NCBI RefSeq assembly: GCF_900101395.1
Contig: NZ_FMZO01000001.1
Coordinates: 372,001-436,000, forward strand
DNA from: Niabella drilacis
GTDB taxonomy: Bacteria; Bacteroidota; Bacteroidia; Chitinophagales; Chitinophagaceae
Length of the DNA: 64,000 nucleotides
Reading direction: 5' to 3'
Shown here: positions 1 through 64,000 of the stretch, one piece after another
How the letters are laid out: every line of letters starts with the position of its first letter
Numbering within the stretch: position 1 is the stretch's first letter
Program-made: the position numbers and the translations under genes
Notes under the pieces: generated by a model
Seen by the model: the letters and a program-made list of their open reading frames with translations, nothing else
The model's database searches: none
Told to the model about the DNA's origin: nothing

Positions 1-981
1 CCTAATTATTTTGAACGGGACAGTGCAGGTAACCGGCTGCCCTATATTGACGGTATTAAAATAAGCTTTAAAGAAAGCCGCGCTACGGAATTCCTGTTAT
101 TACGCCAGGGAAATCTTGATTTTATAAATGAACTGGATCCCAGTTTTAAGGACGAGGTGCTTACAAAAAAAGGAGTGCTTAAAAAGGCATGGGAGGGAAA
201 ACTGGTTCTAAAAACACAACCCTATCTTAATATTGAGTACCTGGGGATCCTGGTGGATTCAGCTAATGAGATCGTGCGCAGTTCGCCGCTCCGGTTTAAA
301 AAAGTACGACAGGCAATCAACTATGGGTTTGACCGGAGGAAAATGATCCTTTATTTGAGGAATTCGCTGGGAACCCCCGCAGAATCCGGTTTTGTGCCTA
401 AGGGCCTGCCCTCTTTTAACGATTCGCTTGTGAAGGGATATCATTATGACCCGGCAAAGGCTATTGCGCTCTTAAAGGAGGCCGGTTTCCCGGGGGGTAA
501 AGGACTGCCGGTGATCAGGTTGCTCACGATTTCTATGTATGCCGATTTTGCCAATTTTATCGCAAAGCAACTGGAAGCCGTAGGGATGCGCATACAGGTG
601 GAGGTAGTGCAGAAGGCCCTGCTGTTTGAGATGACGGCAAACTCAAGAGCAGCCTTTTTCCGGGGCGGCTGGATAGCGGATTATCCGGATGCTGAAAATT
701 ATTTATCGGTGTTCTATTCTAAAAACCCGGCCCCGCCCAACTATACCCGTTACAAAAATGCCCGGTTTGATGCGATTTTTGAGGCGGCGATCAAGGAGAC
801 CAACGATTCACTACGTTATATCTTATACCGGCAGGCCGATCAGCTGGCTATCAATGATGCCCCGGTGGTACCGCTTTGGTATGATAAAGTGATACAACTG
901 GTGCAACCCAATATCAAAGGATACCAGCCCAATGCGCTGAATTTGCTGGAATTGCGGAGGGTGCAGATCCTGGATCGCTGA
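1..981 (+). CDS. Solute-binding protein family 5 (peptide/nickel ABC transporter type), 5' truncated by window edge
   Basis: The reading frame is open from base 1, so about 326 C-terminal residues are present and the N-terminus lies outside the window. The segment matches the C-terminal lobe of SBP_bac_5 proteins: an RKAINYGFDR-like stretch (here VRQAINYGFDRRKM) in the hinge area, a Tyr-Asp-Pro-containing helix feeding 'YDPAKAIALLKEAGFPGG', and a late 'APVVPLWYDK' segment, all typical of oligopeptide-binding proteins. Such proteins deliver peptides or related solutes to an ABC permease; in Bacteroidota they often occur as lone lipoproteins. No permease or ATPase gene follows, since the next gene is on the opposite strand after a hairpin terminator. 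Family call is firm; the ligand cannot be read from this sequence. Confidence 0.85.
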   Translation, partial: PNYFERDSAGNRLPYIDGIKISFKESRATEFLLLRQGNLDFINELDPSFKDEVLTKKGVLKKAWEGKLVLKTQPYLNIEYLGILVDSANEIVRSSPLRFKKVRQAINYGFDRRKMILYLRNSLGTPAESGFVPKGLPSFNDSLVKGYHYDPAKAIALLKEAGFPGGKGLPVIRLLTISMYADFANFIAKQLEAVGMRIQVEVVQKALLFEMTANSRAAFFRGGWIADYPDAENYLSVFYSKNPAPPNYTRYKNARFDAIFEAAIKETNDSLRYILYRQADQLAINDAPVVPLWYDKVIQLVQPNIKGYQPNALNLLELRRVQILDR

Positions 982-1054
982 CCCGCTCTGCGCCGGTACT
1001 GGTCGTCGGAACACAATATTTATTCTGAAAAGCCGGGTTGGAACATGAATAAAA

Positions 1055-1087
1055 AAAAGACTGTTTCACTATGCGGAACAGTCTTTT
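1055..1087. terminator. Bidirectional hairpin terminator
   Basis: An inverted repeat AAAAGACTGTT / AACAGTCTTTT with an 11-base loop, flanked by A-runs on the left and T-runs on the right. It lies between two convergent genes and can terminate both. Confidence 0.8.
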
Positions 1088-1109
1088 GAGTGTAATGATC
1101 TTAACCTCT

Positions 1110-2000
1110 TTATTGCGTGTCCTTTAATGAAGCCCGGATCTTTTCTACAAAGCCGACAGATACCTCGGTTACATCTGCGATCTGTTCATCCGTAAGGCCC
1201 AGCTTCATGATCAGGTTACGTATATATTCCCTTTTGGCTTTTTCAATGCCCCTGTCCTCCGCGGTTTTTAATACGGAATACTCGGTCCATCTATCCAGAA
1301 CATCTTTTTGATACAACATGAAATCCTCCTTTTTTAGATTAGCTATTTCAGATTCCTCGAATAACTTATAAAATACTTTCTCTGACAAATTTACCGGAAT
1401 ATTTTCTAATTTCCCCATATTGCGCAGTATATACAGCCAGTGCTCCAGACCGGTTTTAATATCTTCCTTTTTTAGGCTGAAATTGGGCAGTTCTAAAAAT
1501 ATGAATTCCAGTTTATTATTAAATGTATGCCCTGTTTCCTCCTCTGTCAGTCTTACCCGGTGCAGGTATTTGCCGGGTATGGTATCGTCAAAGTTAAAGT
1601 CCATTATCGCAACCAGGTACACTTCTTTCAACTCAAAGTTCCAGTCTTTTTTGCCTTTTGGGCCCTGCTCGTATAATTTACTGGCGGTATAAAAGAGTGC
1701 CCTGTCGGTAAAGAATTTTTGACCCGCCCGCTGCACTTCAATAATAAAAGTTTCGCCACCGGCCCCGGTACAGGTGAGGTCAAAGATGGTTTTTCGGTAA
1801 TGTTTTGCCGGTGCACTGTTCTCCTGCGGGTTGTAAACGAGGTCGCGTATTATTTTATGGCCCATGAAGAGCTCGTTCAGGAATGCGATCAGCAGGTCCT
1901 TATTGGACTCTGAGCCAAATATCTTTTTGAACCCAAAATCGGTCAGTGGATCTAAATACCGGCCAATAGGCGGTATAATGGTTGCTTTTGTGTTTTTCAT
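1110..2000 (-). CDS. Rpn family recombination-promoting nuclease / PD-(D/E)XK transposase-like protein
   Basis: A 296-residue protein that opens with the family signature 'YLDPLTDFGFKKIFG' (residues about 15-30), followed by 'LLIAFLNELF' and the nuclease core in which an Asp (IFDLTCTG, about 92) is followed by Glu-Val-Gln (about 107-109), matching the D-...-ExQ motif of PDDEXK_2 proteins. The C-terminal third is charged and ends with a short helix-turn-helix-like segment. In E. coli, Rpn proteins are DNA endonucleases that stimulate recombination; the annotated 'transposase' label is historical. The gene is alone, convergent with the upstream solute-binding protein gene and bounded by a terminator. 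No terminal inverted repeats were seen around it, so there is no direct evidence that it is mobile here. Confidence 0.85.
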   Translation of the reverse strand: MKNTKATIIPPIGRYLDPLTDFGFKKIFGSESNKDLLIAFLNELFMGHKIIRDLVYNPQENSAPAKHYRKTIFDLTCTGAGGETFIIEVQRAGQKFFTDRALFYTASKLYEQGPKGKKDWNFELKEVYLVAIMDFNFDDTIPGKYLHRVRLTEEETGHTFNNKLEFIFLELPNFSLKKEDIKTGLEHWLYILRNMGKLENIPVNLSEKVFYKLFEESEIANLKKEDFMLYQKDVLDRWTEYSVLKTAEDRGIEKAKREYIRNLIMKLGLTDEQIADVTEVSVGFVEKIRASLKDTQ

Positions 2001-2201
2001 GATCGGAGGTTAGGCTCCCGTAATTTTCATTCTTTTGGGAAATACCCCGGGGTAGCTATCCGGGGCTTTCACTCCATGAGTATAAAGTTAAATCTTTTTA
2101 GCCATTACTTTTGAGCAAAACCGGCAATGACCTTCATACAGGGTGCAAGAATGTTTTGCATTCCTGGCTGGGGATCTGCAGCCGGTTCGCTGATAAACGG
2201 T

Positions 2202-2209
2202 TAATTTTG
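2202..2209 (+). promoter_or_regulatory. Bacteroidota -7 promoter element for the YkgJ-type gene
   Basis: TAATTTTG matches the TAnnTTTG element and lies 28 bases before the ATG at 2238. No good -33 TTTG was seen, so the assignment rests on one box. Confidence 0.4.
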
Positions 2210-2237
2210 CAGGCACTAAACGGAAAGAATCCGGATC

Positions 2238-2726
2238 ATGGCTACAGACAAATTACAGAACTGGGAAAAAAAAGCAAAAGAGCACAGAAAAGCGTACCAG
2301 CAATTTTTGAAGCGGGCTGATAAAAATAAAGTGCTGAAGCAATTGCCCGCCCTGCATGAAGCAGCATTTGAGGCGGTGGATTGTCTGACCTGTGCCAATT
2401 GCTGTAAAAATTATTCTCCCCGGTTTAAGACCCCGGATGTAAAAAGGATCGCGCGTGGTTTAGGAATGAAGGAAAGTGTTTTTATCGATACCTACCTGCG
2501 GGTGGACGAAGAAGGCGATTTTGTAGTAAAACAATCCCCATGTCCTTTCCTGGGGCCGGATCATGCCTGTGCTATTTATGAAATGCGCCCGTCGGATTGT
2601 GCCCGGTTCCCTTATACGGATGAGGACGTACTGATCAAGCGTCCGGCGCTGACCCTGAAAAACAGCGAGTTTTGCCCCATTACGTATTATGTGCTGGAAA
2701 AACTGATCGCAGATACCTCAAAATAG
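2238..2726 (+). CDS. YkgJ family cysteine-cluster protein
   Basis: A 162-residue cytoplasmic protein. A basic N-terminal helix (about 1-45) precedes the cysteine cluster: 'CLTCANCC' at about 52-59, 'CPFLGPDHACAIYEMRPSDCARFPY' further on, and a late Cys in 'SEFCPITYYV'. This CxxCxxCC plus CxxC-Y-RPxxCRxFP layout is the hallmark of the UPF0153/YkgJ group, thought to bind zinc or an Fe-S cluster; biochemical function is unknown. The last Arg-Phe-Pro motif is intact. A tail-anchored protein gene follows 24 bases later on the same strand, so the two may be co-transcribed. Family identification is firm, function is not. Confidence 0.88.
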   Translation: MATDKLQNWEKKAKEHRKAYQQFLKRADKNKVLKQLPALHEAAFEAVDCLTCANCCKNYSPRFKTPDVKRIARGLGMKESVFIDTYLRVDEEGDFVVKQSPCPFLGPDHACAIYEMRPSDCARFPYTDEDVLIKRPALTLKNSEFCPITYYVLEKLIADTSK

Positions 2727-2750
2727 TGTCGTATTTTTAGCTGAAAAACG

Positions 2751-3224
2751 ATGTCCATCACTGATCTTACAAAAGCAGATGCCGAAAATATCCAGACCAT
2801 TCTCCAGTATATCCGGGAGAACGGGGTTATTCATAAAGATCAGGCGCCGGACGCGCTCCGGTTTATCCCTCCCGCTCAGTATGCCGGTTACCGGAATGTG
2901 ATCCTGGCGATCGACCCCGCCGTTGTGGAGTATGATCCTTTAAGTGATAATGTGGGGCTTCCTGCAACGGAGCACCTGGAAACATATATGGACAAGGGAG
3001 GCTTTCTGCATACCTATAACGCGGAGCTGATCCGGGTGCAACAGGAAACACAGGCCCGGCAATGGGCCCGGGCCCTGCAGCAACAGCAGGAGAACGGCGG
3101 GCCGGCGCAGCCGGATCTTGCTGCTGTCAGCGCCGGGAAATCTGCGGGCCACAGAGCCACCATTGCCATGATCCTGGCAATTATAGCATTGCTGATCGAA
3201 ATTATAATGCTCATAAATAAATAA
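2751..3224 (+). CDS. Hypothetical protein with C-terminal membrane anchor
   Basis: A 157-residue protein that I do not recognise. Residues 1-100 look globular and soluble, residues about 97-130 are Gln/Ala-rich and probably flexible, and residues about 133-155 form one hydrophobic helix (ATIAMILAIIALLIEIIMLI) followed by a single Lys. There is no N-terminal signal peptide, so the protein is predicted to be tail-anchored in the inner membrane with its N-terminal domain in the cytoplasm. It begins 24 bases after the YkgJ-type gene and may share its transcript. Codon use resembles that of neighbours. Confidence 0.65.
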   Translation: MSITDLTKADAENIQTILQYIRENGVIHKDQAPDALRFIPPAQYAGYRNVILAIDPAVVEYDPLSDNVGLPATEHLETYMDKGGFLHTYNAELIRVQQETQARQWARALQQQQENGGPAQPDLAAVSAGKSAGHRATIAMILAIIALLIEIIMLINK

Positions 3225-3426
3225 GGTTTCGTTTTTGCCCGGGGAAAGAGGGGCTGGAAATATTGGCGTCTGTTTACAGCACGGTGTGTTGTAATATTTG
3301 TTAAATTTACAATTAATTACGGAGCTCAGGATAGCGCAGGATGGAAGATAAGGCAAACCGGCCTATTTTAGTTACTGCTGTTTGCCGGCTGGTGTCTTAT
3401 TGGATCATCATTGAAATTCCTGGGTT

Positions 3427-3741
3427 ATGCGACGGATTGCTTTTAAAATGAAATTATTTAAAGGATATGAAACTGAGTACAAAAAAAGGCATAGTTCCTT
3501 ATGGCCGGAGTTACAGCGTTTGCTAAAACAGACCGGTATCAGCGATTACAGTATTTTTTGGGATAAGCAAACCAACGACCTGCTGGGGATATTGAAGCTG
3601 GAAGCGGGCTGTACGATGGACAACCTTCCGGATCACCCGCTAATGCAAAAGTGGTGGGCCTTTATGTGTGACATCATGGAAACGAATGCTGACCAGTCGC
3701 CGGTGTCGGTTCCGTTGGAGGAAGTATTTTACATGGAATAG
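3427..3741 (+). CDS. rhaM: L-rhamnose mutarotase
   Basis: A 104-residue protein, the usual length for the family. It starts with 'RRIAFKMKLFKGYETEYKKRH' where His22 corresponds to the catalytic His of E. coli RhaM, and continues with the conserved 'LWPELQ', 'SDYSIFWD' and 'WWAFMCDIMETN' blocks. The enzyme interconverts alpha and beta anomers of L-rhamnose, speeding entry of the sugar released by rhamnosidases into catabolism. It lies 88 bases before a GH106 alpha-L-rhamnosidase gene, which fits the role well. No rhamnose isomerase, kinase or aldolase is in the window. Confidence 0.93.
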   Translation: MRRIAFKMKLFKGYETEYKKRHSSLWPELQRLLKQTGISDYSIFWDKQTNDLLGILKLEAGCTMDNLPDHPLMQKWWAFMCDIMETNADQSPVSVPLEEVFYME

Positions 3742-3829
3742 CCTTCCCCGGCATAAAAAAGGGTCGATTGCTTTGGAAGGAACCATTCCCGGGAATAAAA
3801 AAGCTGCCGTTAAAAAATGCAGATGAAAA

Positions 3830-6655
3830 ATGATTATGAGAAGAGCAATATTCTTATGCATCACTTGTTTTAGTATAGCCTCCCTGCGGGCACAGATCAG
3901 CTGGCCGCAGGTGACTTCAATCAACAAACCCTGGACAAGATGGTGGTGGGAGGGTAGCGCGGTGAATGAGCAGGGACTTACCTGGAATCTTGAACAATAC
4001 CAGCAGGCGGGTATTGGCGGTACGGAAATTACACCTATCTATGGTATTCATGGCCAGGAGAAAAATTTTGTTGATTTCCTGTCGCCCCGGTGGATGGAAC
4101 TGTTTTCGTTTGCCCTTAAAGAAAGTAAACGACTGGGGTTGGGAGTAGACCTGGCCAATGGTACGGGGTGGCCTTTTGGCGGGCCCTGGGTAAAAGAGGC
4201 GGATGCCAGTAAGTCGGTCTATCTTAAAATTTATTCGTTAAACGGGGGACAGCAGCTAAAAGAGCCGGTAGCGTACCCGCAGGAAGGGTTTGTGCGTGCT
4301 GCTAATAATAGGTCCGCATCGCCGGGTACGGTCAGGAATCCGCTTTCGGATAATAAGGATCTGCAGGAATTGGCATTGGACCAGGTGCAGTTTCCCGGGA
4401 AACTGCCGTTGAAAGCCCTGGTAGCCTATCCCGCAGCGGGGCTTATGACCGATCTTACTGCAAAGGTGGATGCGTCCGGAAAACTGAACTGGACGGCCCC
4501 TGCCGGTACAAAAAGCTGGACCCTTTATGCATTGTTTGAAGGACTGCATGGCAAGATGGTGGAACGGGCGGCACCGGGTGGCGAGGGATATGCCATTGAT
4601 CATTTTTCAAAACAGGCTGCGGTGCACTACTTTAAACGTTTTGATGAGGCCTTCAGGGGATATGATATGGGCTACCTTCGTTCGTTCTTTAATGACTCCT
4701 ATGAAGTGGATGATGCACGTGGTCAGGCCAACTGGACACCGGGGCTCCTTGCCGAATTTAAAAAGAGAAGAGGGTATGATCTGCGCAGCGAGCTGCCGGC
4801 GCTCTTTGGTAAAGATAATCCGGATAAGAACAGTCGCGTGATCTATGATTACCGCTCGGTGATCGATGAATTATTGCTGGAGCATTTTACCATGGAATGG
4901 CAAAAATGGAGCAACGGCAAAGGGAAGATGTTGCGTAACCAGAGCCATGGTTCACCTGCCAATACGCTCGATCTTTATAGTGTGGTGGATATACCGGAAA
5001 CAGAGGGGAATGATATCCTGCGGTTTAAATTTGCAAGCTCTGCTGCCAATGTTACCGGTAAACAGCTGGTTTCATCCGAATCCGCTACCTGGCTCAATGA
5101 ACATTTTCTTTCATCCTGGGGGGATGTAAAAAAAGCGATCGACCTGTATTTTCTCGGTGGAGTAAATCATATTTTTTATCATGGAACCGCTTATTCACCA
5201 AGGGAAGCGGCCTGGCCGGGCTGGCTGTTTTATGCGGCGGTACATTTTCAGCCGGTTAACCCTCAGTGGAAGGACTTTCATGCGCTGAATACCTATATTA
5301 CACGGGTGCAAAGCTTTTTACAAAAAGGCCGGCCGGATAATGACCTGCTGCTATATTATCCCATTGTTGATCGTTATTCGGAACCCGGAAATGCGTTGCT
5401 GCAACATTTTGACGGGATGGAGAAAAATTTTGTCAATACAGCCTTTGAGCAGGTGTCGAAGGAGATGATCGGGAAGGGATATGGATTTGATTTCTTTTCG
5501 GACCGGCAGTTGCAAAAGATCGGGTTTGCATCCGGTATGCTTAACAGTGGCGGCAATCCTTACCGGTCTCTTTTGCTGCCGGCCAATCATTTTATTACAG
5601 AAGAAAGTTTTGAAAAAATACTGTCACTGGCCAAAGCAGGAGCAACAATACTGGTATATAAAGCACTTCCTGAAGATGTACCCGGGCTTTACCGGCTGGA
5701 TGTCCGCCGTAAACGGCTTTCGGACCTGATCCGACAGCTCCGGTTCACGAACCAGGGCTCCATGCAGAAAGCGGTCATTGGCAAAGGAACGGTCTGGATA
5801 AGTGCAAACCTGGAAGCCCTGATGCAGGCGGGTGCTGTGCGAAACGAGAAGCCGGAGGATAAGGATATCTATATGTTGCGGCGGCGGAATGCGGATGGCC
5901 ATGTCTATTTCGTCAACAACCGTTCCGGGCGGCAGGTGGAAGAGTGGGTAACATTGAGCGGGCATGCGGCATCCGTGGCTTTATTTGATGCCATGAGCGG
6001 TGAAAAAGGCCTGGCCGCCTGGCGTCAAAAAGAGGGCGTTGTTGAAGTGCGGGTTCAGATGCCGCCCCATGGGTCGCTGTTGATCCAGACCTTTGATGCG
6101 GAGCGGAAAGGGGCCCTGTTCCCTTATAAGGAGAAAGCGGGCGAAGCAATTGCTGTGGAAGGCAGCTGGACCCTTCGTTTCCTGGAAGGAGGCCCGGCGC
6201 TGCCGGCGCAGCAAATCATCCATACCCTGGGCTCCTGGACAGATACCGGGGGGCAGGCCGTGAAGGATTTTTCGGGCACGGCCAGGTATACGATTGCATT
6301 TAACAAGCCCGGTAGTGCGGCCCGGTACCTGTTAAACCTGGGCCGGGTGCATGAAACGGCAGAAGTGATCCTTAATGGGAAACGTCTGGCTACACTGATC
6401 GGCCCCTCGTTTACTACGGTTATCCCCGCAGATGCATTGCAGGATAAAAATAAACTGGAGATCGTAGTGGCCAACCTGATGGCCAACCGGATCGCTTATA
6501 TGGACCGGAATCAGCTGCCCTGGAAAATATTTTATAATACCAATATGCCGGCAAGGCTAAAGGAAAATGTAAAGGATGGATTGTTGAATGCAGCACACTG
6601 GAAGCCGCAGCCTTCGGGCCTTATGGGACCTGTTACGCTCACCCCTTTAAAATAA
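3830..6655 (+). CDS. Glycoside hydrolase family 106 (alpha-L-rhamnosidase), secreted
   Basis: A 941-residue protein with a signal peptide (about 1-21, ending 'SLRAQ'); a start two codons later (MRRAIF, 3836) is equally possible. The N-terminal block 'PWTRWWWEGSAVNEQGLTWNLEQYQQAGIGGTE' split around residue 35-70 is typical of GH106, as are 'GLGVDLANGTGWPFGGPWV' (about 102-122) and glutamates near 388-390 and 417 in the (beta/alpha)8 region, where the acid and base reside in characterised members. C-terminal beta domains run to residue 941, with a jelly-roll fold including 'RYLLNLGRVHETAEVILNGK'. GH106 enzymes remove terminal L-rhamnose from rhamnogalacturonan I/II and related glycans in the periplasm. 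The next gene starts 5 bases after the stop, so it heads an operon with the GH43-like genes. Confidence 0.88.
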   Translation: MIMRRAIFLCITCFSIASLRAQISWPQVTSINKPWTRWWWEGSAVNEQGLTWNLEQYQQAGIGGTEITPIYGIHGQEKNFVDFLSPRWMELFSFALKESKRLGLGVDLANGTGWPFGGPWVKEADASKSVYLKIYSLNGGQQLKEPVAYPQEGFVRAANNRSASPGTVRNPLSDNKDLQELALDQVQFPGKLPLKALVAYPAAGLMTDLTAKVDASGKLNWTAPAGTKSWTLYALFEGLHGKMVERAAPGGEGYAIDHFSKQAAVHYFKRFDEAFRGYDMGYLRSFFNDSYEVDDARGQANWTPGLLAEFKKRRGYDLRSELPALFGKDNPDKNSRVIYDYRSVIDELLLEHFTMEWQKWSNGKGKMLRNQSHGSPANTLDLYSVVDIPETEGNDILRFKFASSAANVTGKQLVSSESATWLNEHFLSSWGDVKKAIDLYFLGGVNHIFYHGTAYSPREAAWPGWLFYAAVHFQPVNPQWKDFHALNTYITRVQSFLQKGRPDNDLLLYYPIVDRYSEPGNALLQHFDGMEKNFVNTAFEQVSKEMIGKGYGFDFFSDRQLQKIGFASGMLNSGGNPYRSLLLPANHFITEESFEKILSLAKAGATILVYKALPEDVPGLYRLDVRRKRLSDLIRQLRFTNQGSMQKAVIGKGTVWISANLEALMQAGAVRNEKPEDKDIYMLRRRNADGHVYFVNNRSGRQVEEWVTLSGHAASVALFDAMSGEKGLAAWRQKEGVVEVRVQMPPHGSLLIQTFDAERKGALFPYKEKAGEAIAVEGSWTLRFLEGGPALPAQQIIHTLGSWTDTGGQAVKDFSGTARYTIAFNKPGSAARYLLNLGRVHETAEVILNGKRLATLIGPSFTTVIPADALQDKNKLEIVVANLMANRIAYMDRNQLPWKIFYNTNMPARLKENVKDGLLNAAHWKPQPSGLMGPVTLTPLK

Positions 6656-6659
6656 AAAG

Positions 6660-7646
6660 ATGAAGAAGCTGATGACGGTTTGTATGATCTGGATCTGTGC
6701 TTTGTGTGCGGTCTGTGCACAGCCGGCCGCACCCAGGCCTTTGTATGATGACCCTGTTTATCATGGTGCTGCAGACCCGGTGATCGTTTACAATCAACAA
6801 AAAAAGAAGTGGTGGATGTTCTATACCAATCGCCGGGCTTCCATACCGGATGCAACGGTACAATGGGTACATGGTACCCGTATCGGTATTGCCGAAAGTA
6901 CGGATGGCCGTAAATGGACCTATGTAGATACGGCGGATATCCGTTACCGTCCGGATGCCGGGTATACCTTTTGGGCCCCGGATATAACGGAACACAGGGG
7001 GGTATATCATATGTATCTTACCTATGTGCCCGGTACTTTCAGCGATTGGGGCCATCCACGGCAGATCGTACATCTTACCAGCAGCGACCTCATCCACTGG
7101 AACTATCAGTCAACATTACCCCTGGTAAATGAAAAAGTGATCGATGCTTCGGTATATAAAGTTAAAGAAGGACTATGGCGTATGTGGTACAATAACGAGA
7201 AGGACGGTAAGCGTATTTATTATGCAGAAAGCAATGATCTGTATCACTGGCAGGACAAGGGGGAAGCCATTGCCACCCGGGGTGAAGGCCCCAAAGTCTT
7301 TTACTGGAAAGGAAAATATTTTATGACTGTGGATGCCTGGAAGGGCATGGAAGTGTTTTCGGGCAATGACCTGCTGACCTGGAAAAAGCAGGAACACCGG
7401 ATTCTTGAAAACCCGGGTAAAGGGCAGGATGATCAGGCTATCGGCGGGCATTGCGATGTGGTGGTAAATGGTGCAAAAGCCTATGTGTTTTATTTTACCC
7501 ACCCGGGGCGAAGAACGGATCAGCCGGCGGCTAAAAATTCTTTTGATGATAAAAGGAGCGTCATCCAGGTAGCGGAACTAAAATATAGCAAGGGGACCCT
7601 TACCTGCGACCGGGATGAACCGGTGCGGATCCGTTTAAAACCCTGA
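6660..7646 (+). CDS. GH43-like five-bladed beta-propeller glycosidase
   Basis: A 328-residue secreted protein; signal peptide about 1-20 (MKKLMTVC...AVCAQ). The repeats 'GAADPVIVYNQQKKKWWMFYT', 'YTFWAPDITEHRGVYHMYLTY', 'KVIDASVYKV...WRMWYN' and 'EGPKVFYWKGKYFM' are the blades of the GH43/GH32/GH117-type fold; Asp in 'ADPV', Asp in 'IDASVY' and Glu in 'EGPKVF' sit at the positions of base, pKa modulator and acid in clan GH-F. It would release arabinose, galactose or another side-chain sugar from pectin. Translation starts 5 bases after GH106. A second propeller gene follows after about 110 bases. Subfamily and substrate cannot be fixed from sequence reading alone. Confidence 0.75.
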   Translation: MKKLMTVCMIWICALCAVCAQPAAPRPLYDDPVYHGAADPVIVYNQQKKKWWMFYTNRRASIPDATVQWVHGTRIGIAESTDGRKWTYVDTADIRYRPDAGYTFWAPDITEHRGVYHMYLTYVPGTFSDWGHPRQIVHLTSSDLIHWNYQSTLPLVNEKVIDASVYKVKEGLWRMWYNNEKDGKRIYYAESNDLYHWQDKGEAIATRGEGPKVFYWKGKYFMTVDAWKGMEVFSGNDLLTWKKQEHRILENPGKGQDDQAIGGHCDVVVNGAKAYVFYFTHPGRRTDQPAAKNSFDDKRSVIQVAELKYSKGTLTCDRDEPVRIRLKP

Positions 7647-7755
7647 ATCATTGATTGGCTTCAGAAGCGCTGTTGTGTTTTTCGTAATTAAAAAAGAAGA
7701 TGGTGAAAAAGATCAGGAGCGTAATACAGCCCGATACACACTAAATGAATAAAAA

Positions 7756-8676
7756 ATGAAAAAGTATTTTGTGATCCTTTGTTTTATTGTAGCCCGGCTT
7801 TCGGCGCAGGACGGCGAAGTGTACCTGTTCAGCTACTTTATAGATAATGGCCAGGATGGTCTGCACCTGGCTTATAGCAGGGATGGGTATCAGTGGACGG
7901 CGCTCCGGAATGGTCAGTCCTTTTTAAAACCCACAGCAGGTAAAGACAAGCTGATGAGAGATCCCTGTATCATTAAAGGGCCGGATGGCTTGTTTCACAT
8001 GGTGTGGACCGTGAGCTGGAACGAAAAAGGGATCGGGTATGCTTCTTCAAAAGACCTGGTGCATTGGAGCCCGCAGCGCTATATACCGCTGATGGAACAT
8101 GAAAATGCCCTGAACTGCTGGGCACCGGAAATTAACTATGATGCAAAGAGTAAGCGCTACATGATCTACTGGGCTACCACCATCCCGGGGCGGTTTCCAG
8201 GCACGGATGTATCGGGCGATGGCCGGTACAATCACCGGATGTATTATGCTTTCACCAAAGACTTCAAAGCTTTTTCAAAGCCGGCACTATTGTACAATAA
8301 GGGATTTACCGTTATTGATGCCACCATCAGGGAAAATAATGGCCAATATATCATGTTCCTGAAAGATGAAACGAAATTGCCGGCGCCGCAAAAGAATATC
8401 AGGATGGCTACCAGCCGGTATATCTATAAAGATTACAGCGCTCCATCGATGCCGATCACGGGCAACTACTGGGCGGAGGGCCCTTCCGTTTTACAGAAGG
8501 GTAAAACCTGGATCGTTTATTTCGACAAATACCGCGATCAACGCTATGGAGCGGTTCAGTCTGTTGATCTGAAAAACTGGGAGGATATCTCCGCCCGGAT
8601 CATTATGCCACCAGGCCTGAAACATGGTACGGTTTTTACCATCACAGAAAAAGAATTTGAAACTTTTTTTAAGTAA
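7756..8676 (+). CDS. Glycoside hydrolase family 43-like protein
   Basis: A 306-residue secreted protein with a short signal peptide (MKKYFVILCFIVARLSAQ). The first catalytic Asp is in 'MRDPCIIKGPDGLFHMVWT' (about 58-76), the second in 'FTVIDATIREN' and the acid Glu in 'NYWAEGPSV', with 'NCWAPEINYDAKSKRYMIYWA' between them. This is the order expected of GH43 arabinofuranosidase/xylosidase-type propellers. It differs from the preceding propeller gene in every blade, so the two are not a recent duplication. Position in the rhamnogalacturonan locus suggests removal of arabinose or galactose side chains; the exact linkage is inference. Confidence 0.82.
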   Translation: MKKYFVILCFIVARLSAQDGEVYLFSYFIDNGQDGLHLAYSRDGYQWTALRNGQSFLKPTAGKDKLMRDPCIIKGPDGLFHMVWTVSWNEKGIGYASSKDLVHWSPQRYIPLMEHENALNCWAPEINYDAKSKRYMIYWATTIPGRFPGTDVSGDGRYNHRMYYAFTKDFKAFSKPALLYNKGFTVIDATIRENNGQYIMFLKDETKLPAPQKNIRMATSRYIYKDYSAPSMPITGNYWAEGPSVLQKGKTWIVYFDKYRDQRYGAVQSVDLKNWEDISARIIMPPGLKHGTVFTITEKEFETFFK

Positions 8677-8717
8677 CGGTCATTTGCCGGCCCCGGATCT
8701 TGTCCTGATACCGGGCC

Positions 8718-8766
8718 TCGAATCTCAATGCTCAAATCTCAGTCCCTGATGCCCAAATCTCCCAAT
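8718..8766. repeat. 7-bp-period repeat array (seven units) abutting an acetylesterase start codon
   Basis: On the minus strand this reads as seven consecutive heptads of the type G-A-TTTGA (GATTTGA, GCATTGA, GATTCGA and variants). The 49-base array ends exactly at the ATG at 8767. It belongs to the same family as the arrays at 39903-39979 and in the his operon. Confidence 0.6.
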
Positions 8767-9540
8767 ATGAAATATCTAAAACATCTCCCGGCAGCCGCCG
8801 CTATCATCCTGTTATCTTTTTCTTATCTCAAACCCCGGCCCGTGCTGTATATTATTGGTGATTCTACGGTAAAGAACGGAAGCGGAAAAGGAGCGGATGC
8901 GCTTTGGGGCTGGGGAAGCCTTATCGGTCATTATTTTGATACGGCAAAAATAGAAGTGCAGAACCATGCCATCGGTGGCCGGAGCAGCCGTACTTTTATT
9001 ACAGACGGGCGATGGGAGATTATTTTAAAAAAACTCAGGAAGGGAGATTATGTGTTGATGCAGTTCGGCCACAATGACGGCAGCCCGCTCGATGATACGG
9101 CAAGGGCGCGTGGAACCATCAGGGGGATCGGCGATGAATCCGCGGAGATCTATAATCCCATTCGTAAGATGAATGAAACGGTATATACCTATGGCTATTA
9201 TATGCGCAAATTTGTAAATGATGCAAAGGCAAAAGGTGCGGTCCCCATCATTTGTTCACCGGTGCCCCGCAATAATTTTAAAGCAGGAAAGGTGCAGCGG
9301 GGGAGCCAGGACTACGGTCTTTGGGCAAAACAGGTTGCTGAGCAGACGGGTGCTTTTTTTATCGACCTGAATCAGCGCATTGCAGATCAATATGACCGGA
9401 TGGGGCAGGATGCGGTCGATAAGTTCTTTCCAAAGGATCATACGCATCCCAATCTTGAAGGTTCCACACTCAATGCGGAAATGGTTGTTTCGGGTGTGAA
9501 GGCGTTAAAAAACTGTACGCTCCGGGGCTTCTTGAGATGA
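8767..9540 (+). CDS. Rhamnogalacturonan acetylesterase-like SGNH hydrolase (CE12 type)
   Basis: About 257 residues. I start at 8767 (MKYLKHLPAA...) since a signal peptide begins there; the upstream in-frame ATG at 8728 lies inside a heptad repeat. Block I 'YIIGDSTV' (nucleophile Ser33), 'AIGGRSSRTF' (Gly block II), 'FGHNDG' (Asn about 103) and 'DHTHPN' (Asp and His about 224-227) complete the SGNH set. The long insertion containing 'YGYYMRKFVNDAKAKG' is typical of bacterial rhamnogalacturonan acetylesterases. The enzyme removes acetyl groups from galacturonate in RG-I so that lyases and hydrolases can act. It precedes the GH127 gene closely, and a second, two-domain esterase lies downstream. 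Confidence 0.87.
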   Translation: MKYLKHLPAAAAIILLSFSYLKPRPVLYIIGDSTVKNGSGKGADALWGWGSLIGHYFDTAKIEVQNHAIGGRSSRTFITDGRWEIILKKLRKGDYVLMQFGHNDGSPLDDTARARGTIRGIGDESAEIYNPIRKMNETVYTYGYYMRKFVNDAKAKGAVPIICSPVPRNNFKAGKVQRGSQDYGLWAKQVAEQTGAFFIDLNQRIADQYDRMGQDAVDKFFPKDHTHPNLEGSTLNAEMVVSGVKALKNCTLRGFLR

Positions 9541-9596
9541 AGTTGGTTAAATGGTTTTTAAGGAGATTGTCCGTTATTTATATAAGCTTGAAAGTT

Positions 9597-12281
9597 ATGA
9601 AAAAGAGTATCTGTTTATTGGGCCTGCTCATGATTCTGGTATCCGTGTGTTTTGCCCAGCCGGAAGGAAAGGGAAGGCGCAACCTGGCAATGATCGCCAG
9701 GGTCACCGGGTCGGGGAATGAATTTTTGCATCTCTATGACGGCGTATTGCCGGAAAATAAGGCAGGTGCGGCACCTGTCAAACGCAACAGGTCCTCCCGG
9801 CCCGGGCCACAATGGGTGCAATATGAATGGAAGCAACCGGTAGCTGTAAAAGAGATTGCGCTGTACTGGCATGACTTTAACGGCAGCGAGCCGTTACCGG
9901 CGGCCTATCATATTCAGTACTGGAACGGGAACGCTTTTGTACCGGTAACAAACGTTGCAGGATCTGCGCTGCACAATGATGAACTGAATCATAGCAGTTT
10001 TGACGAAATAAAGACCACCCGTTTGCGGCTGGAAATAGATGCCGCATACTGGCAGGTAGCCCCCCTTCAGGAGTGGATCGTATATCAAACAGAAGGAACG
10101 GCTTATCCTCCGGTTGTTGAGGCGGGTATAGACAGGGATGTGATGCTGAATGGGAAAACCTATCTTGCCGGCGCCATCCGGTCATCAACACCCGTACAAA
10201 GGATAGCCTGGACAAAAACATCCGGCCCGGGCACCGTAACGTTCAGCAACGCCGGTGATAAAGCGGGTACTGCTGTTTTCTCCGCTCCCGGCGATTACGT
10301 GCTTTCACTTACGGCCGGGTCCGGCAACCAGCAGGCAACATCAGCCCTGAAGGTAAAAGTAGTAATGCCGCCACCCGCCCGGCGCCTGGATGTAGTGTAT
10401 ACGCGCCGTTACAAGGTCGATAATAAATTATGGAGCGACCGGGTCAGGGCGATGATCGTGAACTGGATCCCCTTTTGTATTGATCAGTGCGAGCGTACTG
10501 ACCTGACGGTTGGCAACGGCGGGCTTGATAATTTCATCGAGGCTGCCAAAGCGCTGCGTGGTGCGCCGCATGGCCGGCATAAGGGGTATGTTTTTTCAAA
10601 CGCCTGGGTACACCAGACGGTAGAGGCCATGTGTGAGGCCCTGATGGTGGACCCGCAGGGAGACCCGGAAATGATCGCGGCCCAACAGAAAATGCAGCAA
10701 ACGCTGGATAGGTGGATTCCTATAATCCTGGCGGCACAGGAAGCCGATGGCTATTTACAAACTGCCTTTACATTGCGGGATACCAGTGTGTGGCACAAAC
10801 GCTGGTCACCGGAAGGAAGGGGTAACCATGAAGGATATGTTGCCGGGTATTTTATTGAATCGGCAATTAATCATTACACGCTCACAGAAGGTAAGGATAA
10901 ACGGTTGTACAACGCCGCAAAAAAACTGGCCGATTGTTGGGTTGCCCATATCGGCCCGGGAAAAAATGCCTGGTATGACGGTCACCAGGAAATGGAACAG
11001 GCGCTGGTACGGTTCGGCCGTTTCGTGAACGATATGGAGGGACATCAAAGTCATGGCGACAGCTATATCAGGCTGGCCCGGTTCCTGCTGGATAACCGTA
11101 ATGGCGGCAGCTCCTATGATCAGAGTCATGTACCGGTACAGCAGCAATATGAGGCCGTAGGGCATGCGGTGCGCGCTACTTATAACTACTCGGGTATGGC
11201 AGATGTTGCCGCGGAAACAGGTGATGTGGATTATCAGAGCGCCGTAATGTCTCTTTGGGATAATATGGTGAACCGGAAGTATTATATCACCGGGGGCATA
11301 GGAAGCGGAGAAACCTCCGAAGGTTTTGGCCCTGATTTTTCATTAGGCAACAATGCTTACTGCGAATCCTGCTCCAGCTGCGGGCTGATCTTTTTCCAGT
11401 ATAAGATGAACCTGGCTTATCATGATGCCCGCTATGCGGATCTGTATGAAGAAACCATGTACAATGCCTTGCTGGGTTCCTTATCTCTCGATGGCAATTA
11501 TTTTACCTACACGAATGCCCTGTCTACCGGTCAGCCAAGATATGCCTGGCATGTCTGCCCCTGCTGTGTGGGAAATATACCCCGCACCCTATTAATGTTA
11601 CCTACCTGGATGTATGTCCGGGGAAACCGGGGACTCTATGTGAATCTGTTTGTGGGGAGCACTATAAAGGTTGACAATATTGCCGGTACGGATGTGGAAA
11701 TGGTGCAGAAAACCGATTATCCCTGGAGCGGTAAGGTTACCATAAACGTAAACCCCGCTCAAAGTAAGGCCTTTACTGTGTATGTGCGCGTGCCCAACCG
11801 TACTACCAGCCGGCTGTACACGGCAGTGCCACAGGTGCAGGGACTCCGGTCTCTTTCTGTAAACGGGAAGCCGGTTGCCTGGAAAATGCACCAGGGTTAT
11901 GCAGCTGTTACAAGAGTATGGAGAAAGGGGGATCATATTGACGTAGAATTGCCCATGGAGATACAGCGTGTAAAAGCCGATGAACGCATAGCAGCGGATA
12001 AAGGGATGATCGCCCTTCGTTATGGCCCGCTTGTTTATAATGTTGAAGCGGCCGACCAGGATATTACCAGGAGGATCAGTAACGGGTCGCTGAGGCTGCA
12101 GTGGCGCCCGGACCTGCTACATGGTGTTATGGTGATCAGCGGAACCTGGGCAGATGGGGCACCCCTTTTGGCGGTTCCCAATTATAGCCGTATGAACCGG
12201 GTACCGGCAACGGCAGAGCCGGCTGAGGAAACACGAGAACCGTTGAGCCGGATCTGGATCCGGACAAATGTATCAGAATAG
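9597..12281 (+). CDS. GH127-type beta-L-arabinofuranosidase with N-terminal carbohydrate-binding-like domain
   Basis: I place the start at 9597 (MKKSICLLGLLMI..., signal peptide ending 'VCFAQ'); the longer frame from 9537 has no signal peptide at its end. Residues about 25-160 form an F5/8C-like domain (QWVQYEWKQPVAVKEIALYW), then a PKD/Ig-like segment, then the (alpha/alpha)6 barrel of the DUF1680/GH127 group. The metal and nucleophile residues are visible: 'YCESCSSCG' at about 586-594 and 'WHVCPCC' at about 648-655, equivalent to the Glu/Cys zinc site and nucleophilic Cys of HypBA1. GH127 and relatives cleave beta-L-arabinofuranose from plant glycans. It starts 56 bases after the esterase and almost touches the next esterase gene. 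Confidence 0.85.
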   Translation: MKKSICLLGLLMILVSVCFAQPEGKGRRNLAMIARVTGSGNEFLHLYDGVLPENKAGAAPVKRNRSSRPGPQWVQYEWKQPVAVKEIALYWHDFNGSEPLPAAYHIQYWNGNAFVPVTNVAGSALHNDELNHSSFDEIKTTRLRLEIDAAYWQVAPLQEWIVYQTEGTAYPPVVEAGIDRDVMLNGKTYLAGAIRSSTPVQRIAWTKTSGPGTVTFSNAGDKAGTAVFSAPGDYVLSLTAGSGNQQATSALKVKVVMPPPARRLDVVYTRRYKVDNKLWSDRVRAMIVNWIPFCIDQCERTDLTVGNGGLDNFIEAAKALRGAPHGRHKGYVFSNAWVHQTVEAMCEALMVDPQGDPEMIAAQQKMQQTLDRWIPIILAAQEADGYLQTAFTLRDTSVWHKRWSPEGRGNHEGYVAGYFIESAINHYTLTEGKDKRLYNAAKKLADCWVAHIGPGKNAWYDGHQEMEQALVRFGRFVNDMEGHQSHGDSYIRLARFLLDNRNGGSSYDQSHVPVQQQYEAVGHAVRATYNYSGMADVAAETGDVDYQSAVMSLWDNMVNRKYYITGGIGSGETSEGFGPDFSLGNNAYCESCSSCGLIFFQYKMNLAYHDARYADLYEETMYNALLGSLSLDGNYFTYTNALSTGQPRYAWHVCPCCVGNIPRTLLMLPTWMYVRGNRGLYVNLFVGSTIKVDNIAGTDVEMVQKTDYPWSGKVTINVNPAQSKAFTVYVRVPNRTTSRLYTAVPQVQGLRSLSVNGKPVAWKMHQGYAAVTRVWRKGDHIDVELPMEIQRVKADERIAADKGMIALRYGPLVYNVEAADQDITRRISNGSLRLQWRPDLLHGVMVISGTWADGAPLLAVPNYSRMNRVPATAEPAEETREPLSRIWIRTNVSE

Positions 12282-12322
12282 CAATGAAGAACGGGAGCAG
12301 AAAAACGAAAGAACAAGATAGG

Positions 12323-13657
12323 ATGAAACAGATCGTTGGCCGGGCAGGTATGCTTGTTTTGCTGGTGTTGGTCTTGAATTCCGGGTTGTATGGTCAAAGC
12401 TTTCAATTCGATTTTGGACAGGGTCGGGTGGAGAAGGGATATGTTAAAGTATTGCCGGGCACTGGATTTGATCAGCAAAGGGGATACGGGATTGATTTGG
12501 GTACCCATGTGGTAAGTAATACTTATACAGGGAAAGCCGCATTAACGGATGGCTACCTGACCAGCGACCAGCCCTTTTATTTTTCTGTAAAACTTCCCGA
12601 GGGGAATTATAATGTAAAGATCTGGACAGGTGACGACCGGGGTACTGCAGATATTGCCGTTCGGGCAGAAAACAGGCGGATGTTTGTGAACCGGCTTCAA
12701 ACGGAGAAGGGAAAGCACCGCCTCATTGAATTTACAGTAAATATCCGTGATAGTCTCATTGCCGGTACGAACCGGAAAGTGCGTCTCAAAGCGAGGGAAT
12801 ATGGATATCTGCACTGGGATAATAAGCTTACCCTTGAATTCAACAGCAACCAACCCAAAGTAAATGCTATCGAAATTACACCCAGTAAAACGGCTGTGTC
12901 TGTTTTCCTGGCGGGGAACTCGACCGTGGTAGACGGAGCCAGCGAACCCTATTCGGCCTGGGGGCAGATGTTCCCCTTTTTTTTTCAGCCGGGGAAGGTT
13001 GCTGTGGTGAACCTTGCAGAGTCGGGCGAAACATTAAGCGGATTCATAGCGGCCCGCCGGTTTGCAAAAATGCTGAGCCTGATGAAGCCGGGTGATTATG
13101 CTTTTGTTGAATTTGGCCATAATGATCAGAAACAAAAAGGGGCGGGTGTGGGCGCTTTTACGACTTATAAAAAGGACCTGGAGTTTTTTATCGATATGGT
13201 TAGAAAAAAAGGCGGTATTCCTGTATTGGTTACTTCGGTGCAGCGGAGACAGTTTGACAGCGCCGGCAGGATCGTGGAAACCCTGGGAGATTACCCGGCC
13301 GCCGTAAGACAAACGGCCCGGGAGCGCCATGTAGCACTGATCGATCTCAATGCTATGAGCAAGACCCTCTTTGAGAGAATGGGACCGGAAGGGTCCCTGC
13401 TGGCTTTTGCACATTTTTCCGCCGGTGTGTTTGCCAATAAAAAAGAAGCTATTGCGGATAATACGCATTTCCGCCCGTTTGGTGCATATGAGGTGGCGCG
13501 ATTGATGATAACCGGTGTAAGAAATGCGCCATTGAAACTGGCCGGCCTGATCAAACCGGGTGAGCCGCTCTTCGATCCTTCAGTGCCGGATGCCTATACA
13601 GACTTTTACTGGCCCGAAAGCCCGGGCAGGGATGCGACCAAACCTGATGGGAATTAA
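12323..13657 (+). CDS. Two-domain rhamnogalacturonan acetylesterase (galactose-binding-like domain + SGNH domain)
   Basis: About 444 residues from 12323, where a signal peptide begins (MKQIVGRAGMLVLLVLVLN...LYGQ); an in-frame ATG at 12284, 2 bases after the GH127 stop, is the alternative. Residues about 26-180 are a beta-sandwich of the CBM35/malectin-like type (FQFDFGQGRVEKGY, YFSVKLPEGNYNVKI). The SGNH part carries 'VFLAGNSTVVDG' (Ser about 199; note GNST instead of GDST), 'NLAESGETLSGF', 'FGHNDQ' (about 262-267) and 'DNTHFRPFGAYEVA' (about 379-390). The GDS-to-GNS change removes the acidic neighbour of the nucleophile but is common in this group. The role is deacetylation of rhamnogalacturonan. 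It ends the plus-strand operon and converges on a sulfatase gene. Confidence 0.85.
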   Translation: MKQIVGRAGMLVLLVLVLNSGLYGQSFQFDFGQGRVEKGYVKVLPGTGFDQQRGYGIDLGTHVVSNTYTGKAALTDGYLTSDQPFYFSVKLPEGNYNVKIWTGDDRGTADIAVRAENRRMFVNRLQTEKGKHRLIEFTVNIRDSLIAGTNRKVRLKAREYGYLHWDNKLTLEFNSNQPKVNAIEITPSKTAVSVFLAGNSTVVDGASEPYSAWGQMFPFFFQPGKVAVVNLAESGETLSGFIAARRFAKMLSLMKPGDYAFVEFGHNDQKQKGAGVGAFTTYKKDLEFFIDMVRKKGGIPVLVTSVQRRQFDSAGRIVETLGDYPAAVRQTARERHVALIDLNAMSKTLFERMGPEGSLLAFAHFSAGVFANKKEAIADNTHFRPFGAYEVARLMITGVRNAPLKLAGLIKPGEPLFDPSVPDAYTDFYWPESPGRDATKPDGN

Positions 13658-13738
13658 CGCAGGGGTATGGGCCCTGCTGATTTCAGCGCTCCAATGCCGT
13701 CAATGTTGGGGAAGAACTGTAAGGTTTTGAATAATATT

Positions 13739-15334
13739 TTATGGAGCTTTTTTCTTCAGCGCCTGGTTTAGGAACCGCTGGTCGTTCTGGTCAGAATCGC
13801 CATATTGCTTTCTTAGCTGCTCCAGTTTTTTATGCATCGTCTTACGGGTCCCTGCATATGCCGGGTCATTGTATACACTCTTTAGTTCATGCGGATCCTT
13901 TTGCAGATCATAGAGCTCCCACTCATTCACGTCGTAGTAAAAATGGATGAGTTTGTAGCGATCGGTACGGATCCCGTAATGCCGTTTTACCGCATGAATG
14001 CCCGGGTATTCGTAGTAAGTATAGTATGCTGCATCACGCCAGGAGGTATCTTTCCCGTTCAGCAGCCTGCGGAAAGAGCGGCCCTGCATGTCCTGCGGCG
14101 GCTGAATACCTGCATAGTCCAGCAGGGTTGGGGCAAAATCGAGATTTTGTACCAGGGCAGCAGAGCGCCTGCCGGATGGGATCTCTGCCGGGTAGCGGAT
14201 CAGCAGGGGCGTGCGCAGGGACTCTTCATACATAAACCGTTTATCAAACCATCCGTGCTCGCCCAGGTAAAATCCCTGGTCGGAGGTATAGATAACGATC
14301 GTATTTTCATCCAGCCCGTTTTGTTTCAGAAAATCCAGCAGGCGGCCAACTCCATCGTCTACAGCGGCCACCGTGCCCAGGTAATCCTGCATATAGCGCT
14401 GATAGCGCCAGCGCATCAATTCGGTCTGCGTCATTTTGGGATAGCGTTTTTTGAAATCTTCCATGATGGGGTTATAAACAGAATCCCAGGTGCTGCGCTC
14501 CTCAGGGGTCATACGCCCCAGGTTGTTATTGTAGGCGGCTTTGTCCCAGCTAAGGTATTGTTGGATGCCCAGCTCATCCATCAGGGCGGGAGGTATTTTG
14601 TTGTCTCCGGCCCAGTTCATATGTTTCAGGATATTCATTTCCGCTGTATGGGCGGCAGTGCCCCTTCCTGCATAGTTGTCAAATAAAGTTGGGGGCTCTT
14701 TGAATGTTTGCTGTGTATATTCCTTTATATGACGGAGGGCCGGAAGCCATTCCCGGTGAGGTGCTTTCTGATGATAAAGCACACAGAAGGGCCTGCTGGT
14801 ATCTCTTTTGGCGATCCAGTCCAGGGTCATATCCGTAGTAAGGTCCGTAACATACCCCTTTACCTGTTGTCGCTGACCATTGATGATAAAGTTCGGGTTA
14901 TAATATTCTCCCTGGTCGATCAGCACGGCGGAATAATCGAAACCTTGTGGCAGTCCGTCCATATGGATCTTGCCAATAAGGGCCGTTTGATAGCCGTGTT
15001 GCTGAAGCTGTTTGGCAAAATTATCCTGGTCCCAGTTAAAGCGCGCCATGTTATCAACCTTGCCGTTGATAAAGCTATGCTTGCCGGTAAGCAGCACGGC
15101 CCGGCTGGGCGCACAGAGTGAATTGGTGACTGTAGCCTGCGTAAACAGGGCGCCCTCTTTGGCCAGCCGGTCGATATTGGGTGTGTGATTTAACCCGTAC
15201 CCGTAGGCACTTACCGCCTGGTAGCCGTGGTCATCACTCATGATATATACAATGTTGGGCCGCTTTTGCTGGGCCATTGCGCCAGGAGAAAGCCCGGCCA
15301 GCAACAATATCCCGATTCCTGTTTTTAATTTCAT
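13739..15334 (-). CDS. Type I (formylglycine) sulfatase, secreted
   Basis: About 531 residues from MKLKTGIGIL..., with a signal peptide ending 'AMAQQ'. The calcium-binding 'Asp33-Asp34' follows 'IVYIMS', and 'LCAPSRAVLLTGKH' (Cys74) is the CxPxR motif that is converted to formylglycine. 'IGKIHMDG', 'HQKAPHREW' and 'YTSDQGFYLGEHGWFDKRFMYEESLRTPLLIRYP' in parts resemble the N-acetylglucosamine-6-sulfatase-like branch of S1 sulfatases; that subfamily call is inference. Maturation needs a sulfatase-modifying enzyme, not seen in the window. It lies downstream of PL22 and GH28 on the same strand, 165 bases after GH28, so it may be part of that operon. A sulfatase is unexpected for land-plant pectin. 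Confidence 0.9.
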   Translation of the reverse strand: MKLKTGIGILLLAGLSPGAMAQQKRPNIVYIMSDDHGYQAVSAYGYGLNHTPNIDRLAKEGALFTQATVTNSLCAPSRAVLLTGKHSFINGKVDNMARFNWDQDNFAKQLQQHGYQTALIGKIHMDGLPQGFDYSAVLIDQGEYYNPNFIINGQRQQVKGYVTDLTTDMTLDWIAKRDTSRPFCVLYHQKAPHREWLPALRHIKEYTQQTFKEPPTLFDNYAGRGTAAHTAEMNILKHMNWAGDNKIPPALMDELGIQQYLSWDKAAYNNNLGRMTPEERSTWDSVYNPIMEDFKKRYPKMTQTELMRWRYQRYMQDYLGTVAAVDDGVGRLLDFLKQNGLDENTIVIYTSDQGFYLGEHGWFDKRFMYEESLRTPLLIRYPAEIPSGRRSAALVQNLDFAPTLLDYAGIQPPQDMQGRSFRRLLNGKDTSWRDAAYYTYYEYPGIHAVKRHYGIRTDRYKLIHFYYDVNEWELYDLQKDPHELKSVYNDPAYAGTRKTMHKKLEQLRKQYGDSDQNDQRFLNQALKKKAP

Positions 15335-15498
15335 TGCATTCAGCATTTTTTGAAGATTGCGGATTTTGAACTTCCTGTATTTTGCCCGAAGTTAATATGA
15401 GTTCGACTTTTTTTTTCACAGAAGCAAAATAAATTGCGGTAATGGGGCAGGTACTCCTGCTACTCTTTAAGGAGGAGCGGTTTTTGTACAATTAGCTG

Positions 15499-16944
15499 TT
15501 AAGGCCCGGATGCAGATGCCGGCACCTGTATGCGGCTGGATTGAGCAACAGATAATGGCTTCTGATCTGCTGCTGTAAAGACCACGTTGTTGAATGCCCA
15601 GTTGTCACCGTGAGTAATACTGCCGGCATGGGCGCCGGAAATATGAACGTTGGTGAATACAAAATTCTTGAGGGCGGACCCGGGCAACCCCGTAGCGGTA
15701 ATGATATCATTGGTAATTCCCCTGGCGGTGATATCAGACACATATATATTGCGGAATACCGGGGTTCCTTTGGAGGCCGGCTCAACTTTGCGCAGCATTA
15801 CCTTCCAGTGCGGGGGAATGGAATCTTCATCATATCCTTTGGGCAATTGGGAATAGCTATAGCTGGGGTTCCAGTTCATGGTGTAGTGGAACGCATTTTT
15901 CACACTGTCCATTTTGATATTGTGGAAATAGATGTCCTCAACAATGCCCCCCCTGGTAACCGCCGATTTTATGTGGAACCCATTGCCTGTTTGATGAGCC
16001 ACCAGGTCGGTCGCCAGTACATGGCGGATGCCCCCGGAAGTTTCACTGCCCAGGGTTAATAAGCCTCCGCCGCGGCGGGCGATACATTTGCGGATCACTA
16101 CATATTCTGTGGGGCGGTTTACACGCAGGCCGTCCCAGTCGCGGCCCGATTTTAAGCAAAAGTCATCATCATTGCAATCGATATCGCAGTTTTCGACCAG
16201 TACCCAGGAGGAGGAATCGATGTCGATGCCGTCGGTGCTGGGACCCTTGCCGTCCTCGTTATTGCGGATAATAATACCATCTACGGTCAGCCTTGTGGAA
16301 TAGAGCAGTTGTACGGTCCAGAACCCGGCATTTTTAAAGGTAAGTCCTTTCAGTGTAAGGTCTGAAGCGTTTTGTGCCAGGAACGTGCGAACGCGTTTGG
16401 CATCGTAGTCTACGATCCAGCGCAGCCCTTTGGGCTCGTATTCTTCCTTACGCATCTTCCAGTATTTGTCCCAGCAAAATTTACCGCGCGCATCGATGAT
16501 ACCCTTTCCGCTTACTGCTACGTTGGACGCATTGATCACATTGATGAGGGCGGCCGGCCATTTCATTTCAATACCAGCTACACGGGTGTCAATCTCCGGG
16601 TAATCGGCAAAATCCTGCGAACCTAAAATCAGCACGCCTGCGTCTATTTTGAGATGCACATTGGATTTGAGAAACAGCGAACCGCTAACATAAGTGCCGG
16701 GCCTGAATGCGACGATGCCGCCGCCGTTCTTTGCACAAAGATCTATCGCCTTTTGTATGGCAGCCGTGCTCCGGGTTGCCGTATCGCTTTGGGCTCCGTA
16801 ATCGTTTGCATAATAGATGTGGGTACCCGACGGGGATTTTTGAGCACCTGTTTTTGATGCCCAGGGAAGCGGAGGCAGCTGGGTATGACCCGCAGTGCCG
16901 GACACTACAAGCAGTAACAGCAACAGGGAGTATTTTAATTTCAT
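15499..16944 (-). CDS. Glycoside hydrolase family 28 (polygalacturonase-like)
   Basis: A 481-residue secreted protein with signal peptide (about 1-20, 'VSGTAGHTQ'). A right-handed beta-helix is evident from repeated 'NVAVSGKGIIDARG', 'LTLKGLTFKNAGFWTVQLLYSTRLTVDGIIIRN'. The GH28 catalytic blocks are present as 'STDGIDID' (about 238-245), 'CNDDDFCLKSG' (about 257-267, two catalytic Asp), 'LTLGSETSGG' (His of the usual G-H/S-G replaced by a Ser-Glu pair) and 'GNGFHIKS'. The RIK motif is therefore H-I-K here, as in some rhamnogalacturonan/exo-acting relatives. It hydrolyses galacturonate linkages in pectin. Its ATG overlaps the stop of the PL22 gene by 4 bases (ATGA), indicating translational coupling. 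Confidence 0.88.
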   Translation of the reverse strand: MKLKYSLLLLLLVVSGTAGHTQLPPLPWASKTGAQKSPSGTHIYYANDYGAQSDTATRSTAAIQKAIDLCAKNGGGIVAFRPGTYVSGSLFLKSNVHLKIDAGVLILGSQDFADYPEIDTRVAGIEMKWPAALINVINASNVAVSGKGIIDARGKFCWDKYWKMRKEEYEPKGLRWIVDYDAKRVRTFLAQNASDLTLKGLTFKNAGFWTVQLLYSTRLTVDGIIIRNNEDGKGPSTDGIDIDSSSWVLVENCDIDCNDDDFCLKSGRDWDGLRVNRPTEYVVIRKCIARRGGGLLTLGSETSGGIRHVLATDLVAHQTGNGFHIKSAVTRGGIVEDIYFHNIKMDSVKNAFHYTMNWNPSYSYSQLPKGYDEDSIPPHWKVMLRKVEPASKGTPVFRNIYVSDITARGITNDIITATGLPGSALKNFVFTNVHISGAHAGSITHGDNWAFNNVVFTAADQKPLSVAQSSRIQVPASASGP

Positions 16945-18173
16945 GACCGGGTTGGTTTTATTGCTACGGCATAAATATTTTCTTTCCCCTCAAAATTGGC
17001 ACGGAAAAGAATATATCGCTGATCGGGGGTAAAATGAATATTGGGCTCCAGCTGGTAGCGATGCTGCTGCATATTGACCAGTTTTTCTGCTTTGAAGATC
17101 CCGTTCTCCGGGGTAAACAGGTAGATCCATTGACCGTCGGGGGCTTTGGCTACTGCACCGGGGGCGCCGCCATCACCTGCAAAAAGCTTTCCGTCGGGCG
17201 ACGTGGTATAATGAACAGACCACTCATTTCTTTGCAGCCGGTATTTTGTTGTTGTTCCGGTTGCCAGATCGGTCCCGCCTACAAAAAAAGTGACGCCTCT
17301 CGGTTGTTGTAAGTCAAACCAGATGGTCTTCCCGTCTTTTGAGAACCATTCGTGCCCGGCTATTTCCATCGGCATGGTCCTTTTATGTACCAGCTTTACG
17401 GTTTTTGTAATAACATTAATGGTCCAGATCCGGTCTACTTTATGCCAGGGACCTTCATGGCAAAACATCAGCAGCCGGGGGTCTGCGGGGGAGAACTGGA
17501 TATGGTTCAGCCAGGCGCTATCGGTAAATATTTTGTTGAGCCGGCCCGAGCGGATATCGATGGTAAAAAGTGTCCGGGGAAGTTTGGCTTCATAAATGAT
17601 CGTGAAATAACTGCCTTTGCCGGGATATTTCCGGAACAGCTCTTTCTCGGCATCGGAATACCGGGCGCCCGCCAGCAGGGTTCCATCCGCGTTAATTGTG
17701 GTAACTGTCGCTTTAAAGTCTGCCGGGAAGATATAGATCAAGCTTTCCTTTTTTGTGGAAAGGTCCACAGCAAACACGCTGTCTTTAACCTGGAAGAATG
17801 CTTTGTTTAACCGGGGACAAACGATTTCTCCCTGCATGGGTGAAGTGTGGTTGGTAAGCCGTTCGGATTGCAGGGTGTTCAGATCCAGCAGGTACAATTG
17901 CCGGTCGCGGGTATTGCTGTTATAGGTCTCCTGTTTTGCGGCAGCCGTAGGGATCTTTTCCGTGCTGTAATATACCATTTTGCTGCCGGCAAACGGGTCG
18001 TTGTGGAAATAGAAGCTGAGGTTGCTCCGGTCGTTGTTGGTGAGCCGGATCACTTTGTGATGCGTGTCGGCGTCGATCCACTCGCGGGGCATGTCGGGAC
18101 CGGTTTTCAGAACCGGTTGTGTGTGGCCTGCTATGCCTCCCAGAAGCAGGCCGGCGAAGAATATCTTTTTCAT
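16941..18173 (-). CDS. Oligogalacturonide lyase-like protein (PL22 family)
   Basis: A 410-residue protein with a short signal peptide (MKKIFFAGLLLGGIAGHTQ). It is a seven-bladed propeller of the Pectate_lyase22 family: 'EWIDADTHHKVIRLTN', 'NSNTRDRQLYLLDLNT', 'CHEGPWHKVDRIW' (about 238-250, containing the catalytic Arg), 'IAGHEWFSKDG' (about 276-286, metal-binding His) and 'QLEPNIHFTPDQRYILFRANFEG' in parts near the C-terminus (further metal ligands). PL22 enzymes cleave digalacturonate into unsaturated or keto uronides at the end of pectin breakdown. Classical Ogl is cytoplasmic, but this one carries an export signal, suggesting periplasmic action as in other Bacteroidota. It is the first gene of a unit with GH28. 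Confidence 0.86.
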   Translation of the reverse strand: MKKIFFAGLLLGGIAGHTQPVLKTGPDMPREWIDADTHHKVIRLTNNDRSNLSFYFHNDPFAGSKMVYYSTEKIPTAAAKQETYNSNTRDRQLYLLDLNTLQSERLTNHTSPMQGEIVCPRLNKAFFQVKDSVFAVDLSTKKESLIYIFPADFKATVTTINADGTLLAGARYSDAEKELFRKYPGKGSYFTIIYEAKLPRTLFTIDIRSGRLNKIFTDSAWLNHIQFSPADPRLLMFCHEGPWHKVDRIWTINVITKTVKLVHKRTMPMEIAGHEWFSKDGKTIWFDLQQPRGVTFFVGGTDLATGTTTKYRLQRNEWSVHYTTSPDGKLFAGDGGAPGAVAKAPDGQWIYLFTPENGIFKAEKLVNMQQHRYQLEPNIHFTPDQRYILFRANFEGKENIYAVAIKPTRS

Positions 18174-18426
18174 TCGATGGGTACAATTTATGAATTTTTA
18201 TCGGGTTAATGATGCGCGGAGATATGACAAATTCATCTTAATCGGATAATGTTGGATCCAGGCCGCATCGCTATGCTTCCCCGGGATACCCTGTGTTTGC
18301 AGAACTATCGTAACAAAGCGCATGGGCTCTATAGGCTCCCCCGGCCTGCTCCTGGTATATTTTCCGAACACTCCGCCGGGGCGGGGCCAGGGAATATTCA
18401 TCCGTGCCTGTTCCTGAATGTGTCGT

Positions 18427-18434
18427 TATCTTTG
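18427..18434 (+). promoter_or_regulatory. Bacteroidota -7 promoter element before GH105
   Basis: TATCTTTG is an exact TAnnTTTG match, 31 bases upstream of the chosen ATG at 18465. It sits within the long N-terminal reading-frame extension, supporting the downstream start. Confidence 0.6.
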
Positions 18435-18464
18435 AGTGGATCTTTCACTCTTCAATTCCTTGCT

Positions 18465-19595
18465 ATGATGCGATCTGTATCTTTAATTGTACTAATGACT
18501 TTTGTTTTTGGCGCGGGCGTCGCGGAGGCGCAACGGCTCCCGGCAAAGAAAGAGCTGTTACGTGTGCTGCGGCGGACCAACCGGTATTTTATGAACAAAT
18601 GGCCTGATCCGGGGAAGGTGGTGGTTACCAATAAAGAGCGCCCCAGCAACCTGTGGACGCGCGCTGTTTATTATGAAGGACTGATGGCGCTGTACGCCAT
18701 CGATCCGCAAAAAGAGTATTACGATTATGCTGTAGACTGGGGCGAAAAACACCGGTGGGGATTGTGGGGCGGCACGGCTACAAAGAGTGCAGACAACCAG
18801 TGTTGCGGGCAAACCTATATTGACCTTTACCAGGTCGATAAAAAAGAAGACCGTATCCGGGATATAAAGGCTTGTATGGACCGGGTAATAGAAAAAGAAG
18901 GCAATGAAGCCTGGAGCTGGATCGACGCCATACAGATGGCGATGCCCGTATTTGCCAGACTGGGCGTTGTGTACAGGGAGCAAAAGTATTTTGATAAGAT
19001 GTACGCCCTGTATGCATTTACAAAGAACAATCATGGCGGCAGGGGATTGTATAACCGCGGAGAGCACCTTTGGTGGCGCGATAAAGATTTTGTACCTCCC
19101 TATAAAGAGCCTAATGGTAACGATTGTTACTGGAGCCGGGGAAACGGTTGGGTATTTGCGGCATTGGTGCGGGTATTGGATATTTTACCGGAATCTGATC
19201 CGCATTATAAAGAATACCTGCAGGATTTTACAGATATGGCGGATGCGTTAATAAAAGTACAGCAGCCCGGGGGTTTATGGACTGTGAGCCTGCATGATCC
19301 GGGTCATTATGGCGGAAAGGAGATCTCCGGCAGTTCTTTATTTACCTACGGGTTCGCGTGGGGGGTACGAAAAGGGATCCTGGACCGGCGCCGGTATCTG
19401 CCGGCCCTTTTAAGGGCCTGGAACGCTATGGTCAGCGACGCCGTACATAAGAATGGATTCCTGGGCTATGTGCAGGGAACCGGTAAGGAGCCAAAGGACG
19501 GACAGCCGGTTGGCTATAGCAGCGTTCCGGATTTTGAAGATTATGGGCTTGGATGCTTTTTGCTGGCTGGGAGCGAAGTATACCGGTTACGGTAA
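18465..19595 (+). CDS. Unsaturated rhamnogalacturonyl hydrolase (GH105/GH88 type)
   Basis: About 376 residues. The start at 18465 or 18468 (MMRSVSLIVLMTFVFGAGVAEAQ) gives a normal signal peptide and lies just after a promoter box; the open frame runs back to 18249 without coding character. The (alpha/alpha)6 fold is indicated by 'LWTRAVYYEGLMALY', 'CCGQTYIDLYQ', 'WSWIDAIQMAMPVFARLG', 'CYWSRGNGWVFAALVRVLD' (about 220-240) and 'GSSLFTYGFAWGVRKG'. These enzymes hydrate the double bond of unsaturated uronides released by pectic lyases, releasing 5-keto-4-deoxyuronate. The gene is divergent from PL22, with the shared 290-base spacer probably holding both promoters. Substrate preference (rhamnogalacturonyl) is inferred from neighbours. 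Confidence 0.87.
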   Translation: MMRSVSLIVLMTFVFGAGVAEAQRLPAKKELLRVLRRTNRYFMNKWPDPGKVVVTNKERPSNLWTRAVYYEGLMALYAIDPQKEYYDYAVDWGEKHRWGLWGGTATKSADNQCCGQTYIDLYQVDKKEDRIRDIKACMDRVIEKEGNEAWSWIDAIQMAMPVFARLGVVYREQKYFDKMYALYAFTKNNHGGRGLYNRGEHLWWRDKDFVPPYKEPNGNDCYWSRGNGWVFAALVRVLDILPESDPHYKEYLQDFTDMADALIKVQQPGGLWTVSLHDPGHYGGKEISGSSLFTYGFAWGVRKGILDRRRYLPALLRAWNAMVSDAVHKNGFLGYVQGTGKEPKDGQPVGYSSVPDFEDYGLGCFLLAGSEVYRLR

Positions 19596-19733
19596 AAGGA
19601 ATGCTGAAGGTTATGATGAGTGCACCCGGGGATTTTTTATGAACATAAATGAGCCTCCTGCAGCATATGCGGGAAATACTAAGAAAGGATCCGTTCGGAA
19701 ATAGAACGATGGCTACAGCAGTGAAAATGCGGA

Positions 19734-19741
19734 TATCTTTG
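19734..19741 (+). promoter_or_regulatory. TAnnTTTG element 5 bases before a GNAT start
   Basis: TATCTTTG is an exact match but ends 4 bases before the ATG at 19746. Transcription would then start at about the initiation codon, implying a leaderless mRNA or a start further downstream. Confidence 0.4.
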
Positions 19742-19745
19742 CGTA

Positions 19746-20342
19746 ATGATAAAGGCGGGCAAAAGGGATCGTGCTGCTGTTGTTGATATACTGGCCAACG
19801 CATTTGATGATAACAGGAGCGTTAATTATATTGTCCGGCAGGATGCCGGGCGCAGGCAAAGGATAAAAGCCCTGATGGCTTATGCTTTTGACCGTTGCAT
19901 GTTGTCCGGCGAGGTGTTTATTACAGAGGAGGGCCGGGGGTGTGCCCTGGTACTGTTCCCGGACCTGAAGAAAAGCACCATGCGCTCTGTATTGCTGGAT
20001 CTGAAGCTGGTGCTCCGGGCCATTGGTTCCAATGTTTTTAAGGTGTTGAAACGGGAAGCCGCTTTGAAAAAGACGCAGGTTGTTGCGCCTTTGTATTACC
20101 TCTGGTTTATCGGGGTGCACAGGGAGGTACAGGGAAGAGGTACGGGAAGCCGGCTGCTGAATGAACTGAAACAGCGGGCTGATGAACTGGGAAGGGTCGT
20201 ATGCCTGGAAACTTCAACCATAAAAAATATTCCCTGGTATGAGAAACATGGCTTCCGGGTGTACAATGAGCTGAACCTCGGGTACCCGCTTTATTTTATG
20301 AAATGGGAGAAGGACGCATCCGCCCGGGTGGATGATGTATGA
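19746..20342 (+). CDS. GNAT family N-acetyltransferase
   Basis: A 198-residue cytoplasmic protein. 'LYYLWFIGVHREVQGRGTGSRLLNELKQRADELG' in parts (about 116-150) contains motif A, with Q-G-R-G-T-G for acetyl-CoA pyrophosphate binding, followed by 'CLETSTIKNIPWYEKHGFRVYNE' (motif B). The N-terminal half is less conserved, as usual. The acceptor substrate cannot be told. The gene sits between GH105 and a sulfatase on the same strand but has its own promoter-like box, so it need not belong to the pectin locus. Confidence 0.85.
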   Translation: MIKAGKRDRAAVVDILANAFDDNRSVNYIVRQDAGRRQRIKALMAYAFDRCMLSGEVFITEEGRGCALVLFPDLKKSTMRSVLLDLKLVLRAIGSNVFKVLKREAALKKTQVVAPLYYLWFIGVHREVQGRGTGSRLLNELKQRADELGRVVCLETSTIKNIPWYEKHGFRVYNELNLGYPLYFMKWEKDASARVDDV

Positions 20343-20441
20343 CCCGCTCCCTGCCTGTTGATGCTGGGTTCTTGTTTTCTTTGATTTGTTCTATATTTAC
20401 CATAGTGTTGGTAACTACCTGTTGTTTCAACAAAACCCCGG

Positions 20442-22034
20442 ATGGTAATGAAAAAGGATCTTTTAAAGCCGGTCTTTTTAGCGGCCGGTATCTTTGTGGC
20501 ATTCTTTATGCAGGCGCAAAGGAAACCGCTGGTTGCAGATAAGCCCAATGTGATCTATATAATGGCGGACGATATGGGTGCCGGCATGCTGTCTTATTAT
20601 GGACAACGCTTTTTTTCTACGCCTCATATTGATCGCCTCGCCCGTGGTGGCATTGTATTTGAGAACGCTTATTCCAGCGCTTATTGTGCGCCGTCAAGGG
20701 CTACTTTTCTTACGGGGTACAGTGATTGCAGAACCGGGAAATATGTGCTTACCGGGGGTGGTATTTATACAAAGACAGCAACGGGGCAACTGACAGATGC
20801 CCAGGCCCAGGCGAAGGTGAATGCAGCTATCGGACAGGAACCGGATGTGCTCTTCCTCCCCCAGGTATTTAAAAAAGCGGGTTATATAACGGGACAGGTA
20901 GGAAAACTGGATTGGGGATTTGCCACTACAGACCGGCAATTAAAAAATCATGGATGGGATTATTATTACGGCTATTATGATCACATTCAGTGCCATGGCT
21001 ATTATCCTGTGTTCCTGCATGAGAATGGGAGACGCATTACCATTCCCGGCAATACGCATCCCGATGCGGCAAAAACAGGAGAATGGGGCTCTGATAGCAT
21101 ACAGGAGCAGGACCGGTGGAATATGAACGGAAAGGAAGTGTACTCGCAGGACCTGTTCCTGCAAAAAATGCTGGCATTTATAAGAAAAAATAAAGACCGT
21201 CCGTTTTTCCTGTACCATCCTACCCAGCTGCCGCATGGCCCGGTGGCCATACCGGCCCTGCACCCCGAACTGGCGTTTGCAGATTCGCTTACCAATATTG
21301 AAAAAGCCTATGCCTCCATGGTCAAACGACTGGATGACGACGTTGCTGTGATTATGGATGAACTGCAGCGACTGGGGATTGCGGAAAAAACCATGATCGT
21401 TTTTTCTTCCGATAATGGTCATGAACTTTATTATGCTTATAAAGGACGTGTGGAAAAACCCTACCGGGATATGCGCACCGGGGCATTCTACAACAATGTA
21501 ACCAACAAATTTTACAGTGCTGCCGGGGGCGATGTTTTTGACGGCAATCATGGAATGGCAGGTTTAAAGCGCAGTAACTGGGAGGGAGGGGTAAAAGTAC
21601 CGCTGTTCGTATATTGGCCATCCCGGTTTGGAAAGGGAAGGGTAACAGGGCGGCTCGTGACCAACTACGATTTTCTTTCTACAATGGCCGATCTGCTGCA
21701 TGTTCCCCTGAAGGACCCGAAGGACGGGCGCTCATACTTATCTGTTTTACAGGGGCGCCCGGCCCGCAGTGGCGGGGGTCACACTGCTATTGCCTTTGCT
21801 TCGTTTATGGGACCAGCCCTGGTTACCAGCGATGGATGGAAATTGCGTTATTATGCACCGCGAAAACTTTTTCAGCTATACCACCTGCCGGATGATCCGG
21901 GGGAGCAAAAGGATCTTTCTGCACAATACCCCGGGAAATTAAAGCGCATGCAACAGGAACTGCTTGAGCAATGCGAAGGTGACCTGGAGAACGGATGGTT
22001 CAGTGATGAAAAGAATGTTGTACAGATCCGGTGA
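20442..22034 (+). CDS. Arylsulfatase-like type I sulfatase, secreted
   Basis: A 530-residue protein; the start at 20442 (MVMKKDLLKP) or 20448 gives a signal peptide ending near 'MQAQ'. Metal-binding Asp43-Asp44 in 'IYIMADDMG', and 'YCAPSRATFLTGY' (Cys82) is the formylglycine motif. Later blocks are 'GQVGKLDWGF', 'HPTQLPHGPV', 'IVFSSDNGHELYYAYKGRVEKP' in parts and 'RSNWEGGVKVPLFVYWP', which complete the usual S1 fold. It has a long insert around residue 375 and differs clearly from the first sulfatase, so the pair is not a duplication. Substrate is unknown; together the two suggest that a sulfated glycan is among the targets of the locus, unless they serve host or algal polysaccharides separately. 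Confidence 0.9.
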   Translation: MVMKKDLLKPVFLAAGIFVAFFMQAQRKPLVADKPNVIYIMADDMGAGMLSYYGQRFFSTPHIDRLARGGIVFENAYSSAYCAPSRATFLTGYSDCRTGKYVLTGGGIYTKTATGQLTDAQAQAKVNAAIGQEPDVLFLPQVFKKAGYITGQVGKLDWGFATTDRQLKNHGWDYYYGYYDHIQCHGYYPVFLHENGRRITIPGNTHPDAAKTGEWGSDSIQEQDRWNMNGKEVYSQDLFLQKMLAFIRKNKDRPFFLYHPTQLPHGPVAIPALHPELAFADSLTNIEKAYASMVKRLDDDVAVIMDELQRLGIAEKTMIVFSSDNGHELYYAYKGRVEKPYRDMRTGAFYNNVTNKFYSAAGGDVFDGNHGMAGLKRSNWEGGVKVPLFVYWPSRFGKGRVTGRLVTNYDFLSTMADLLHVPLKDPKDGRSYLSVLQGRPARSGGGHTAIAFASFMGPALVTSDGWKLRYYAPRKLFQLYHLPDDPGEQKDLSAQYPGKLKRMQQELLEQCEGDLENGWFSDEKNVVQIR

Positions 22035-22086
22035 TATACAGATTGCTGTATTCAGCCGGAAAACCACTAAATTAGTTGCATAAATC

Positions 22087-23022
22087 ATGAACATGAATCC
22101 CAAACCGCAAAATGTATTGGACTACCATAGCGTTAATACCATATTCATGGTATGGAACTTTAAAGAAGATGTAGCTGTTAAAGAAGTCTTCCAGCGGATC
22201 TGTGCGCTGGTCATTAACCTCAACCATTCTGCATATACCCGTTTCCCGGATGAAGGGGTGAGCTGTGTAATGGGGATCGGGTTTGATGCCTGGAACCGGC
22301 TTGCACTTCCGGATCCGCTTCCCCGTGAGCTGGAATCTTTTGTTCCTGTTTCCGGGCAAAAGCATACAGCAGTAGCCACCCGGGGCGATCTGCATTTTCA
22401 TCTGCGGGGTAATACCAGCAGTATCTGTTATGATATGGCTGCCGACCTGTCGGAACTGCTGCAACCGGCAGCGCTTTGTGTGGAAGAAGTGCATGGTTTC
22501 CGGTATTGGGACGGACGTGCGATCATCGGTTTTGTTGATGGGACGGAGAACCCGCACGGTGCTGACGAACGGGCTTACTTTGGGCTGGTAGGAGATGAAG
22601 ACCCGGCATACAGGGGAGGCAGTTATCTCTTTGTTCAGAAATACCTGCACGACCTGGTTGCCTTTAAAGCTTTGCCGGTGAGTGAACAGGAGCGTATCAT
22701 CGGGCGGTATAAGGATAGTGATGTGGAAATGCCGGATGATGTTAAACCAAAGAATTCTCATTCGGCCCTGGCAAATGTAGGGGATGACCTTAAGATCATC
22801 CGGGGCAATATGCCCTTTGGCAATATGGCCGCCAATGAAATGGGCACTTATTTCATCGCGTATGCCAGTACGTTTAGTACCGTAAAAAAAATGCTGGACC
22901 GGATGTTCATCGGGGACCCCGAAGGAAACTATGACCGCCTGCTGGATTTCAGTACGGCAAAAACAGGAACTCTGTTCTTTGCACCCACACTGGATATGTT
23001 GAAGGCTTTTTCCGGTGATTGA
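22087..23022 (+). CDS. Dye-decolorizing (DyP-type) peroxidase
   Basis: A 311-residue heme peroxidase with no signal peptide. The signature 'GFVDGTENP' lies at about 148-156 (catalytic Asp), the proximal heme ligand is the His of 'KNSHSALANV' (about 224), and the distal Arg is in 'KIIRGNMPFG' (about 236-245). The ferredoxin-like halves and overall length fit class B DyP (EfeB/YfeX-like) enzymes. It oxidises dyes, phenolics or porphyrinogens with hydrogen peroxide; some members are encapsulin cargo, but no encapsulin gene is nearby and the C-terminal end is not an evident targeting tail. It is a single-gene unit, tail-to-tail with the glycosylase gene. Confidence 0.92.
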   Translation: MNMNPKPQNVLDYHSVNTIFMVWNFKEDVAVKEVFQRICALVINLNHSAYTRFPDEGVSCVMGIGFDAWNRLALPDPLPRELESFVPVSGQKHTAVATRGDLHFHLRGNTSSICYDMAADLSELLQPAALCVEEVHGFRYWDGRAIIGFVDGTENPHGADERAYFGLVGDEDPAYRGGSYLFVQKYLHDLVAFKALPVSEQERIIGRYKDSDVEMPDDVKPKNSHSALANVGDDLKIIRGNMPFGNMAANEMGTYFIAYASTFSTVKKMLDRMFIGDPEGNYDRLLDFSTAKTGTLFFAPTLDMLKAFSGD

Positions 23023-23028
23023 AAAGAC

Positions 23029-23715
23029 CTAAGCACTTAACAGCTGCAGGTATTTATCAATATATTCCTGTTTATATCTCGACCGGTATTGTTGTATAAA
23101 ACGCGGATGCTCCAGGGTGATCAGCTCATCAAACATGGGCGTTGCCTGGTTGAGTTTACGGATAAACGTTTCATTTTTTTTACCCAGCACAAATGCTTTT
23201 TTAGTATCCATCCCTATGGAAATATGTTGCCGGAGGCTCCGGATCATGAATGGCTTTACGGCTTCAAATAGTGCAGGATCATCGTAATAATTTGCATTCA
23301 GCCATTTGCCCGGAGAGGCCTGCCTCACAATGGCGAGCGGGAAGGGTGAGTTGATATAGAAATGACGGTAAAATAAATTAACGCCTCCATACTGTTCGAT
23401 CATTTCATACATAAATACTGATGAAACCTCGTGGGAGCTAACGGAGTGCATGCGGATGCCGCATACTTTGTCGAGTCGTTTGGTATCTGTGAACGGAACG
23501 CCTGTAAGCCCCGCTCCATGGCGGCTGGGGTTGATACCGATAATAAGCCTGCGCTGGTGATGGTCATTGTAGAACCTGGAATAGAATTGTTCCATCACGG
23601 GGAAGGTCTCAGGATTTTCGCGGAAAGGATTAAGCACGCGGAATCCGGGGGGCAAGGCACCTTTATATTGAAGCTTTTTGTTAAAAGCGATGATCTTCTC
23701 TGCAACCGTTTTCAA
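23029..23715 (-). CDS. SMUG2-like uracil-DNA glycosylase family protein
   Basis: A 228-residue cytoplasmic protein. 'LIIGINPSRHGAGLTGVPFTD' in parts (about 57-77) matches the first active-site motif of UDG superfamily members, and 'ITLEHPRFIQQYR' near the C-terminus is the second (His-Pro) motif. A signature Asp/Asn is replaced by Asn in 'GINPSR'. This is the DUF4918/SMUG2 group, expected to excise uracil or hydroxymethyl-uracil from DNA. Convergent with the DyP gene, with only 6 bases between stops. The family is recognised by motif; activity is inference. Confidence 0.82.
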   Translation of the reverse strand: MKTVAEKIIAFNKKLQYKGALPPGFRVLNPFRENPETFPVMEQFYSRFYNDHHQRRLIIGINPSRHGAGLTGVPFTDTKRLDKVCGIRMHSVSSHEVSSVFMYEMIEQYGGVNLFYRHFYINSPFPLAIVRQASPGKWLNANYYDDPALFEAVKPFMIRSLRQHISIGMDTKKAFVLGKKNETFIRKLNQATPMFDELITLEHPRFIQQYRSRYKQEYIDKYLQLLSA

Positions 23716-23901
23716 TGTATGCTCTTTTATGCTCTAATTTATGATATATTGTTGATAAAGGACCCATTTCGCATAGCCGATCTTCGTAACCTGTTGTTCC
23801 ATTATCTTTAAGAAGGTGCTGAAGAGACTATGATAGGGTCCTGGGCAGCAGCGGCTGCCTGCTTATTTTTTATTTCTTAATTTTAACAGGCGGTAACAGA
23901 C

Positions 23902-24453
23902 ATGAAGCCTTCAATGCAACATACGATCTATACTATTGGCCACTCCACACACCCGCTGGGAGTATTTATAAAAATGCTGGAGTCTTTTAACATTGGGTTG
24001 CTGGCAGATATACGGCGGTTCCCGGGTTCCCGGAAGTACCCGCAGTTTAATAGGGAGCCGCTGGCAGCGGCGCTGCAGCAGGCCGGCATCCGCTATGTGC
24101 ATATCGAAGACCTGGGCGGTCGCAGAAAAGCCAGGCCCGGGTCGGAAAACAGCCGGTGGCGTAACGAGGCATTCCGGGGATATGCAGACTATATGGAAAC
24201 GGATGCATTTAAGATTGCTATGGATGCATTGGAAGTACGGGCCCTGGAACAACCTACTGTATATATGTGTGCAGAAGCTGTGTGGTGGCGTTGTCACCGG
24301 GCCCTGGTATCGGATTACCTGAAGGCAAAGGGCTGGACGGTGCTGCATATTATGGGAGTAGGCAAAGCAGAGGAGCATCCGTATACGGCACCGGCACGTA
24401 TTTATGACGGGCGTGTTTTTTATGCTGATGAAAATTTATTTGACGCGAAATAA
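23902..24453 (+). CDS. DUF488 family protein
   Basis: A 183-residue protein. 'YTIGHSTHPLGVFIKMLES' (about 8-26), 'LLADIRRFPGSRKYPQFN', 'YVHIEDLGGRRKARPGS', and 'YMCAEAVWWRCHRALVSDYL' contain the conserved His, Asp-Arg, Gly-Gly-Arg and Cys-Ala-Glu...CHR residues of DUF488. Function of this family is not established; related folds suggest nucleic acid or nucleotide chemistry. Start could also be 23914 (MQHTIY). The Tudor-like DUF2945 gene starts 8 bases downstream, so the pair is an operon. Confidence 0.87.
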   Translation: MKPSMQHTIYTIGHSTHPLGVFIKMLESFNIGLLADIRRFPGSRKYPQFNREPLAAALQQAGIRYVHIEDLGGRRKARPGSENSRWRNEAFRGYADYMETDAFKIAMDALEVRALEQPTVYMCAEAVWWRCHRALVSDYLKAKGWTVLHIMGVGKAEEHPYTAPARIYDGRVFYADENLFDAK

Positions 24454-24461
24454 AAACGGTT

Positions 24462-24671
24462 ATGGCAACAAAATTTAAAGTAGGTGATGAAGTAAGCTGG
24501 AATTCAGAGGCGGGAAGGGTTTCGGGTACTATCATTAAAGTGCATACAAAGGACTTTTCGTACAAAGGGTACACGCATCACGCCACTGCAGAAGATCCGC
24601 AATACGAGATCCGGAGCAGCAAATCGGATCATATTGCCGCACACAAAGGAGCTGCACTTACGCGGGAATAA
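24462..24671 (+). CDS. DUF2945 (HVA1-type Tudor-like) protein
   Basis: A 69-residue protein: 'FKVGDEVSWNSEAGRVSGTIIKVHTKDF', 'GYTHHATAEDPQYEIRSSKSDHIAAHKGAAL' in parts. This is the complete length of the family, an SH3/Tudor-like barrel with the hallmark 'H-A-T-A-E-D-P-Q-Y-E-I-R-S' and 'K...D-H-I-A-A-H-K' blocks. Members are found in bacteria and fungi; molecular role unknown. It lies 8 bases after DUF488, suggesting joint expression. Confidence 0.88.
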   Translation: MATKFKVGDEVSWNSEAGRVSGTIIKVHTKDFSYKGYTHHATAEDPQYEIRSSKSDHIAAHKGAALTRE

Positions 24672-24751
24672 GAAGGGCCGGGGATGCGTATGCAAGGACG
24701 TGAAGGAAGGGCCAGCGCCGGGATATTCGGAATTAAATAATAAATTGCGGC

Positions 24752-25256
24752 ATGCCTGCTTCTCCTGTTTTCTTTATTGTGCTGGTCCTGCCGGCCGGTA
24801 TCGGTCTCATTATTCTTTCAAGTGCCTGTTACCGGGTGCACCCTTTCTTCTCATTATCCCCTGCTTGCTTTGTAACCGGCAGCCTGGGCGGCTTGGGTAC
24901 GGCTTCCCTTCTTTCCCTGATGATAGAAGGCTTTGGGAAAATGATGGGCTCGCCGGGCTTTATTATAGTCCTTGGTACAGCATTGGGTTTTGTGTTACAC
25001 GCCAACCGGGCAACAACAGCAATGGCCAATGCAATTGTAAAAACGGACAGGCAGCAAACGATCTGCCTTTGCCATGAGCCTTACCGGGTTTATTGTGGGG
25101 CTTCCGATCTTTTGTAACTCCGGTGCGTAGTGCTAAACGGGCAGAACCAATCAATGATCCGCCGCACCGGTATTGCAGGTATACAGCGCGGCTACAGTAT
25201 GGATGGCCATCACCGGCATCACCATGGTGTATTTGTTGTCCTTAATCATTTTGTAA
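24752..25256 (+). pseudogene. Decayed GntP-family gluconate/glycerate permease
   Basis: Three remnants of one GntP permease remain in order. First, frame 2 from 24752 reads a clear N-terminus (VFFIVLVLPAGIGLIILS..., YRVHPFFSL, CFVTG, SLLSLMIEGFG, LGFIIVLGTALG-like). Second, after a frame change near 25045-25060 frame 3 resumes with 'AMSLTGFIVGLPIFCNSGA' and then a stop at 25128. Third, frame 3 from about 25158 reads a final transmembrane helix (TVWMAITGITMVYLLSLIIL) and a natural stop at 25254. About 280 central residues of the usual 440 are missing. The natural stop touches the ATG of glycerate kinase at 25257, so the original permease-kinase operon junction survives. No active permease is expected. 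Confidence 0.8.
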
Positions 25257-26411
25257 ATGAAGATCGTCATAGCGCCGAATGCATTTAAGAATAGTCTGCC
25301 GGCTGCTGCAGTAGCGGCCGCATTGGCGGAGGGTATCAGGAGCAGTGGTTATACCGGCGCCATGGTTTGCTGCCCTGTTGGAGATGGGGGAGACGGAACG
25401 GGTAGCCTGCTGCAGCAGTACCTGGGTGCAGAACCTGTGGTTGCGGAGGTCGCAGATCCGCTCGGCAGACCTGTTAAGGCTCCCTTTGGATGGATAAAGG
25501 AAACAGGGACCGCGATCATTGAAATGGCGGATGCCTCCGGTCTGCGCCTGCTTAATACCGGGGAATACAAGCCGCTGGAGGCCGATACAACAGGGTGCGG
25601 TCAGCTGATAAAGGCAGCACTGGATCACGGGGCGGGGGAGCTGTTGCTTTGTATCGGGGGGAGTGCTACCGTAGATGGCGGCACCGGTGCATTAAGGGCG
25701 CTGGGACTGCAGCTCCTCGCCTCAAATGGCGCAACACTGCAACGGCTTCCGGCAGACCTTGTTAACCTCGGATCAATCGGTGTGGCGGGGCTGGATCAGC
25801 GGCTGCGCAGGTTGAAGATCAGGATCCTGTGTGATGTAAAAAATCATTTGCTGGGAGCAAAGGGGGCTGCCGCCGTTTTTGGGCCGCAGAAAGGCGCCGG
25901 TGCCCGCGATGTGGCGTTACTGGAGGCGGCATTGCAGCGGTGGCGCCAGGTTGTATTACTGACTACCGGCATAGATATCAATAAGCCGGAATCGAGCGGG
26001 GCCGCGGGGGGGATAGCGGCCGGTTTATCGGCTTTTTGCAATGTGGCGATCGTGGATGGGATCGGGTATTTTTTGGAGAGAATAAATTTTGAACAGGAAC
26101 TGGAAGGCGCCGGTTGGGTCATCACCGGCGAAGGGTCGATCGATCACCAGACCCTGGAGGGGAAAGCGCCCTTCGGAGTGGCGGTCATGGCAAAGCAAAG
26201 GGGGATTCCCGTCGTTGGCGTTGCGGGGAAAGTGCCGGAGATCCCGGACCCGGAATTACAGCGCTATTTTCAAACGCTCTGGCCGATTAATGAACAGCCG
26301 GTAGCGCTTGAAGAAGCTATCCGGCAAACGCGTGTTAACCTTGTCCGCACCGGTCTAAGGATCGGGGTGGCATTACAGGCGCAAAACCGGAGTGGTAACG
26401 CTCTTGTCTGA
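25257..26411 (+). CDS. glxK: Glycerate kinase (type I)
   Basis: A 384-residue cytoplasmic enzyme of the GarK/GlxK family: 'KIVIAPNAFKNSLPAAAVAAAL' (about 2-23), 'CPVGDGGDGTGSLL', 'LLCIGGSATVDGGTGALRALG', 'DVKNHLLGAKGAAAVFGPQKGA', 'VITGEGSIDHQTLEGKAPFGVA'. These are all the family blocks, including the Gly-rich and Asp residues for ATP and glycerate. It phosphorylates D-glycerate to 2- or 3-phosphoglycerate. It follows a GntP permease remnant with no gap, which suggests that the organism once imported glycerate or a similar acid here. The kinase frame itself is intact. The ATG at 25257 is fixed by the abutting TAA. Confidence 0.92.
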   Translation: MKIVIAPNAFKNSLPAAAVAAALAEGIRSSGYTGAMVCCPVGDGGDGTGSLLQQYLGAEPVVAEVADPLGRPVKAPFGWIKETGTAIIEMADASGLRLLNTGEYKPLEADTTGCGQLIKAALDHGAGELLLCIGGSATVDGGTGALRALGLQLLASNGATLQRLPADLVNLGSIGVAGLDQRLRRLKIRILCDVKNHLLGAKGAAAVFGPQKGAGARDVALLEAALQRWRQVVLLTTGIDINKPESSGAAGGIAAGLSAFCNVAIVDGIGYFLERINFEQELEGAGWVITGEGSIDHQTLEGKAPFGVAVMAKQRGIPVVGVAGKVPEIPDPELQRYFQTLWPINEQPVALEEAIRQTRVNLVRTGLRIGVALQAQNRSGNALV

Positions 26412-26508
26412 TCGCATCGGCGAAGGATGTGCTCCGGGTCAGCGGTGCGGTGGTGCCGGCTGCCCGATAATATAAAATTTGATCACAGGAACAAAGAATC
26501 GGATCTCT

Positions 26509-28608
26509 ATGAAATTTAGAAATGGATGGCTGCTCCTGCTGCTGCTGGTGGTACGGCCGGTTGCAGGCCAGCAGCATACAAACGGGCAATGGCAATCGCC
26601 GCATACCATGGAGGCATTAGGCGCCGCGCCGGTAGCGCTGATCCCTTTTCCGCAGGAAGTGGTGTGGACGGGGCAACCCATGAAATTGCAACGGAACATG
26701 AGCATCCGGATACAGGGTGCAATGAACGGCCTGGCAGGTGATGCCGTTCGCTCCTTGAGGGAACTGCTGCAACAGTGCGGGATACAGGCGAGCGCAAACG
26801 GGAAGAATACGGTTCCGCGGATCCTGTTTGAGAAAAAAAGACAACCGGTAAAGGAAGGATACCAGTTGCAGGTAATGCCTGCCGTTATTACGATCCGGGC
26901 CAGTGATGCTGCGGGGTTTTACTATGGAGTGCAAACGCTGCGGCAGTTGCTGGCGCAGAAGACCGCTGAGAACACGATATATGGATGTACCATTACTGAT
27001 TGGCCGGCATTTGGATTGCGGGGCTTTATGCATGATAACGGCCGCAATTTTCAGCCTGTGGCCCTGCTAAAAGCTCAGTTGGAAAAGCTTTCCTGGTATA
27101 AGTTCAATACCTTTCACTGGCATTTGACGGATAACCCGGCCTGGCGACCGGAAAGCAGGATATACCCGCAGCTGAATGACCCGGCAAAAAGAAAAGCAGG
27201 CCGGGATCCGGACAGCACGTATTCGTTTGATGCCATAAGAGACCTCATCGCTTTTGCCCGGAAGCGATCGATCCGGATCATACCAGAGCTGGATATGCCG
27301 GGGCATAGCCGGTATTTTGAACCTGCTTTTGGATTTAAGATGGAAAGTGAGCAGGGTATGGCGGTACTGGAAAAACTGATCGACGAGTTTTGTGCGCAGA
27401 TCCCGGCGGAAGATTGCCCGGTGATCCATATCGGTTCGGATGAAGTGGGGATCGCTAACCCGGCAGCGTTTATCAGGCGGATGACCGATCGGGTAAAACG
27501 CAATGGACGCCGGGTAATGGTCTGGAACCCCGGGTTGCCGCCGGAGCCTGGTACGATCGAACAGCATTGGCGGGATGACGGCAGCGCAGGTATCCGCAAC
27601 AGCAATAATCCCGTTGTGGATTCTTATTCCGGTTATCTGAATTATTTTGATGCCTATAGCCTCATACAACGTTACTTTTTTCAGCAGATCTGCAACCGGC
27701 CCCGGGGCGATAGCCTGGCGTGGGGAGGGATCGTATGTTGCTGGCCGGATGTGCGGGTAGATGATAAAAGCAGGATCCTGTTACACAACCCTGTATGGCC
27801 CGGCGCTATTGCCTACAGTGAGGCCGCCTGGTGCGGCCGGTCAGGTTATAACAGTATTTATATGAATCGGCTTCCGCTTCCGGGCACACCGGCCAATGGA
27901 TACTTCCGGGAGTTTGAAAGCCGTATGTACCGGCATCAGCTGCTTTTTTTTAACAACGATCCATTTCCTTATCATGCCCTGGCTGATCTGGAATGGACTA
28001 TGAGCGGCCCTTTTCACAGGAGCAGGGAAGATGCTGTAAACAGGGCTTTTACACCAGAGTTGAAAACAAATCAAAGAGACCGTGTTGCTACCACCGTTGT
28101 TGCCGGGGGCGTCTTTCGCTTTAACGATATGCTGGGGGCTAAGGTACTAAGCTCCGGGGTGGATGAAACCGTTTACCTGACGGGGTATGTATATGTAAAA
28201 ACAGGAAGGATCATGCATGCCATAACAGGTTTTGAAACGGCGGCCCGCAGTAACCGGCGCAGTGGCGGAATTCCGCAGGATGGAAAATGGGACGCGAACG
28301 GCGGCGCTGTCTTCATCAATGGGGAGGAACTGGCAGGGCCCACATGGAATGCTCCGGGGGCAAACCGGTATCTGAAAGCTACCTGGGAAACGCCGGCCAA
28401 TGAGATCCCGTTTACCGACGAAGAATTTTATTGGAGCCGGCCACCCGCCGCTATACCGCTGCAAAAGGGCTGGAATAAAATAGTAGTGCGGGTACCCCGT
28501 GCCTATAAGGAACAGAACTGGAGCTTTGCCTTTGTACCCGTTAAGAAAGGCCGGGCGGGAAACTGGGAAAGAGATCATATGATACAGGTTCGCGCTGCTG
28601 TTAAATGA
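26509..28608 (+). CDS. Glycoside hydrolase family 20 (beta-N-acetylhexosaminidase-like), secreted
   Basis: About 699 residues from MKFRNGWLLLL...GQQ (signal peptide); the frame opens 30 bases earlier. A GH20b domain (about 40-160, 'ALIPFPQEV', 'GFYYGVQTLRQLL') precedes the barrel: 'GLRGFMHDNGRNF', 'NTFHWHLTDN', 'IIPELDMPGHS', and the catalytic Asp-Glu pair in 'IHIGSDEVG' (about 313-321). 'YSEAAWCGRSGYN' closes the barrel. A C-terminal beta domain of about 200 residues contains 'GAVFINGEELAGPTWN'. The family cleaves terminal GlcNAc/GalNAc with substrate-assisted catalysis. It is monocistronic and its link to the nearby pectin genes is unclear. Confidence 0.88.
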   Translation: MKFRNGWLLLLLLVVRPVAGQQHTNGQWQSPHTMEALGAAPVALIPFPQEVVWTGQPMKLQRNMSIRIQGAMNGLAGDAVRSLRELLQQCGIQASANGKNTVPRILFEKKRQPVKEGYQLQVMPAVITIRASDAAGFYYGVQTLRQLLAQKTAENTIYGCTITDWPAFGLRGFMHDNGRNFQPVALLKAQLEKLSWYKFNTFHWHLTDNPAWRPESRIYPQLNDPAKRKAGRDPDSTYSFDAIRDLIAFARKRSIRIIPELDMPGHSRYFEPAFGFKMESEQGMAVLEKLIDEFCAQIPAEDCPVIHIGSDEVGIANPAAFIRRMTDRVKRNGRRVMVWNPGLPPEPGTIEQHWRDDGSAGIRNSNNPVVDSYSGYLNYFDAYSLIQRYFFQQICNRPRGDSLAWGGIVCCWPDVRVDDKSRILLHNPVWPGAIAYSEAAWCGRSGYNSIYMNRLPLPGTPANGYFREFESRMYRHQLLFFNNDPFPYHALADLEWTMSGPFHRSREDAVNRAFTPELKTNQRDRVATTVVAGGVFRFNDMLGAKVLSSGVDETVYLTGYVYVKTGRIMHAITGFETAARSNRRSGGIPQDGKWDANGGAVFINGEELAGPTWNAPGANRYLKATWETPANEIPFTDEEFYWSRPPAAIPLQKGWNKIVVRVPRAYKEQNWSFAFVPVKKGRAGNWERDHMIQVRAAVK

Positions 28609-28940
28609 ATGAGCATTTTATTTTATGGTAGAAAGATACGGGGCAGTGCTTTGCAGATACTGCGTGGAGCACTGATGGATTGTGTGTTCTGTATGTTTTC
28701 TGCACCACCGGCAGGATGCTCTGCGGAGCAAGCCTTTGCATTGGATCTGTTCCTGTTGTGTTTCCACGGATCACCGGGATGAACAGGAGCCAGTATATCT
28801 GTTTCATCACTGATGCATTTCAGGAGTGTTGATCCCCCGGTGAAATACCCGTTTACTGGTGTCGTCATCCGATAGCTGGCTGTCTCAATACTGTTTCGCA
28901 ACCGGGCACACTTATGTGAATCTCTATCGGTCCGGGTATA
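28609..28940. other. Gene-free stretch
   Basis: No open frame here resembles a protein; the minus frame of 92 codons has no recognisable motif or start context. No repeats were seen. It separates GH20 from the tRNA terminator. Confidence 0.5.
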
Positions 28941-28977
28941 AAAAAAGCTTGAATATTTTATTGATAATCAAGCTTTT
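28941..28977 (-). terminator. Terminator of the tRNA-Pro gene
   Basis: Inverted repeat AAAAGCTTGA / TCAAGCTTTT with flanking A/T runs, directly downstream of the tRNA on its coding strand. Confidence 0.75.
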
Positions 28978-28980
28978 GTG

Positions 28981-29054
28981 TCGGGATGACTGGATTCGAA
29001 CCAGCGGCCTCTTCGTCCCGAACGAAGCGCGCTACCGGGCTGCGCTACATCCCG
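28981..29054 (-). tRNA. tRNA-Pro (anticodon CGG)
   Basis: On the minus strand the 74 bases fold as a full cloverleaf: acceptor stem CGGGATG/CATCCCG with discriminator A; T-A at 8-9; D stem GCGC/GCGC around loop AGCCCGGTA; anticodon stem CTTCG/CGAAG with loop TTCGGGA, so the anticodon is CGG (Pro, CCG codons); and T arm GCTGG-TTCGAAT-CCAGT. CCA is not encoded. A hairpin terminator follows. Confidence 0.95.
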
Positions 29055-29488
29055 AAAACAGAAGGGGCCGCAATATATAATAAGTTTTGGAATTTTTTAC
29101 AGACTTCCCCCATTTATTTCTCCATAGACGGATTGTGGAAACACTACGGATTATTGTACTTGGTTCAGGCGTCAGCAAGATTTGCCGAAACCTGACTGCT
29201 ACATGTGCTTCTTTGGGCCCGGATCACCCGGTTCCGTATTCTTGAGATAAAGATGGCGCCTTCTTTATCTGTTTTGGAAAGAAGACCGGCGAACACCAAT
29301 GTAGCGGGATTCCCGTTGATTGCTGCAAAGCTCAGGAGGGTTGAACACCCCTTGGATGGAGCGGAAAGAGGTCCTTTCAATGCCTGGACAGAAGATATGC
29401 GCGGCAGTAACGGGTTCCGGCTTTTAAGACGGCTGGCTGCGTGGTTATTCAGGGGGAAAGCGATGATGTTTCCGGTTGTCATAGAATA
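29055..29488. other. Gene-poor stretch beside the tRNA with overlapping unrecognised frames
   Basis: Two overlapping frames of about 94 (plus) and 105 (minus) codons are open here. Neither has a motif, signal peptide or family resemblance I recognise, and they cannot both be real. No integrase or direct repeat of the tRNA end was seen. I list no gene. Confidence 0.5.
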
Positions 29489-29530
29489 AGCCCTATCATA
29501 TCAACAGTTGTGCATTGATATGATAGGGCT
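29489..29530 (-). terminator. Strong inverted-repeat terminator after the oxidoreductase gene
   Basis: A perfect 16-bp inverted repeat (AGCCCTATCATATCAA and its complement, loop about 10) lies downstream of the minus-strand gene ending at 29564. Its A/T-rich stem fits a bidirectional terminator. Confidence 0.7.
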
Positions 29531-29563
29531 GTTCTGTCAACAGGAAAGGCGCTGACCGCAGCG

Positions 29564-30901
29564 TCAGGAAATACTTCCGCCTGCTATAAAGTGGTTTGCT
29601 TTATCTTCTTTAAACCGCGCCTGCTTGCCATCCCAATGTAATGTTTCATTGGGGAACCGTGCTGCAATAACGCCCAGCAGGATCACTTCCGTAAGTTTGG
29701 CAGAGTAGGAGAATGGCGCACTGCACTTTGCTTTACCAAGGCAGGCATCTACAAACTCGTGGTAGTGCTTGGGCGTTTCTGCGTCGTAGCTGGTAGTTGG
29801 TTTGCCCGCTGCTCCCTTGGGATCGTATTTTTTGATGTCGATCGGCTCAAATTTATTATTTACGATCAGTTTGGGCAATTGCATAAAGTGCGGTAACAAC
29901 AGGCGTTGCCCGTTTTCGCCAATAAACATGGCACCCTGGTCCGGCAATGCCTCACCACCCGGAAGTTCCAGCGCTGCCTGCGCCTCCGGGGCACCCTTAC
30001 CATCGTACCATACCCATTCCAGCGTTTTTGCGGTATAGGGGGTTCCGGGGAAAACATAAGTGACATGATTTTTTTCAGCATGGCCAAAATCATTGGGGGC
30101 TCTGCACTCGTTCTTAACTGTTAGGGGCACGCTTAGCTTTAACGCATTGTAAGGGGTATCAAAAATATGAACGCCCATGTCGCCCAGGGTACCGCAGCCA
30201 TAGTCGATACATTTTCTCCAGTTGCCCGGGTGGTAGAACCCTTTCTTATAGGGCCGCTTTTTAGCAGTACCCAGCCACAGATCCCAGTTCAGCCCTTCTG
30301 GTATAGGATCGCTTCCCTCCGGTGCTTCACCATCATATCCCCATACTTTGGGGGACCATGCTATTACTTTTTTTACCTTTCCTATAATTCCTTTTTGAAT
30401 AAGAATGGTGGCCAGTTTGTAATCGTAGAAGGAATGCACCTGTATACCCATTTGGGTCACCAGCTTTTTTTGAGCGGCTACAGCATCCATTTTCCGCGAT
30501 TCAGCAATATAGTGGGTCAGTGGCTTTTGACAATACACGTGTTTGTTCATTTCCATTGCGGCCAGCGAAACAGGTGCATGCGCATGATCGGTGGTAGAGA
30601 CCACTACCGCATCAATTTCATTGCCCATGGTTTTAAACAGCTCCTTATAGTCAGTAAAAGTCTTTGCACCGGCATATCGAGCTTTTGCGGCATTCAGGCT
30701 ATTGCTGTCCACATCACAGAGCGCAACGATCTCTACCAGGGGGTGTGAGGCAATTGCGGCCAGATCACCGGTGCCCATGGATCCTAACCCGACCTGGGCA
30801 ACCCTTAATTTTTTCCCGGGAGCAAAGGCTGACGACGAAAGCGGAAGCACGAAGGCGAGCGATCCGGCTGCCGTAGCTTTTATAAAACTTCTTCTTTTCA
30901 T
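29564..30901 (-). CDS. Gfo/Idh/MocA family oxidoreductase with twin-arginine signal
   Basis: A 445-residue protein. It starts 'MKRRSFIKATAAG', a Tat-type signal (R-R-x-F-I-K), so it is exported folded with its cofactor. The Rossmann dinucleotide motif is 'VAQVGLGSMGTGDLAAI' (about 34-50), and 'VYCQKPLTHYIAESRKM' is the conserved E/Q-K-P catalytic block. The C-terminal alpha/beta domain has 'GTLGDMGVHIFDTPYNAL'. Such enzymes oxidise or reduce sugar hydroxyls with NAD(P). It lies 45 bases downstream of the DUF1080 gene on the same strand; in Bacteroidota both commonly act in conversion of 3-keto-sugars. Start ATG at 30901. Confidence 0.9.
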   Translation of the reverse strand: MKRRSFIKATAAGSLAFVLPLSSSAFAPGKKLRVAQVGLGSMGTGDLAAIASHPLVEIVALCDVDSNSLNAAKARYAGAKTFTDYKELFKTMGNEIDAVVVSTTDHAHAPVSLAAMEMNKHVYCQKPLTHYIAESRKMDAVAAQKKLVTQMGIQVHSFYDYKLATILIQKGIIGKVKKVIAWSPKVWGYDGEAPEGSDPIPEGLNWDLWLGTAKKRPYKKGFYHPGNWRKCIDYGCGTLGDMGVHIFDTPYNALKLSVPLTVKNECRAPNDFGHAEKNHVTYVFPGTPYTAKTLEWVWYDGKGAPEAQAALELPGGEALPDQGAMFIGENGQRLLLPHFMQLPKLIVNNKFEPIDIKKYDPKGAAGKPTTSYDAETPKHYHEFVDACLGKAKCSAPFSYSAKLTEVILLGVIAARFPNETLHWDGKQARFKEDKANHFIAGGSIS

Positions 30902-30945
30902 ATGTGTATATTGTTTTTAAAATAAATCATTCATCCGGGCCGGGT

Positions 30946-31746
30946 TTATTGAAGCGGCTTTACTATGACGTTCTTAAACCACAGGGAACTTCCGTGGTAT
31001 TGAAATGCGATATAGCCCGTTTTGAAAGTGCCATAGAGCGCACTTTTTGCCCATTTACCGGCTTTTTTACGGGCATACCAGTCGGCCGACCAGGGTTCAA
31101 AACTCAGGAGCTTTACACCGTTCAGCCAGTGCTCTGTACGGCCAGGGGCCACTACTATTTTAGTGGTATTCCATTGGCCAACAGGGTGAAGCAGCTTCCT
31201 CGCCTCGTCTGCCGGATGCATCGCATAATCGGCACCGGTTTTTTGCCAGTCCTGTAATTGTTCCGGGTGTGCCGCGCCAAACTGCGAATTGTAGTCCTTC
31301 AGATCCGGGTGCATGCTTGCAAAGTTTTCATCATCGATCAGCTGGTACTCCGGGCTGATGCTCGAGGGGCCATCATACCCTTCTTTCACATGATAAAAGA
31401 TACCGCTATTGCCACCCGCAGCTATTTTCCAGTCTACCGTCAGTTCAAAATATTCAAATTCCTGGCCGGTAAAGATAACATCCCGCCCGCCTTTATAAGC
31501 AGTGGTTGCTTTGGCCTCGTTATTCATCCATAACATGCCGTTGCTGATGGTCCAGCCAGGGGGCAGTGTTTTCCCGTTATATCCCCTCCATTTGTCCGCA
31601 TGGTTTTTGTCCAGCAGGTTAATGCTTTTTTTAGTTCTTGCTGCAACAAAAGTGTCTGGCTGATGAGATGACTGACGGGAAACATTGGCTCCCAGCAATA
31701 TAAAAGCAGGGACCAGGACCAGGTACTGAGTAGAAAATAACTTCAT
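30946..31746 (-). CDS. DUF1080 (3-keto-disaccharide hydrolase-like) protein, secreted
   Basis: About 266 residues from MKLFSTQYLVLVPAF...; signal peptide about 1-22; the frame extends five codons further. The DUF1080 concanavalin-like sandwich shows 'GWTISNGMLWMNNEAKA', 'FEYFELTVDWKIAAGGNSGIFYHV' in parts, 'SPEYQLIDDE', and 'WNTTKIVVAPGRTEHWLNG'. Related proteins hydrolyse 3-keto-glycosides made by a Gfo/Idh/MocA-type oxidase, and such an oxidoreductase is the next gene, so a periplasmic two-step pathway is plausible. The glycan cannot be named. Confidence 0.86.
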   Translation of the reverse strand: MKLFSTQYLVLVPAFILLGANVSRQSSHQPDTFVAARTKKSINLLDKNHADKWRGYNGKTLPPGWTISNGMLWMNNEAKATTAYKGGRDVIFTGQEFEYFELTVDWKIAAGGNSGIFYHVKEGYDGPSSISPEYQLIDDENFASMHPDLKDYNSQFGAAHPEQLQDWQKTGADYAMHPADEARKLLHPVGQWNTTKIVVAPGRTEHWLNGVKLLSFEPWSADWYARKKAGKWAKSALYGTFKTGYIAFQYHGSSLWFKNVIVKPLQ

Positions 31747-31925
31747 AAAAAACGAAATCAATGGCAGGAAATGAATGAACCGGTTTTGTATTTCTTTAAT
31801 ACAGGGGCTAAAATAGTGAAATAACCATTATGACGGGCATATAAATTTCGAAAAGGACCATCGGGGCTACCGGTGCTGCAGCTGCTGATAACAGGGGGCA
31901 GCAGGGTTCTCTAAACGCCCGGATA

Positions 31926-32031
31926 CACGCATCTGGTTTCAGCATGACCAGCTCCGGAGCAGTGTTGGGTTTATAGCAGTTGTGTCATTTTGATCAACCG
32001 GGCTCCAAAAGAGTCCCGTGTTTGTCCTGTC
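31926..32031. mobile_element. Degenerate copy of the MITE-like repeat family (copy C)
   Basis: About 105 bases align with the left half of the copy at 61774-62015, sharing blocks such as ACGCATCTG, CAGCTCCGG, TTTTGATCA and GTGTTTGT. Right terminal inverted repeat and the hairpin part are missing. The whole spacer 31747-32047 carries nothing else that I recognise. Confidence 0.5.
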
Positions 32032-32047
32032 TGACACCTGGTCAACA

Positions 32048-32491
32048 CTATTTTCTGCTGAATTTAAAAACAGCGCTTCGTGTTCCGTTCACCATGGTGG
32101 CGCTGAACTGGTTGTCGGTATCGGAGAACCGGATCGTGTTAAAATAATCTGATTTCAACTCCCCGGACCCATCCGCAGCGCTTACCAGCAAGGAGTGTAT
32201 ATTGTTGGAACTGCAACCGCTGCAATTGTCGTCTGATCCGTACTTTTGTATTTTCCAATTCCCGTTATACTGTATTCCCCGGAGGCTTGTAAAGGTAAAG
32301 GATCGGTCTTCGGAAAAATGATAGCTGCCTTCGCCAAAGGTTACAGGCAGGCCGCCCGAACCGGAAAGGTTTATGACTTCCACATCCCAATCGCCAACGA
32401 TCCTTTTTTCATATCGTTTAAGAAGGTCTTTGCTGCAGCCGGTGAATGCAAGCAGCGTAATAAGCAAAACGGGCAGGTACCATTTTTTCAT
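32048..32491 (-). CDS. Hypothetical lipoprotein
   Basis: A 147-residue protein with a lipoprotein signal (MKKWYLPVLLITLLAFTGC, Cys19, then Ser-Lys-Asp). The mature part begins 'LLKRYEKRIVGDWDVEVINL', and alternating beta segments ('SYHFSEDRSFTFTS', 'YNGNWKIQKYG', 'AVFKFSRK') suggest a small lipocalin-like or beta-sandwich domain. A CxxC pair ('NCSGCSS') is in the middle. I do not recognise the family. Location should be the outer membrane or inner membrane outer leaflet. It is a single gene upstream of a MITE-like element. Confidence 0.7.
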   Translation of the reverse strand: MKKWYLPVLLITLLAFTGCSKDLLKRYEKRIVGDWDVEVINLSGSGGLPVTFGEGSYHFSEDRSFTFTSLRGIQYNGNWKIQKYGSDDNCSGCSSNNIHSLLVSAADGSGELKSDYFNTIRFSDTDNQFSATMVNGTRSAVFKFSRK

Positions 32492-32694
32492 AATCGGGTT
32501 GTTTTAGCGTTCAATGGAACCGGCCACTGTATGATCTCAAAACCGCAGTAAGGAAGAACGGAATATTGCGTTTGATCTTATACGCGCACCGTCGGTATTA
32601 TAGCAACCTTTTCCGGTGTGGAAGATAATGAATATTTATAATGGGCTGTAGTGAAGGGATCCGGTATTGCGATAAACAAATGTTAATTGTTGCA

Positions 32695-32730
32695 TAAAAA
32701 AACGCACCCGGTTAAGAGTGCGTTTTTTTA
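32695..32730 (-). terminator. Terminator of the adenosylhomocysteinase gene
   Basis: AAAAAACGCAC / GTGCGTTTTTT with a 10-base loop, followed by a T-run, 14 bases past the stop codon of the minus-strand gene. Confidence 0.85.
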
Positions 32731-32743
32731 TAAAAGGATGTTA

Positions 32744-34072
32744 TTAATACCTGTATAATTCCGGTTTGAACGGTCCTTCTGCCGGAATACCGAGATAAGC
32801 GGCCTGGGCGGGAGTGAGGGTATCCAGTTCTACTCCGATCTTAGCAAGGTGCAGCCGGGCTACTTTTTCATCGAGGTGTTTGGGCAGCACATATACCTTG
32901 TTCTCATATTGATCGTTATTGGTCCAGAGCTCGATCTGGGCCAGGGTCTGGTTAGAGAACGAGTTGCTCATTACAAAGCTGGGATGCCCGGTGGCACAGC
33001 CCAGGTTCACCAGGCGGCCTTCGGCCAGCAGGATGATGTCGTTGCCATCGATATTGTAAATATCCACCTGTGGCTTAACGGTATCTTTGGTATGACCATA
33101 ATTCTGGTTCAGCCAGGCCACGTCGATCTCAATATCGAAGTGGCCGATATTGCATACAATGGCTTTATCTTTCATGGCTTTGAAATGCTCGGCGGTGATC
33201 AGGTCACGGCATCCGCTGGCGGTTACCACGATATCGGCTTCCTTAACCGCATCGATCATTTTCTTTACTTCGTAGCCATCCATTGCTGCCTGAAGCGCGC
33301 AGATAGGATCGATCTCCGTAACAATCACCCGGCATCCGGCACCGCTCAGGGAAGCGGCAGATCCTTTGCCTACATCACCATAACCACCTACAACCGCTAC
33401 CTTGCCGGCCAGCATTACATCGGTTGCACGACGGATGGCATCCACCAGGGATTCTTTACATCCGTATTTATTGTCAAATTTGGATTTGGTAACAGAATCG
33501 TTCACGTTGATAGCAGGCATGGGCAGGGTACCTTTGGCCACCCTTTCATATAAGCGGTGAACACCGGTAGTGGTTTCTTCGCTGATGCCTTTTACATGCT
33601 GAACCAGCTCGGGGTAAGTATCCAGTACCATATTGGTAAGGTCGCCGCCATCGTCGAGGATCATGTTCAACGGACGGTCTGCCCCGCCAAAGAACAGGGT
33701 TTGCTCAATGCACCAGTCGGCCTCCTGCTGTGTTTGCCCTTTCCAGGCAAATACGCCAACGCCTGCTGCTGCAATAGCCGCGGCGGCATGGTCCTGTGTA
33801 GAAAAGATATTGCAGGAGCTCCATTTTACTTCCGCTCCGAGCGCCACCAGGGTTTCGATCAGCACGGCGGTCTGGATGGTCATGTGCAAACATCCGGCAA
33901 TACGGGCTCCCTTCAGTGGCTGGGCTCCGGCGTACTCCTTGCGGATGCTCATTAAGCCGGGCATCTCTGCTTCGGCCAGTCTTATTTCTTTACGTCCCCA
34001 GTCTGCCAGGCTGATATCGGCAACTTTGTACTTCAGGTCAAAGTCTATCTGGGATTTTGTTACAGTGGACAT
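32744..34072 (-). CDS. ahcY: S-adenosylhomocysteine hydrolase
   Basis: A 442-residue cytoplasmic enzyme. N-terminal '[26 protein letters not shown]' in parts, '[16 protein letters not shown]', '[14 protein letters not shown]', the NAD-binding '[13 protein letters not shown]' (about 224-236), '[11 protein letters not shown]', and the C-terminal 'LYRY' (Lys/Tyr end that contacts the partner subunit's NAD). It converts S-adenosylhomocysteine to adenosine and homocysteine. It is divergent from an Lrp/AsnC gene across 123 bases; a promoter box and a hairpin-like dyad lie in between. Length and motifs are standard. Confidence 0.97.
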
Positions 34073-34097
34073 ATATACTATGATTTTTTTTAGACGT

Positions 34098-34105
34098 CAA
34101 AGGTA
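34098..34105 (-). promoter_or_regulatory. Bacteroidota -7 element of ahcY
   Basis: On the minus strand TACCTTTG is an exact TAnnTTTG match, 25 bases upstream of the ahcY start at 34072. Confidence 0.55.
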
Positions 34106-34144
34106 CGCCTTAGAAGAAAACACTACATGAATTCTTTTTAATAA

Positions 34145-34188
34145 GTAGTATTCCCTGTTGTTTTGTAAATTTATAGGGATAAATACTA
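34145..34188. promoter_or_regulatory. Dyad before the Lrp/AsnC gene, possible autoregulatory operator
   Basis: Inverted arms AGTAGTATTCCCT (left) and AGGGATAAATACT (right) lie 20 bases apart in an A/T-rich spacer just before the start at 34196. Lrp-family proteins commonly bind such dyads in front of their own gene. Position also allows control of ahcY. Confidence 0.4.
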
Positions 34189-34195
34189 TTACAGG

Positions 34196-34702
34196 ATGAA
34201 GAGAAGTACGAAAACAGAAGAATCGGCTGCACCCGCAACAGCCCCTGAGCTGGATGCCAAGGACCGGGAAATCCTGAGGCACCTGCAGGAGCATGCCCGT
34301 ATATCGGTAACAGAAATTGCAGCCCGGGTTCATTTAAGCCCTACACCGGTTCATGAGCGGATCCGTCGCCTGGAGGAGTCGGGGGTTATCCGGCAGTACG
34401 CAACCTTGCTGGACGCTCAGAAGCTGGACCAGGGGCTGATGGTGATCTGCTATGTTTCACTGAAACAGCATGATAAAAAGGCAGGTCTGAAATTCATCCA
34501 GGCTATCAACGGGCTGAATGAAGTGGTGGAATGTTACAGTATTTCCGGCGAGTTTGATTTTATGCTAAAAGTGCGTGCAAAGGATATGGCAGGCTTTTAT
34601 GATTTTCATGTAAACCGGCTGAGCCAGGTCGAAAACCTGGGGCATGTGCAAAGCGTGTTTGTAATGGGGGTGATCAAGGATACACACAAAATTATTTTCT
34701 GA
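34196..34702 (+). CDS. Lrp/AsnC family transcriptional regulator
   Basis: A 168-residue protein. N-terminal HTH about 20-80 ('LDAKDREILRHLQEHARISVTEIAARVHLSPTPVHERIRRLEESGVI' in parts) followed by the RAM/ASNC ligand domain ('VICYVSLKQHD...', 'VECYSISGEFDFMLKVRAKDMAGFYDF'). These proteins bind amino acids and form octamers. It is divergent from ahcY, so a role in amino acid or methyl-cycle control is plausible but not shown. A TonB-C-like gene lies 90 bases downstream. Confidence 0.93.
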   Translation: MKRSTKTEESAAPATAPELDAKDREILRHLQEHARISVTEIAARVHLSPTPVHERIRRLEESGVIRQYATLLDAQKLDQGLMVICYVSLKQHDKKAGLKFIQAINGLNEVVECYSISGEFDFMLKVRAKDMAGFYDFHVNRLSQVENLGHVQSVFVMGVIKDTHKIIF

Positions 34703-34791
34703 TGCGCAGGAAGTAAGAGACAGCATCGCCTCATAGCAACCGGCTTTGAACGGCTTCGGGTTTTTAACAATTTGTTATTTATATTTGGCGG

Positions 34792-35277
34792 ATGAAGCCC
34801 CCCATACGCTTAATCCTTGTCCTGCTGCTTGTAACTGTTTCAGTAAGAGGATTTGCTATTTCCTGTCAAAGGCAAACTGCCTGTAATCAGGCGTTACGCG
34901 ATACACTTCCCGAAGCGGTTTTGGGAAACCCGGACCGGGATGCCGAATATCCCGGGGGAGATGATGCCTGGAAGCGCTTTATGGAGGCAGAAGTGAACGG
35001 TGATATACCCATAAAAGCAGGAGCTAAACCAGGCAGCTATACCGTATGTGTCCAATTTGTTATTACGCCGGAAGGGTTGATCGATCAGATAAAACCGCTT
35101 ACCAGACATGGTTATGGTATGGAAGAGGAACTGGTCCGCGTGATTAAAAGATCAGTAAGGTGGTTGCCTGCTATTAAAAAAGGAACCTATGAGAAAGCCT
35201 ACAGGAAACAGAATATCACATTCGAAATAAGCGAAACGCCTAAAAAAAAGAGGGCAAGGAAACGTTTCATTTTCTGA
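34792..35277 (+). CDS. TonB C-terminal domain-like protein, secreted
   Basis: A 161-residue protein with a signal peptide (MKPPIRLILVLLLVTVSVRGFA). The mature part holds 'AEYPGGDDAWKRFMEAEVN', 'YTVCVQFVITPEGLIDQIKP' and 'VIKRSVRWLPAIKKGTYEKAYRKQNITF' in parts, the pattern of the TonB_C domain used repeatedly in Bacteroidota orphans. There is no N-terminal membrane anchor with a proline-rich spacer, so it is not a classical TonB; it may act as a periplasmic partner. The C-terminus is very basic (KKKRARKR). Ends at a 13-bp perfect inverted repeat that spans its stop codon. Confidence 0.8.
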   Translation: MKPPIRLILVLLLVTVSVRGFAISCQRQTACNQALRDTLPEAVLGNPDRDAEYPGGDDAWKRFMEAEVNGDIPIKAGAKPGSYTVCVQFVITPEGLIDQIKPLTRHGYGMEEELVRVIKRSVRWLPAIKKGTYEKAYRKQNITFEISETPKKKRARKRFIF

Positions 35278-35319
35278 TATTAGCCCGCACATCCTATTAC
35301 AATGCCCGGGCTAATATCA
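35275..35319. terminator. Bidirectional terminator overlapping a stop codon
   Basis: Perfect 13-bp inverted repeat TGATATTAGCCCG / CGGGCTAATATCA separated by 19 bases. The left arm begins with the TGA stop of the TonB-C-like gene. The right side serves the minus-strand FKBP gene ending at 35324. Confidence 0.75.
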
Positions 35320-35323
35320 GGCC

Positions 35324-36052
35324 TTATTTCTTTACGTCTACTAATTCCAATTCAAAAACAAGTACGCTTCCGCCGGGAATAGTGGGAGGCGCTCCTCTGA
35401 GGCCATAACCCAGCTCATAGGGGATAAAGAATTTGTATTTGGCGCCCTTGCTCATTAATTGCAATCCTTCCGTCCATCCTTTAATAACACCGGATACCGG
35501 TATGGTAAGCGGCTCACCCCGGTCGTAGGAGTTGTCAAATTCGGTGCTGTCTAATAAGGAGCCCCTGTAGTTACAGATTGCGGTGTCTGTGGGTCCTGGT
35601 TTTTCACCGGTTCCTTCTTTCAATACGATGTATTGCAATCCGCTGGCGGTGGTGGTAACACCTGGCTGTGTTTTGTTCCTGGCGAGAAATGCCCGGCCGG
35701 CATCGATGGTTATTTTTGCCTCAGCCTCCTTGGCCTTTTCTGAATAAGCCATGATCACATTCATTAAAATGTCATCGTCCAGCAGGGGCTTTTTACCCTC
35801 AAACGTTGCTTTCATAGCGCCCATCATAATATTGGTATTGATGTCGCCCAGGTCCTTTTTCATCGATTGGGCAATGTTGACACCTATGGCATAGCTGGCT
35901 GAGTCTGTCAGCGTTTTTAAAGAAGATGCTGCTGCGGGGGCTGGGGCCACTGCGGGCTTTTTCACAGTTGTTGGTTTGGGTTTTGCCTTTGATTGGGCTA
36001 AAAGTGATAGACTGCCTGTGGCCAGCAGCCCGATTGTAAAAAGATACTTCAT
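35324..36052 (-). CDS. FKBP-type peptidyl-prolyl cis-trans isomerase (Mip/FkpA-like)
   Basis: A 242-residue exported protein with signal peptide (MKYLFTIGLLATGSLSLLAQ). A Lys/Pro/Ala-rich linker (about 21-45) leads to the FKBP_N dimerisation helices ('LTDSASYAIGVNIAQSMKKDLG'), then the catalytic FKBP_C domain ('GLQYIVLKEGTGEKPGPTD', 'YDRGEPLTIPVSGVIKGWTEGLQLM', 'FFIPYELGYG', 'IPGGSVLVFELELVDV'). The active-site aromatic/Asp pattern is present. It should assist folding of periplasmic or outer membrane proteins. Monocistronic. Confidence 0.93.
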   Translation of the reverse strand: MKYLFTIGLLATGSLSLLAQSKAKPKPTTVKKPAVAPAPAAASSLKTLTDSASYAIGVNIAQSMKKDLGDINTNIMMGAMKATFEGKKPLLDDDILMNVIMAYSEKAKEAEAKITIDAGRAFLARNKTQPGVTTTASGLQYIVLKEGTGEKPGPTDTAICNYRGSLLDSTEFDNSYDRGEPLTIPVSGVIKGWTEGLQLMSKGAKYKFFIPYELGYGLRGAPPTIPGGSVLVFELELVDVKK

Positions 36053-36191
36053 TGTTTTTTTGTTTTACACACTGTTCAAATTTGATCCTCGGGATCGAAA
36101 CGGTAAATATAGCGACCCTTTTTCATAATTTTAATTGTTGACATTTGTAAGTTTGTTAATTATACAGAAAAATCGGTATGAACCGCCAATT

Positions 36192-36635
36192 ATGGAACAG
36201 TTTACGCAACAACTGCAGATCCGCTGGGCCGACCTGGACCTGAACGGGCATTTACGGCACAGTGTTTATTACGACTGGGGAGCTTACTGCCGGATCCGGT
36301 TCCTTTCGGAACAGGGATTAACTACTTTGCGTATGATGGAGCTGCAGGTGGGACCGGTCATTTTCCGGGAGGAGTGTGTATTTAAAAAAGAGGTCCGGCT
36401 GGAAGATACGGTGATCATTGACCTGGAACTGACCCAGTCACGGAGGGATTTCAGTCGCTGGGCTATGCAGCACAGGATCTATAAGAATGGCGATACACTG
36501 GCTGCGGTGATCTCCCTTGAAGGGGCCTGGATCGATACGATGAAGCGGAAACTTACGGTGCCACCGGCGGAAGTTGCGGCTGCTTATGGGGCTATGCCGC
36601 TGGCCGGGAGTTTTAAATGGCTCGAACCTTCTTAG
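36192..36635 (+). CDS. Acyl-CoA thioesterase (4HBT hotdog) family protein
   Basis: About 147 residues starting at 36192 (MEQFTQQLQIRWADLDLNGH); the open frame extends 19 codons upstream but with no homology. 'RWADLDLNGHLRHSVYYDWGAYCRIRFL' in parts is the hotdog active-site region (Asp-x-x-Gly-His-...-Tyr). Members hydrolyse acyl-CoA or 4-hydroxybenzoyl-CoA; specificity cannot be read. The gene is alone. Confidence 0.88.
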   Translation: MEQFTQQLQIRWADLDLNGHLRHSVYYDWGAYCRIRFLSEQGLTTLRMMELQVGPVIFREECVFKKEVRLEDTVIIDLELTQSRRDFSRWAMQHRIYKNGDTLAAVISLEGAWIDTMKRKLTVPPAEVAAAYGAMPLAGSFKWLEPS

Positions 36636-36834
36636 AAGCGGTTTGAAATGGCGTTTTGCTGACAGGATTTCGCAGATCCGCCTGCCGGTATGGTGTATCC
36701 TGCTGGCTGCCGCATACGTGTCGGGCAGAGAAAGGCTCCCGGGGAATGAAAAACCTGATGACCGCTGCTTTTTGTTACCCGGCATCCAATAAGATCAACG
36801 GGCAAACGTGCAGCGCGATGATGGTCCCGTTTTA

Positions 36835-37686
36835 TCAGGGCTCATTTTTATGTGCCCTGAACACTTTGGGCGCTGTGCCTGTTTGGGATTTAAAAAAGTT
36901 GGAAAAATTGGAGGTGTCATAAAACCCAAGTTCATAAGCGATTTCCTTGATGCTTTTGCCGGAGACCTCCAGCAGGCGTTTCGACTCAAGAACCAATCTT
37001 TTTTGGATCAGTTCATTGGCAGATGCGTACAGTGATCGTTTGCAAAGGATATTGAGATAATTGGGTGTGATATTTAATTGCCGGGCATAATAGGCAACGG
37101 ACCGGTGCTCCCGAAACTGCTCGTTGACCATAGTAGTATACCGGATGACCAGGGGATTGGATTTCATTTTTTGAATGATCTCCGACTGGTTTTCCTGTTC
37201 CTTTCCTAACAGCTGAACAATTAATTTGCACCGGGTGTGGATGATGTCGAGATTGGGCCGGGTGTTCCGGAGCTCTTCATCCAGCTGCTGAAATTCATGA
37301 TGAAAGATACCGAAGCGGTAATCATCGAGGGATAATACGGGATGCCGGAAGTAAAACAGGGGGCTGAAGCTGAGATAATTGATCATGGTTTGAAAGATCG
37401 CTTCGCTGATCATCAGCTGAAAACCTGTGGTTGCCGCATCCAGGTGCCAGTGATGTACCTGGCCGGGCAAGAGCACATGGATCTGGTGGTTGTTTACCGG
37501 ATGTTCTATAAAATCGATGGTGTGGCTGCCGCTGCTTTCGTGAATGAGAAAGAACAGGTAGAAATTGTGCTTATGTGGCTTCGTGATCCGGTTGCTTCCT
37601 TTGAGTACATGATTGAGTATAGTGATGCCGTTCACCGCATTAAAGGCAAAATTATCCAGGTTCAAAACAGGGATCTTGGCAGGCAT
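36835..37686 (-). CDS. AraC family transcriptional regulator
   Basis: A 283-residue protein. The N-terminal half is a cupin-like sensor ('PHKHNFYLFFLIHESSGSHTIDF', 'IHVLLPGQVHHW'). The C-terminal AraC/XylS double HTH runs about 185-280 ('SVAYYARQLNITPNYLNILCKRSLYASANELIQKRLVLESKRLL' in parts, 'KSIKEIAYELGFYDTSNFSNFFKSQTGTAP'). Effector unknown. No obvious target gene is divergent; the thioesterase lies downstream in convergent direction. Confidence 0.92.
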   Translation of the reverse strand: MPAKIPVLNLDNFAFNAVNGITILNHVLKGSNRITKPHKHNFYLFFLIHESSGSHTIDFIEHPVNNHQIHVLLPGQVHHWHLDAATTGFQLMISEAIFQTMINYLSFSPLFYFRHPVLSLDDYRFGIFHHEFQQLDEELRNTRPNLDIIHTRCKLIVQLLGKEQENQSEIIQKMKSNPLVIRYTTMVNEQFREHRSVAYYARQLNITPNYLNILCKRSLYASANELIQKRLVLESKRLLEVSGKSIKEIAYELGFYDTSNFSNFFKSQTGTAPKVFRAHKNEP

Positions 37687-37729
37687 ATCTTTTGGAATAT
37701 CCCATAAATATAGGGAATCGCTGCAACAA

Positions 37730-37756
37730 AAAAAGGCCTGCCGGTGGCAGACCTTT
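37730..37756 (-). terminator. Hairpin terminator
   Basis: AAAGGCCTGCC / GGCAGACCTTT with a 3-base loop and an A/T flank, downstream of the minus-strand lipoprotein gene. Confidence 0.7.
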
Positions 37757-37775
37757 GTAACGGTACATTTCTTAA

Positions 37776-38249
37776 TTAATTTGTTGGTTCCTGATGGGTG
37801 GTAGGTGTGTGTACAATGTCTATATACACCGATGTATTACCTGGATCCGGATAAGTCCGGTAAGTGAATTCCTTGTTGGTCAGCACGGTGATTGGTACTT
37901 CGCGCTTGAATATCTGGGCACCGTTGGCATCTCTTGCGATGATAAACCTTGATTTGCCATCCAAGGACAGCCACCAGTCTCCGTGCATCTTGGGGCTGTT
38001 ATCTAAATTGTACATAGTGAATTGCGTATTGGTTTTGAAGTACGCAAATCCAACATAGTTCTTTACATTGTCATCGGTAAGGGCCACGCTGGCTCCCTGG
38101 GCGTTTCTGGCACTGGTGGTTTCCCATGCCGTGGAGGATAACAGCTGGCTGGGTGTTTGCACAGGTGTAACCGGGTCATTGTCTTTTGAACAAGCAGCAA
38201 AAAAGCTGAGGAATAAAGCAGCTGCTGCAACTAAAACTGAAATTTTCAT
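37776..38249 (-). CDS. Hypothetical lipoprotein
   Basis: About 157 residues from MKISVLVAAAALFLSFFAAC (lipobox Cys20, then SKDND). The frame runs 90 codons further upstream but that part overlaps the next gene's end and lacks coding character, so I use 38249. The mature part begins with a Pro/Thr linker, then 'LLSSTAWETTSARNAQGASVAL', 'YFKTNTQFTMYNLDNSPKMHGDWWLSLDGKSRFI' in parts, a pattern of small Bacteroidota lipoproteins with lipocalin-like folds (DUF4822-like). Function unknown. Ends at a hairpin terminator. Confidence 0.75.
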   Translation of the reverse strand: MKISVLVAAAALFLSFFAACSKDNDPVTPVQTPSQLLSSTAWETTSARNAQGASVALTDDNVKNYVGFAYFKTNTQFTMYNLDNSPKMHGDWWLSLDGKSRFIIARDANGAQIFKREVPITVLTNKEFTYRTYPDPGNTSVYIDIVHTPTTHQEPTN

Positions 38250-38373
38250 TACTAATTGTTTTATTTGCTGCAAAGCTACCCTGTGTTGCGGGCAAAAAAA
38301 TATGAGAACCCTGCCAGTCCTTGTGCCAATTATAACTGGTGCCCCGGAATCCTGTAGAACCGTCCTGCGGAGA

Positions 38374-39900
38374 TCATTCGTCCTCGTCGAATTCAAGGTT
38401 ATCATATGCTTCTGCCGAAGCTGCGCCCAGCATACTTCCGAAGAGGTCCTTGAATTCAACCTTTGTTTCAAAAAGTCTTTTGCTGATGAGTGAGTAGGAG
38501 GAGAGCCCAAATAGCACAAACTCCATTAAAAGAGCAGCCTGCAACTCATTGGTGCCTGGGAAATATTTTTTTACCAATGGAAAAAGGCCGTCTACCTGGT
38601 AAAGCTGTTGCACTTTCCCGGAATCCGTGGTGTTATAGTCGATGTTGAGGGTGTTCCCTTTGTCAAACCAGTTCACGATCGGCTTGTAAGGGTTCTCGTC
38701 GGCTTTGCTTTGTGCAGAAGGCTTGCCGGTATTTCTTTTTTTGTTGAGTTGTTCGGGGTTTGGAAAATACTGGATGAACTGTGAGCGGATGGCTTTGTCT
38801 ACAAGGTTCATGGCTACCTGGAAGGGGCCTTCCTGTTCTCCTTCATAGACCAGTTCTACTTTCCCTGTTATAGAAGGAATGATCCCGGAGAGGTCGGAGA
38901 TCCAGACCTGGGTAGTGGCTTCTTTATTGACCAGCGCCCTGCGTTCTGCCGTACTAACGGCATTTTCAAAAGCAGAAATGGTCAGACGGGCGCTGACACC
39001 GCTTTTTTTGTCTACCAGCTCACTGCTCCGGGCTTCAAACGCTACCTGTTCAATAAGTCGTTTTACCAGGTCGCTGACTGCTACCGTTTCTTTTTGTTCC
39101 TCATGGATGCCTGCTTCCTGCCCGGTGATCTCCAGTGCATGCTCCAGGGTTTTGGGATAGTGGGTCAGTATCTGGCTCTGGATCCGGTCTTTGAGCGGTG
39201 TTACGATGGAGCCCCGGTTGGTGTAGTCTTCGGGGTTGGCGGTAAATACAAACAGGATATCGAGGGGCAGCCGCAATTTAAATCCCCTGATCTGGATATC
39301 ACCCTCCTCCAGGATATTGAACAGGGATACCTGTATACGCGCCTGGAGGTCCGGCAGCTCGTTGATCACGAAAATGCAGCGGTTGCTTCTGGGTATGATG
39401 CCATAGTGCAGCACACGCTCATCATCAAAACTCAGTTTCAGATTGGCTGCTTTTATGGGGTCGATATCGCCGATCAGGTCTGCTACGCTCACATCGGGCG
39501 TGGCCAGCTTTTCGCCATAGCGCTGGTCTCTTGACAACCAGGTGATAGGAGTGGCATCACCTTTTTCGGCAATGAGGTCCCGCGCATATTTGGAAACAGG
39601 GTTCAGCGGATCATCGTTCAGGTCGCTTCCTTCAACCACGGGTATATATTCATCCAGCAGGGAGATCATCTGGCGGGCCATCCGGGTTTTGGCCTGCCCG
39701 CGCAGCCCCAGGAACAGGATATTGTGCTTGCTCAGCAGGGCGCGTTCGGTTTCGGGTATAACAGAGTCTTCATAGCCTACAATACCGGGAAAGGAAGTAT
39801 TACCGGCTTTTAATTGTTGAATAAGGTTTTGCCGGATCTCTTCTTTGATGGACTTTGGATGATATCCGGATGCTTTTAATGCGCCTAATGTTTTTATCAC
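38374..39900 (-). CDS. MoxR/magnesium-chelatase-I-like AAA+ ATPase
   Basis: A 508-residue cytoplasmic ATPase with a GTG start. The P-loop is the unusual 'LGLRGQAKTRMARQ' (about 64-77), Walker B is 'CIFVINELPDL', sensor 1 is in 'FVFTANPEDYTNRG' and an arginine-finger region follows in 'TPLKDRIQSQILTHYP'. This is the ChlI-like clade that pairs with a VWA protein. The VWA partner gene is upstream on the same strand across a spacer made of 7-bp repeats. Such ATPase-VWA pairs remodel or load cofactors into partner proteins. What the client is here is unknown. Confidence 0.88.
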   Translation of the reverse strand: MIKTLGALKASGYHPKSIKEEIRQNLIQQLKAGNTSFPGIVGYEDSVIPETERALLSKHNILFLGLRGQAKTRMARQMISLLDEYIPVVEGSDLNDDPLNPVSKYARDLIAEKGDATPITWLSRDQRYGEKLATPDVSVADLIGDIDPIKAANLKLSFDDERVLHYGIIPRSNRCIFVINELPDLQARIQVSLFNILEEGDIQIRGFKLRLPLDILFVFTANPEDYTNRGSIVTPLKDRIQSQILTHYPKTLEHALEITGQEAGIHEEQKETVAVSDLVKRLIEQVAFEARSSELVDKKSGVSARLTISAFENAVSTAERRALVNKEATTQVWISDLSGIIPSITGKVELVYEGEQEGPFQVAMNLVDKAIRSQFIQYFPNPEQLNKKRNTGKPSAQSKADENPYKPIVNWFDKGNTLNIDYNTTDSGKVQQLYQVDGLFPLVKKYFPGTNELQAALLMEFVLFGLSSYSLISKRLFETKVEFKDLFGSMLGAASAEAYDNLEFDEDE

Positions 39901-39902
39901 GA

Positions 39903-39979
39903 GTGAGATGTTTTTAGTGAGAAGTTTTTAGTGAAATGTTTAAAGTGAGAAGTTTTTAGTGAAATGTTTGAAATGAGGC
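39903..39979. repeat. 7-bp-period repeat array between ATPase and VWA genes
   Basis: Eleven consecutive heptads, alternating GTTTTTA and GTGAGAA/GTGAAAT, giving a 14-bp super-period. The array begins 3 bases from the ATPase start codon (39900) and fills most of the 101-base spacer. Confidence 0.75.
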
Positions 39980-40001
39980 AGGAGCGGTTTTACGGGCCCT
40001 A

Positions 40002-41099
40002 TCAGAACACCGTTTTGGACCGGCCGCTTTCAAAGTCTTTAAAGATAAACGATCCCAGGTTATCCAGCGAAGCAAAATAGGCCTTACCATGATTCATCTC
40101 CGTAAATTCCTGGACAAAACGCTGGAGGTAGGGGTCGGTAGCGATCATAAAAGTAGTGATCGGGATCTTTAACTTCTTACAGGATGCAGCCAGGTTCATA
40201 CACCGGTTTACTACTTTCCGGTCGAGCCCGAAACTATTTTTATAGTACCGTTTTCCTATTTTTAAGCAGGTCGGTTTCCCGTCGGTGATCATAAAAATCT
40301 GTTTGTTGGGATTTTTTCTCCGCCGCAGCAGGTCCATCGCCAGCTCCAGACCGGCCACCGTGTTGGTATGATAAGGTCCTACCTGCAGGTAGGGAAGGTC
40401 TTTTATTTCAACCGGCCAGGCGTCATTGCCGAAGACCACGATATCCAGGGTATCTTTGGGATAACGGGTTGTGATCAGCTCACTGAGGGCCATCGCTACT
40501 TTCTTAGCGGGGGTAATCCGGTCTTCCCCGTAGAGGATCATGGAATGCGAAATATCGATCATGAGCACGGTGGAGGTCTGGGTCTTGAAATCCGTTTCCC
40601 GGATGCTCAGATCCTCTTCCTGTATCCGGAAGGCTTCGATCCCGTGGTTGATCTGCGCATTGCGGATGGATTCTGTAAAATCGATCTGCTCCAGCATATC
40701 TCCAAACCGGAAGGGGCGGGTTTCCGGATTGAGCTCATCGCCCTGCCCGGGTTTAAACGTTTTGTGATCGCCTTTTCCTGCCTTTTTAAGCTTTCCGAAA
40801 ATCTCTTCGAGACTTTTTTTCCGGATGCCCTGTTCCGTTTTGGGCGTTATTTTTATTTCACTTTTCTGATGATCTTCGGTAATGTAACCCTTTTGTTTAA
40901 GATCCTCTATGAAATCGCCCATTCCGTAATCATCGCTGCCCAGCTGGTATTCTTTGTCGAGCTCGTTCAGCCACTGAAGGGCTTCGGCGGCATCGCCACT
41001 GGTGTAGGTGAGCAGCTGCATAAAAACGTCCAGCATTCTTTCGAAGGGAGACTTGTCCTGGCGATTCGGATCCAGGCCGGAGAATTGAATACCTCTCAT
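40002..41099 (-). CDS. VWA domain-containing protein, partner of the MoxR-like ATPase
   Basis: A 365-residue cytoplasmic protein. The C-terminal half is a von Willebrand A domain with MIDAS residues 'DISHSM' (about 183-188), 'VFGNDAW', and 'MITDGKPTC' (about 270). The N-terminal part is acidic and helical (FMQLLTYTSGDAAEALQWLNEL), like the N-terminal segment of ChlD/CobT-like partners. It is transcribed first, then the ATPase. The pair would form a chelatase-like or protein-remodelling complex. Confidence 0.88.
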   Translation of the reverse strand: MRGIQFSGLDPNRQDKSPFERMLDVFMQLLTYTSGDAAEALQWLNELDKEYQLGSDDYGMGDFIEDLKQKGYITEDHQKSEIKITPKTEQGIRKKSLEEIFGKLKKAGKGDHKTFKPGQGDELNPETRPFRFGDMLEQIDFTESIRNAQINHGIEAFRIQEEDLSIRETDFKTQTSTVLMIDISHSMILYGEDRITPAKKVAMALSELITTRYPKDTLDIVVFGNDAWPVEIKDLPYLQVGPYHTNTVAGLELAMDLLRRRKNPNKQIFMITDGKPTCLKIGKRYYKNSFGLDRKVVNRCMNLAASCKKLKIPITTFMIATDPYLQRFVQEFTEMNHGKAYFASLDNLGSFIFKDFESGRSKTVF

Positions 41100-41131
41100 A
41101 TACTAAATGTAAAACTATTTTTCTAAAAACA

Positions 41132-41346
41132 GGAGACTGCTTCAGGGCAAACGCGTCTAATTTCAGCATTGTTCTGCTCCGGGGAGCTGCGTGTTTGTTT
41201 GGCCTGAAATTTTACGCGGCTCCTACAGGAGCCGGGGTTTCCTCTTTAATACCCTGCTATAAACACGAGGCACTTACTGTACCTGCAAATGCTCCAGGTG
41301 CGCTCTTTTCACCCAATTTAGATGCGTTTGCCCTGGAGACTGCTTC
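41132..41346. mobile_element. MITE-like element with 12-bp target site duplication (copy A)
   Basis: The element spans 41144-41334 (191 bp). Its ends are inverted repeats of 20 bp with two mismatches (AGGGCAAACGCGTCTAATTT and AGGGCAAACGCATCTAAATT). The 12-base direct repeat GGAGACTGCTTC flanks both ends (41132-41143 and 41335-41346). Inside lie hairpins such as GGCTCC-TACA-GGAGCC. No coding frame. The 12-bp duplication and TIR suggest mobilisation by an IS4-family-like transposase that is not in the window. Confidence 0.8.
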
Positions 41347-41435
41347 CCGGATGGCGCGGTGACCGGGGCATTATTCGTTCCAGTATCCTGACTCCTGCTG
41401 GTTTATAACAGCAAACGGGGCTAAATGGTTGCATA

Positions 41436-41465
41436 AAAAAATCCCCTCCGGGTGTGGAAGGGATT
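41436..41465 (-). terminator. Terminator of the DUF2723 gene
   Basis: AAAAATCCCCTCC / GGAAGGGATTT hairpin with adjacent A/T run, 20 bases past the minus-strand stop. Confidence 0.65.
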
Positions 41466-41486
41466 TGCAGCTCTTATAGCAAAGCG

Positions 41487-44400
41487 TTATTTTTTTGCAC
41501 TGTCGGGTGCAGTACTGTCTGCTGCCTTTGCAGGCGTATTACCTGTAGGCAAAAGTTCCTGAACCGGCGCTTTTTCACCCTTCTTCAAGGGATCATAATG
41601 TGTTTCGATCGCTTCGGCAACGGCATCCGTAATATCGTTAAGCGGTTCTTCAAGACCGGCAAATCCCTGATAGTATTCGGGCTTTTCTGCCTTCAGATAG
41701 TTATAGTATTTCCGCTGCTCTGCTACATCTTTCTTAACCGCAGTGATCACTTTGCGGGCCATGTCCAGTTTGCCGGCCTTATAATAGGCTTCTGCATACA
41801 TTAAACCCGTCTGGTTATGCTGGTTAAACCTGCTCGTCATGGCATAGGGCAAATTTTCAGGAAGGATACCGGCTTCTACTTTGTTCAGGAGTTTGATCGC
41901 TTCATCCTTTTTTCCTGCATCGGCAAGATTTCCTGCTGCTTCAGCGAAGATACTCCGGATATTAAGCAGGTATTGCCGGTTCACTTCATCAAAATAAACG
42001 CCTTTTTTATTGGCTCCGCCAAACTCAAATTTGGTCAGCAGGTTTTTGGCCATTACATCCTGGTTGTTATCCCGTATGGAAGTGCCACCGGCCCGCATCT
42101 GGCGGTAAGCCTGGTCTACCACCCAGTTAGCCTGGGGGGCTTTTACCTGGAAGGGTACCAGGCGATAGGTAAGACCATCTTTTCTCAGGTTTTGTCCAAA
42201 ACCCAGATCTCCGTAAGCCCATGTAAAATAAATGGGACGCTTCCATTGGTTGGATGCGATGATGGCCAGTACCATCAGGTCGTTACGTCCGATGGTGCCC
42301 TTTGAGGGAGGAATCTCGAAAGCCCACTGATCCGTGACACTGTCTGTTGGATTGGCGGTTCCGTTCTTATGTACCAGGGCCTTGTCTACAGGCACAAAGA
42401 ATTTGCGCAACGGCAGGGAATTGGCGCCTACATCGCGCCCTGTTTCCGGGTCTGGAACTTTTGCTCCTACTACTTCCCGGATCACGCGGTCCAAAGGAAA
42501 GAATGCGTTGGGATCAATATTCTGACCCGGCTGTGGCGCTGCAAAACGCAGGTACTCGCGGTTATGCCCTTCTATCTGTTCGGGAGTCAGGATTACATCT
42601 ACGCTGTCTGCATCATTGATCTTATAACGCAGCTGGTTAATATACCAGTCAATACCCAGCAGGCTGGTGTTGATCACACGGACATCGGGCCGCACATTCT
42701 CTACTTCCTGGGCATACCATAAGGGGTAGGTATCATTATCCCCAACTGTAAATACGATGGCATTGGGGGCACAGCTTTCGAGGTAGTCTTTGGCCAGGTC
42801 CGGCGCCATTGTTTTTTGACTCCGGTCATGATCATTCCATTCCTGCTGCGCCATGAGACCCGGTACTGCCAGGCAAAGCAAGGCCACAAGTATATTGGCG
42901 GGCCTGATATTGGCGCCTCCCGATGAAACAGCTTTTCCTATAAAGGTTACGATATACAGTACGGCGGCATAAAGGATAGCGGCCACCAGGCTGGCAATAA
43001 TAATAGCGCTGAAGGTGCTGGACATACTGCTGAGCGCGGTGATGAGGAAGGTTCCGGATGCTCCGTATACCAGCAGTTTCTGGAATGCTTCCTTGTCTTC
43101 TTTTTCCAGGGCCGAGCGGAGCAGGGCTACTACGGCCAAACCGATCCAAACCGCAAATGCATAGAAGGACCCTACATAGGCATAGTCCCGTTCGCGGGGC
43201 TGGTTACCCGGCTGGTTCAGGTACAGCACAATGGCCATACCGGTAAAGAAGAACAGGAGGAAGGTAACCACCCAGTCTTTCCGGTTCTTGAGGAACTGGT
43301 ACACAAAACCGATGATACCCAAAATAAAGGGCAGCATATAAAAGGCATTGTGGGCTTTATTGTGTTTGATGCTGTCGGGCATCTGGCCTTGATCGCCCAG
43401 CCGCGCATTGTCCATTAATGAAATGCCGGAGATCCAGTTTCCATCGCGTTTGTTGCCATATCCCTGCAGGTCGTTTTGCTTGCCGGCAAAATTCCACATA
43501 AAATAACGCATGTACATAAAGCTGGTCTGATAGCTCATGAACCAGTTGATATTATCGGCATAGCTGGGAGCTCCGTAAGCCCCCTGGCCCGTGTTGGGGT
43601 CCGGTTTGGAGAGACCTAGCCAGTCGGCATAGAAATCCTGGTGCCCCTGCTCGTTACTGGAATCCCATACCCGCACAAACAATTGCTTATCCGAGCTTTT
43701 ATAACGCACGGTACGGTCCCTGCCAATGGGGATGTATTTATCGTCTCCCTTAACGTATTTCATTTCGCCCATGTCGAAGGGGCTGCCGTTTTCGTCATAG
43801 TCTATTTCCGCTGTATAATGCGCACCATAAAGGAGGGGCTGTGTTCCGTATTGCTCACGGCTGAGGTAGTAAACCAGGTTGATAGGGTTGTCTACATTGT
43901 TCATGTCAATGGCCGGATTGGCATTGCTTCGGATGATGTTGGTAAAATACATGAAATAGCCCAGCATCATAAAAGCAAAACACCAGAGGAACAGTTTCAT
44001 GATCTTAAGGGCCGTTGGACGGATAAAATAGCCCAGCGCTGCACCCACAATCAGTAACAGGATGATCTTTACCGCCGCCATGGTACCTCCAAAGGCAAAA
44101 GGTAAAAATGCCAGCAGGAAGAAGGCGGCTGTCCACAGGATGATTGCGCTTTTTGATACATTGGACCTGAACCGTACGCCAATGGCAACAAGCAGTGCTA
44201 TTAAAATGAAGTATACCGTAAACCCGGAGAAGAAGGGCATTCCAAAACTGTTAACGAACAGGATATCGAAAAGACCGGCCGCTTTCATGCTGTACTGGAT
44301 AATGGCTACCTGTATGATGCCTGTGATGACACAGCCGATAAGGAATGCACCGATGGAGCCTTTAACGCTGGGTGTATACCGCCGGTAGTAATAGATCATT

Positions 44401-45029
44401 ACAATAGCCGGTATGGTCAGCAGGTTCAACAGGTGTACGCCTATGGACAGCCCCATCATAAAGAACAGGAATACGATCCAGCGGTCGCTGCGCAGTCTTG
44501 CGGTTTCATCGGCGCCCGCCAGTTCATCCGCATGTTCCCATTTCAGCATGGCCCAAAATACCAGGCCGGTAAAGAAGGATGAAAGTGCATATACCTCACC
44601 TTCCACAGCGCTGAACCAGAAAGAGTCGGAAAATGTATAAGCCAGGGCACCAACGGTTCCTGCAGCCATTACAGTAAAGATCTGCTGACCGCTGAGCACT
44701 TCACCGGAACGTACAAACATTTTTCTTGCAAAGTGCGTGATGGTCCAGAAAAGAAACAGGATCGTGGCTGCGCTTACCAGGGCGCTCATAAAGTTAACGG
44801 CGTTGGCCGCTGTTTGCGGATTATCTCCAAAGAACAGGATAAATAACCGGCCCAGCAAACTGAACATAGGCGCACCGGGAGGGTGAGCCATCTGTAATTT
44901 GTAAGCAGTAGCAACAAATTCACCACAATCCCAAAGAGAGCCGCGGGCTTCCCGGGTTAGTGAATAAGTGAGGGTGGCAATGGCAAAAACCACCCAACCG
45001 GTCAGGTTGTTTACTTTTTTGAAGTTCAT
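41487..45029 (-). CDS. DUF2723 (TMEM260-like) integral membrane glycosyltransferase-family protein
   Basis: A 1180-residue protein. About a dozen hydrophobic helices occupy residues 12-720 and a soluble C-terminal part (about 730-1180, with TPR-like helices) follows. The N-terminus 'WGSLWDCGEFVATAYKLQMAHPPGAPMFSLLGRLF'-like block is the DUF2723 signature and carries the acidic 'DCGE' typical of GT-C catalytic loops. Human TMEM260 is a protein O-mannosyltransferase; bacterial function is not established. A polyprenyl-phosphate mannose synthase lies 11.6 kb away (56620). The protein is large and shares the usual Bacteroidota length. It is monocistronic and follows DUF4294. Confidence 0.85.
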   Translation of the reverse strand: MNFKKVNNLTGWVVFAIATLTYSLTREARGSLWDCGEFVATAYKLQMAHPPGAPMFSLLGRLFILFFGDNPQTAANAVNFMSALVSAATILFLFWTITHFARKMFVRSGEVLSGQQIFTVMAAGTVGALAYTFSDSFWFSAVEGEVYALSSFFTGLVFWAMLKWEHADELAGADETARLRSDRWIVFLFFMMGLSIGVHLLNLLTIPAIVMIYYYRRYTPSVKGSIGAFLIGCVITGIIQVAIIQYSMKAAGLFDILFVNSFGMPFFSGFTVYFILIALLVAIGVRFRSNVSKSAIILWTAAFFLLAFLPFAFGGTMAAVKIILLLIVGAALGYFIRPTALKIMKLFLWCFAFMMLGYFMYFTNIIRSNANPAIDMNNVDNPINLVYYLSREQYGTQPLLYGAHYTAEIDYDENGSPFDMGEMKYVKGDDKYIPIGRDRTVRYKSSDKQLFVRVWDSSNEQGHQDFYADWLGLSKPDPNTGQGAYGAPSYADNINWFMSYQTSFMYMRYFMWNFAGKQNDLQGYGNKRDGNWISGISLMDNARLGDQGQMPDSIKHNKAHNAFYMLPFILGIIGFVYQFLKNRKDWVVTFLLFFFTGMAIVLYLNQPGNQPRERDYAYVGSFYAFAVWIGLAVVALLRSALEKEDKEAFQKLLVYGASGTFLITALSSMSSTFSAIIIASLVAAILYAAVLYIVTFIGKAVSSGGANIRPANILVALLCLAVPGLMAQQEWNDHDRSQKTMAPDLAKDYLESCAPNAIVFTVGDNDTYPLWYAQEVENVRPDVRVINTSLLGIDWYINQLRYKINDADSVDVILTPEQIEGHNREYLRFAAPQPGQNIDPNAFFPLDRVIREVVGAKVPDPETGRDVGANSLPLRKFFVPVDKALVHKNGTANPTDSVTDQWAFEIPPSKGTIGRNDLMVLAIIASNQWKRPIYFTWAYGDLGFGQNLRKDGLTYRLVPFQVKAPQANWVVDQAYRQMRAGGTSIRDNNQDVMAKNLLTKFEFGGANKKGVYFDEVNRQYLLNIRSIFAEAAGNLADAGKKDEAIKLLNKVEAGILPENLPYAMTSRFNQHNQTGLMYAEAYYKAGKLDMARKVITAVKKDVAEQRKYYNYLKAEKPEYYQGFAGLEEPLNDITDAVAEAIETHYDPLKKGEKAPVQELLPTGNTPAKAADSTAPDSAKK

Positions 45030-45251
45030 GTTAAAACGCGTCTTTTTTTCAATGATGACAAAAATAGGGATAAACCAATCATTTTGGTTGAATGTCAGTC
45101 AGTATTACAGATATTTTATAACCCGGGTAAAGATGGCTGAAACCATTGCTTTTGTGGGCCGGTATCGATGGGGAAATCAGGCCTTAACACTGCCCGATCG
45201 CCGGTTTCGGGTGCGGCTGTTTACCGTACATCGCGGAAGGGAAACATAGTA

Positions 45252-45977
45252 CTAAAAGGACGTGGCGGAGCCCTGCCGGTACGGATTGCCATACCAGGTG
45301 GTGTTGATCTCCTGTACAAAATCCTCGATCTGGCGATCAAAGGGATCCTTACGGATGTCATAGTCCTGTTTCAGACTGCTTCCGTAGAAGAAGGCCACCG
45401 TCTGATACACCCGGGCATTCAGGCCCCCTTTGTATTCTCTGATGATTTCATAACAGTCGGCCCCGGTTTGCCGGTAAATCAGTTTCATTAATACCTTACC
45501 CTGGTACACCGAGAGATTGGAAAGCGGGTCGGAGAACTGTTTTTTGAGCTCTTTTTCTTTGGATTTGATGATGGCTTTCCGGGCCTTGTTATCAGAAACC
45601 CCCTGTAGCTGGCGGCTGATCTGGTTAATGGTGGAACCGGCAATACGGGCGTAGGGATAGCACACATATACGGCATTGCGCAGGCGGTTCCATTCTTTTT
45701 TGGCTTTTTCCAGCTGTGCCGGGGGAAGTTTGGATATCCAGATATTCGGCTCTTCGGAATAGGGCATCATTTTGAAAGAATTATAGTCGGGGCCATACCA
45801 GATGGCTGCTACTTTTGTGGAGTCTCTCGGGCCCCAATCCTTCATGATCTCCTGCAGCGTAGGCATAGGAGGCACACGCACCGTGTCCGTTGTTTGCGCA
45901 AGTGCAGTAGTCTCAAAAGCAAATAGCGTTAACAGGGACATGGCCAGTATTGCCAGGTATCGATATTGTTTATTCAA
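45252..45977 (-). CDS. DUF4294 protein, exported
   Basis: A 241-residue protein with signal peptide (about 1-27, ending 'ALAQT'). The block 'YPYARIAGSTINQISRQLQGV...KAIIKSKEKELKKQFSDPL' and 'LTVYQGKVLMKLIYRQTG'-like segment match DUF4294, a Bacteroidota family of unknown function. A proline-rich start 'VRVPPMPTLQEI' follows the signal. The gene is upstream of DUF2723 by 222 bases on the same strand. Confidence 0.82.
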   Translation of the reverse strand: MNKQYRYLAILAMSLLTLFAFETTALAQTTDTVRVPPMPTLQEIMKDWGPRDSTKVAAIWYGPDYNSFKMMPYSEEPNIWISKLPPAQLEKAKKEWNRLRNAVYVCYPYARIAGSTINQISRQLQGVSDNKARKAIIKSKEKELKKQFSDPLSNLSVYQGKVLMKLIYRQTGADCYEIIREYKGGLNARVYQTVAFFYGSSLKQDYDIRKDPFDRQIEDFVQEINTTWYGNPYRQGSATSF

Positions 45978-46168
45978 TACACAAATTTAATATTGGTACG
46001 CTGAACTTCGCAAAGTAACCGTAGATGGGGCCGGTTTTGGGTGTTAATATTAATTTAATTTTTTTGGGTTTGATTTTTTCAGAACCTGCAGCCCGTTTAT
46101 TTTTGGGAAATGGTCTTTAAATTTAATGCGTAAGTTAAATAAATCCTGGTAAGTTCTATATAAAACCT

Positions 46169-46867
46169 ATGAAAACCTTTTCTCTTTTTATGGCCATCGC
46201 CTGCTTTCATTTTTCTGCTGCACAGCCGCAAAAACTGCCTGACTATTTTAAAACGGAGGTACCCAGGGGGTGGGTGTGCGATGCGCTGATCACTGGTGAT
46301 CTGAACAAAGATCAGCAGCCGGATGCCGTGCTGGTAATACGAAACACCAGCGCCGGTAACTTTAAGCTCCACGATGGATTGGGGCAGGATACACTGGATC
46401 TGAATCCGCGCCGTTTATTGATCTATTTCAGGGAGGGACGCGGTTATCGGAAGATTTTAAGCACTGATCAGTTTCTGCCTTCCGTAAACAGTGCTGTCAA
46501 TCCCTGCCTGGCTGATCCCTTTGCTGAAGGGAGCATCGGTATTGAGCGGGGCCTATTAAAAATGGGATTTCATTATTGGCTGAGCTGTGGCAGCTATGAG
46601 GTTACGGACTGGGATTATACGTTCCGCTTTCAGCAGGGCAGGTTTGAATTGATCGGGCTGGATGTATCTTCATTGCACAGGGCAAGTGGTGAAATGTCAG
46701 CCACCAGTTACAATTTCATGACCGGCAAAAAGCAGGAAATTTCCGGCGGGAACGAGTTTTTTCCCGAAAAGGACCATCCAGGGGAACGCTGGTCTGTTAT
46801 AAAGAAGCGGCCACTGCTCAATCTGGCTGTAATGACGGACCATACCGTAAAGAACAGGGATTGGTAG
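46169..46867 (+). CDS. Hypothetical secreted protein with an FG-GAP-like N-terminal motif
   Basis: A 232-residue protein with a signal peptide (MKTFSLFMAIACFHFSAAQ). The segment 'ALITGDLNKDQQPDAVLVIRN' (about 40-60) resembles a calcium-binding FG-GAP/VCBS repeat (D-x-N-x-D-x-x-x-D). The rest is beta-rich without motif I recognise. Divergent from the DUF4294 gene. Function unknown. Confidence 0.7.
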   Translation: MKTFSLFMAIACFHFSAAQPQKLPDYFKTEVPRGWVCDALITGDLNKDQQPDAVLVIRNTSAGNFKLHDGLGQDTLDLNPRRLLIYFREGRGYRKILSTDQFLPSVNSAVNPCLADPFAEGSIGIERGLLKMGFHYWLSCGSYEVTDWDYTFRFQQGRFELIGLDVSSLHRASGEMSATSYNFMTGKKQEISGGNEFFPEKDHPGERWSVIKKRPLLNLAVMTDHTVKNRDW

Positions 46868-46965
46868 GCGTTCATGAACCTTTGAACAGCAATATACAGA
46901 GGCTGTGCATATTATTTTGGGGCAGCCAGCTTTCAGCCTTAAACCACAGGCGGCACGCCCGGGTC

Positions 46966-47556
46966 TTATTTCTTATGCCGGGCCTCCAGTACTTCCAGTA
47001 CGTCCCCGAGCTGGAATCCTTTGGCCTGTAACAATACCAGATAGTGAAACATCAGGTCAGCGGCTTCTCCCAGGAACAATTCTTTATTATCGTCCTTTGC
47101 CTCGATCACAATTTCAACCGCTTCTTCGCCAACTTTCTGGGCGATCTTATTGATGCCCTTGGCAAAAAGGGAGGCCGTATAGGATTTTTCTGTAGGATTG
47201 TTTTTCCGGTCGCGGATAACCTGCTCCAAAGCCTGCAGTGAAAAAGTATCATTGGCGGTGCCAAAACAGCTGGCGGTTCCGGTATGGCAGGTAGGCCCCT
47301 GGGGGGCGGCCCTGATCAGCAGGGTATCGGCATCACAATCCTCCAGGATCTCTTTTACGAGGAGGAAGTTGTTGGATGTTTCACCCTTGGTCCACAGGCG
47401 CTGTTTACTGCGGGAATAGAACGTGACCCGGCCTTCGGCCTTTGTTTTGGCCAGTGCTTCTGCATTCATAAATCCGAGCATCAACACCTGCTGGGTAGCG
47501 GCGTCCTGGATGATTACCGGCGCAAGGCCGTCAGCATATTTTGAAAAATTGATCAT
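46966..47556 (-). CDS. hisIE: Bifunctional phosphoribosyl-AMP cyclohydrolase / phosphoribosyl-ATP pyrophosphatase
   Basis: A 196-residue fusion, standard for Bacteroidota. HisI domain (about 1-105): 'VLMLGFMNAEALAKT', 'WTKGETSNN', and the zinc ligands 'DCDADTLL...PTCHTGTASCF'. HisE domain (about 110-196): 'LEQVIRDRKNNPTEKSYTASLFAKG', 'KVGEEAVEIVIEAKD', 'LFLGEAADLMFHYLVLL'. It does steps 2 and 3 of histidine synthesis. Last gene of the his operon. It is separated from hisF by an 82-base spacer of heptad repeats with a long hairpin. Confidence 0.96.
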   Translation of the reverse strand: MINFSKYADGLAPVIIQDAATQQVLMLGFMNAEALAKTKAEGRVTFYSRSKQRLWTKGETSNNFLLVKEILEDCDADTLLIRAAPQGPTCHTGTASCFGTANDTFSLQALEQVIRDRKNNPTEKSYTASLFAKGINKIAQKVGEEAVEIVIEAKDDNKELFLGEAADLMFHYLVLLQAKGFQLGDVLEVLEARHKK

Positions 47557-47564
47557 CTTTTAAT

Positions 47565-47630
47565 GTTTGAAGTTTGAAGTCTGATGTTCAAATCTGCAAT
47601 ATAACAACTTCGAACATCAACGTCAAACAT
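47565..47630. repeat. Heptad-repeat hairpin in the hisF-hisIE spacer
   Basis: Plus-strand heptads GTTTGAA, GTTTGAA, GTCTGAT, GTTCAAA are followed by their complement (CTTCGAACATCAACGTCAAAC). On the mRNA strand the arms can form a stem of about 20 bp with three mismatches and a 16-base loop. Confidence 0.7.
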
Positions 47631-47638
47631 GGAACCCA

Positions 47639-48394
47639 TTACAGCCGAACGGGGATATTGTTTTCTTTTAAGTAATGCTTCAGCGCGCCGATCCCTATTT
47701 CCCCGAAATGGAAAATGCTGGCGGCCAGGGCGGCATCTGCGGCGCCTGCTTCAAATACTTCTTTGAAATGAGGCATGGTTCCCGCGCCGCCGGAGGCTAT
47801 TACGGGTATAGACAGGCTCTCGCTGATCTGCCTGGTAATATCAATGGCAAACCCGTTTTTAGTGCCATCATTTTCCATGGAGGTCAGCAGGATCTCCCCG
47901 GCACCCAGGTCTGCTACCGTTTTAGCCCATTCGGTTGCAATAAGGCCGGTGGCATTTCTTCCTCCGTGAGTAACCACTTTCCATACTCCATCGAAGCGCT
48001 TTATATCGATCGCTACAACCACACATTGACTGCCAAAGTTCTTTGCCAGATCGCTTACCAGTTGCGGGTTTCTTACAGCTGAAGTGTTTACAGAGATCTT
48101 ATCGGCACCATGGTCCATTAATACCGAAACATCATCTATCGTATTGATACCGCCCCCAACGGTAAACGGGATATTGATATGTGTGGCAATATTGCGTACC
48201 AGTTCCGCCAGGGTCCTGCGTTTATCCACTGTTGCCGTAATATCCAGGAATACCAGTTCATCGGCACCTTCAGTACAATAGCGCATGGCCAGTTCTACCG
48301 GGTCCCCGGCATCCCGTAACTGTACAAAATTGGTGCCTTTTACTGTACGCCCGTCTTTAATGTCCAGGCAGGGAATGATTCTTTTTGCGAGCAT
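47639..48394 (-). CDS. hisF: Imidazole glycerol phosphate synthase cyclase subunit
   Basis: A 251-residue (beta/alpha)8 enzyme. '[23 protein letters not shown]' (Asp11 catalytic), '[18 protein letters not shown]', '[13 protein letters not shown]', '[12 protein letters not shown]', '[17 protein letters not shown]' (Asp about 130 region) and '[17 protein letters not shown]'. It cyclises PRFAR using ammonia from HisH to give IGP and AICAR. The four-helix guest gene lies upstream in the operon. Confidence 0.97.
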
Positions 48395-48400
48395 GATTCT

Positions 48401-48430
48401 GTTTGAGGTTTGAAGTTTTTTGTTTGAGGT
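48401..48430. repeat. Downstream heptad arm of the four-helix gene
   Basis: GTTTGAG, GTTTGAA, GTTTTTT, GTTTGAG in tandem on the plus strand, ending at the stop codon of the four-helix gene. It is inverted relative to the arm at 48833-48862. Confidence 0.7.
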
Positions 48431-48831
48431 TATTTAGACCGACCAGCAATTTTTTGCCCCTTTACTTCGGATTTGTTCAAATAGGCAATGAAGGGTGCAA
48501 TTTTTGACGATAAAGTTGTATATCGTTCATTCAACTCCTGATGCACCGGTTCTTCGATATATTTTTGATCTGACGCTGAATAGAGCTGAGATCTGATTGC
48601 TCCGGAAGACCCCCTGGCGATGCTCAGGAAGTTAATAAACTCAAGTTTAGAGGAACGTTCAAACCCCTCGGCAATATTATCCATCGCAGATCGTGCGGCA
48701 GCCCGGATCTGATCGCGAAATTTGAAAACTTTGAAAAAAGGCTCTTTTTGCGTTAATTCAAAGACCCTTAAGGAGCGCATTCTTGCTATTTGCCCTATTT
48801 CCAGGTCCTCAAAACGGGTATTGGTTGCCAT
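48430..48831 (-). CDS. Four-helix-bundle (23S rRNA intervening-sequence / IVP type) protein
   Basis: About 133 residues from [13 protein letters not shown] (48831); the frame extends four codons. The core '[54 protein letters not shown]' in parts is the S23/IVP signature (R-x-A-x-S-x-x-x-N-I-A-E-G-F-x-R and E-F-x-x-F-L). These proteins form pentameric helical bundles; relatives include the Avd accessory protein of diversity-generating retroelements. Function in operons unknown. It sits between hisA and hisF, where no histidine gene is expected, and lies between two inverted heptad arms. Confidence 0.88.
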
Positions 48832-48832
48832 A

Positions 48833-48862
48833 ACTTCAAACATTAAACCTCAAACGTGAAAC
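48833..48862. repeat. Upstream heptad arm of the four-helix gene
   Basis: On the minus strand it reads GTTTCAC, GTTTGAG, GTTTAAT, GTTTGAA, GT, then T-ATG of the four-helix gene. It resembles the arm in the hisB-hisH spacer (51095-51125) nearly base for base. Confidence 0.7.
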
Positions 48863-48887
48863 AATAGTATTTCTTTGTTAAGAGGAT

Positions 48888-49610
48888 CTATGAATTGTTG
48901 AATATTGTTAATTCTTTCAGACTTATTCGTCCTTCATATATCGCTTTTCCTACAATGGCGCCATAACAGCCAATGGCCTGCAGGTTTTCCAGGTCCTGAA
49001 GGCTGCTGACACCGCCGCTGGCGATCAGCTTCAGGTCGGTTACTTCATCGACTATTTTTTTATACAGCTCATCGGAGCTGCCCTGTAAGAGGCCGTCTTT
49101 GCTGATATCGGTGCAAAAGAACTGCCGGATGCCTTTGGTGCGGTAATGTTTCAGAAAATTAAAAATATTGATTTCCGTGGCCTCGGTCCATCCTTTGATC
49201 ATTATTTTTTCGTCCAGCACATCCGCACCCAGGATGAATTTTTCAACGCCAAAGGCGGTCAGCCAATCCTGGAATACCACGGGCTTCTTAACGGCCATAC
49301 TGCCCACGGCTGCATAAGCTGCTCCTGAGTCAAAAGTGATCTGAACGTCTTTTTCGCTGCTGATGCCGCCGCTGAAGTCGATGACAAGACTGGTTTTTCC
49401 TGCGATCACTTCCAATACTTTCCAGTTGGCAACACGGCCGGCCTTCGCTCCATCCAGGTCTACCAGGTGCAGGCGTTTTAAGCCTGCATCTTCAAACTGC
49501 CGGGCTACCTCCAGCGGATGCTCATTGTATACTTTTTTCTGTGTGTAGTCGCCTTTGCTTAATCGTACGGCTTTTCCTTCTATAATATCTATTGCAGGGA
49601 TAATTTCCAT
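48888..49610 (-). CDS. hisA: ProFAR isomerase
   Basis: A 240-residue (beta/alpha)8 enzyme: 'MEIIPAIDIIEGKAVRLSKGDYTQKKVY' (Asp8 catalytic), 'HLVDLDGAKAG', 'LVIDFSGGISSEKDV', 'FFCTDISKDGLLQG' (second Asp), 'LIASGGVSSLQDLENLQ', 'GAIVGKAIYEG'. It converts ProFAR to PRFAR. Its start is 2 bases from the stop of the KilA-N gene, so they are translationally close. Confidence 0.97.
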   Translation of the reverse strand: MEIIPAIDIIEGKAVRLSKGDYTQKKVYNEHPLEVARQFEDAGLKRLHLVDLDGAKAGRVANWKVLEVIAGKTSLVIDFSGGISSEKDVQITFDSGAAYAAVGSMAVKKPVVFQDWLTAFGVEKFILGADVLDEKIMIKGWTEATEINIFNFLKHYRTKGIRQFFCTDISKDGLLQGSSDELYKKIVDEVTDLKLIASGGVSSLQDLENLQAIGCYGAIVGKAIYEGRISLKELTIFNNS

Positions 49611-49612
49611 TA

Positions 49613-50455
49613 CTACTTTATCTGTTTGATTTGTTTGATCGTGTTGTTTTTTAATAGTGAAGTGAGCTGGCTGATGGCTGTTTGATTCAGTTTTAACAGC
49701 CGTTCATGCTGCGGCAACCCCATTTTAATGAATGCCGCGTTCAGACTTTCCAGGTTGGCTAAGACCAGGAGTTGTTCGATCGTTGCCTGATCTCTTATGT
49801 TTCCTTTTAATGTTCTGTTTTGTTCTCTCCATTGTTTGGCCGTAATGCCGAATAATGCCACATTTAACACATCGGCTTCATGGGCATAGATAATGGCCGC
49901 CTGCTCTTTTGTAATACTTTTCGGGATGATATTTTCTTTAATGGCATCGGTATGAATGCGGTAATTGAGTTTTGAAAGAGTTCTGCTCAGGTCCCAATTT
50001 AACGACAGCCGGCTGTTCTCTTCGTTTTTTAGCCGTTTATAATCTTTGATCAGGTAAAGTTTAAATTCAGGAGAAACCCAGGAGGCAAATTCAAAGGCAA
50101 TATCCGTATGGGCAAAAGTACCACCATAACGCCCCGATTTAGAGATAATACCGATTGCGCCCGTTGCCTCAATCCACTTTTGAGGAGAGAGGGTGAACGC
50201 ATTATAGCCAGCTTCTTTTTTAAACCTATCGAATTCGATAGGTTTAAAATTTTCGTTGTGCAGCTGTTCCCATAATCCGATGAACTGAATTGTATCTTTT
50301 CCCCGCATCCAATTATTGATCACAATAAAGGGCTCATCGCTTTTATACCGGGCAATGTCAGTAAGCGATATATACTCATTTTTAAAGTCTTCTGTATAAA
50401 TTGAAATTTCATACCCCTGGGCATGAATGGTTTCTTTTATCTGCCTGGTTGCCAT
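49613..50455 (-). CDS. KilA-N domain-containing protein inserted in the his operon
   Basis: About 280 residues (MATRQIKETIHAQGYEISI). The KilA-N domain is 'YISLTDIARYKSDEPFIVINNWMRGKDTIQFIGLWEQLHN' in parts, followed by 'WIEATGAIGIISKSGRYGGTFAHTDIAFEFASWVSPEFKLYLIKDYKRLK' in parts. A helical C-terminal region with 'ITKEQAAIIYAHEADVLNVALFGITAKQWRE' completes it. The domain binds DNA and is common in phages and large DNA viruses; chromosomal copies in Bacteroidota are of unknown role. Its placement between hisH and hisA, with 2 bases to hisA, is unusual. A few terminal residues 'KQIKQIK' are repetitive. Confidence 0.88.
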   Translation of the reverse strand: MATRQIKETIHAQGYEISIYTEDFKNEYISLTDIARYKSDEPFIVINNWMRGKDTIQFIGLWEQLHNENFKPIEFDRFKKEAGYNAFTLSPQKWIEATGAIGIISKSGRYGGTFAHTDIAFEFASWVSPEFKLYLIKDYKRLKNEENSRLSLNWDLSRTLSKLNYRIHTDAIKENIIPKSITKEQAAIIYAHEADVLNVALFGITAKQWREQNRTLKGNIRDQATIEQLLVLANLESLNAAFIKMGLPQHERLLKLNQTAISQLTSLLKNNTIKQIKQIK

Positions 50456-50483
50456 CATTTATTTTTTAGTGTTCTTCAATCAC

Positions 50484-51068
50484 TCAAAGTTCTAAAAAAT
50501 TCTTCAATATCTGTTCTCCGGCTTCCGCGCTCTTTTCGGGGTGGAATTGCACTCCATAAAAATTATCCCGGTGTATGGCGCTGCTGAATTCGGTTGCATA
50601 GTTTGTTGTGGCAATCGTAGCGGGGTTCAGCTCCGCATAGTAACTATGCACAAAATAACACCACGCATCTGCGGGTACATTTTTAAATAGCGGGCTTTCT
50701 TTTGTATGAATGCGGTTCCAGCCCATTTGCGGGATCTTCAGATCGGGGCTGATAAATTTTTTAACGGCCACATCAAAAATGCCCAAACAGGGCGTGTCGT
50801 TCTCTTCGCTATGGGCACACAGCAATTGCATCCCAAGGCAAATGCCCAAAAGAGGTTGCTTTGCTTCCCGGATCAACTGGTCCAGCTTCCGTTCTTTCAG
50901 ATAACCCATTGCTGTACTGGCTTCACCCACACCGGGGAAGATGAGCTTGTCTGCCGAGCGGATGGCCTCCGGTTCATCCGTAACGATCGCCTTTACCCCG
51001 ATCCGTTCAAGGGCAAAAAGCACCGATTGAATATTGCCGGCGTTGTATTTTATGATTACGGTATTCAT
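50484..51068 (-). CDS. hisH: Imidazole glycerol phosphate synthase glutaminase subunit
   Basis: About 194 residues starting at 51068 (MNTVIIKYNAGNIQSV); the longer frame from 51110 reads through the heptad repeat. Class I glutaminase: oxyanion strand 'KLIFPGVGEAS', nucleophile Cys77 in 'LLGICLGMQLL', and His/Glu in 'GVQFHPEKSAEAG' (about 173-185). It supplies ammonia to HisF. KilA-N follows after about 28 bases. Confidence 0.97.
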   Translation of the reverse strand: MNTVIIKYNAGNIQSVLFALERIGVKAIVTDEPEAIRSADKLIFPGVGEASTAMGYLKERKLDQLIREAKQPLLGICLGMQLLCAHSEENDTPCLGIFDVAVKKFISPDLKIPQMGWNRIHTKESPLFKNVPADAWCYFVHSYYAELNPATIATTNYATEFSSAIHRDNFYGVQFHPEKSAEAGEQILKNFLEL

Positions 51069-51073
51069 TTTTT

Positions 51074-51125
51074 GTCTAAGGTTTAAAGTTTGAGGTCCAA
51101 CGTCAACCATTAAACCTCACACAGG
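51074..51125. repeat. Heptad-repeat hairpin in the hisB-hisH spacer
   Basis: GTCTAAG, GTTTAAA, GTTTGAG, GTCCAAC in tandem, followed by a complementary arm (TTAAACCTCACACAGG). The right arm matches the arm before the four-helix gene, so this looks like the unoccupied form of that site. Confidence 0.65.
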
Positions 51126-51133
51126 AAACAGTA

Positions 51134-52273
51134 TTATAACAACCCCTTCGTACTGGGCAGCTGATCATTGCCGGGTGTCCTTTTAATGGCCATTTTGATG
51201 GCCTTTGCCAGGGCCTTGAAAATGGCTTCTATCTTATGATGTTCGTTTTCGCCTTCGGCCTTAATGTTCAGGTTCATCTTTGACGCATCGCTGAGCGATT
51301 TAAAGAAATGATAGAACATCTCTGTGGGCATTTCACCGATCTTCTCCCGTTTAAAGGACGCATCCCATACCAGCCAGGGGCGGCCGCCGAAGTCCAGTGC
51401 TACCTGCACCAGCGCATCATCCATGGGCAAACAGAATCCATAGCGTTCGATACCGGCCTTGTTGCCCAATGCCAGGTATAGTGCTTCTCCCAGGGCAATG
51501 GCCGTGTCCTCAATGGTATGGTGCTCGTCAATATGCAGGTCTCCTTTGGTAACAATACCCAGGTTCATGCCGCTGTGACGGCCCAGCTGGTGCAGCATAT
51601 GATCAAAAAAGCCAAGCCCGGTATCAATGGAACATTGACCTGTTCCATCGAGATTGATATTGATCTTTATTTTTGTTTCATTCGTATTGCGCTCGTGCTC
51701 CACAACTCTTGATTGCAGCTGTAACAATGCATAAATGTCCTGCCAGTTGGTGGTCTTTAAAGCAATGGTGGATTCAAGCTCTTTTGCAGAATCGGAGATC
51801 TCCGCGGCACCCAGCGTTTCATCCTGCACCAGCCAGATGCCTTTACAGCCCAGGTTCCTGGCCAGCTGGATATCGGTGATCCGGTCACCGATGACATAAG
51901 ATCCGACAAGATCGTATTCCGGGTTGTTGATGTATTTTGTAAGCATCCCGGTGCCCGGCTTACGGGTGGGCGCGTTTTCCTCCGGGTAGGTTTTGTCAAT
52001 AAAAACTTCACTGAAATGAATGCCGTCGGCTTCAAGATTGCGCATGACAAGATTCTGGGTAGGCCAAAAGGTTTCTTCAGGAAACGTTTCGGTACCCAGC
52101 CCGTCCTGGTTGGTTACCATTACCAGCTCGTAGCCCATTTCCTTTGCGATCTTTCCCAGCCAGGTGAACATACCGGGATAAAAGGTCACTTTATCAATGG
52201 AGTCCAGCTGATAGGTGGGAGGCGCTTCGTAAATCAATGTTCCATCCCTGTCGATAAACAATACTTTTTTCAT
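51134..52273 (-). CDS. hisB: Bifunctional histidinol-phosphatase / imidazoleglycerol-phosphate dehydratase
   Basis: A 379-residue fusion. N-terminal HAD domain (about 1-165): '[12 protein letters not shown]' (Asp8, Asp10), '[14 protein letters not shown]', '[23 protein letters not shown]'. C-terminal IGPD domain (about 185-379): '[18 protein letters not shown]', '[18 protein letters not shown]', '[20 protein letters not shown]', '[16 protein letters not shown]'. It does steps 6 and 8. It starts 4 bases from the hisC stop. Confidence 0.97.
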
Positions 52274-52277
52274 TTTT

Positions 52278-53351
52278 TCAGGCAGTGTATGCTTTTAGAG
52301 TATCAATTAAAATACGGTTTTCGTTTTCTGTACCAACGGTAATGCGCAAACAATCTTCACATCCGGGTACACTGCTGCGGTTCCGGACAATGATCCCCTT
52401 TTGCTGCAGGTACTTAAAGATGTTGTTGGCGTCTGTCATTTTTACCAGCAGGAAGTTGGCGTCCGACGGATACACTTTTTGCGTGTAAGGTAGCTGGTTT
52501 AATTCATTTTCCAGCCAGTTGCGTTGTTCAATGCAGTCCCGGATCCAGGCGTTTACCTGTTCAATATTTTGCAATCCCTGTAAGGCAAGTTCCTGTGTGG
52601 CGATATTAATATTGTAGGGGTATTTTACATTGTTCATCAGCTGGATGATCTCTTTTCCCGCAAATGCCAGCCCGAGGCGTAATGCTGCCAGGCCCCATGC
52701 TTTTGAAAGGGTTTGTAAGACTACCAGGTTGGGATGATCTGCCAGCTGGAGCGACAAGGTTTTTTGCCTGGCATAATTGATATAAGCCTCGTCTACTACT
52801 ACAATGCCATCAAAATTATTCAGGATTACTTCAATATCCTGGCGGTTGATGCTGTTACCGCTGGGGTTGTTGGGCGAACAGATGAAAATGATTTTTGTAT
52901 ACTCATCAACGGCGTCGGCAATGGCCTGTATATCCATCTGGAAACCGGCATTCAGCGGTACTTCTTTTACCTTTATATTATTAATAGCGGCGGCCACGCC
53001 GTACATACCATAGGTGGGGGGCAGGGTAATGATATTATCAAAACCCGGCTCACAAAAAATACGGATCAGTACATCGATGGCTTCGTCGCTGCCGTTCCCG
53101 GTAAAAATGTTTTCTACCGGAAGCCCTTTGATGGCGCTGATGCGTTGTTTGAGCTTTGTTTGTACGGGGTCCGGGTAACGGTTGAGCTGCTCCTGCAGTT
53201 CATTGATAGTAAGGGCTACCGGTGACCCAATGGCATTTTCGTTGGCATCTAACATCACGCTGGCATCGCCGCTGAACTCATGCCGGGCAGTGGAGTAGGG
53301 CGCAAGGTTCTTAATGTTTTCCCGGACCAGGTATTCTAAATTAAACTCCAT
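52278..53351 (-). CDS. hisC: Histidinol-phosphate aminotransferase
   Basis: A 357-residue PLP fold type I enzyme: '[19 protein letters not shown]', '[17 protein letters not shown]', '[14 protein letters not shown]', '[10 protein letters not shown]', and the PLP lysine in '[17 protein letters not shown]' (about 215). Transfers the amino group to imidazole acetol phosphate. 12 bases to hisD. Confidence 0.96.
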
Positions 53352-53363
53352 ATTATCTTTTTG

Positions 53364-54641
53364 TTACAGGTTGCTCAATCTTACTTTAACGGCATTGCTG
53401 TGCGCCTGTAAACCTTCGGCCTCGGCCATAGTGGTTACGGTGGCTGCAATGTTTTTTAGCCCCCTTGCCGTGAGCTGCTGGAAAGTGATTTTTTTATAGA
53501 AACTGTCAAGTGAAACACCGCTGTAGGCTGCGGCATACCCATTGGTAGGCAAGGTGTGGTTGGTGCCACTGGCATAGTCACCGGCGCTTTCCGGCGAATG
53601 GTTGCCGATAAACACCGACCCTGCTGCCGTTATGTTTTTTAACAACCCGCTTCCTGTTTTGCAGGCCAGTATCAGGTGCTCGGGAGCATAAAAGTTGGAT
53701 AATTCAACGGCTTCTTTAAGGCTTTTTACCACTACGATACGCGAATGTTCCAGGGCTTTTGCGGCAATATCCTTCCGGGGCAGGGTTTTGAGCTGCGTCG
53801 TAACAGCCTTTTCGATTTTTGTTACCATGCCTGTTTGTGTGGTAATACAGATCACCTGCGAGTCGGGGCCATGCTCTGCCTGGGCCAGCAGGTCGGCTGC
53901 CACAAAACGGGGATCTGCAGTTCCATCGGCAATCACCAGCACTTCGGATGGTCCGGCGGGCATATCAATGGCCACCCGGTTCTGCACCAGCTGTTTGGCC
54001 ATGGTCACATATTGATTGCCGGGCCCAAAGATCTTAAAAACTGCCGGGATGCTCTGTGTGCCATAAGCCATTGCTGCAATCGCCTGTGCGCCCCCGGTTT
54101 TAAATATTTTTTGAATGCCGCATAATGAGGCTGCATATAAAACGGCGGGATGCACCTGCTGCTCTTTGTTGCAGGGGGTGCACAATATTACTTCCTTACA
54201 TCCTGCAAGGCGGGCGGGCAGGCCCAGCATCAACACCGTGGAAAACAGTGGTGCGGATCCTCCGGGAATGTACAGACCTACTTTTTCAATGGGGCGGCTC
54301 TCGCGCCAGCAGGTAATACCGCTCATCGGGGCGATCTTTTTTGCCGCTTCTTTTTGAGAGCGGTGAAAGGCTTCTATGTTCTTTTTTGCTTGCTTTAAAG
54401 CGGCTTTCAGTGGCGGAGGAACCTGTCCGGAGGCCTCTTTTATTTCGGTTGCGGTTACCGCGATGGAGCTGAGTTCCACACCGTCAAACTTTTTACTAAG
54501 ATCCCGCAGTGCCATATCTCCGTTCGTTTGAACTGAAGACAGGATCTCCGTTACCGCAGGGATGAGTTGCTGGTTGTTCTGGAGCGGACGGGCACAGATC
54601 TCCGGCCAAAGTTCTGAAGAAGGATATTTGTAGAATTTCAA
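53364..54641 (-). CDS. hisD: Histidinol dehydrogenase
   Basis: A 425-residue Zn-dependent enzyme: 'GLYIPGGSAPLFSTVLMLGLPA', 'IFGPGNQYVTMAKQLV', 'IDMPAGPSEVLVIADGTADPRFVAADLLAQAEHGPDS' in parts, with the zinc/catalytic 'QAEHGP', 'NFYAPEHLIL' and 'GNHSPESAGDYASGTNHTLPT'. Oxidises histidinol to histidine. A heptad hairpin separates it from hisG. Confidence 0.97.
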   Translation of the reverse strand: MKFYKYPSSELWPEICARPLQNNQQLIPAVTEILSSVQTNGDMALRDLSKKFDGVELSSIAVTATEIKEASGQVPPPLKAALKQAKKNIEAFHRSQKEAAKKIAPMSGITCWRESRPIEKVGLYIPGGSAPLFSTVLMLGLPARLAGCKEVILCTPCNKEQQVHPAVLYAASLCGIQKIFKTGGAQAIAAMAYGTQSIPAVFKIFGPGNQYVTMAKQLVQNRVAIDMPAGPSEVLVIADGTADPRFVAADLLAQAEHGPDSQVICITTQTGMVTKIEKAVTTQLKTLPRKDIAAKALEHSRIVVVKSLKEAVELSNFYAPEHLILACKTGSGLLKNITAAGSVFIGNHSPESAGDYASGTNHTLPTNGYAAAYSGVSLDSFYKKITFQQLTARGLKNIAATVTTMAEAEGLQAHSNAVKVRLSNL

Positions 54642-54651
54642 TTTGCTTAAT

Positions 54652-54685
54652 GTTTAAGGTTTAAGGTTCAGACTTTAAACGCTGA
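54652..54685. repeat. Heptad-repeat hairpin in the hisG-hisD spacer
   Basis: GTTTAAG, GTTTAAG, GTTCAGA and a reverse arm CTGAACCTTGAAC. On the mRNA strand a 13-bp stem with one mismatch can form. Confidence 0.65.
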
Positions 54686-54702
54686 ACCTTGAACAAGTAA
54701 AA

Positions 54703-55563
54703 CTATTCGATCATCTTTTCAATAGGGATGATCAGGATCCCTTCGGCGCCGGCGGCTTTGAGGTTCTCGATCACATTCCAGAAATCGGCCTCGCTGATCA
54801 CCGAGTGTACAGAGCTCCAGTCTTTTTTAGCCAGGGGTACGATGGTAGGACTGCTGATGCCCGGGAGATAAGCGCAGATCTTTTCAATGCTCTTATTGGG
54901 AGCATTCAGCATAACGTATTTGTTATATTTTGCTTTTCTTACCGAGCGGATACGGAACAGCAGCTTTTCCAGCAGCTTTTTGCGGGCAGGACTGAGTTTT
55001 TTGCCGGAAATAAGTACGGCTTCCGATTTCAGGATAGTTTCAAATTCGGACAGCTCATTGCTGAACAGGGTACTGCCGGAGCTCACCAGGTCGCAGATCG
55101 CGTCGGCCAGCCCGATACGGGGTGCGATCTCCACCGATCCGCTGATCACATGGATATCGGCCTTTATTTTGTTTTGTTTAAGCCATTTGTTGAGTATAAA
55201 AGGGTAGCTGGTGGCGATCTTCATACCGTCCAAGTCTTTTACGGTTAATTTTTTCCGGGTCTTTGGCAGGGCAATGGAAAGCCGGCATTTGCCATATCCC
55301 AGGCGCTCTACGATTTCTGCCGCCTTGTTTTTTTCAAGGACTACATTCTCCCCCACAAAACCGATGTCGGCCACTCCATCCTGCACATATTCAGGAATAT
55401 CGTCATCTCTCAGAAAGAGAATCTCCGCGTCAAAATTCTCCGCATTGATCTTTAACTGGTTGTTACCATTGGGTACGCCGATGCCGCACTCTTTAAGTAG
55501 TTTTAATGAGTCTTCGCTCAGTCTTCCGGACTTTTGAACCGCGATTCTTAATTTTTCCTGCAT
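54703..55563 (-). CDS. hisG: ATP phosphoribosyltransferase (long form)
   Basis: About 286 residues from MQEKLRIAVQKSGRLSEDS (55563). The open frame runs to 55629, but that part lies in the terminator hairpin of the attenuator. Catalytic domains: 'LRIAVQKSGRL', 'DIGFVGENVV', 'ISGSVEIAPRIGLADAICDLVSSGSTL' in parts (PRPP loop). C-terminal regulatory ACT-like domain about 215-286 ('YVMLNAPNKSIEKICAYLPGISSPTIVPLAKKDW' in parts) marks the long, His-inhibited form. First step of the pathway and first gene of the operon. Confidence 0.97.
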   Translation of the reverse strand: MQEKLRIAVQKSGRLSEDSLKLLKECGIGVPNGNNQLKINAENFDAEILFLRDDDIPEYVQDGVADIGFVGENVVLEKNKAAEIVERLGYGKCRLSIALPKTRKKLTVKDLDGMKIATSYPFILNKWLKQNKIKADIHVISGSVEIAPRIGLADAICDLVSSGSTLFSNELSEFETILKSEAVLISGKKLSPARKKLLEKLLFRIRSVRKAKYNKYVMLNAPNKSIEKICAYLPGISSPTIVPLAKKDWSSVHSVISEADFWNVIENLKAAGAEGILIIPIEKMIE

Positions 55564-55581
55564 AGCTTTATTTTTTAAATA

Positions 55582-55612
55582 AAAAAGGCTTACAAAATTT
55601 GTAAGCCTTTTT
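55582..55612 (-). terminator. his attenuator terminator hairpin
   Basis: AAAAAGGCTTACAAA / TTTGTAAGCCTTTTT, a near-perfect 15-bp stem followed on the minus strand by a T-run (TTTTTATTT), 18 bases before hisG. Its 5' arm can instead pair with TGTAGGCC at 55641-55648 (8 bp, one G-U). Confidence 0.9.
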
Positions 55613-55625
55613 CTATAATTTGGAT

Positions 55626-55708
55626 ACATATCACCACCGGGCCTACACGGGTAAGTCTGTTACATGATGATGGGTATGTACTAATATTTTCATTGCGGTG
55701 CAAATATA
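55626..55708 (-). promoter_or_regulatory. his operon leader: promoter box and attenuator region
   Basis: The leader is transcribed toward hisG. TATATTTG (55701-55708 complement) is an exact TAnnTTTG match; the leader peptide starts 8 bases later. Downstream of the peptide, GGTGGTGATATGT (55626-55638) can pair with the His-codon stretch (arm 1:2), and TGTAGGCC can pair with the 5' arm of the terminator (arm 2:3). Stalling at His codons would free region 2 and prevent termination. Confidence 0.8.
55643..55693 (-). CDS. hisL: his operon leader peptide
   Basis: Seventeen codons read MKILVHTHHHVTDLPV-stop, with four His among residues 6-10 (H-T-H-H-H). It lies between a promoter box and an intrinsic terminator upstream of hisG, as in classical his attenuation. 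The tag 'HTHHH' is far above chance for 16 residues. Ribosome stalling at these codons when charged tRNA-His is scarce would favour the antiterminator. No homologous protein is expected; its role is regulatory. No unusual RBS was seen. Confidence 0.9.
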   Translation of the reverse strand: MKILVHTHHHVTDLPV

Positions 55709-55783
55709 TACGAAATTTATGATTTCCCACTTTTTTAGTAGAAAAATTTGAGGGGAGAAATTCAGCTGCAGCAGAAAATGCCC

Positions 55784-55791
55784 TATCTTTA
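55784..55791 (+). promoter_or_regulatory. Promoter box of the DnaQ-like exonuclease gene
   Basis: TATCTTTA differs from TAnnTTTG only in the last base and lies 18 bases before ATG 55810. Confidence 0.45.
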
Positions 55792-55809
55792 AATTTTTAA
55801 AAAGGATAC

Positions 55810-56577
55810 ATGTTACAACTTACCAAGCCCCTTGCTTTTATTGACCTGGAGACCACGGGAGTGAACCTGGGTTCCGACCGCATTGTTGAAATTGCCATTG
55901 TGAAGATCCTTCCGGATGGTACCCGTAATGTAAAACGGAAGCTGATCAACCCGGAAATGCCCATTCCTAAAGCGAATTCAGAGATACACGGCATCACCGA
56001 CGACATGGTGAAGGATGCGCCTACTTTTGCCCAGGTGGCCCAGGAACTGAAACAGGTGCTGGATGGCTGCGATCTTGCCGGCTATAACTCTAACAGGTTC
56101 GATGTTCCGCTGCTGGTTGAGGAATTTTTGAGGGTGGGCGTTGATTTTGACATGCGGGGACGCAAATTAGTGGATGTACAAAACATCTTTCACAAAATGG
56201 AACAGCGGACACTGTCCGCTGCCTACCGGTTTTATTGCGAGAAAGTCCTGGAAGATGCACACTCAGCGGAAGCAGATGCCTCTGCGACCCATGAAGTGCT
56301 GCTGGCCCAGATCACCCGTTACCCCGAGCTGGGCACAACGGTAGAATCAATCAATAAAGCGATCGGGGAAGAACCCATCGTGGATTTTGCCCGCCGGTTT
56401 GTTATGGACAATGGTGTGGAAGTGTTTAATTTCGGAAAATACAAGGGTAAATCGGTTGCGGATATATTAAAAGCGGAGCCGCAATATTACGACTGGATGA
56501 TGAAGGGCGATTTTCCGCAGCATACCAAGCAAAAGCTGACCGAGATTTTTACGCGGACCAAACTTAGAAAAAATTAA
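55810..56577 (+). CDS. DnaQ-like 3'-5' exonuclease
   Basis: A 255-residue protein with the DEDDh exonuclease domain: 'FIDLETTGVNLGSDRIVEIA' (ExoI, Asp/Glu about 12-14), 'DLAGYNSNRFDVPLLVEEFL' (ExoII), and 'HSAEADASATHEVLLA' (ExoIII, His/Asp). The C-terminal 60 residues ('FNFGKYKGKSVADILKAEPQYYDWMMKGDFPQHTKQKL' in parts) are a helical tail that is common in Bacteroidota members of this family. It is probably a proofreading-type or RNA-processing nuclease rather than the replicative epsilon. Divergent from the his operon. Confidence 0.9.
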   Translation: MLQLTKPLAFIDLETTGVNLGSDRIVEIAIVKILPDGTRNVKRKLINPEMPIPKANSEIHGITDDMVKDAPTFAQVAQELKQVLDGCDLAGYNSNRFDVPLLVEEFLRVGVDFDMRGRKLVDVQNIFHKMEQRTLSAAYRFYCEKVLEDAHSAEADASATHEVLLAQITRYPELGTTVESINKAIGEEPIVDFARRFVMDNGVEVFNFGKYKGKSVADILKAEPQYYDWMMKGDFPQHTKQKLTEIFTRTKLRKN

Positions 56578-56619
56578 GCGCAGACGGTTATCGTCTGAAT
56601 ATCACCCCGAGTAGAATGC

Positions 56620-57369
56620 GTGCATACAGTGGATAAAGTTGTCATCATACCCACCTATAATGAAAAGGAGAATGTTGCCAGGATCATAAAGGCCGTTATG
56701 GACCTGGAAGGTGATTTTCATGTACTGATTGTAGATGATGGATCTCCGGACGGGACCGCGGATATTGTGAGGATGTTACAGGAACAATACAACGGCCGGT
56801 TGTTTCTTGAGGAACGAAAAGGAAAGCTTGGATTGGGGACTGCATACATACATGGATTTAGATGGAGCCTGAATAAGGGATATCAATTTGTATTTGAGAT
56901 GGATGCTGATTTCTCACATAACCCCAATGATCTGATCCGGCTGCACCAGGCATGCGTGGAGGGGGCCGATCTGGCTATCGGGAGCCGCTATGTGAAGGGA
57001 GGCGGTATTGTGAACTGGCCTGCCGACCGGGTGTTTATTTCAAAAGGTGGATCGTTGTATACGCGGATCATTACCTGGATGCCGGTAAAAGATCCTACGG
57101 CAGGGTTTATGTGCTATACCGCAAAAGTGCTCCGGGCCATTAATTTTGATAATATCAGCTTCGTAGGGTATGCTTTCCAGATCGAAATGAAATATGCTGC
57201 CTGGAAACTGGGATTTAAGATAAAGGAAGTGCCGATCATTTTCCAGGACCGTACCGAGGGACAGTCGAAAATGAGTAAAGGCATTCTTAAGGAAGGTATT
57301 TTAGGAGTCCTGAACCTGCGGTGGCAAAGCCTGTTTAAAAATTACCGGAACAGGGTTTCAAATAGTTGA
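56620..57369 (+). CDS. Polyprenol-phosphate mannosyltransferase (GT2, Dpm1-like)
   Basis: A 249-residue cytoplasmic glycosyltransferase with GTG start. GT-A fold motifs: 'KVVIIPTYNEKENVARI', 'VLIVDDGSPDGTADIV', 'FVFEMDADFSHNPNDL' (DAD), 'GSRYVKGGGIVNWP', and 'KEVPIIFQDRTEGQSKMSKGI' (Q-x-x-R-x-x-G). This is the bacterial polyprenol monophosphomannose synthase class. It supplies lipid-linked mannose to GT-C enzymes outside the inner membrane. It lies between an exonuclease gene and a DUF4268 gene on one strand, spacing 42 and 22 bases, suggesting a shared transcript. Confidence 0.92.
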   Translation: MHTVDKVVIIPTYNEKENVARIIKAVMDLEGDFHVLIVDDGSPDGTADIVRMLQEQYNGRLFLEERKGKLGLGTAYIHGFRWSLNKGYQFVFEMDADFSHNPNDLIRLHQACVEGADLAIGSRYVKGGGIVNWPADRVFISKGGSLYTRIITWMPVKDPTAGFMCYTAKVLRAINFDNISFVGYAFQIEMKYAAWKLGFKIKEVPIIFQDRTEGQSKMSKGILKEGILGVLNLRWQSLFKNYRNRVSNS

Positions 57370-57391
57370 AAGTATTAATGTTATAGCTTTT

Positions 57392-57847
57392 ATGTATAGT
57401 AAAAATGAGGCCGCTCTGATAAAAAAAGAATTCTGGACCTCATTGGGCACCTACCTGAAGCCGGTACTCAGTGCCAATGGGCAAAAAGTAAACTGGGTCA
57501 ATTATAAAACAGGTATCAAGGGGATCTACTTCAGAACAGATGTTACAAAAAGAGAGGCAAGTGTTGCGGTGGAACTGACGCACCCGGGCGAAGAAAAACG
57601 GACAGCTGCGTTTGACAAGCTGGTATCGCTAAAAGCTGTTTTTTCGGAAATGGCGGGCGGGGACTGGCTGTGGCAAAGAGCGGTTTACGACGAAGAGGGA
57701 CGCCCGGTATCAAAGATCCTGATCCGGAAGGAGCCGGTCAATATTTTTAATAGGAACGACTGGCCGGTGATCATATCGTTTTTTAAGCAGCATCTGATCG
57801 CATTGGATGCATTCTGGTCAATAGCGAAAGCGTATTTTGAGGATTGA
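57392..57847 (+). CDS. DUF4268 family protein
   Basis: A 151-residue protein: 'EAALIKKEFWTSLGTYLKP', 'KVNWVNYKTGIKGIYFR', and 'SKILIRKEPVNIFNRNDWPVIISFFKQHLIALDAFWS' in parts match DUF4268, a PD-(D/E)XK-like fold family of unknown function. No signal peptide. It follows the mannosyltransferase closely, and an esterase gene lies 95 bases downstream. Confidence 0.85.
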   Translation: MYSKNEAALIKKEFWTSLGTYLKPVLSANGQKVNWVNYKTGIKGIYFRTDVTKREASVAVELTHPGEEKRTAAFDKLVSLKAVFSEMAGGDWLWQRAVYDEEGRPVSKILIRKEPVNIFNRNDWPVIISFFKQHLIALDAFWSIAKAYFED

Positions 57848-57942
57848 AATAACAGTGGCCGGCTCTTGTAAAGCGGGATAAACGGCTTCAGCGGTATTGG
57901 GCATCACTGCGGTTTTCAACCGGATTTTATAAACGGAAGCAA

Positions 57943-58854
57943 ATGAAAAGAATAACGATCGGCTTGCTGGCCTCCTTTATTTTACACATGATGGTTAACG
58001 CCCAGCAGGAAATACCCCTTTACACTAAGGTGCCCAATAGCAAGCCCGCCGAAAACCTGGAAAAAGCGGTGACCGGGACCGACGGTATCACCCGGATCAG
58101 CAATGTATCGGTTCCCACAATAACAGTGTACCGGCCGGTAAATGCAAAGCGCAATAGTCCTGCCGTTATTATTTGTCCCGGGGGCGGGTATACGATCCTT
58201 GCTGCAAGCCATGAGGGCGCAGATGTTGCAGCGGCGTTAAATGAGTGGGGGGTAACAGCGTTTGTGCTGAAATACCGCCTGCCCGACGACCGCATCATGG
58301 AGGACAAATCGATCGGCCCTTTACAGGATGCGGAACGGGCTGTACAATGGGTGCGCGAACACGCAAAAGAGTACCAGGTAGACCCCCGCAAAGTCGGTAT
58401 CATGGGCTTTTCTGCAGGGGGGCATCTTGCTGCTACACTTTCCACGCATTATGAAGAGCGCCTGGTAGACAATCCTGAAAAGATTTCATTAAGGCCCGAC
58501 TTTTCTGTGCTGGTGTACCCTGTGATCAGTTTCACCGATAGCCTGACGCACCGGGGTAGCCGTGACCGGCTGCTCGGCGCTGCTCCTTCTGCTGCGCTTA
58601 TCCAACGGTATTCCAATGAACTTCTGGTAAATAAAAAAACACCACCCGCATTTTTGGTACATGCGAAGGACGATAAGGCCGTTCCCTGGCAGAACAGTCA
58701 GCATTATTATGAAGCCCTGCGGGCTCATAAGGTACCAGCCCGGGTTTTTTATTATGAGAAGGGGGGACATGGATTTGGCATGAACAATAAGACTTCGGAT
58801 CTTAAATGGATGACCGCGCTTAAAGACTGGATGAACGTGCAGCATCTCCTTTAA
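57943..58854 (+). CDS. Secreted alpha/beta hydrolase (esterase/xylan esterase-like)
   Basis: A 303-residue protein with signal peptide (about 1-20, ending 'MMVNAQ'). Oxyanion motif 'VIICPGGGYTILAASHEG', nucleophile Ser in 'GIMGFSAGGHLAATL' (about 153), Asp in 'HAKDDKAVPW' and His in 'GGHGFGM'. The HGG-like motif is PGGGY as in endo-xylanase/acetylesterase relatives. It probably deacylates glycans. Standard length. Its own unit. Confidence 0.9.
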   Translation: MKRITIGLLASFILHMMVNAQQEIPLYTKVPNSKPAENLEKAVTGTDGITRISNVSVPTITVYRPVNAKRNSPAVIICPGGGYTILAASHEGADVAAALNEWGVTAFVLKYRLPDDRIMEDKSIGPLQDAERAVQWVREHAKEYQVDPRKVGIMGFSAGGHLAATLSTHYEERLVDNPEKISLRPDFSVLVYPVISFTDSLTHRGSRDRLLGAAPSAALIQRYSNELLVNKKTPPAFLVHAKDDKAVPWQNSQHYYEALRAHKVPARVFYYEKGGHGFGMNNKTSDLKWMTALKDWMNVQHLL

Positions 58855-58965
58855 TGAAACTGCCGGAACCCGGACGAAGGGAATACACCAAAGACGGTTG
58901 GGCAAATTGTTGTACCTTAGAAGGGACAGTTTCGCTGTCTCATACAAGTATTAAACTCCGGTATT

Positions 58966-59634
58966 ATGAAATATCCTGTAAAGATACGATCGATCGTACA
59001 CGTAACTCATGATGTGCTGGGCATAAGAGTTGACAAGCCGGAAGGGTGGGCTTATACGCCCGGGCAGGCAACAGAAGTGTTTATTGACAAGGAAGGGTGG
59101 AAAGAGGAAGGGCGCCCGTTTACCTTTACCTCGCTGCCCGATGATGCGTACCTGGAGTTCACTATAAAGACGTACCCGGAGCGCAAAGGCGTAACAGCAC
59201 AATTGCGTCAGCTGAAGGAGGGCGATACATTGCTGCTGAATGATATTTTTGGTGAGATTGCCTATAAAGGGGAAGGGCTGTTTATTGCAGGAGGAGCGGG
59301 CATTACACCCTTTATCGCTATCCTCCGGCAGCTGAGCCAGGAAGGCCGTCTTGGTAATAACCGGCTGTTGTTCGCTAATAAGCGGAGAGAAGATATCATT
59401 CATGAAGAGGAATTACGCCGGTTGCTCGGCGCCCGTTTTGTGAATATACTTTCCGGTGAAATGGTTCCGGGGTATGAGCAGGGGTATATTTCGGAAACGG
59501 TCTTGAAAGCATTGATTTCTGATAGGGGCGACTATGTATATTTATGTGGTCCACCTCCCATGATGGATGCCGTAGAACAGGTATTGACGGATCTTCAGAT
59601 AGATCCGGCCCGGGTAGTGAAAGAGGGCTTTTAG
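58966..59634 (+). CDS. Ferredoxin-NADP reductase-like flavoprotein
   Basis: A 222-residue protein: 'YTPGQATEVFID', FAD motif 'RPFTFTSLPDDAYLEFTIKTYPERKGVTAQLRQL' in parts, NAD(P) motif 'LFIAGGAGITPFIAILRQL', and 'YVYLCGPPPMMDAVEQVL' C-terminal block. It is short, lacking a 2Fe-2S or globin domain. Partner not evident. A SMP-30 lactonase gene follows after 58 bases. Confidence 0.9.
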   Translation: MKYPVKIRSIVHVTHDVLGIRVDKPEGWAYTPGQATEVFIDKEGWKEEGRPFTFTSLPDDAYLEFTIKTYPERKGVTAQLRQLKEGDTLLLNDIFGEIAYKGEGLFIAGGAGITPFIAILRQLSQEGRLGNNRLLFANKRREDIIHEEELRRLLGARFVNILSGEMVPGYEQGYISETVLKALISDRGDYVYLCGPPPMMDAVEQVLTDLQIDPARVVKEGF

Positions 59635-59670
59635 GGGCGGAATAATGATGGCGTATGGCCTGGAATATAA

Positions 59671-59678
59671 TATCTTTA
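59671..59678 (+). promoter_or_regulatory. Promoter box of the SMP-30 gene
   Basis: TATCTTTA is a near match to TAnnTTTG and lies 22 bases before the ATG at 59693, supporting that start over the frame's upstream ATGs. Confidence 0.45.
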
Positions 59679-59692
59679 TAATTGACAACAGT

Positions 59693-60607
59693 ATGCGGAA
59701 TGTTATTCTCGCGGGGATGCTTTTGGGATTTACAGCGTTAAATGCCCAGCAAACGGAAGCCCCTTTGTTTGATTCTGTGGGTATCGTTGCAAAAGATGCA
59801 GCGCTGGTAAAAGTGAGTGCTCAGTTCTCCTTTACGGAGGGGCCGGTGGCTGACAAATCGGGGGCTGTTTACTTTACAGACCAACCCAATAATAAGATAT
59901 GGCGCTTTAACCCGGACGGAACATTGACCGAATTTATGGCGGCTTCAGGTCGTGCTAACGGGCTCGATATAGACGCCCGCGGAAATATTGTTGCCTGCGC
60001 AGATGAGCACAATGAGATCTGGTCCATCGCCCCGTCAGGTGCCGTAACCGTTCTCCTAACAGATGTTGGAGGTAAAAAGCTTAACGGGCCCAATGACCTC
60101 TGGATGGATAAAAAGGGCGGGATTTATTTTACAGATCCGTATTACCAGCGGAACTATTGGACGCGCACGACCCAGGAGATCAGCGGACAAAAGGTATACT
60201 ACCTTCCACGGGGCGCCCGCCAGCCCATAGTGGTTACTGATGAGCTGGCAAAGCCCAACGGGATTGTAGGCTCGGGAAACGGCCGGCTCCTGTATGTAGC
60301 CGATATAAAAGACAACAAAACCTATCGCTTCTTCATTAATAAGGATGGCTCGCTGTCCGGGAAAACCCTGTTTGTGCCCCGTGGGGCAGATGGTATTACA
60401 CTGGATGAAAGAGGAAATCTTTATCTCAGCGGAAACGGGATCACGGTGTTTGATCCGAAGGGCAGGGAGATCGCGCATATTCCTGTTCCTGAAAAATGGA
60501 CAGCCAATGTTTGCTTTGGCGGAAAGAACCGGGACCTGCTTTTTATGACTGCCGGAACCAGTATTTACACCCTGCAGATGCGGGTAAAAGGAGTAAAGAA
60601 GTTTTAA
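59693..60607 (+). CDS. SMP-30/gluconolactonase family protein, secreted
   Basis: About 304 residues from MRNVILAGMLLGFTALNAQQ (signal peptide). Six-bladed propeller with the metal residues: Glu in 'FSFTEGPV', Asn in 'KLNGPNDLWMD', and Asp in 'GADGITLDERGNLYL'. These bind Ca or Zn and hydrolyse sugar lactones or aryl esters. The start is placed after a promoter-like box. Short linker to the FNR gene may indicate an operon, but the promoter argues for separate expression. Confidence 0.88.
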   Translation: MRNVILAGMLLGFTALNAQQTEAPLFDSVGIVAKDAALVKVSAQFSFTEGPVADKSGAVYFTDQPNNKIWRFNPDGTLTEFMAASGRANGLDIDARGNIVACADEHNEIWSIAPSGAVTVLLTDVGGKKLNGPNDLWMDKKGGIYFTDPYYQRNYWTRTTQEISGQKVYYLPRGARQPIVVTDELAKPNGIVGSGNGRLLYVADIKDNKTYRFFINKDGSLSGKTLFVPRGADGITLDERGNLYLSGNGITVFDPKGREIAHIPVPEKWTANVCFGGKNRDLLFMTAGTSIYTLQMRVKGVKKF

Positions 60608-60734
60608 CCGCCGGGCAGCTGCGAAGATAGGGCTGTAGATCAGACCCGGTACGCCATATAGCCGGATGAGCATCCCGGTTGGCAGGTTCTTTCAGCGGGT
60701 TCCCTTTTTTAACTATTCCCGGGGTTTAAACTAC

Positions 60735-61106
60735 TCACTTTTTCCGCACGATCAGCAGCCAGTTATTGGCCAGTGGCAGGTATCCGTAATCATAACAAAA
60801 TATATACGTCTGTGCTTTTTTTGTGCGATACTGGTGGGTCATATAATTGAACTGGAACCCGAGCGCCAGCAACTTATTGCGATGGACGGTTGCGGTCCGT
60901 TCTGTCGGTTTAACCCGGTCCTGAAGGATTTTCCGGTTTCTCCGGAGTGCGGTATTGACATCCCGGATCAGTTTCTCAGGCCCGCTTTTCATCGAATTGT
61001 TGTAATGATTCCTGCAAAAATCATCACAAAATTTTTTATCCGCCCTGCCTTTTACCGGCTTTTGGCAAGAAAGACACAGTTTCTCTGGAGCATTGGTGTT
61101 TGGCAT
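60735..61106 (-). CDS. Small zinc-ribbon-like hypothetical protein
   Basis: A 123-residue basic protein that I do not recognise by name. It has 'LCLSCQKPVKGRADKKFCDDFCRNHYNN' (Cys pairs CxxC and CxxxC, residues about 10-38), which looks like a treble-clef zinc knuckle as seen in DNA-associated proteins. The C-terminal part is hydrophobic and Tyr-rich with no signal. It is divergent from ssb across a palindromic repeat array and so may share regulation. Confidence 0.7.
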   Translation of the reverse strand: MPNTNAPEKLCLSCQKPVKGRADKKFCDDFCRNHYNNSMKSGPEKLIRDVNTALRRNRKILQDRVKPTERTATVHRNKLLALGFQFNYMTHQYRTKKAQTYIFCYDYGYLPLANNWLLIVRKK

Positions 61107-61153
61107 ATCTCATTGTTTTCTAAATACAATATACAAAATTATTCTAATATAAG

Positions 61154-61205
61154 TGTTTATAAACGCTTATAAACGTTTATTTACGTAAGTAAACGTTTAT
61201 AAACC
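61154..61205. promoter_or_regulatory. 10-bp-period palindromic operator array
   Basis: Decamers AAACGCTTAT, AAACGTTTAT, TTACGTAAGT, AAACGTTTAT, AAACC... follow without gaps. The section 61168-61201 is a palindrome of 34 bp with one mismatch pair, centred on TTACGTAA. It lies between two divergent genes. Confidence 0.65.
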
Positions 61206-61321
61206 GGGTATCGGTTATAAAAGAGTGCAACTTTGGACTGTTGATCCGATAGCGCTGTTGGCTCAACGGTAAATAACAATGATCATCGCCGCAAGGCCCA
61301 AAAACCAAGAGTATGTACACA

Positions 61322-61666
61322 ATGAAAAACAAAGTCCAACTGATCGGTCATTTAGGAAATGCACCCGAAGTAAAAGCGACTACAAGCGGAAAAAAAATGG
61401 CCCGCTTTAGCGTAGCCACCAATGAGAGTTACAAAAACACAAAGGGGGAAAAGGTTACCGAAACCCAATGGCACACCCTGGTCGCCTGGGGAAAGCTGGC
61501 AGATGTTGCCGGAAAGTACCTGGAAAAGGGCCGGGAGGTAGTGGTGGAAGGCAAGCTGGTCAACCGCCAGTACGAGGATAAAAATGGCCAGAAAAAGTAC
61601 GTTACAGAAATCCAGGTGCAGGAACTGCTCATGCTCTCCGGTGGGCACCGGAGTGTTATAGAATAA
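61322..61666 (+). CDS. ssb: Single-stranded DNA-binding protein (short paralogue)
   Basis: About 114 residues (MKNKVQLIGHLGNAPEV...; an in-frame ATG at 61313 is an alternative). OB fold with 'RFSVATNESYKNTKGEKVTETQWHTLVAWGKLADVAGKYLEKGREVVVEGKL' in parts. It ends soon after the fold and has no Asp-Asp-Asp-Ile-Pro-Phe acidic tip, so it is probably an accessory SSB rather than the housekeeping one that recruits partners. It is separated from the upstream gene by a palindromic operator. Confidence 0.93.
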   Translation: MKNKVQLIGHLGNAPEVKATTSGKKMARFSVATNESYKNTKGEKVTETQWHTLVAWGKLADVAGKYLEKGREVVVEGKLVNRQYEDKNGQKKYVTEIQVQELLMLSGGHRSVIE

Positions 61667-61773
61667 CCTTCACCGGAAAAACGCCGTTGCTAATCATCAG
61701 GGTTGCCCTCTTTACCGGCAGCCCTTTTTGGGATCTGTACGGGTGCCGCGGGCGCCGCTTTTGTAGAGGCTGC

Positions 61774-62015
61774 GGGCAAACGCATCTGATTTCGGAATGG
61801 GGCAGCTCCGGGGGAGTAGCTTGTTGAGAGCAAATGTGTCGTTTTGATCAGCCGGACTCCGGAGGAGCCCCTTGTTTGTTTGGCCCGGGAAATTTTACGC
61901 GGCTCCCACAGGGGCCGGGATTCCCTTTTTAACACCCTGCTATAAACACGGTGTGCTTAGGGCCTGAAAATTATTCCCGGGTCTCTCTTTTCCGTTCATT
62001 TGAACGTGTTTGCCC
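61774..62015. mobile_element. MITE-like element, longer copy (copy B)
   Basis: GGGCAAACGC and GTGTTTGCCC form terminal inverted repeats. Inside, the copy shares with copy A an ordered series: AATTTTACGCGGCTCC, CACAGG, CCCTGCTATAAACACG and others, with about 50 extra bases that copy A lacks. Flanks retain only a weak TAGAG-like repeat, so the duplication is eroded. Confidence 0.7.
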
Positions 62016-62114
62016 TGATAGAGCCCGTTGCTTAGCCTGTTCCCGGATTGATTTATCTTTGAATTGCCTGATGGACTCATTCTTCACATTTAAACCAACG
62101 ATCATGAAAAAAAA

Positions 62115-62900
62115 ATGTTCTGCGCTGCACTGTTCGGTATGATCATTTTCGGAGCCTGCAAAACGTACAAGCAATCCCGGTCTGTGAGTGAAACCACTAC
62201 TCCCGCTAACACCGGCAGTATTACTGGCAAAAAATGGAAGCTGATCGAACTGGCAGGAAAGCCTGTATCTGATAAGGTCAATGATAAAGAGCCGTTCGTA
62301 CTGTTGCAGGAAAGTGATCATCGGTTTTCTGCATCGGGCGGTTGCAATGGCCTGGGCGGAAGCTTTGAATTAAAGGGTAACGGCCGGATCAGCTTTAGGC
62401 CAGGCCCGTCCACGATGATGGCCTGTGAAAATATGGAAATTGAGCAGGGGTTGAGGAAAGCGCTTGAATCGGCAGATAGCTACACCCTTAAAGGAAATGA
62501 ACTTTCACTCAACAAAGCAAGGATGGCTCCCCTGGCACACTTTCGCTTTGTTGCGGCGGGGGATACCATATTGAACGGTACCTGGGAACTGGATTATATT
62601 TCCGGACCGGGGATCGCTTTTGAAGGGCTGTACAGGGGGAAACGCCCTACGATCACGTTCAACCTGCCACAAACGGCCGCCGCCGGAAACAGCAGCTGCA
62701 ATAATTACCGGGTCGCGTTTATGATGGATGGCAATTCTATCCGGTTTAAAGATCCTGCAAGCACCAAGATGGCTTGTGAAGGTACCGGGGAAGCTACGTT
62801 CTTTAATACATTGAAAACCGTGACGAAATACGATGTTGTCGGCAACACGTTGCACCTGATCATGGGTGATATAGCGGTTATGCGGTTTCAGCGCAAATGA
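62115..62900 (+). CDS. META domain lipoprotein (start region disturbed by a poly-A tract)
   Basis: About 261 residues from MFCAALFGMIIFGACKTY; lipobox Cys15. Two META/HslJ-like domains are seen: 'KKWKLIELAGKPVSD...GGCNGLGGSFEL...MMACENMEIEQGLRKAL' and 'LNGTWELDYISGPG...SSCNNYRVAFMMDGNSIRF...TKMACEGTGE'. The family is linked to stress and antibiotic tolerance. An ATG at 62104 followed by nine A reads MKKK but enters a different frame and stops after 12 codons; one more A would give MKKKMFCAAL with a normal lipoprotein signal. The present start leaves a signal with no positive charge. Confidence 0.8.
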   Translation: MFCAALFGMIIFGACKTYKQSRSVSETTTPANTGSITGKKWKLIELAGKPVSDKVNDKEPFVLLQESDHRFSASGGCNGLGGSFELKGNGRISFRPGPSTMMACENMEIEQGLRKALESADSYTLKGNELSLNKARMAPLAHFRFVAAGDTILNGTWELDYISGPGIAFEGLYRGKRPTITFNLPQTAAAGNSSCNNYRVAFMMDGNSIRFKDPASTKMACEGTGEATFFNTLKTVTKYDVVGNTLHLIMGDIAVMRFQRK

Positions 62901-63068
62901 GTTTTGTTGATCTCCTGAACCCCGGGAACAGGGGAGATGAATGTGAAAGATCTGCCTCCTCCAGAAAAGTATATAGGAGCGCGGAGCGATTTATAAATAC
63001 GCCATTGAAATTTTTCGTGATCTGTGGGCATTTTTTTATCTTAGATAAAACGAATCAATAGGCAAATC

Positions 63069-63905
63069 ATGGACAACACAGCAATGGATACCAATAATAA
63101 TTCTTTTGGATTTGACATTACCGAAGTGCACAACCTGGTAAAAAACGGCAGAAAGATAGAGGCTGTTAAAAAAGTACATGATGCCACGGGTTGGGGATTA
63201 AAAGCGTCAAAAGATTACGTAGATAAGATCGGTGAAGGAATTAGCCTTGCCGGTTCCGGAGCTGTTTTTTATGAATCAGAACAAAAGAAAAAAGGCGATA
63301 TTGATCTGGAGACCATAAAGGAATTGCTGGGCAGCGGCCGTAAGCTGGAAGCGATAAAGGCCCTTTGTGACCGCTTCGGGTTGCGGTTAAAGGCGGCGCA
63401 TGATTTTGTGGAACAGCTGGCGCAGGGAATGATTGCCGGCGGGTTGAACAAAGAAAGCCCGCCGCAGGCAGCAGCCGGGCAAGGCAACCCCCTGTTTAAA
63501 GCGACCTATGATAAAACAACAGTTAACGGAAAAGAAGTGAAGCCCGGTGACCCGGAATGGGAGCAGGTGACCGGATTCTTCAATAGGCTTCATGATAAGG
63601 ATATCGATAGTGGTGATGCTCTTACAAAGATGCTGGACGCCTTTTTTCCCGAAGGCTTCAATAAGGGAACTATCAAACACACCACCGGTAGCTACTCTGT
63701 AGCGGGGAATAATCCGGCCAAGCAAGCGGTAAAGTCCCACGTGGAGCCGGCACCGGGAGCAGCAGCGGCTGAGCAGAAGCATCCGAAAAAGGATGAGTTC
63801 GCCTATGATAAGGGTGCTAAGGGCGGTTCCAATATCGGCCTGTATTTTGTGATCGCATTGATCATTGCGGGGATCGCCATTTATCTGTTCAAGACGGTTC
63901 GCTGA
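63069..63905 (+). CDS. Membrane-anchored protein with two L7/L12-CTD-like repeats
   Basis: A 278-residue protein. Residues about 13-50 ('DITEVHNLVKNGRKIEAVKKVHDATGWGLKASKDYVDKI' in parts) and about 80-118 ('LETIKELLGSGRKLEAIKALCDRFGLRLKAAHDFVEQL' in parts) both resemble the C-terminal domain of ribosomal protein L7/L12 (K-x-x-A-V-K-x-V-x-x-x-T-G-x-G-L-K-x-A-K-D). A Pro/Ala-rich linker follows, then one C-terminal transmembrane helix (IGLYFVIALIIAGIAIYLF). No signal peptide, so the repeats are cytoplasmic. Function unknown. Confidence 0.78.
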   Translation: MDNTAMDTNNNSFGFDITEVHNLVKNGRKIEAVKKVHDATGWGLKASKDYVDKIGEGISLAGSGAVFYESEQKKKGDIDLETIKELLGSGRKLEAIKALCDRFGLRLKAAHDFVEQLAQGMIAGGLNKESPPQAAAGQGNPLFKATYDKTTVNGKEVKPGDPEWEQVTGFFNRLHDKDIDSGDALTKMLDAFFPEGFNKGTIKHTTGSYSVAGNNPAKQAVKSHVEPAPGAAAAEQKHPKKDEFAYDKGAKGGSNIGLYFVIALIIAGIAIYLFKTVR

Positions 63906-63926
63906 CGCCGATATGAAACGAAAAAT

Positions 63927-63948
63927 GCGCCAATCCGAAAATTGGCGC
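63927..63948 (+). terminator. Weak hairpin after the L7/L12-like gene
   Basis: GCGCCAAT / ATTGGCGC stem (8 bp, loop 6) 20 bases past the stop; no T-run follows, so its strength is doubtful. Confidence 0.45.
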
Positions 63949-64000
63949 TGGATATAAGTGATGATAAAGCCCGGGCTTCATATGAAGTTCCTTGCTACCG

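Follow-up and report, generated by a model that had tools for sequence, protein, structure and literature searches.

Inverted heptad arrays flank an S23/IVP gene in the his operon of Niabella drilacis and many of its relatives at other loci

Genes of the IVP (S23) protein family are almost certainly associated with inverted arrays of tandem 7- or 8-bp units, and the 7-bp repeats (heptads) in the his operon of Niabella drilacis belong to a dispersed intergenic family. In our explanation, these heptads would be the arms, or gene-less remnants or relatives, of a cassette that resembles the intervening sequences (IVSs) of 23S rRNA and sits at gene boundaries within operons. The cassette would consist of an IVP (S23, PF05635) gene between inverted arrays of mostly three to five tandem 7-bp units (8-bp in some clades). 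As read from the DNA, the IVP loci are marked by inverted arms, their period, a private dialect at each locus, orientation with the operon and presence or absence at one site, and control genes lack inverted arms. We found no report in the literature that links IVP genes to heptad repeats and no partner protein for heptanucleotide repeats, and PMC4990558 states that S23/IVP proteins have no known function.

Results

Heptad arrays in the his operon

The window, by which we mean the whole 64-kb stretch of N. drilacis DNA analysed, contains GTTTRAN heptads in four his intercistronic spacers, as the sequence-only reading had stated, with arrays at five places (Table 1). Matches to three GTTTRAN units of at least 15/18 were confined to these his sites and a lone 15/18 match at position 4223. 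The same reading had described hairpins with 13-20-bp stems. The three spacers that carry heptads without a gene (solo forms) are indeed predicted to fold, with 26 (hisF-hisIE), 18 (hisB-hisH) and 13 (hisG-hisD) total pairs, but their longest unbroken stems are 11, 12 and 9 bp, respectively. The hisB-hisH spacer differs in sequence in six sister species, where the predicted folds range from -9.1 to -27.0 kcal/mol, calculated without a shuffle control. A-rich sequence follows all three hairpins on the operon strand and none of the 12 terminator-like matches in the region, which were examined for U-tract terminators, coincides with a his hairpin, so that a role as intrinsic terminators was rejected.

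Table 1. Features of the his operon in the window
Feature	Position	Strand	Remarks
Whole hisA-hisF cassette (5′ arm, IVP gene, 3′ arm)	48395..48887	-	operon runs on - strand
IVP gene (PF05635; 23S_rRNA_IVP / S23 / four-helix-bundle)	48430..48831	-	E 3.7e-26 for ORF 48430-48843
5′ arm	48828..48862	-	GTTTCAC GTTTGAG GTTTAAT GTTTGAA GTTATGG
3′ arm, inverted	48401..48435	+	GTTTGAG GTTTGAA GTTTTTT GTTTGAG GTTATTT
KilA-N gene between hisH and hisA	49613..50458	-	another operon insert, unrelated and lacking heptad arms
Solo heptad hairpin hisF-hisIE	47558..47635	+	MFE -24.3, z -3.46 (against dinucleotide shuffles)
Solo heptad hairpin hisB-hisH	51074..51129	+	MFE -18.4, z -2.89 (against dinucleotide shuffles)
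Solo heptad hairpin hisG-hisD	54645..54694	+	MFE -13.9, z -3.04 (against dinucleotide shuffles)

The region between hisA and hisF is not the plain spacer that it had been taken for, since its two arrays lie ~390 bp apart with the IVP gene between them. The IVP ORF reaches position 48843, but this longer start falls within the heptads. The final unit of the 5′ arm overlaps the IVP start codon and that of the 3′ arm overlaps the stop codon; heptads adjoin the IVP start and stop codons at several other loci as well. The two arms form a predicted duplex of -35.7 kcal/mol, whereas the ends of the KilA-N insert, used as an internal negative control, reach only -14.3 kcal/mol. The Pfam region of the window IVP was modelled as a four-helix structure (pLDDT 95.5), whose closest solved folds are 2gsc and 2rld of the S23 family, with weaker similarity to Avd (4dwl and 8ub7). 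In comparisons with Avd, including the reverse-transcriptase ribonucleoprotein of diversity-generating retroelements (DGRs), TM was ~0.7 and the probability up to 0.98, but E values were 0.65-1.4. None of the close structural matches was an enzyme. The sequence-only reading mentioned neither the IVP gene between the arrays nor other heptad dialects nor a link between gene and repeat.

A dispersed intergenic family with a period of 7 bp

The three-unit GTTTRAN pattern with at most two mismatches occurs 217 times in the genome, compared with 8 matches to the backwards control, and on the 805-kb contig that contains the window there were 48 three-unit matches of at least 16/18, whereas three simulated third-order Markov sequences gave 1, 0 and 0. 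Thus, the heptads are neither limited to this operon nor at the level of chance, the two outcomes that the sequence-only reading had named as counting against it. Pairs of GTTTRA on the same contig were found 26 times at a spacing of 7 and 0-3 times at spacings of 6 and 8-13, and lag 7 exceeded its neighbouring lags in intergenic but not in coding DNA. These lag and period controls reject neutral chance as the source of the heptads. The claim that the 7-bp register is kept rather than the sequence held both between species and between loci. One long near-exact array, of TCTGATG, was located at C29:190368-190493.

PF05635 matches were present in 157/198 genomes sampled across the phylum of the window, 153 of them exceeding the family cut-off. 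At least three GTTTRAN matches were found in 26/87 genomes with an IVP and in 0/30 without one. The backwards pattern gave 33/87 and 0/30 in the same test; this control also catches other period-7 dialects and outnumbers GTTTRAN in 5 of the 26 genomes.

Inverted arms at IVP genes

We assembled 100 IVP loci: 10 from the same genome (of its 13 matches, three fell below the family cut-off and were left out) and 30 plus 60 from one ranked list, a sampling that favours high-scoring IVPs. Five loci with coordinates spoiled by contig ends (L077, L085, L092, L093 and L098) were counted in the lag and own-partner tests and left out from the Mantel test on (95 loci). The DNA counts include L016, L099 and L147, whose IVP genes have in-frame stops. 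Lag 7 passed in 49/100 loci and lag 8 in 12/100, compared with 0-2 for lags that are multiples of neither. The downstream arm of the same locus was the best inverted match among all 100 in 43 loci (1 expected) and among the top 5 in 73 (5 expected), and inverted matches beat direct ones by 86:12. Arms typically contain 3-5 units, with a drop after five; because this estimate varies with seed length, a count of exactly five did not hold. At the threshold used, 25/95 family IVP loci had no heptad arms, and some of these have a period of 8. No TAACTGA-like arms (12/14 over two units, inward orientation only) were detected in the 95 loci.

Control genes behaved differently. Among 619 genes of contig C29, which are ORF picks rather than an annotation, a single one had an inverted score of at least 32, and it was an IVP gene; ordinary genes there had a lag-7 array on one side in 33/619 cases and on both sides in none. 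The same score was reached by 12/30 IVP loci phylum-wide, which were among the best-scoring, and by 0/16 KilA-N (1 of 17 loci was unusable) and 0/30 HTH_3 loci. Outside the phylum, plasmid IVPs with inverted heptad or octad arms were found in Cyanobacteriota, Gemmatimonadota and Alphaproteobacteria. In a sample of 25 plasmid loci, taken from 17 and 32 overlapping records without near-duplicates and short partial matches, lag 7 was seen in 17 and lag 8 in 7, and in ~7/25 at least one flank lacked an array; for L346, L356 and L360, where the tables held no annotation, we placed the gene ends by eye. A search for IVPs in phages with one query gave no match. The frequent flanking of IVP relatives by such arrays in several phyla suggests that protein and repeats work together.

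Pairing, polarity and dialects

Arms of the same locus had a duplex energy of -29.7 kcal/mol compared with -10.0 for arms of different loci, but arms with shuffled units still reached -27.7, and complementarity of unit order was weak (mean z 0.61), indicating that most of the arm similarity reflects a shared motif and not exact pairing. Exact unit-order pairing as the main constraint was therefore rejected. Both neighbouring genes lay on the IVP strand in 78 of 95 loci and both on the opposite strand in 7, with 10 mixed or missing. When the 5′ arm was compared with the reverse-complemented 3′ arm, G exceeded C in both in 47/60 loci and C exceeded G in both in 5/60. The fraction of units with a stop codon was raised in the 5′ arm (0.625, compared with 0.453 after shuffling) and similarly in the 3′ arm (0.433 and 0.326), and a stop codon in every unit was rejected as the rationale.

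Each IVP locus has its own heptad dialect, common to both arms, with fixed and variable positions within the units. Heptad and protein divergence were correlated (Mantel r 0.406; maximum of 999 permutations 0.131), and the correlation fell to 0.171 (permutation maximum 0.128) for non-syntenic pairs only. These results indicate that the heptad sequence tracks the IVP protein, but weakly without syntenic pairs, and that the co-divergence is largely vertical. The idea that every genome has an autonomous and a non-autonomous form of one common dialect was not supported by the two genomes richest in GTTTRAN matches: the only IVP of G108 (165 matches) lacks GTTTRAN arms, and no GTTTRAN-armed IVP was found among the 4 of 5 IVPs read in G060 (275 matches). 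Genome G064, with 17 matches, has one GTTTRAN-armed IVP (L215).

Presence and absence at host loci

Among 23 species, the gap between hisA and hisF was 2-23 bp in 12, 66-76 bp with heptads in 3, 73-198 bp without a clear lag-7 signal in 5, and 473-496 bp with an IVP gene in 3; this table leaves out L253, L255 and L238, the last a fourth IVP cut by a contig end. Members of the genus differ in whether the site is empty, holds a solo form or is occupied. Of the interpretations offered earlier, that the heptads may mark a replicating element came closest, in that one boundary is found with the gene, with heptads alone or with neither in sister species and the arrays flank a gene family of their own. 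The mRNA hairpins that it described are supported by predicted folds, through which the heptads might affect mRNA stability or differential expression.

In clade A2 (the best 80 of 201 relatives), the IVP gene lies at argC-argD in 59/80 loci and also at argD-argF and argF-argB, and 9/80 have no recognised arg gene alongside; many genera have kept the IVP in their arg operon. Of the 80 loci 3 were too short, and the 77 used largely represent one orthologous site and are not independent. The copies of this clade mostly have common flanks, and movement of its cassette as a unit was rejected. The own arm was the best match in 6/77 of its loci, which is uninformative because they share one dialect. 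Other IVP hosts include cas operons, nrdB/nrdA (with the IVP antisense) and suf.

Discussion

The 23S rRNA IVSs of Coxiella and Leptospira likewise hold a gene of this protein family, flanked by complementary ends that pair into a stem. The Coxiella IVS has a 28-bp stem with the S23 gene in its loop and is excised by RNase III (PMC4990558). By its E value and fold the window gene belongs to PF05635, and the ends of its cassette are complementary in the predicted duplex, but it lies between hisA and hisF and not in a 23S rRNA gene. The cassettes described here also differ in lying between protein genes, in having arms that are tandem 7-/8-bp arrays of locus-specific sequence, and in occurring in several copies per genome together with solo forms.

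REP/REPIN-RAYT systems combine dispersed intergenic palindromes with a gene that has inverted copies of these repeats on its two sides. Dispersed intergenic palindromes and a gene with inverted flanking repeats are found here too, but as periodic arrays whose copies share period and motif rather than one palindrome. Cyanobacterial STRRs are heptamer direct repeats. With them and with the TAACTGA repeats of Beggiatoaceae, Cyanobacteria and five Bacteroidetes (PMC4679880), our arrays have in common tandem 7-bp units, mostly intergenic and often by start codons, and a patchy distribution. TAACTGA, as described there, is a single fixed heptamer in almost only direct arrays, whereas the dialects here are numerous, the arms inverted and a gene is associated with them. 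The author of that study raised a possible repeat-binding protein as the mobile part, with no such protein identified there (PMC4679880). PF05635 is known to resemble Avd (PMC10053308), and the folds are similar (TM ~0.7), but the genes immediately around the window IVP are his genes.

In the mechanism that we propose, the IVP protein would recognise its own heptads, which would keep the constant positions and the spacing while other positions drift. The arms would pair in the polycistronic mRNA with the IVP gene in the loop of the stem, as in 23S rRNA IVSs, and the cassette may then be excised; RNase III is the cutter in those IVSs. The solo his hairpins would be gene-less versions, to which the IVP may bind in trans. 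Today such a cassette may be a selfish insert or a regulator taken over by biosynthetic operons. We give recognition of the heptads together with pairing of the arms around the gene an even chance of being correct.

Two of the alternatives also assign the heptads to the IVP protein. If it were a post-transcriptional regulator adopted by his, arg and other operons, one that reads the heptads of its own mRNA and of the solos with a logic like that of TRAP or CsrA, its persistence in the arg operons of many genera, the heptads abutting its start and stop codons, and the same-dialect solos at three other his boundaries would be accounted for; an IVP gene of Flavobacterium psychrophilum is also expressed and changes in biofilm (PMC5787105). 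We consider this unlikely, as the empty hisA-hisF gap in 12 of the 23 species means that the operon does not need the cassette and as the host loci are unrelated, one of them having the IVP antisense. Similarly improbable is a DNA mobile element, in which the arms would be terminal inverted repeats bound by the IVP and an unknown enzyme in trans would mobilise both the cassette and the copies without the gene, in the way that RAYT acts on REPs. Inverted arms of constant polarity, presence or absence at hisA-hisF, one clade at several arg boundaries (with 9/80 loci lacking an arg neighbour) and plasmid cassettes would all fit such an element. However, its IVP has no enzyme among its close structural matches, the 78:7 bias to the sense orientation exceeds what it would need, most copies of the best-sampled clade have common flanking genes, and the dialects mismatch in G108 and G060.

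The remaining alternatives separate the repeats from the protein. Polymerase slippage could create heptamer arrays that accumulate in spacers, where IVP genes merely happen to lie; an earlier survey, as quoted in PMC4679880, found heptanucleotides to be the commonest 5-11-nt repeat class in most of its genomes and proposed slippage over 7 nt, and the long TCTGATG array shows that near-exact arrays exist. We disfavour this explanation as very unlikely, since it predicts neither the inversion of the arms, nor private dialects in both of them, nor G/C polarity, nor controls without inverted arms, and within the units some positions vary while others stay fixed. Selection for plain mRNA hairpins at gene boundaries (for stability, processing or insulation), unrelated to the IVP, would agree with the predicted folds of the solo spacers and, calculated without shuffles, of their changed counterparts in sister species, but the hairpins lack a U-tract and coincide with no terminator-like match, and the 7-nt register and the IVP link would be left unexplained, making this a slim prospect.

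IVP genes have appeared in other contexts: a large CRISPR survey names the IVP domain (PMC10910872), and in Flavobacterium columnare an IVP between guanylate kinase and nicotinate adenylyltransferase genes was tabulated as a phage element (PMC5524665). A caution for genome miners follows from our data, in that the IVP genes in cas operons (L341, L348 and L350) look less like CRISPR components than like passengers between heptad or octad arms. More tentatively, and with the chances somewhat against it, S23/IVP proteins might read a tandem 7- (or 8-) nucleotide code, each pentamer binding at most five units of the matching dialect and protein and dialect co-diverging, and the cassettes would be cross-phylum, mRNA-borne intervening sequences that seed operons with heptad hairpins. 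The link between IVP and heptads opens a direct biochemical test, and such a code, if true, would tie together two long-standing puzzles, namely what S23/IVP proteins do and how the heptanucleotide repeats of cyanobacteria, Beggiatoaceae and Bacteroidota arose.

Heptad arrays within and beyond the his operon

GTTTRAN heptads were found in four intercistronic spacers of the his operon, which lies on the minus strand, as the sequence-only reading had proposed. Three of these spacers hold solo hairpins (heptad hairpins without a gene) whose folding was significant when compared with dinucleotide shuffles. For the fourth spacer, hisA–hisF, the heptads were present as described, but a PF05635 (IVP) gene sits between the two inverted arrays, which overlap its start and stop codons. 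At the threshold used, the rest of the 64-kb window contained no GTTTRAN heptads except one isolated borderline match. A promoter-like match overlaps the hisF–hisIE hairpin; such matches numbered 10 in the region overall versus 14 in shuffles, so this one may have arisen by chance.

Features of the his operon and of heptad arrays on the contig carrying the window (C29)
Feature	Site	Coordinates	Observation
Solo hairpin	hisG–hisD		Folding z -3.04 versus dinucleotide shuffles
Solo hairpin	hisB–hisH		Folding z -2.89 versus dinucleotide shuffles
Solo hairpin	hisF–hisIE		Folding z -3.46 versus dinucleotide shuffles
Cassette	hisA–hisF		PF05635 gene (23S_rRNA_IVP, E 3.7e-26) between two oppositely oriented heptad arrays
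Promoter-like match	hisF–hisIE hairpin	window 47626-47598 (-)	Extended TG, 10/12
Borderline GTTTRAN match		window 4223	Isolated
KilA-N gene	hisH–hisA	window 49613-50458	No heptad arms
Inverted repeat	KilA-N reading frame	window 50218-50249	Perfect, 16 bp, TTTTAAACCTATCGAA / TTCGATAGGTTTAAAA
Long near-exact arrays	Intergenic, divergent ORFs either side	C29:190368-190493; C29:331784-331928	TCTGATG, TTCAGCN
Arrays terminating in a common box		C29, about 40737, 581800, 699654	Box GTTAGATCCG
In-frame heptads	Coding gene	C29:755050-755091	Six units, ~14 extra residues

The contig comprises 804,635 bases (N = 1,595). GTTTRA pairs occurred 26 times at a spacing of 7 versus 0–3 times at spacings of 6 and 8–13, and 48 three-unit matches of at least 16/18 were found versus at most 1 in each of three third-order Markov sequences. 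Motif-free clusters of period 7 numbered 13, 11 of them intergenic, with 0–3 per lag (the spacing at which bases match) at non-multiples of 7. In 440 intergenic regions the match fraction was 0.279 at lag 7 versus 0.261–0.267 at lags 5, 6 and 8, with high values also seen for lags 1 and 3 (0.329 and 0.283); the lag-7 fraction in coding DNA was an unremarkable 0.248. Genome-wide, GTTTRAN with up to two mismatches gave 217 matches versus 8 for the same pattern reversed (the backwards control). Thus the two checks that the sequence-only reading had proposed, against random sequence and across the genome, indicate that the heptads are neither due to chance nor confined to the his operon. Further dialects, unit sequences private to a locus, include TCTGATG, TTCAGCN, AAATCTC and others in the same genome.

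The two long arrays on the contig are possible sites of copy-number variation. In two of the three arrays ending in the common box, the similarity extends for about another 50 bp, possibly as part of a larger dispersed repeat. The in-frame heptads look like an array acquired inside a gene, which we take to be YggS/PLPBP-like; they precede a presumably conserved motif.

IVP genes often lie between inverted heptad arms

When the flanks of ten IVP genes of the Niabella drilacis genome were read by eye, nearly all appeared to lie between inverted period-7 repeats whose unit differed from gene to gene, and one had period-14 repeats instead; under a strict threshold, 4/10 passed at lag 7. The main test used 100 high-scoring IVP loci, these ten and 90 from other family members, with 20/28 matches counted as a pass. 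Lag 7 passed in 49 loci and lag 8 in 12; multiples also passed (lag 14, 26; lag 16, 9; lag 21, 14), and the remaining lags had 0–2 passes each. When 100 candidate arms were compared, the locus's own downstream arm ranked first as an inverted match in 43 loci and among the first five in 73. Inverted matching exceeded direct matching in 86 loci, and the reverse held in 12. As a control, 619 genes of the contig were scored: 33 had a one-sided lag-7 array, none had arrays on both sides, and the only one with an inverted score of at least 32 was an IVP gene.

When a single conservative flank rule was applied to 30 IVP loci sampled phylum-wide, 16 KilA-N loci and 30 HTH_3 loci, inverted scores of at least 32 were found in 12/30, 0/16 and 0/30, lag-7 passes in 10/30, 1/16 and 2/30, and lag-8 passes in 7/30, 1/16 and 0/30, respectively. 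Period 8 replaces period 7 in some IVP subgroups (clades 3, 5, 7 and 11; e.g. loci L151, L158, L182, L196, L200 and L201).

Plasmid IVP genes were read in cyanobacteria (Nostoc, Calothrix, Anabaena, Pseudanabaena, Geminocystis, Euhalothece, Picosynechococcus and others), Gemmatirosa (Gemmatimonadota, period 8), Azospirillum (Alphaproteobacteria) and Riemerella. Lag 7 passed in 17/25 of these loci and lag 8 in 7/25, a few low-complexity arms passing both; the locus's own downstream arm was the best of 25 in 17, and about 7/25 had an array on a single side or none. Leptolyngbya and Picosynechococcus also had period-8 loci. In cyanobacterial plasmids, IVP genes with period-7 or -8 arms occur inside CRISPR operons (cas6–IVP–cas4 and cmr2–IVP–cmr3; L341, L348, L350), where they are probably passengers. 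Other functional operons also host IVP genes: one lies between an iron-sulfur assembly gene and sufB, and one at nrdB-nrdA is antisense. Further IVP genes neighbour hypothetical or conjugation genes.

Across 117 family genomes, at least three GTTTRAN matches were found in 26/87 with IVP versus 0/30 without (Fisher p 2e-4; Spearman 0.54), and GTTTRAN exceeded twice the control in 17/87 versus 0/30 (p 0.006), all uncorrected for relatedness and genome size. The backwards control also reached three in 33/87 versus 0/30; it picks up arrays of other dialects and so is an imperfect control. One GTTTRAN-armed IVP was found in genome G064, and none in the two genomes richest in GTTTRAN, namely G108, whose single IVP was read, and G060, where 4/5 were; this mismatch speaks against a simple GTTTRAN–IVP reading.

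Co-divergence, retention and turnover

IVP protein similarity tracked arm similarity in 95 loci (pairs with similarity <0.8; Mantel r 0.406, maximum of 999 permutations 0.131). Much of the correlation reflects descent at shared sites: removing pairs with common flanking genes lowered r to 0.171, which remains above the permutation maximum of 0.128. In a clade at the arg operon (L256–L335, the best 80 of 201 relatives in named genomes), the gene lay at argC–argD in 59/80, at an arg boundary that was different or only partly visible in 12/80 (including argD–argF, 2, and argF–argB, 2), and beside no recognised arg neighbour in 9/80. A lag-7 arm was kept in 57/77 usable loci, on both sides in 28. 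By record titles, the clade covers Chitinophagaceae, Pedobacter and other Sphingobacteriaceae, Cytophaga and Bacteroidales, and from this wide range gene and arms seem to have been retained together for long.

At hisA–hisF, the spacer was 2–23 bp in 12/23 species tabulated (6/17 in the genus), 66–76 bp with heptads and no gene in 3/23, and 73–198 bp with no clear lag-7 signal in 5/23. IVP and heptads were both present in N. drilacis and two others, a fourth being truncated at a contig end. The IVPs there are 56–60% identical, hisA and hisF 86–94%. Their dialects vary, GTTTGAN in N. drilacis and GATTTSW in others. The abundance of each dialect is species-dependent too: GTTTRAN versus GATTTSW matches were 71 versus 13 in N. 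drilacis and 42 versus 136 in G125. One-sided arrays occur at hisD–hisC in three species (L361, L363 and L365), a boundary of 1–12 bp in N. drilacis and two others. The hisB–hisH spacer was predicted to fold in 7/7 species compared, weakly in two (no shuffle control), and its stem had a two-sided pair change; seven sequences are too few for a formal test.

The KilA-N gene at hisH–hisA is a second insert with turnover of its own. Across L361–L375, some species of the genus carry it at nearly full length, others such as L362 and L364 have only a remnant or a partial match, and in several it was not found.

Relation to intervening sequences and constraints on the arms

The AlphaFold2 model of IVP is a confident four-helix bundle (pLDDT 95.5). 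Its nearest solved structures are S23-family proteins (2gsc, 2rld). The next matches, Avd itself (4dwl) and the Avd chains in the DGR reverse-transcriptase ribonucleoprotein (8ub7, 8ub8), reach TM about 0.7, but with E near 1. PMC4990558 describes Xanthomonas S23p as a homopentamer of four-helix bundles, and 23S rRNA IVSs that carry an S23 gene and have stems at their ends; PMC4679880 describes heptamer repeats and puts forward a repeat-binding protein as the possible mobile component. An IVP pentamer could bind up to five heptad units. The hisA–hisF cassette likewise has an S23/IVP gene and stem-like ends, but does not lie in rRNA; the heptad-armed IVP cassette is thus an IVS-type variant in gene and ends, with a location outside rRNA. 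A search of titles and abstract openings, mostly outside subscription journals and preprints, yielded no report that connects IVP genes with inverted heptad arms or locates IVP cassettes in mRNA, which is weak evidence of absence.

Most arms have 3–5 units. Within a single array some unit positions are fixed and others variable, unlike the products of simple slippage. The predicted arm duplex was -29.7 kcal/mol within a locus versus -10.0 with arms of other loci. Shuffling unit order weakened it by 2 kcal/mol only, and order-specific unit matching was weak but present (mean z 0.61, Wilcoxon p 3e-4); because these order effects are small, motif, register and polarity outweigh exact pairing. Both adjacent ORFs were on the IVP strand in 78/95 loci and both opposite in 7/95, and the 5′ arm and the reverse-complemented 3′ arm both had G>C in 47/60 and both G<C in 5/60. 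These strand biases of neighbours and arm composition point to a putative role in RNA.
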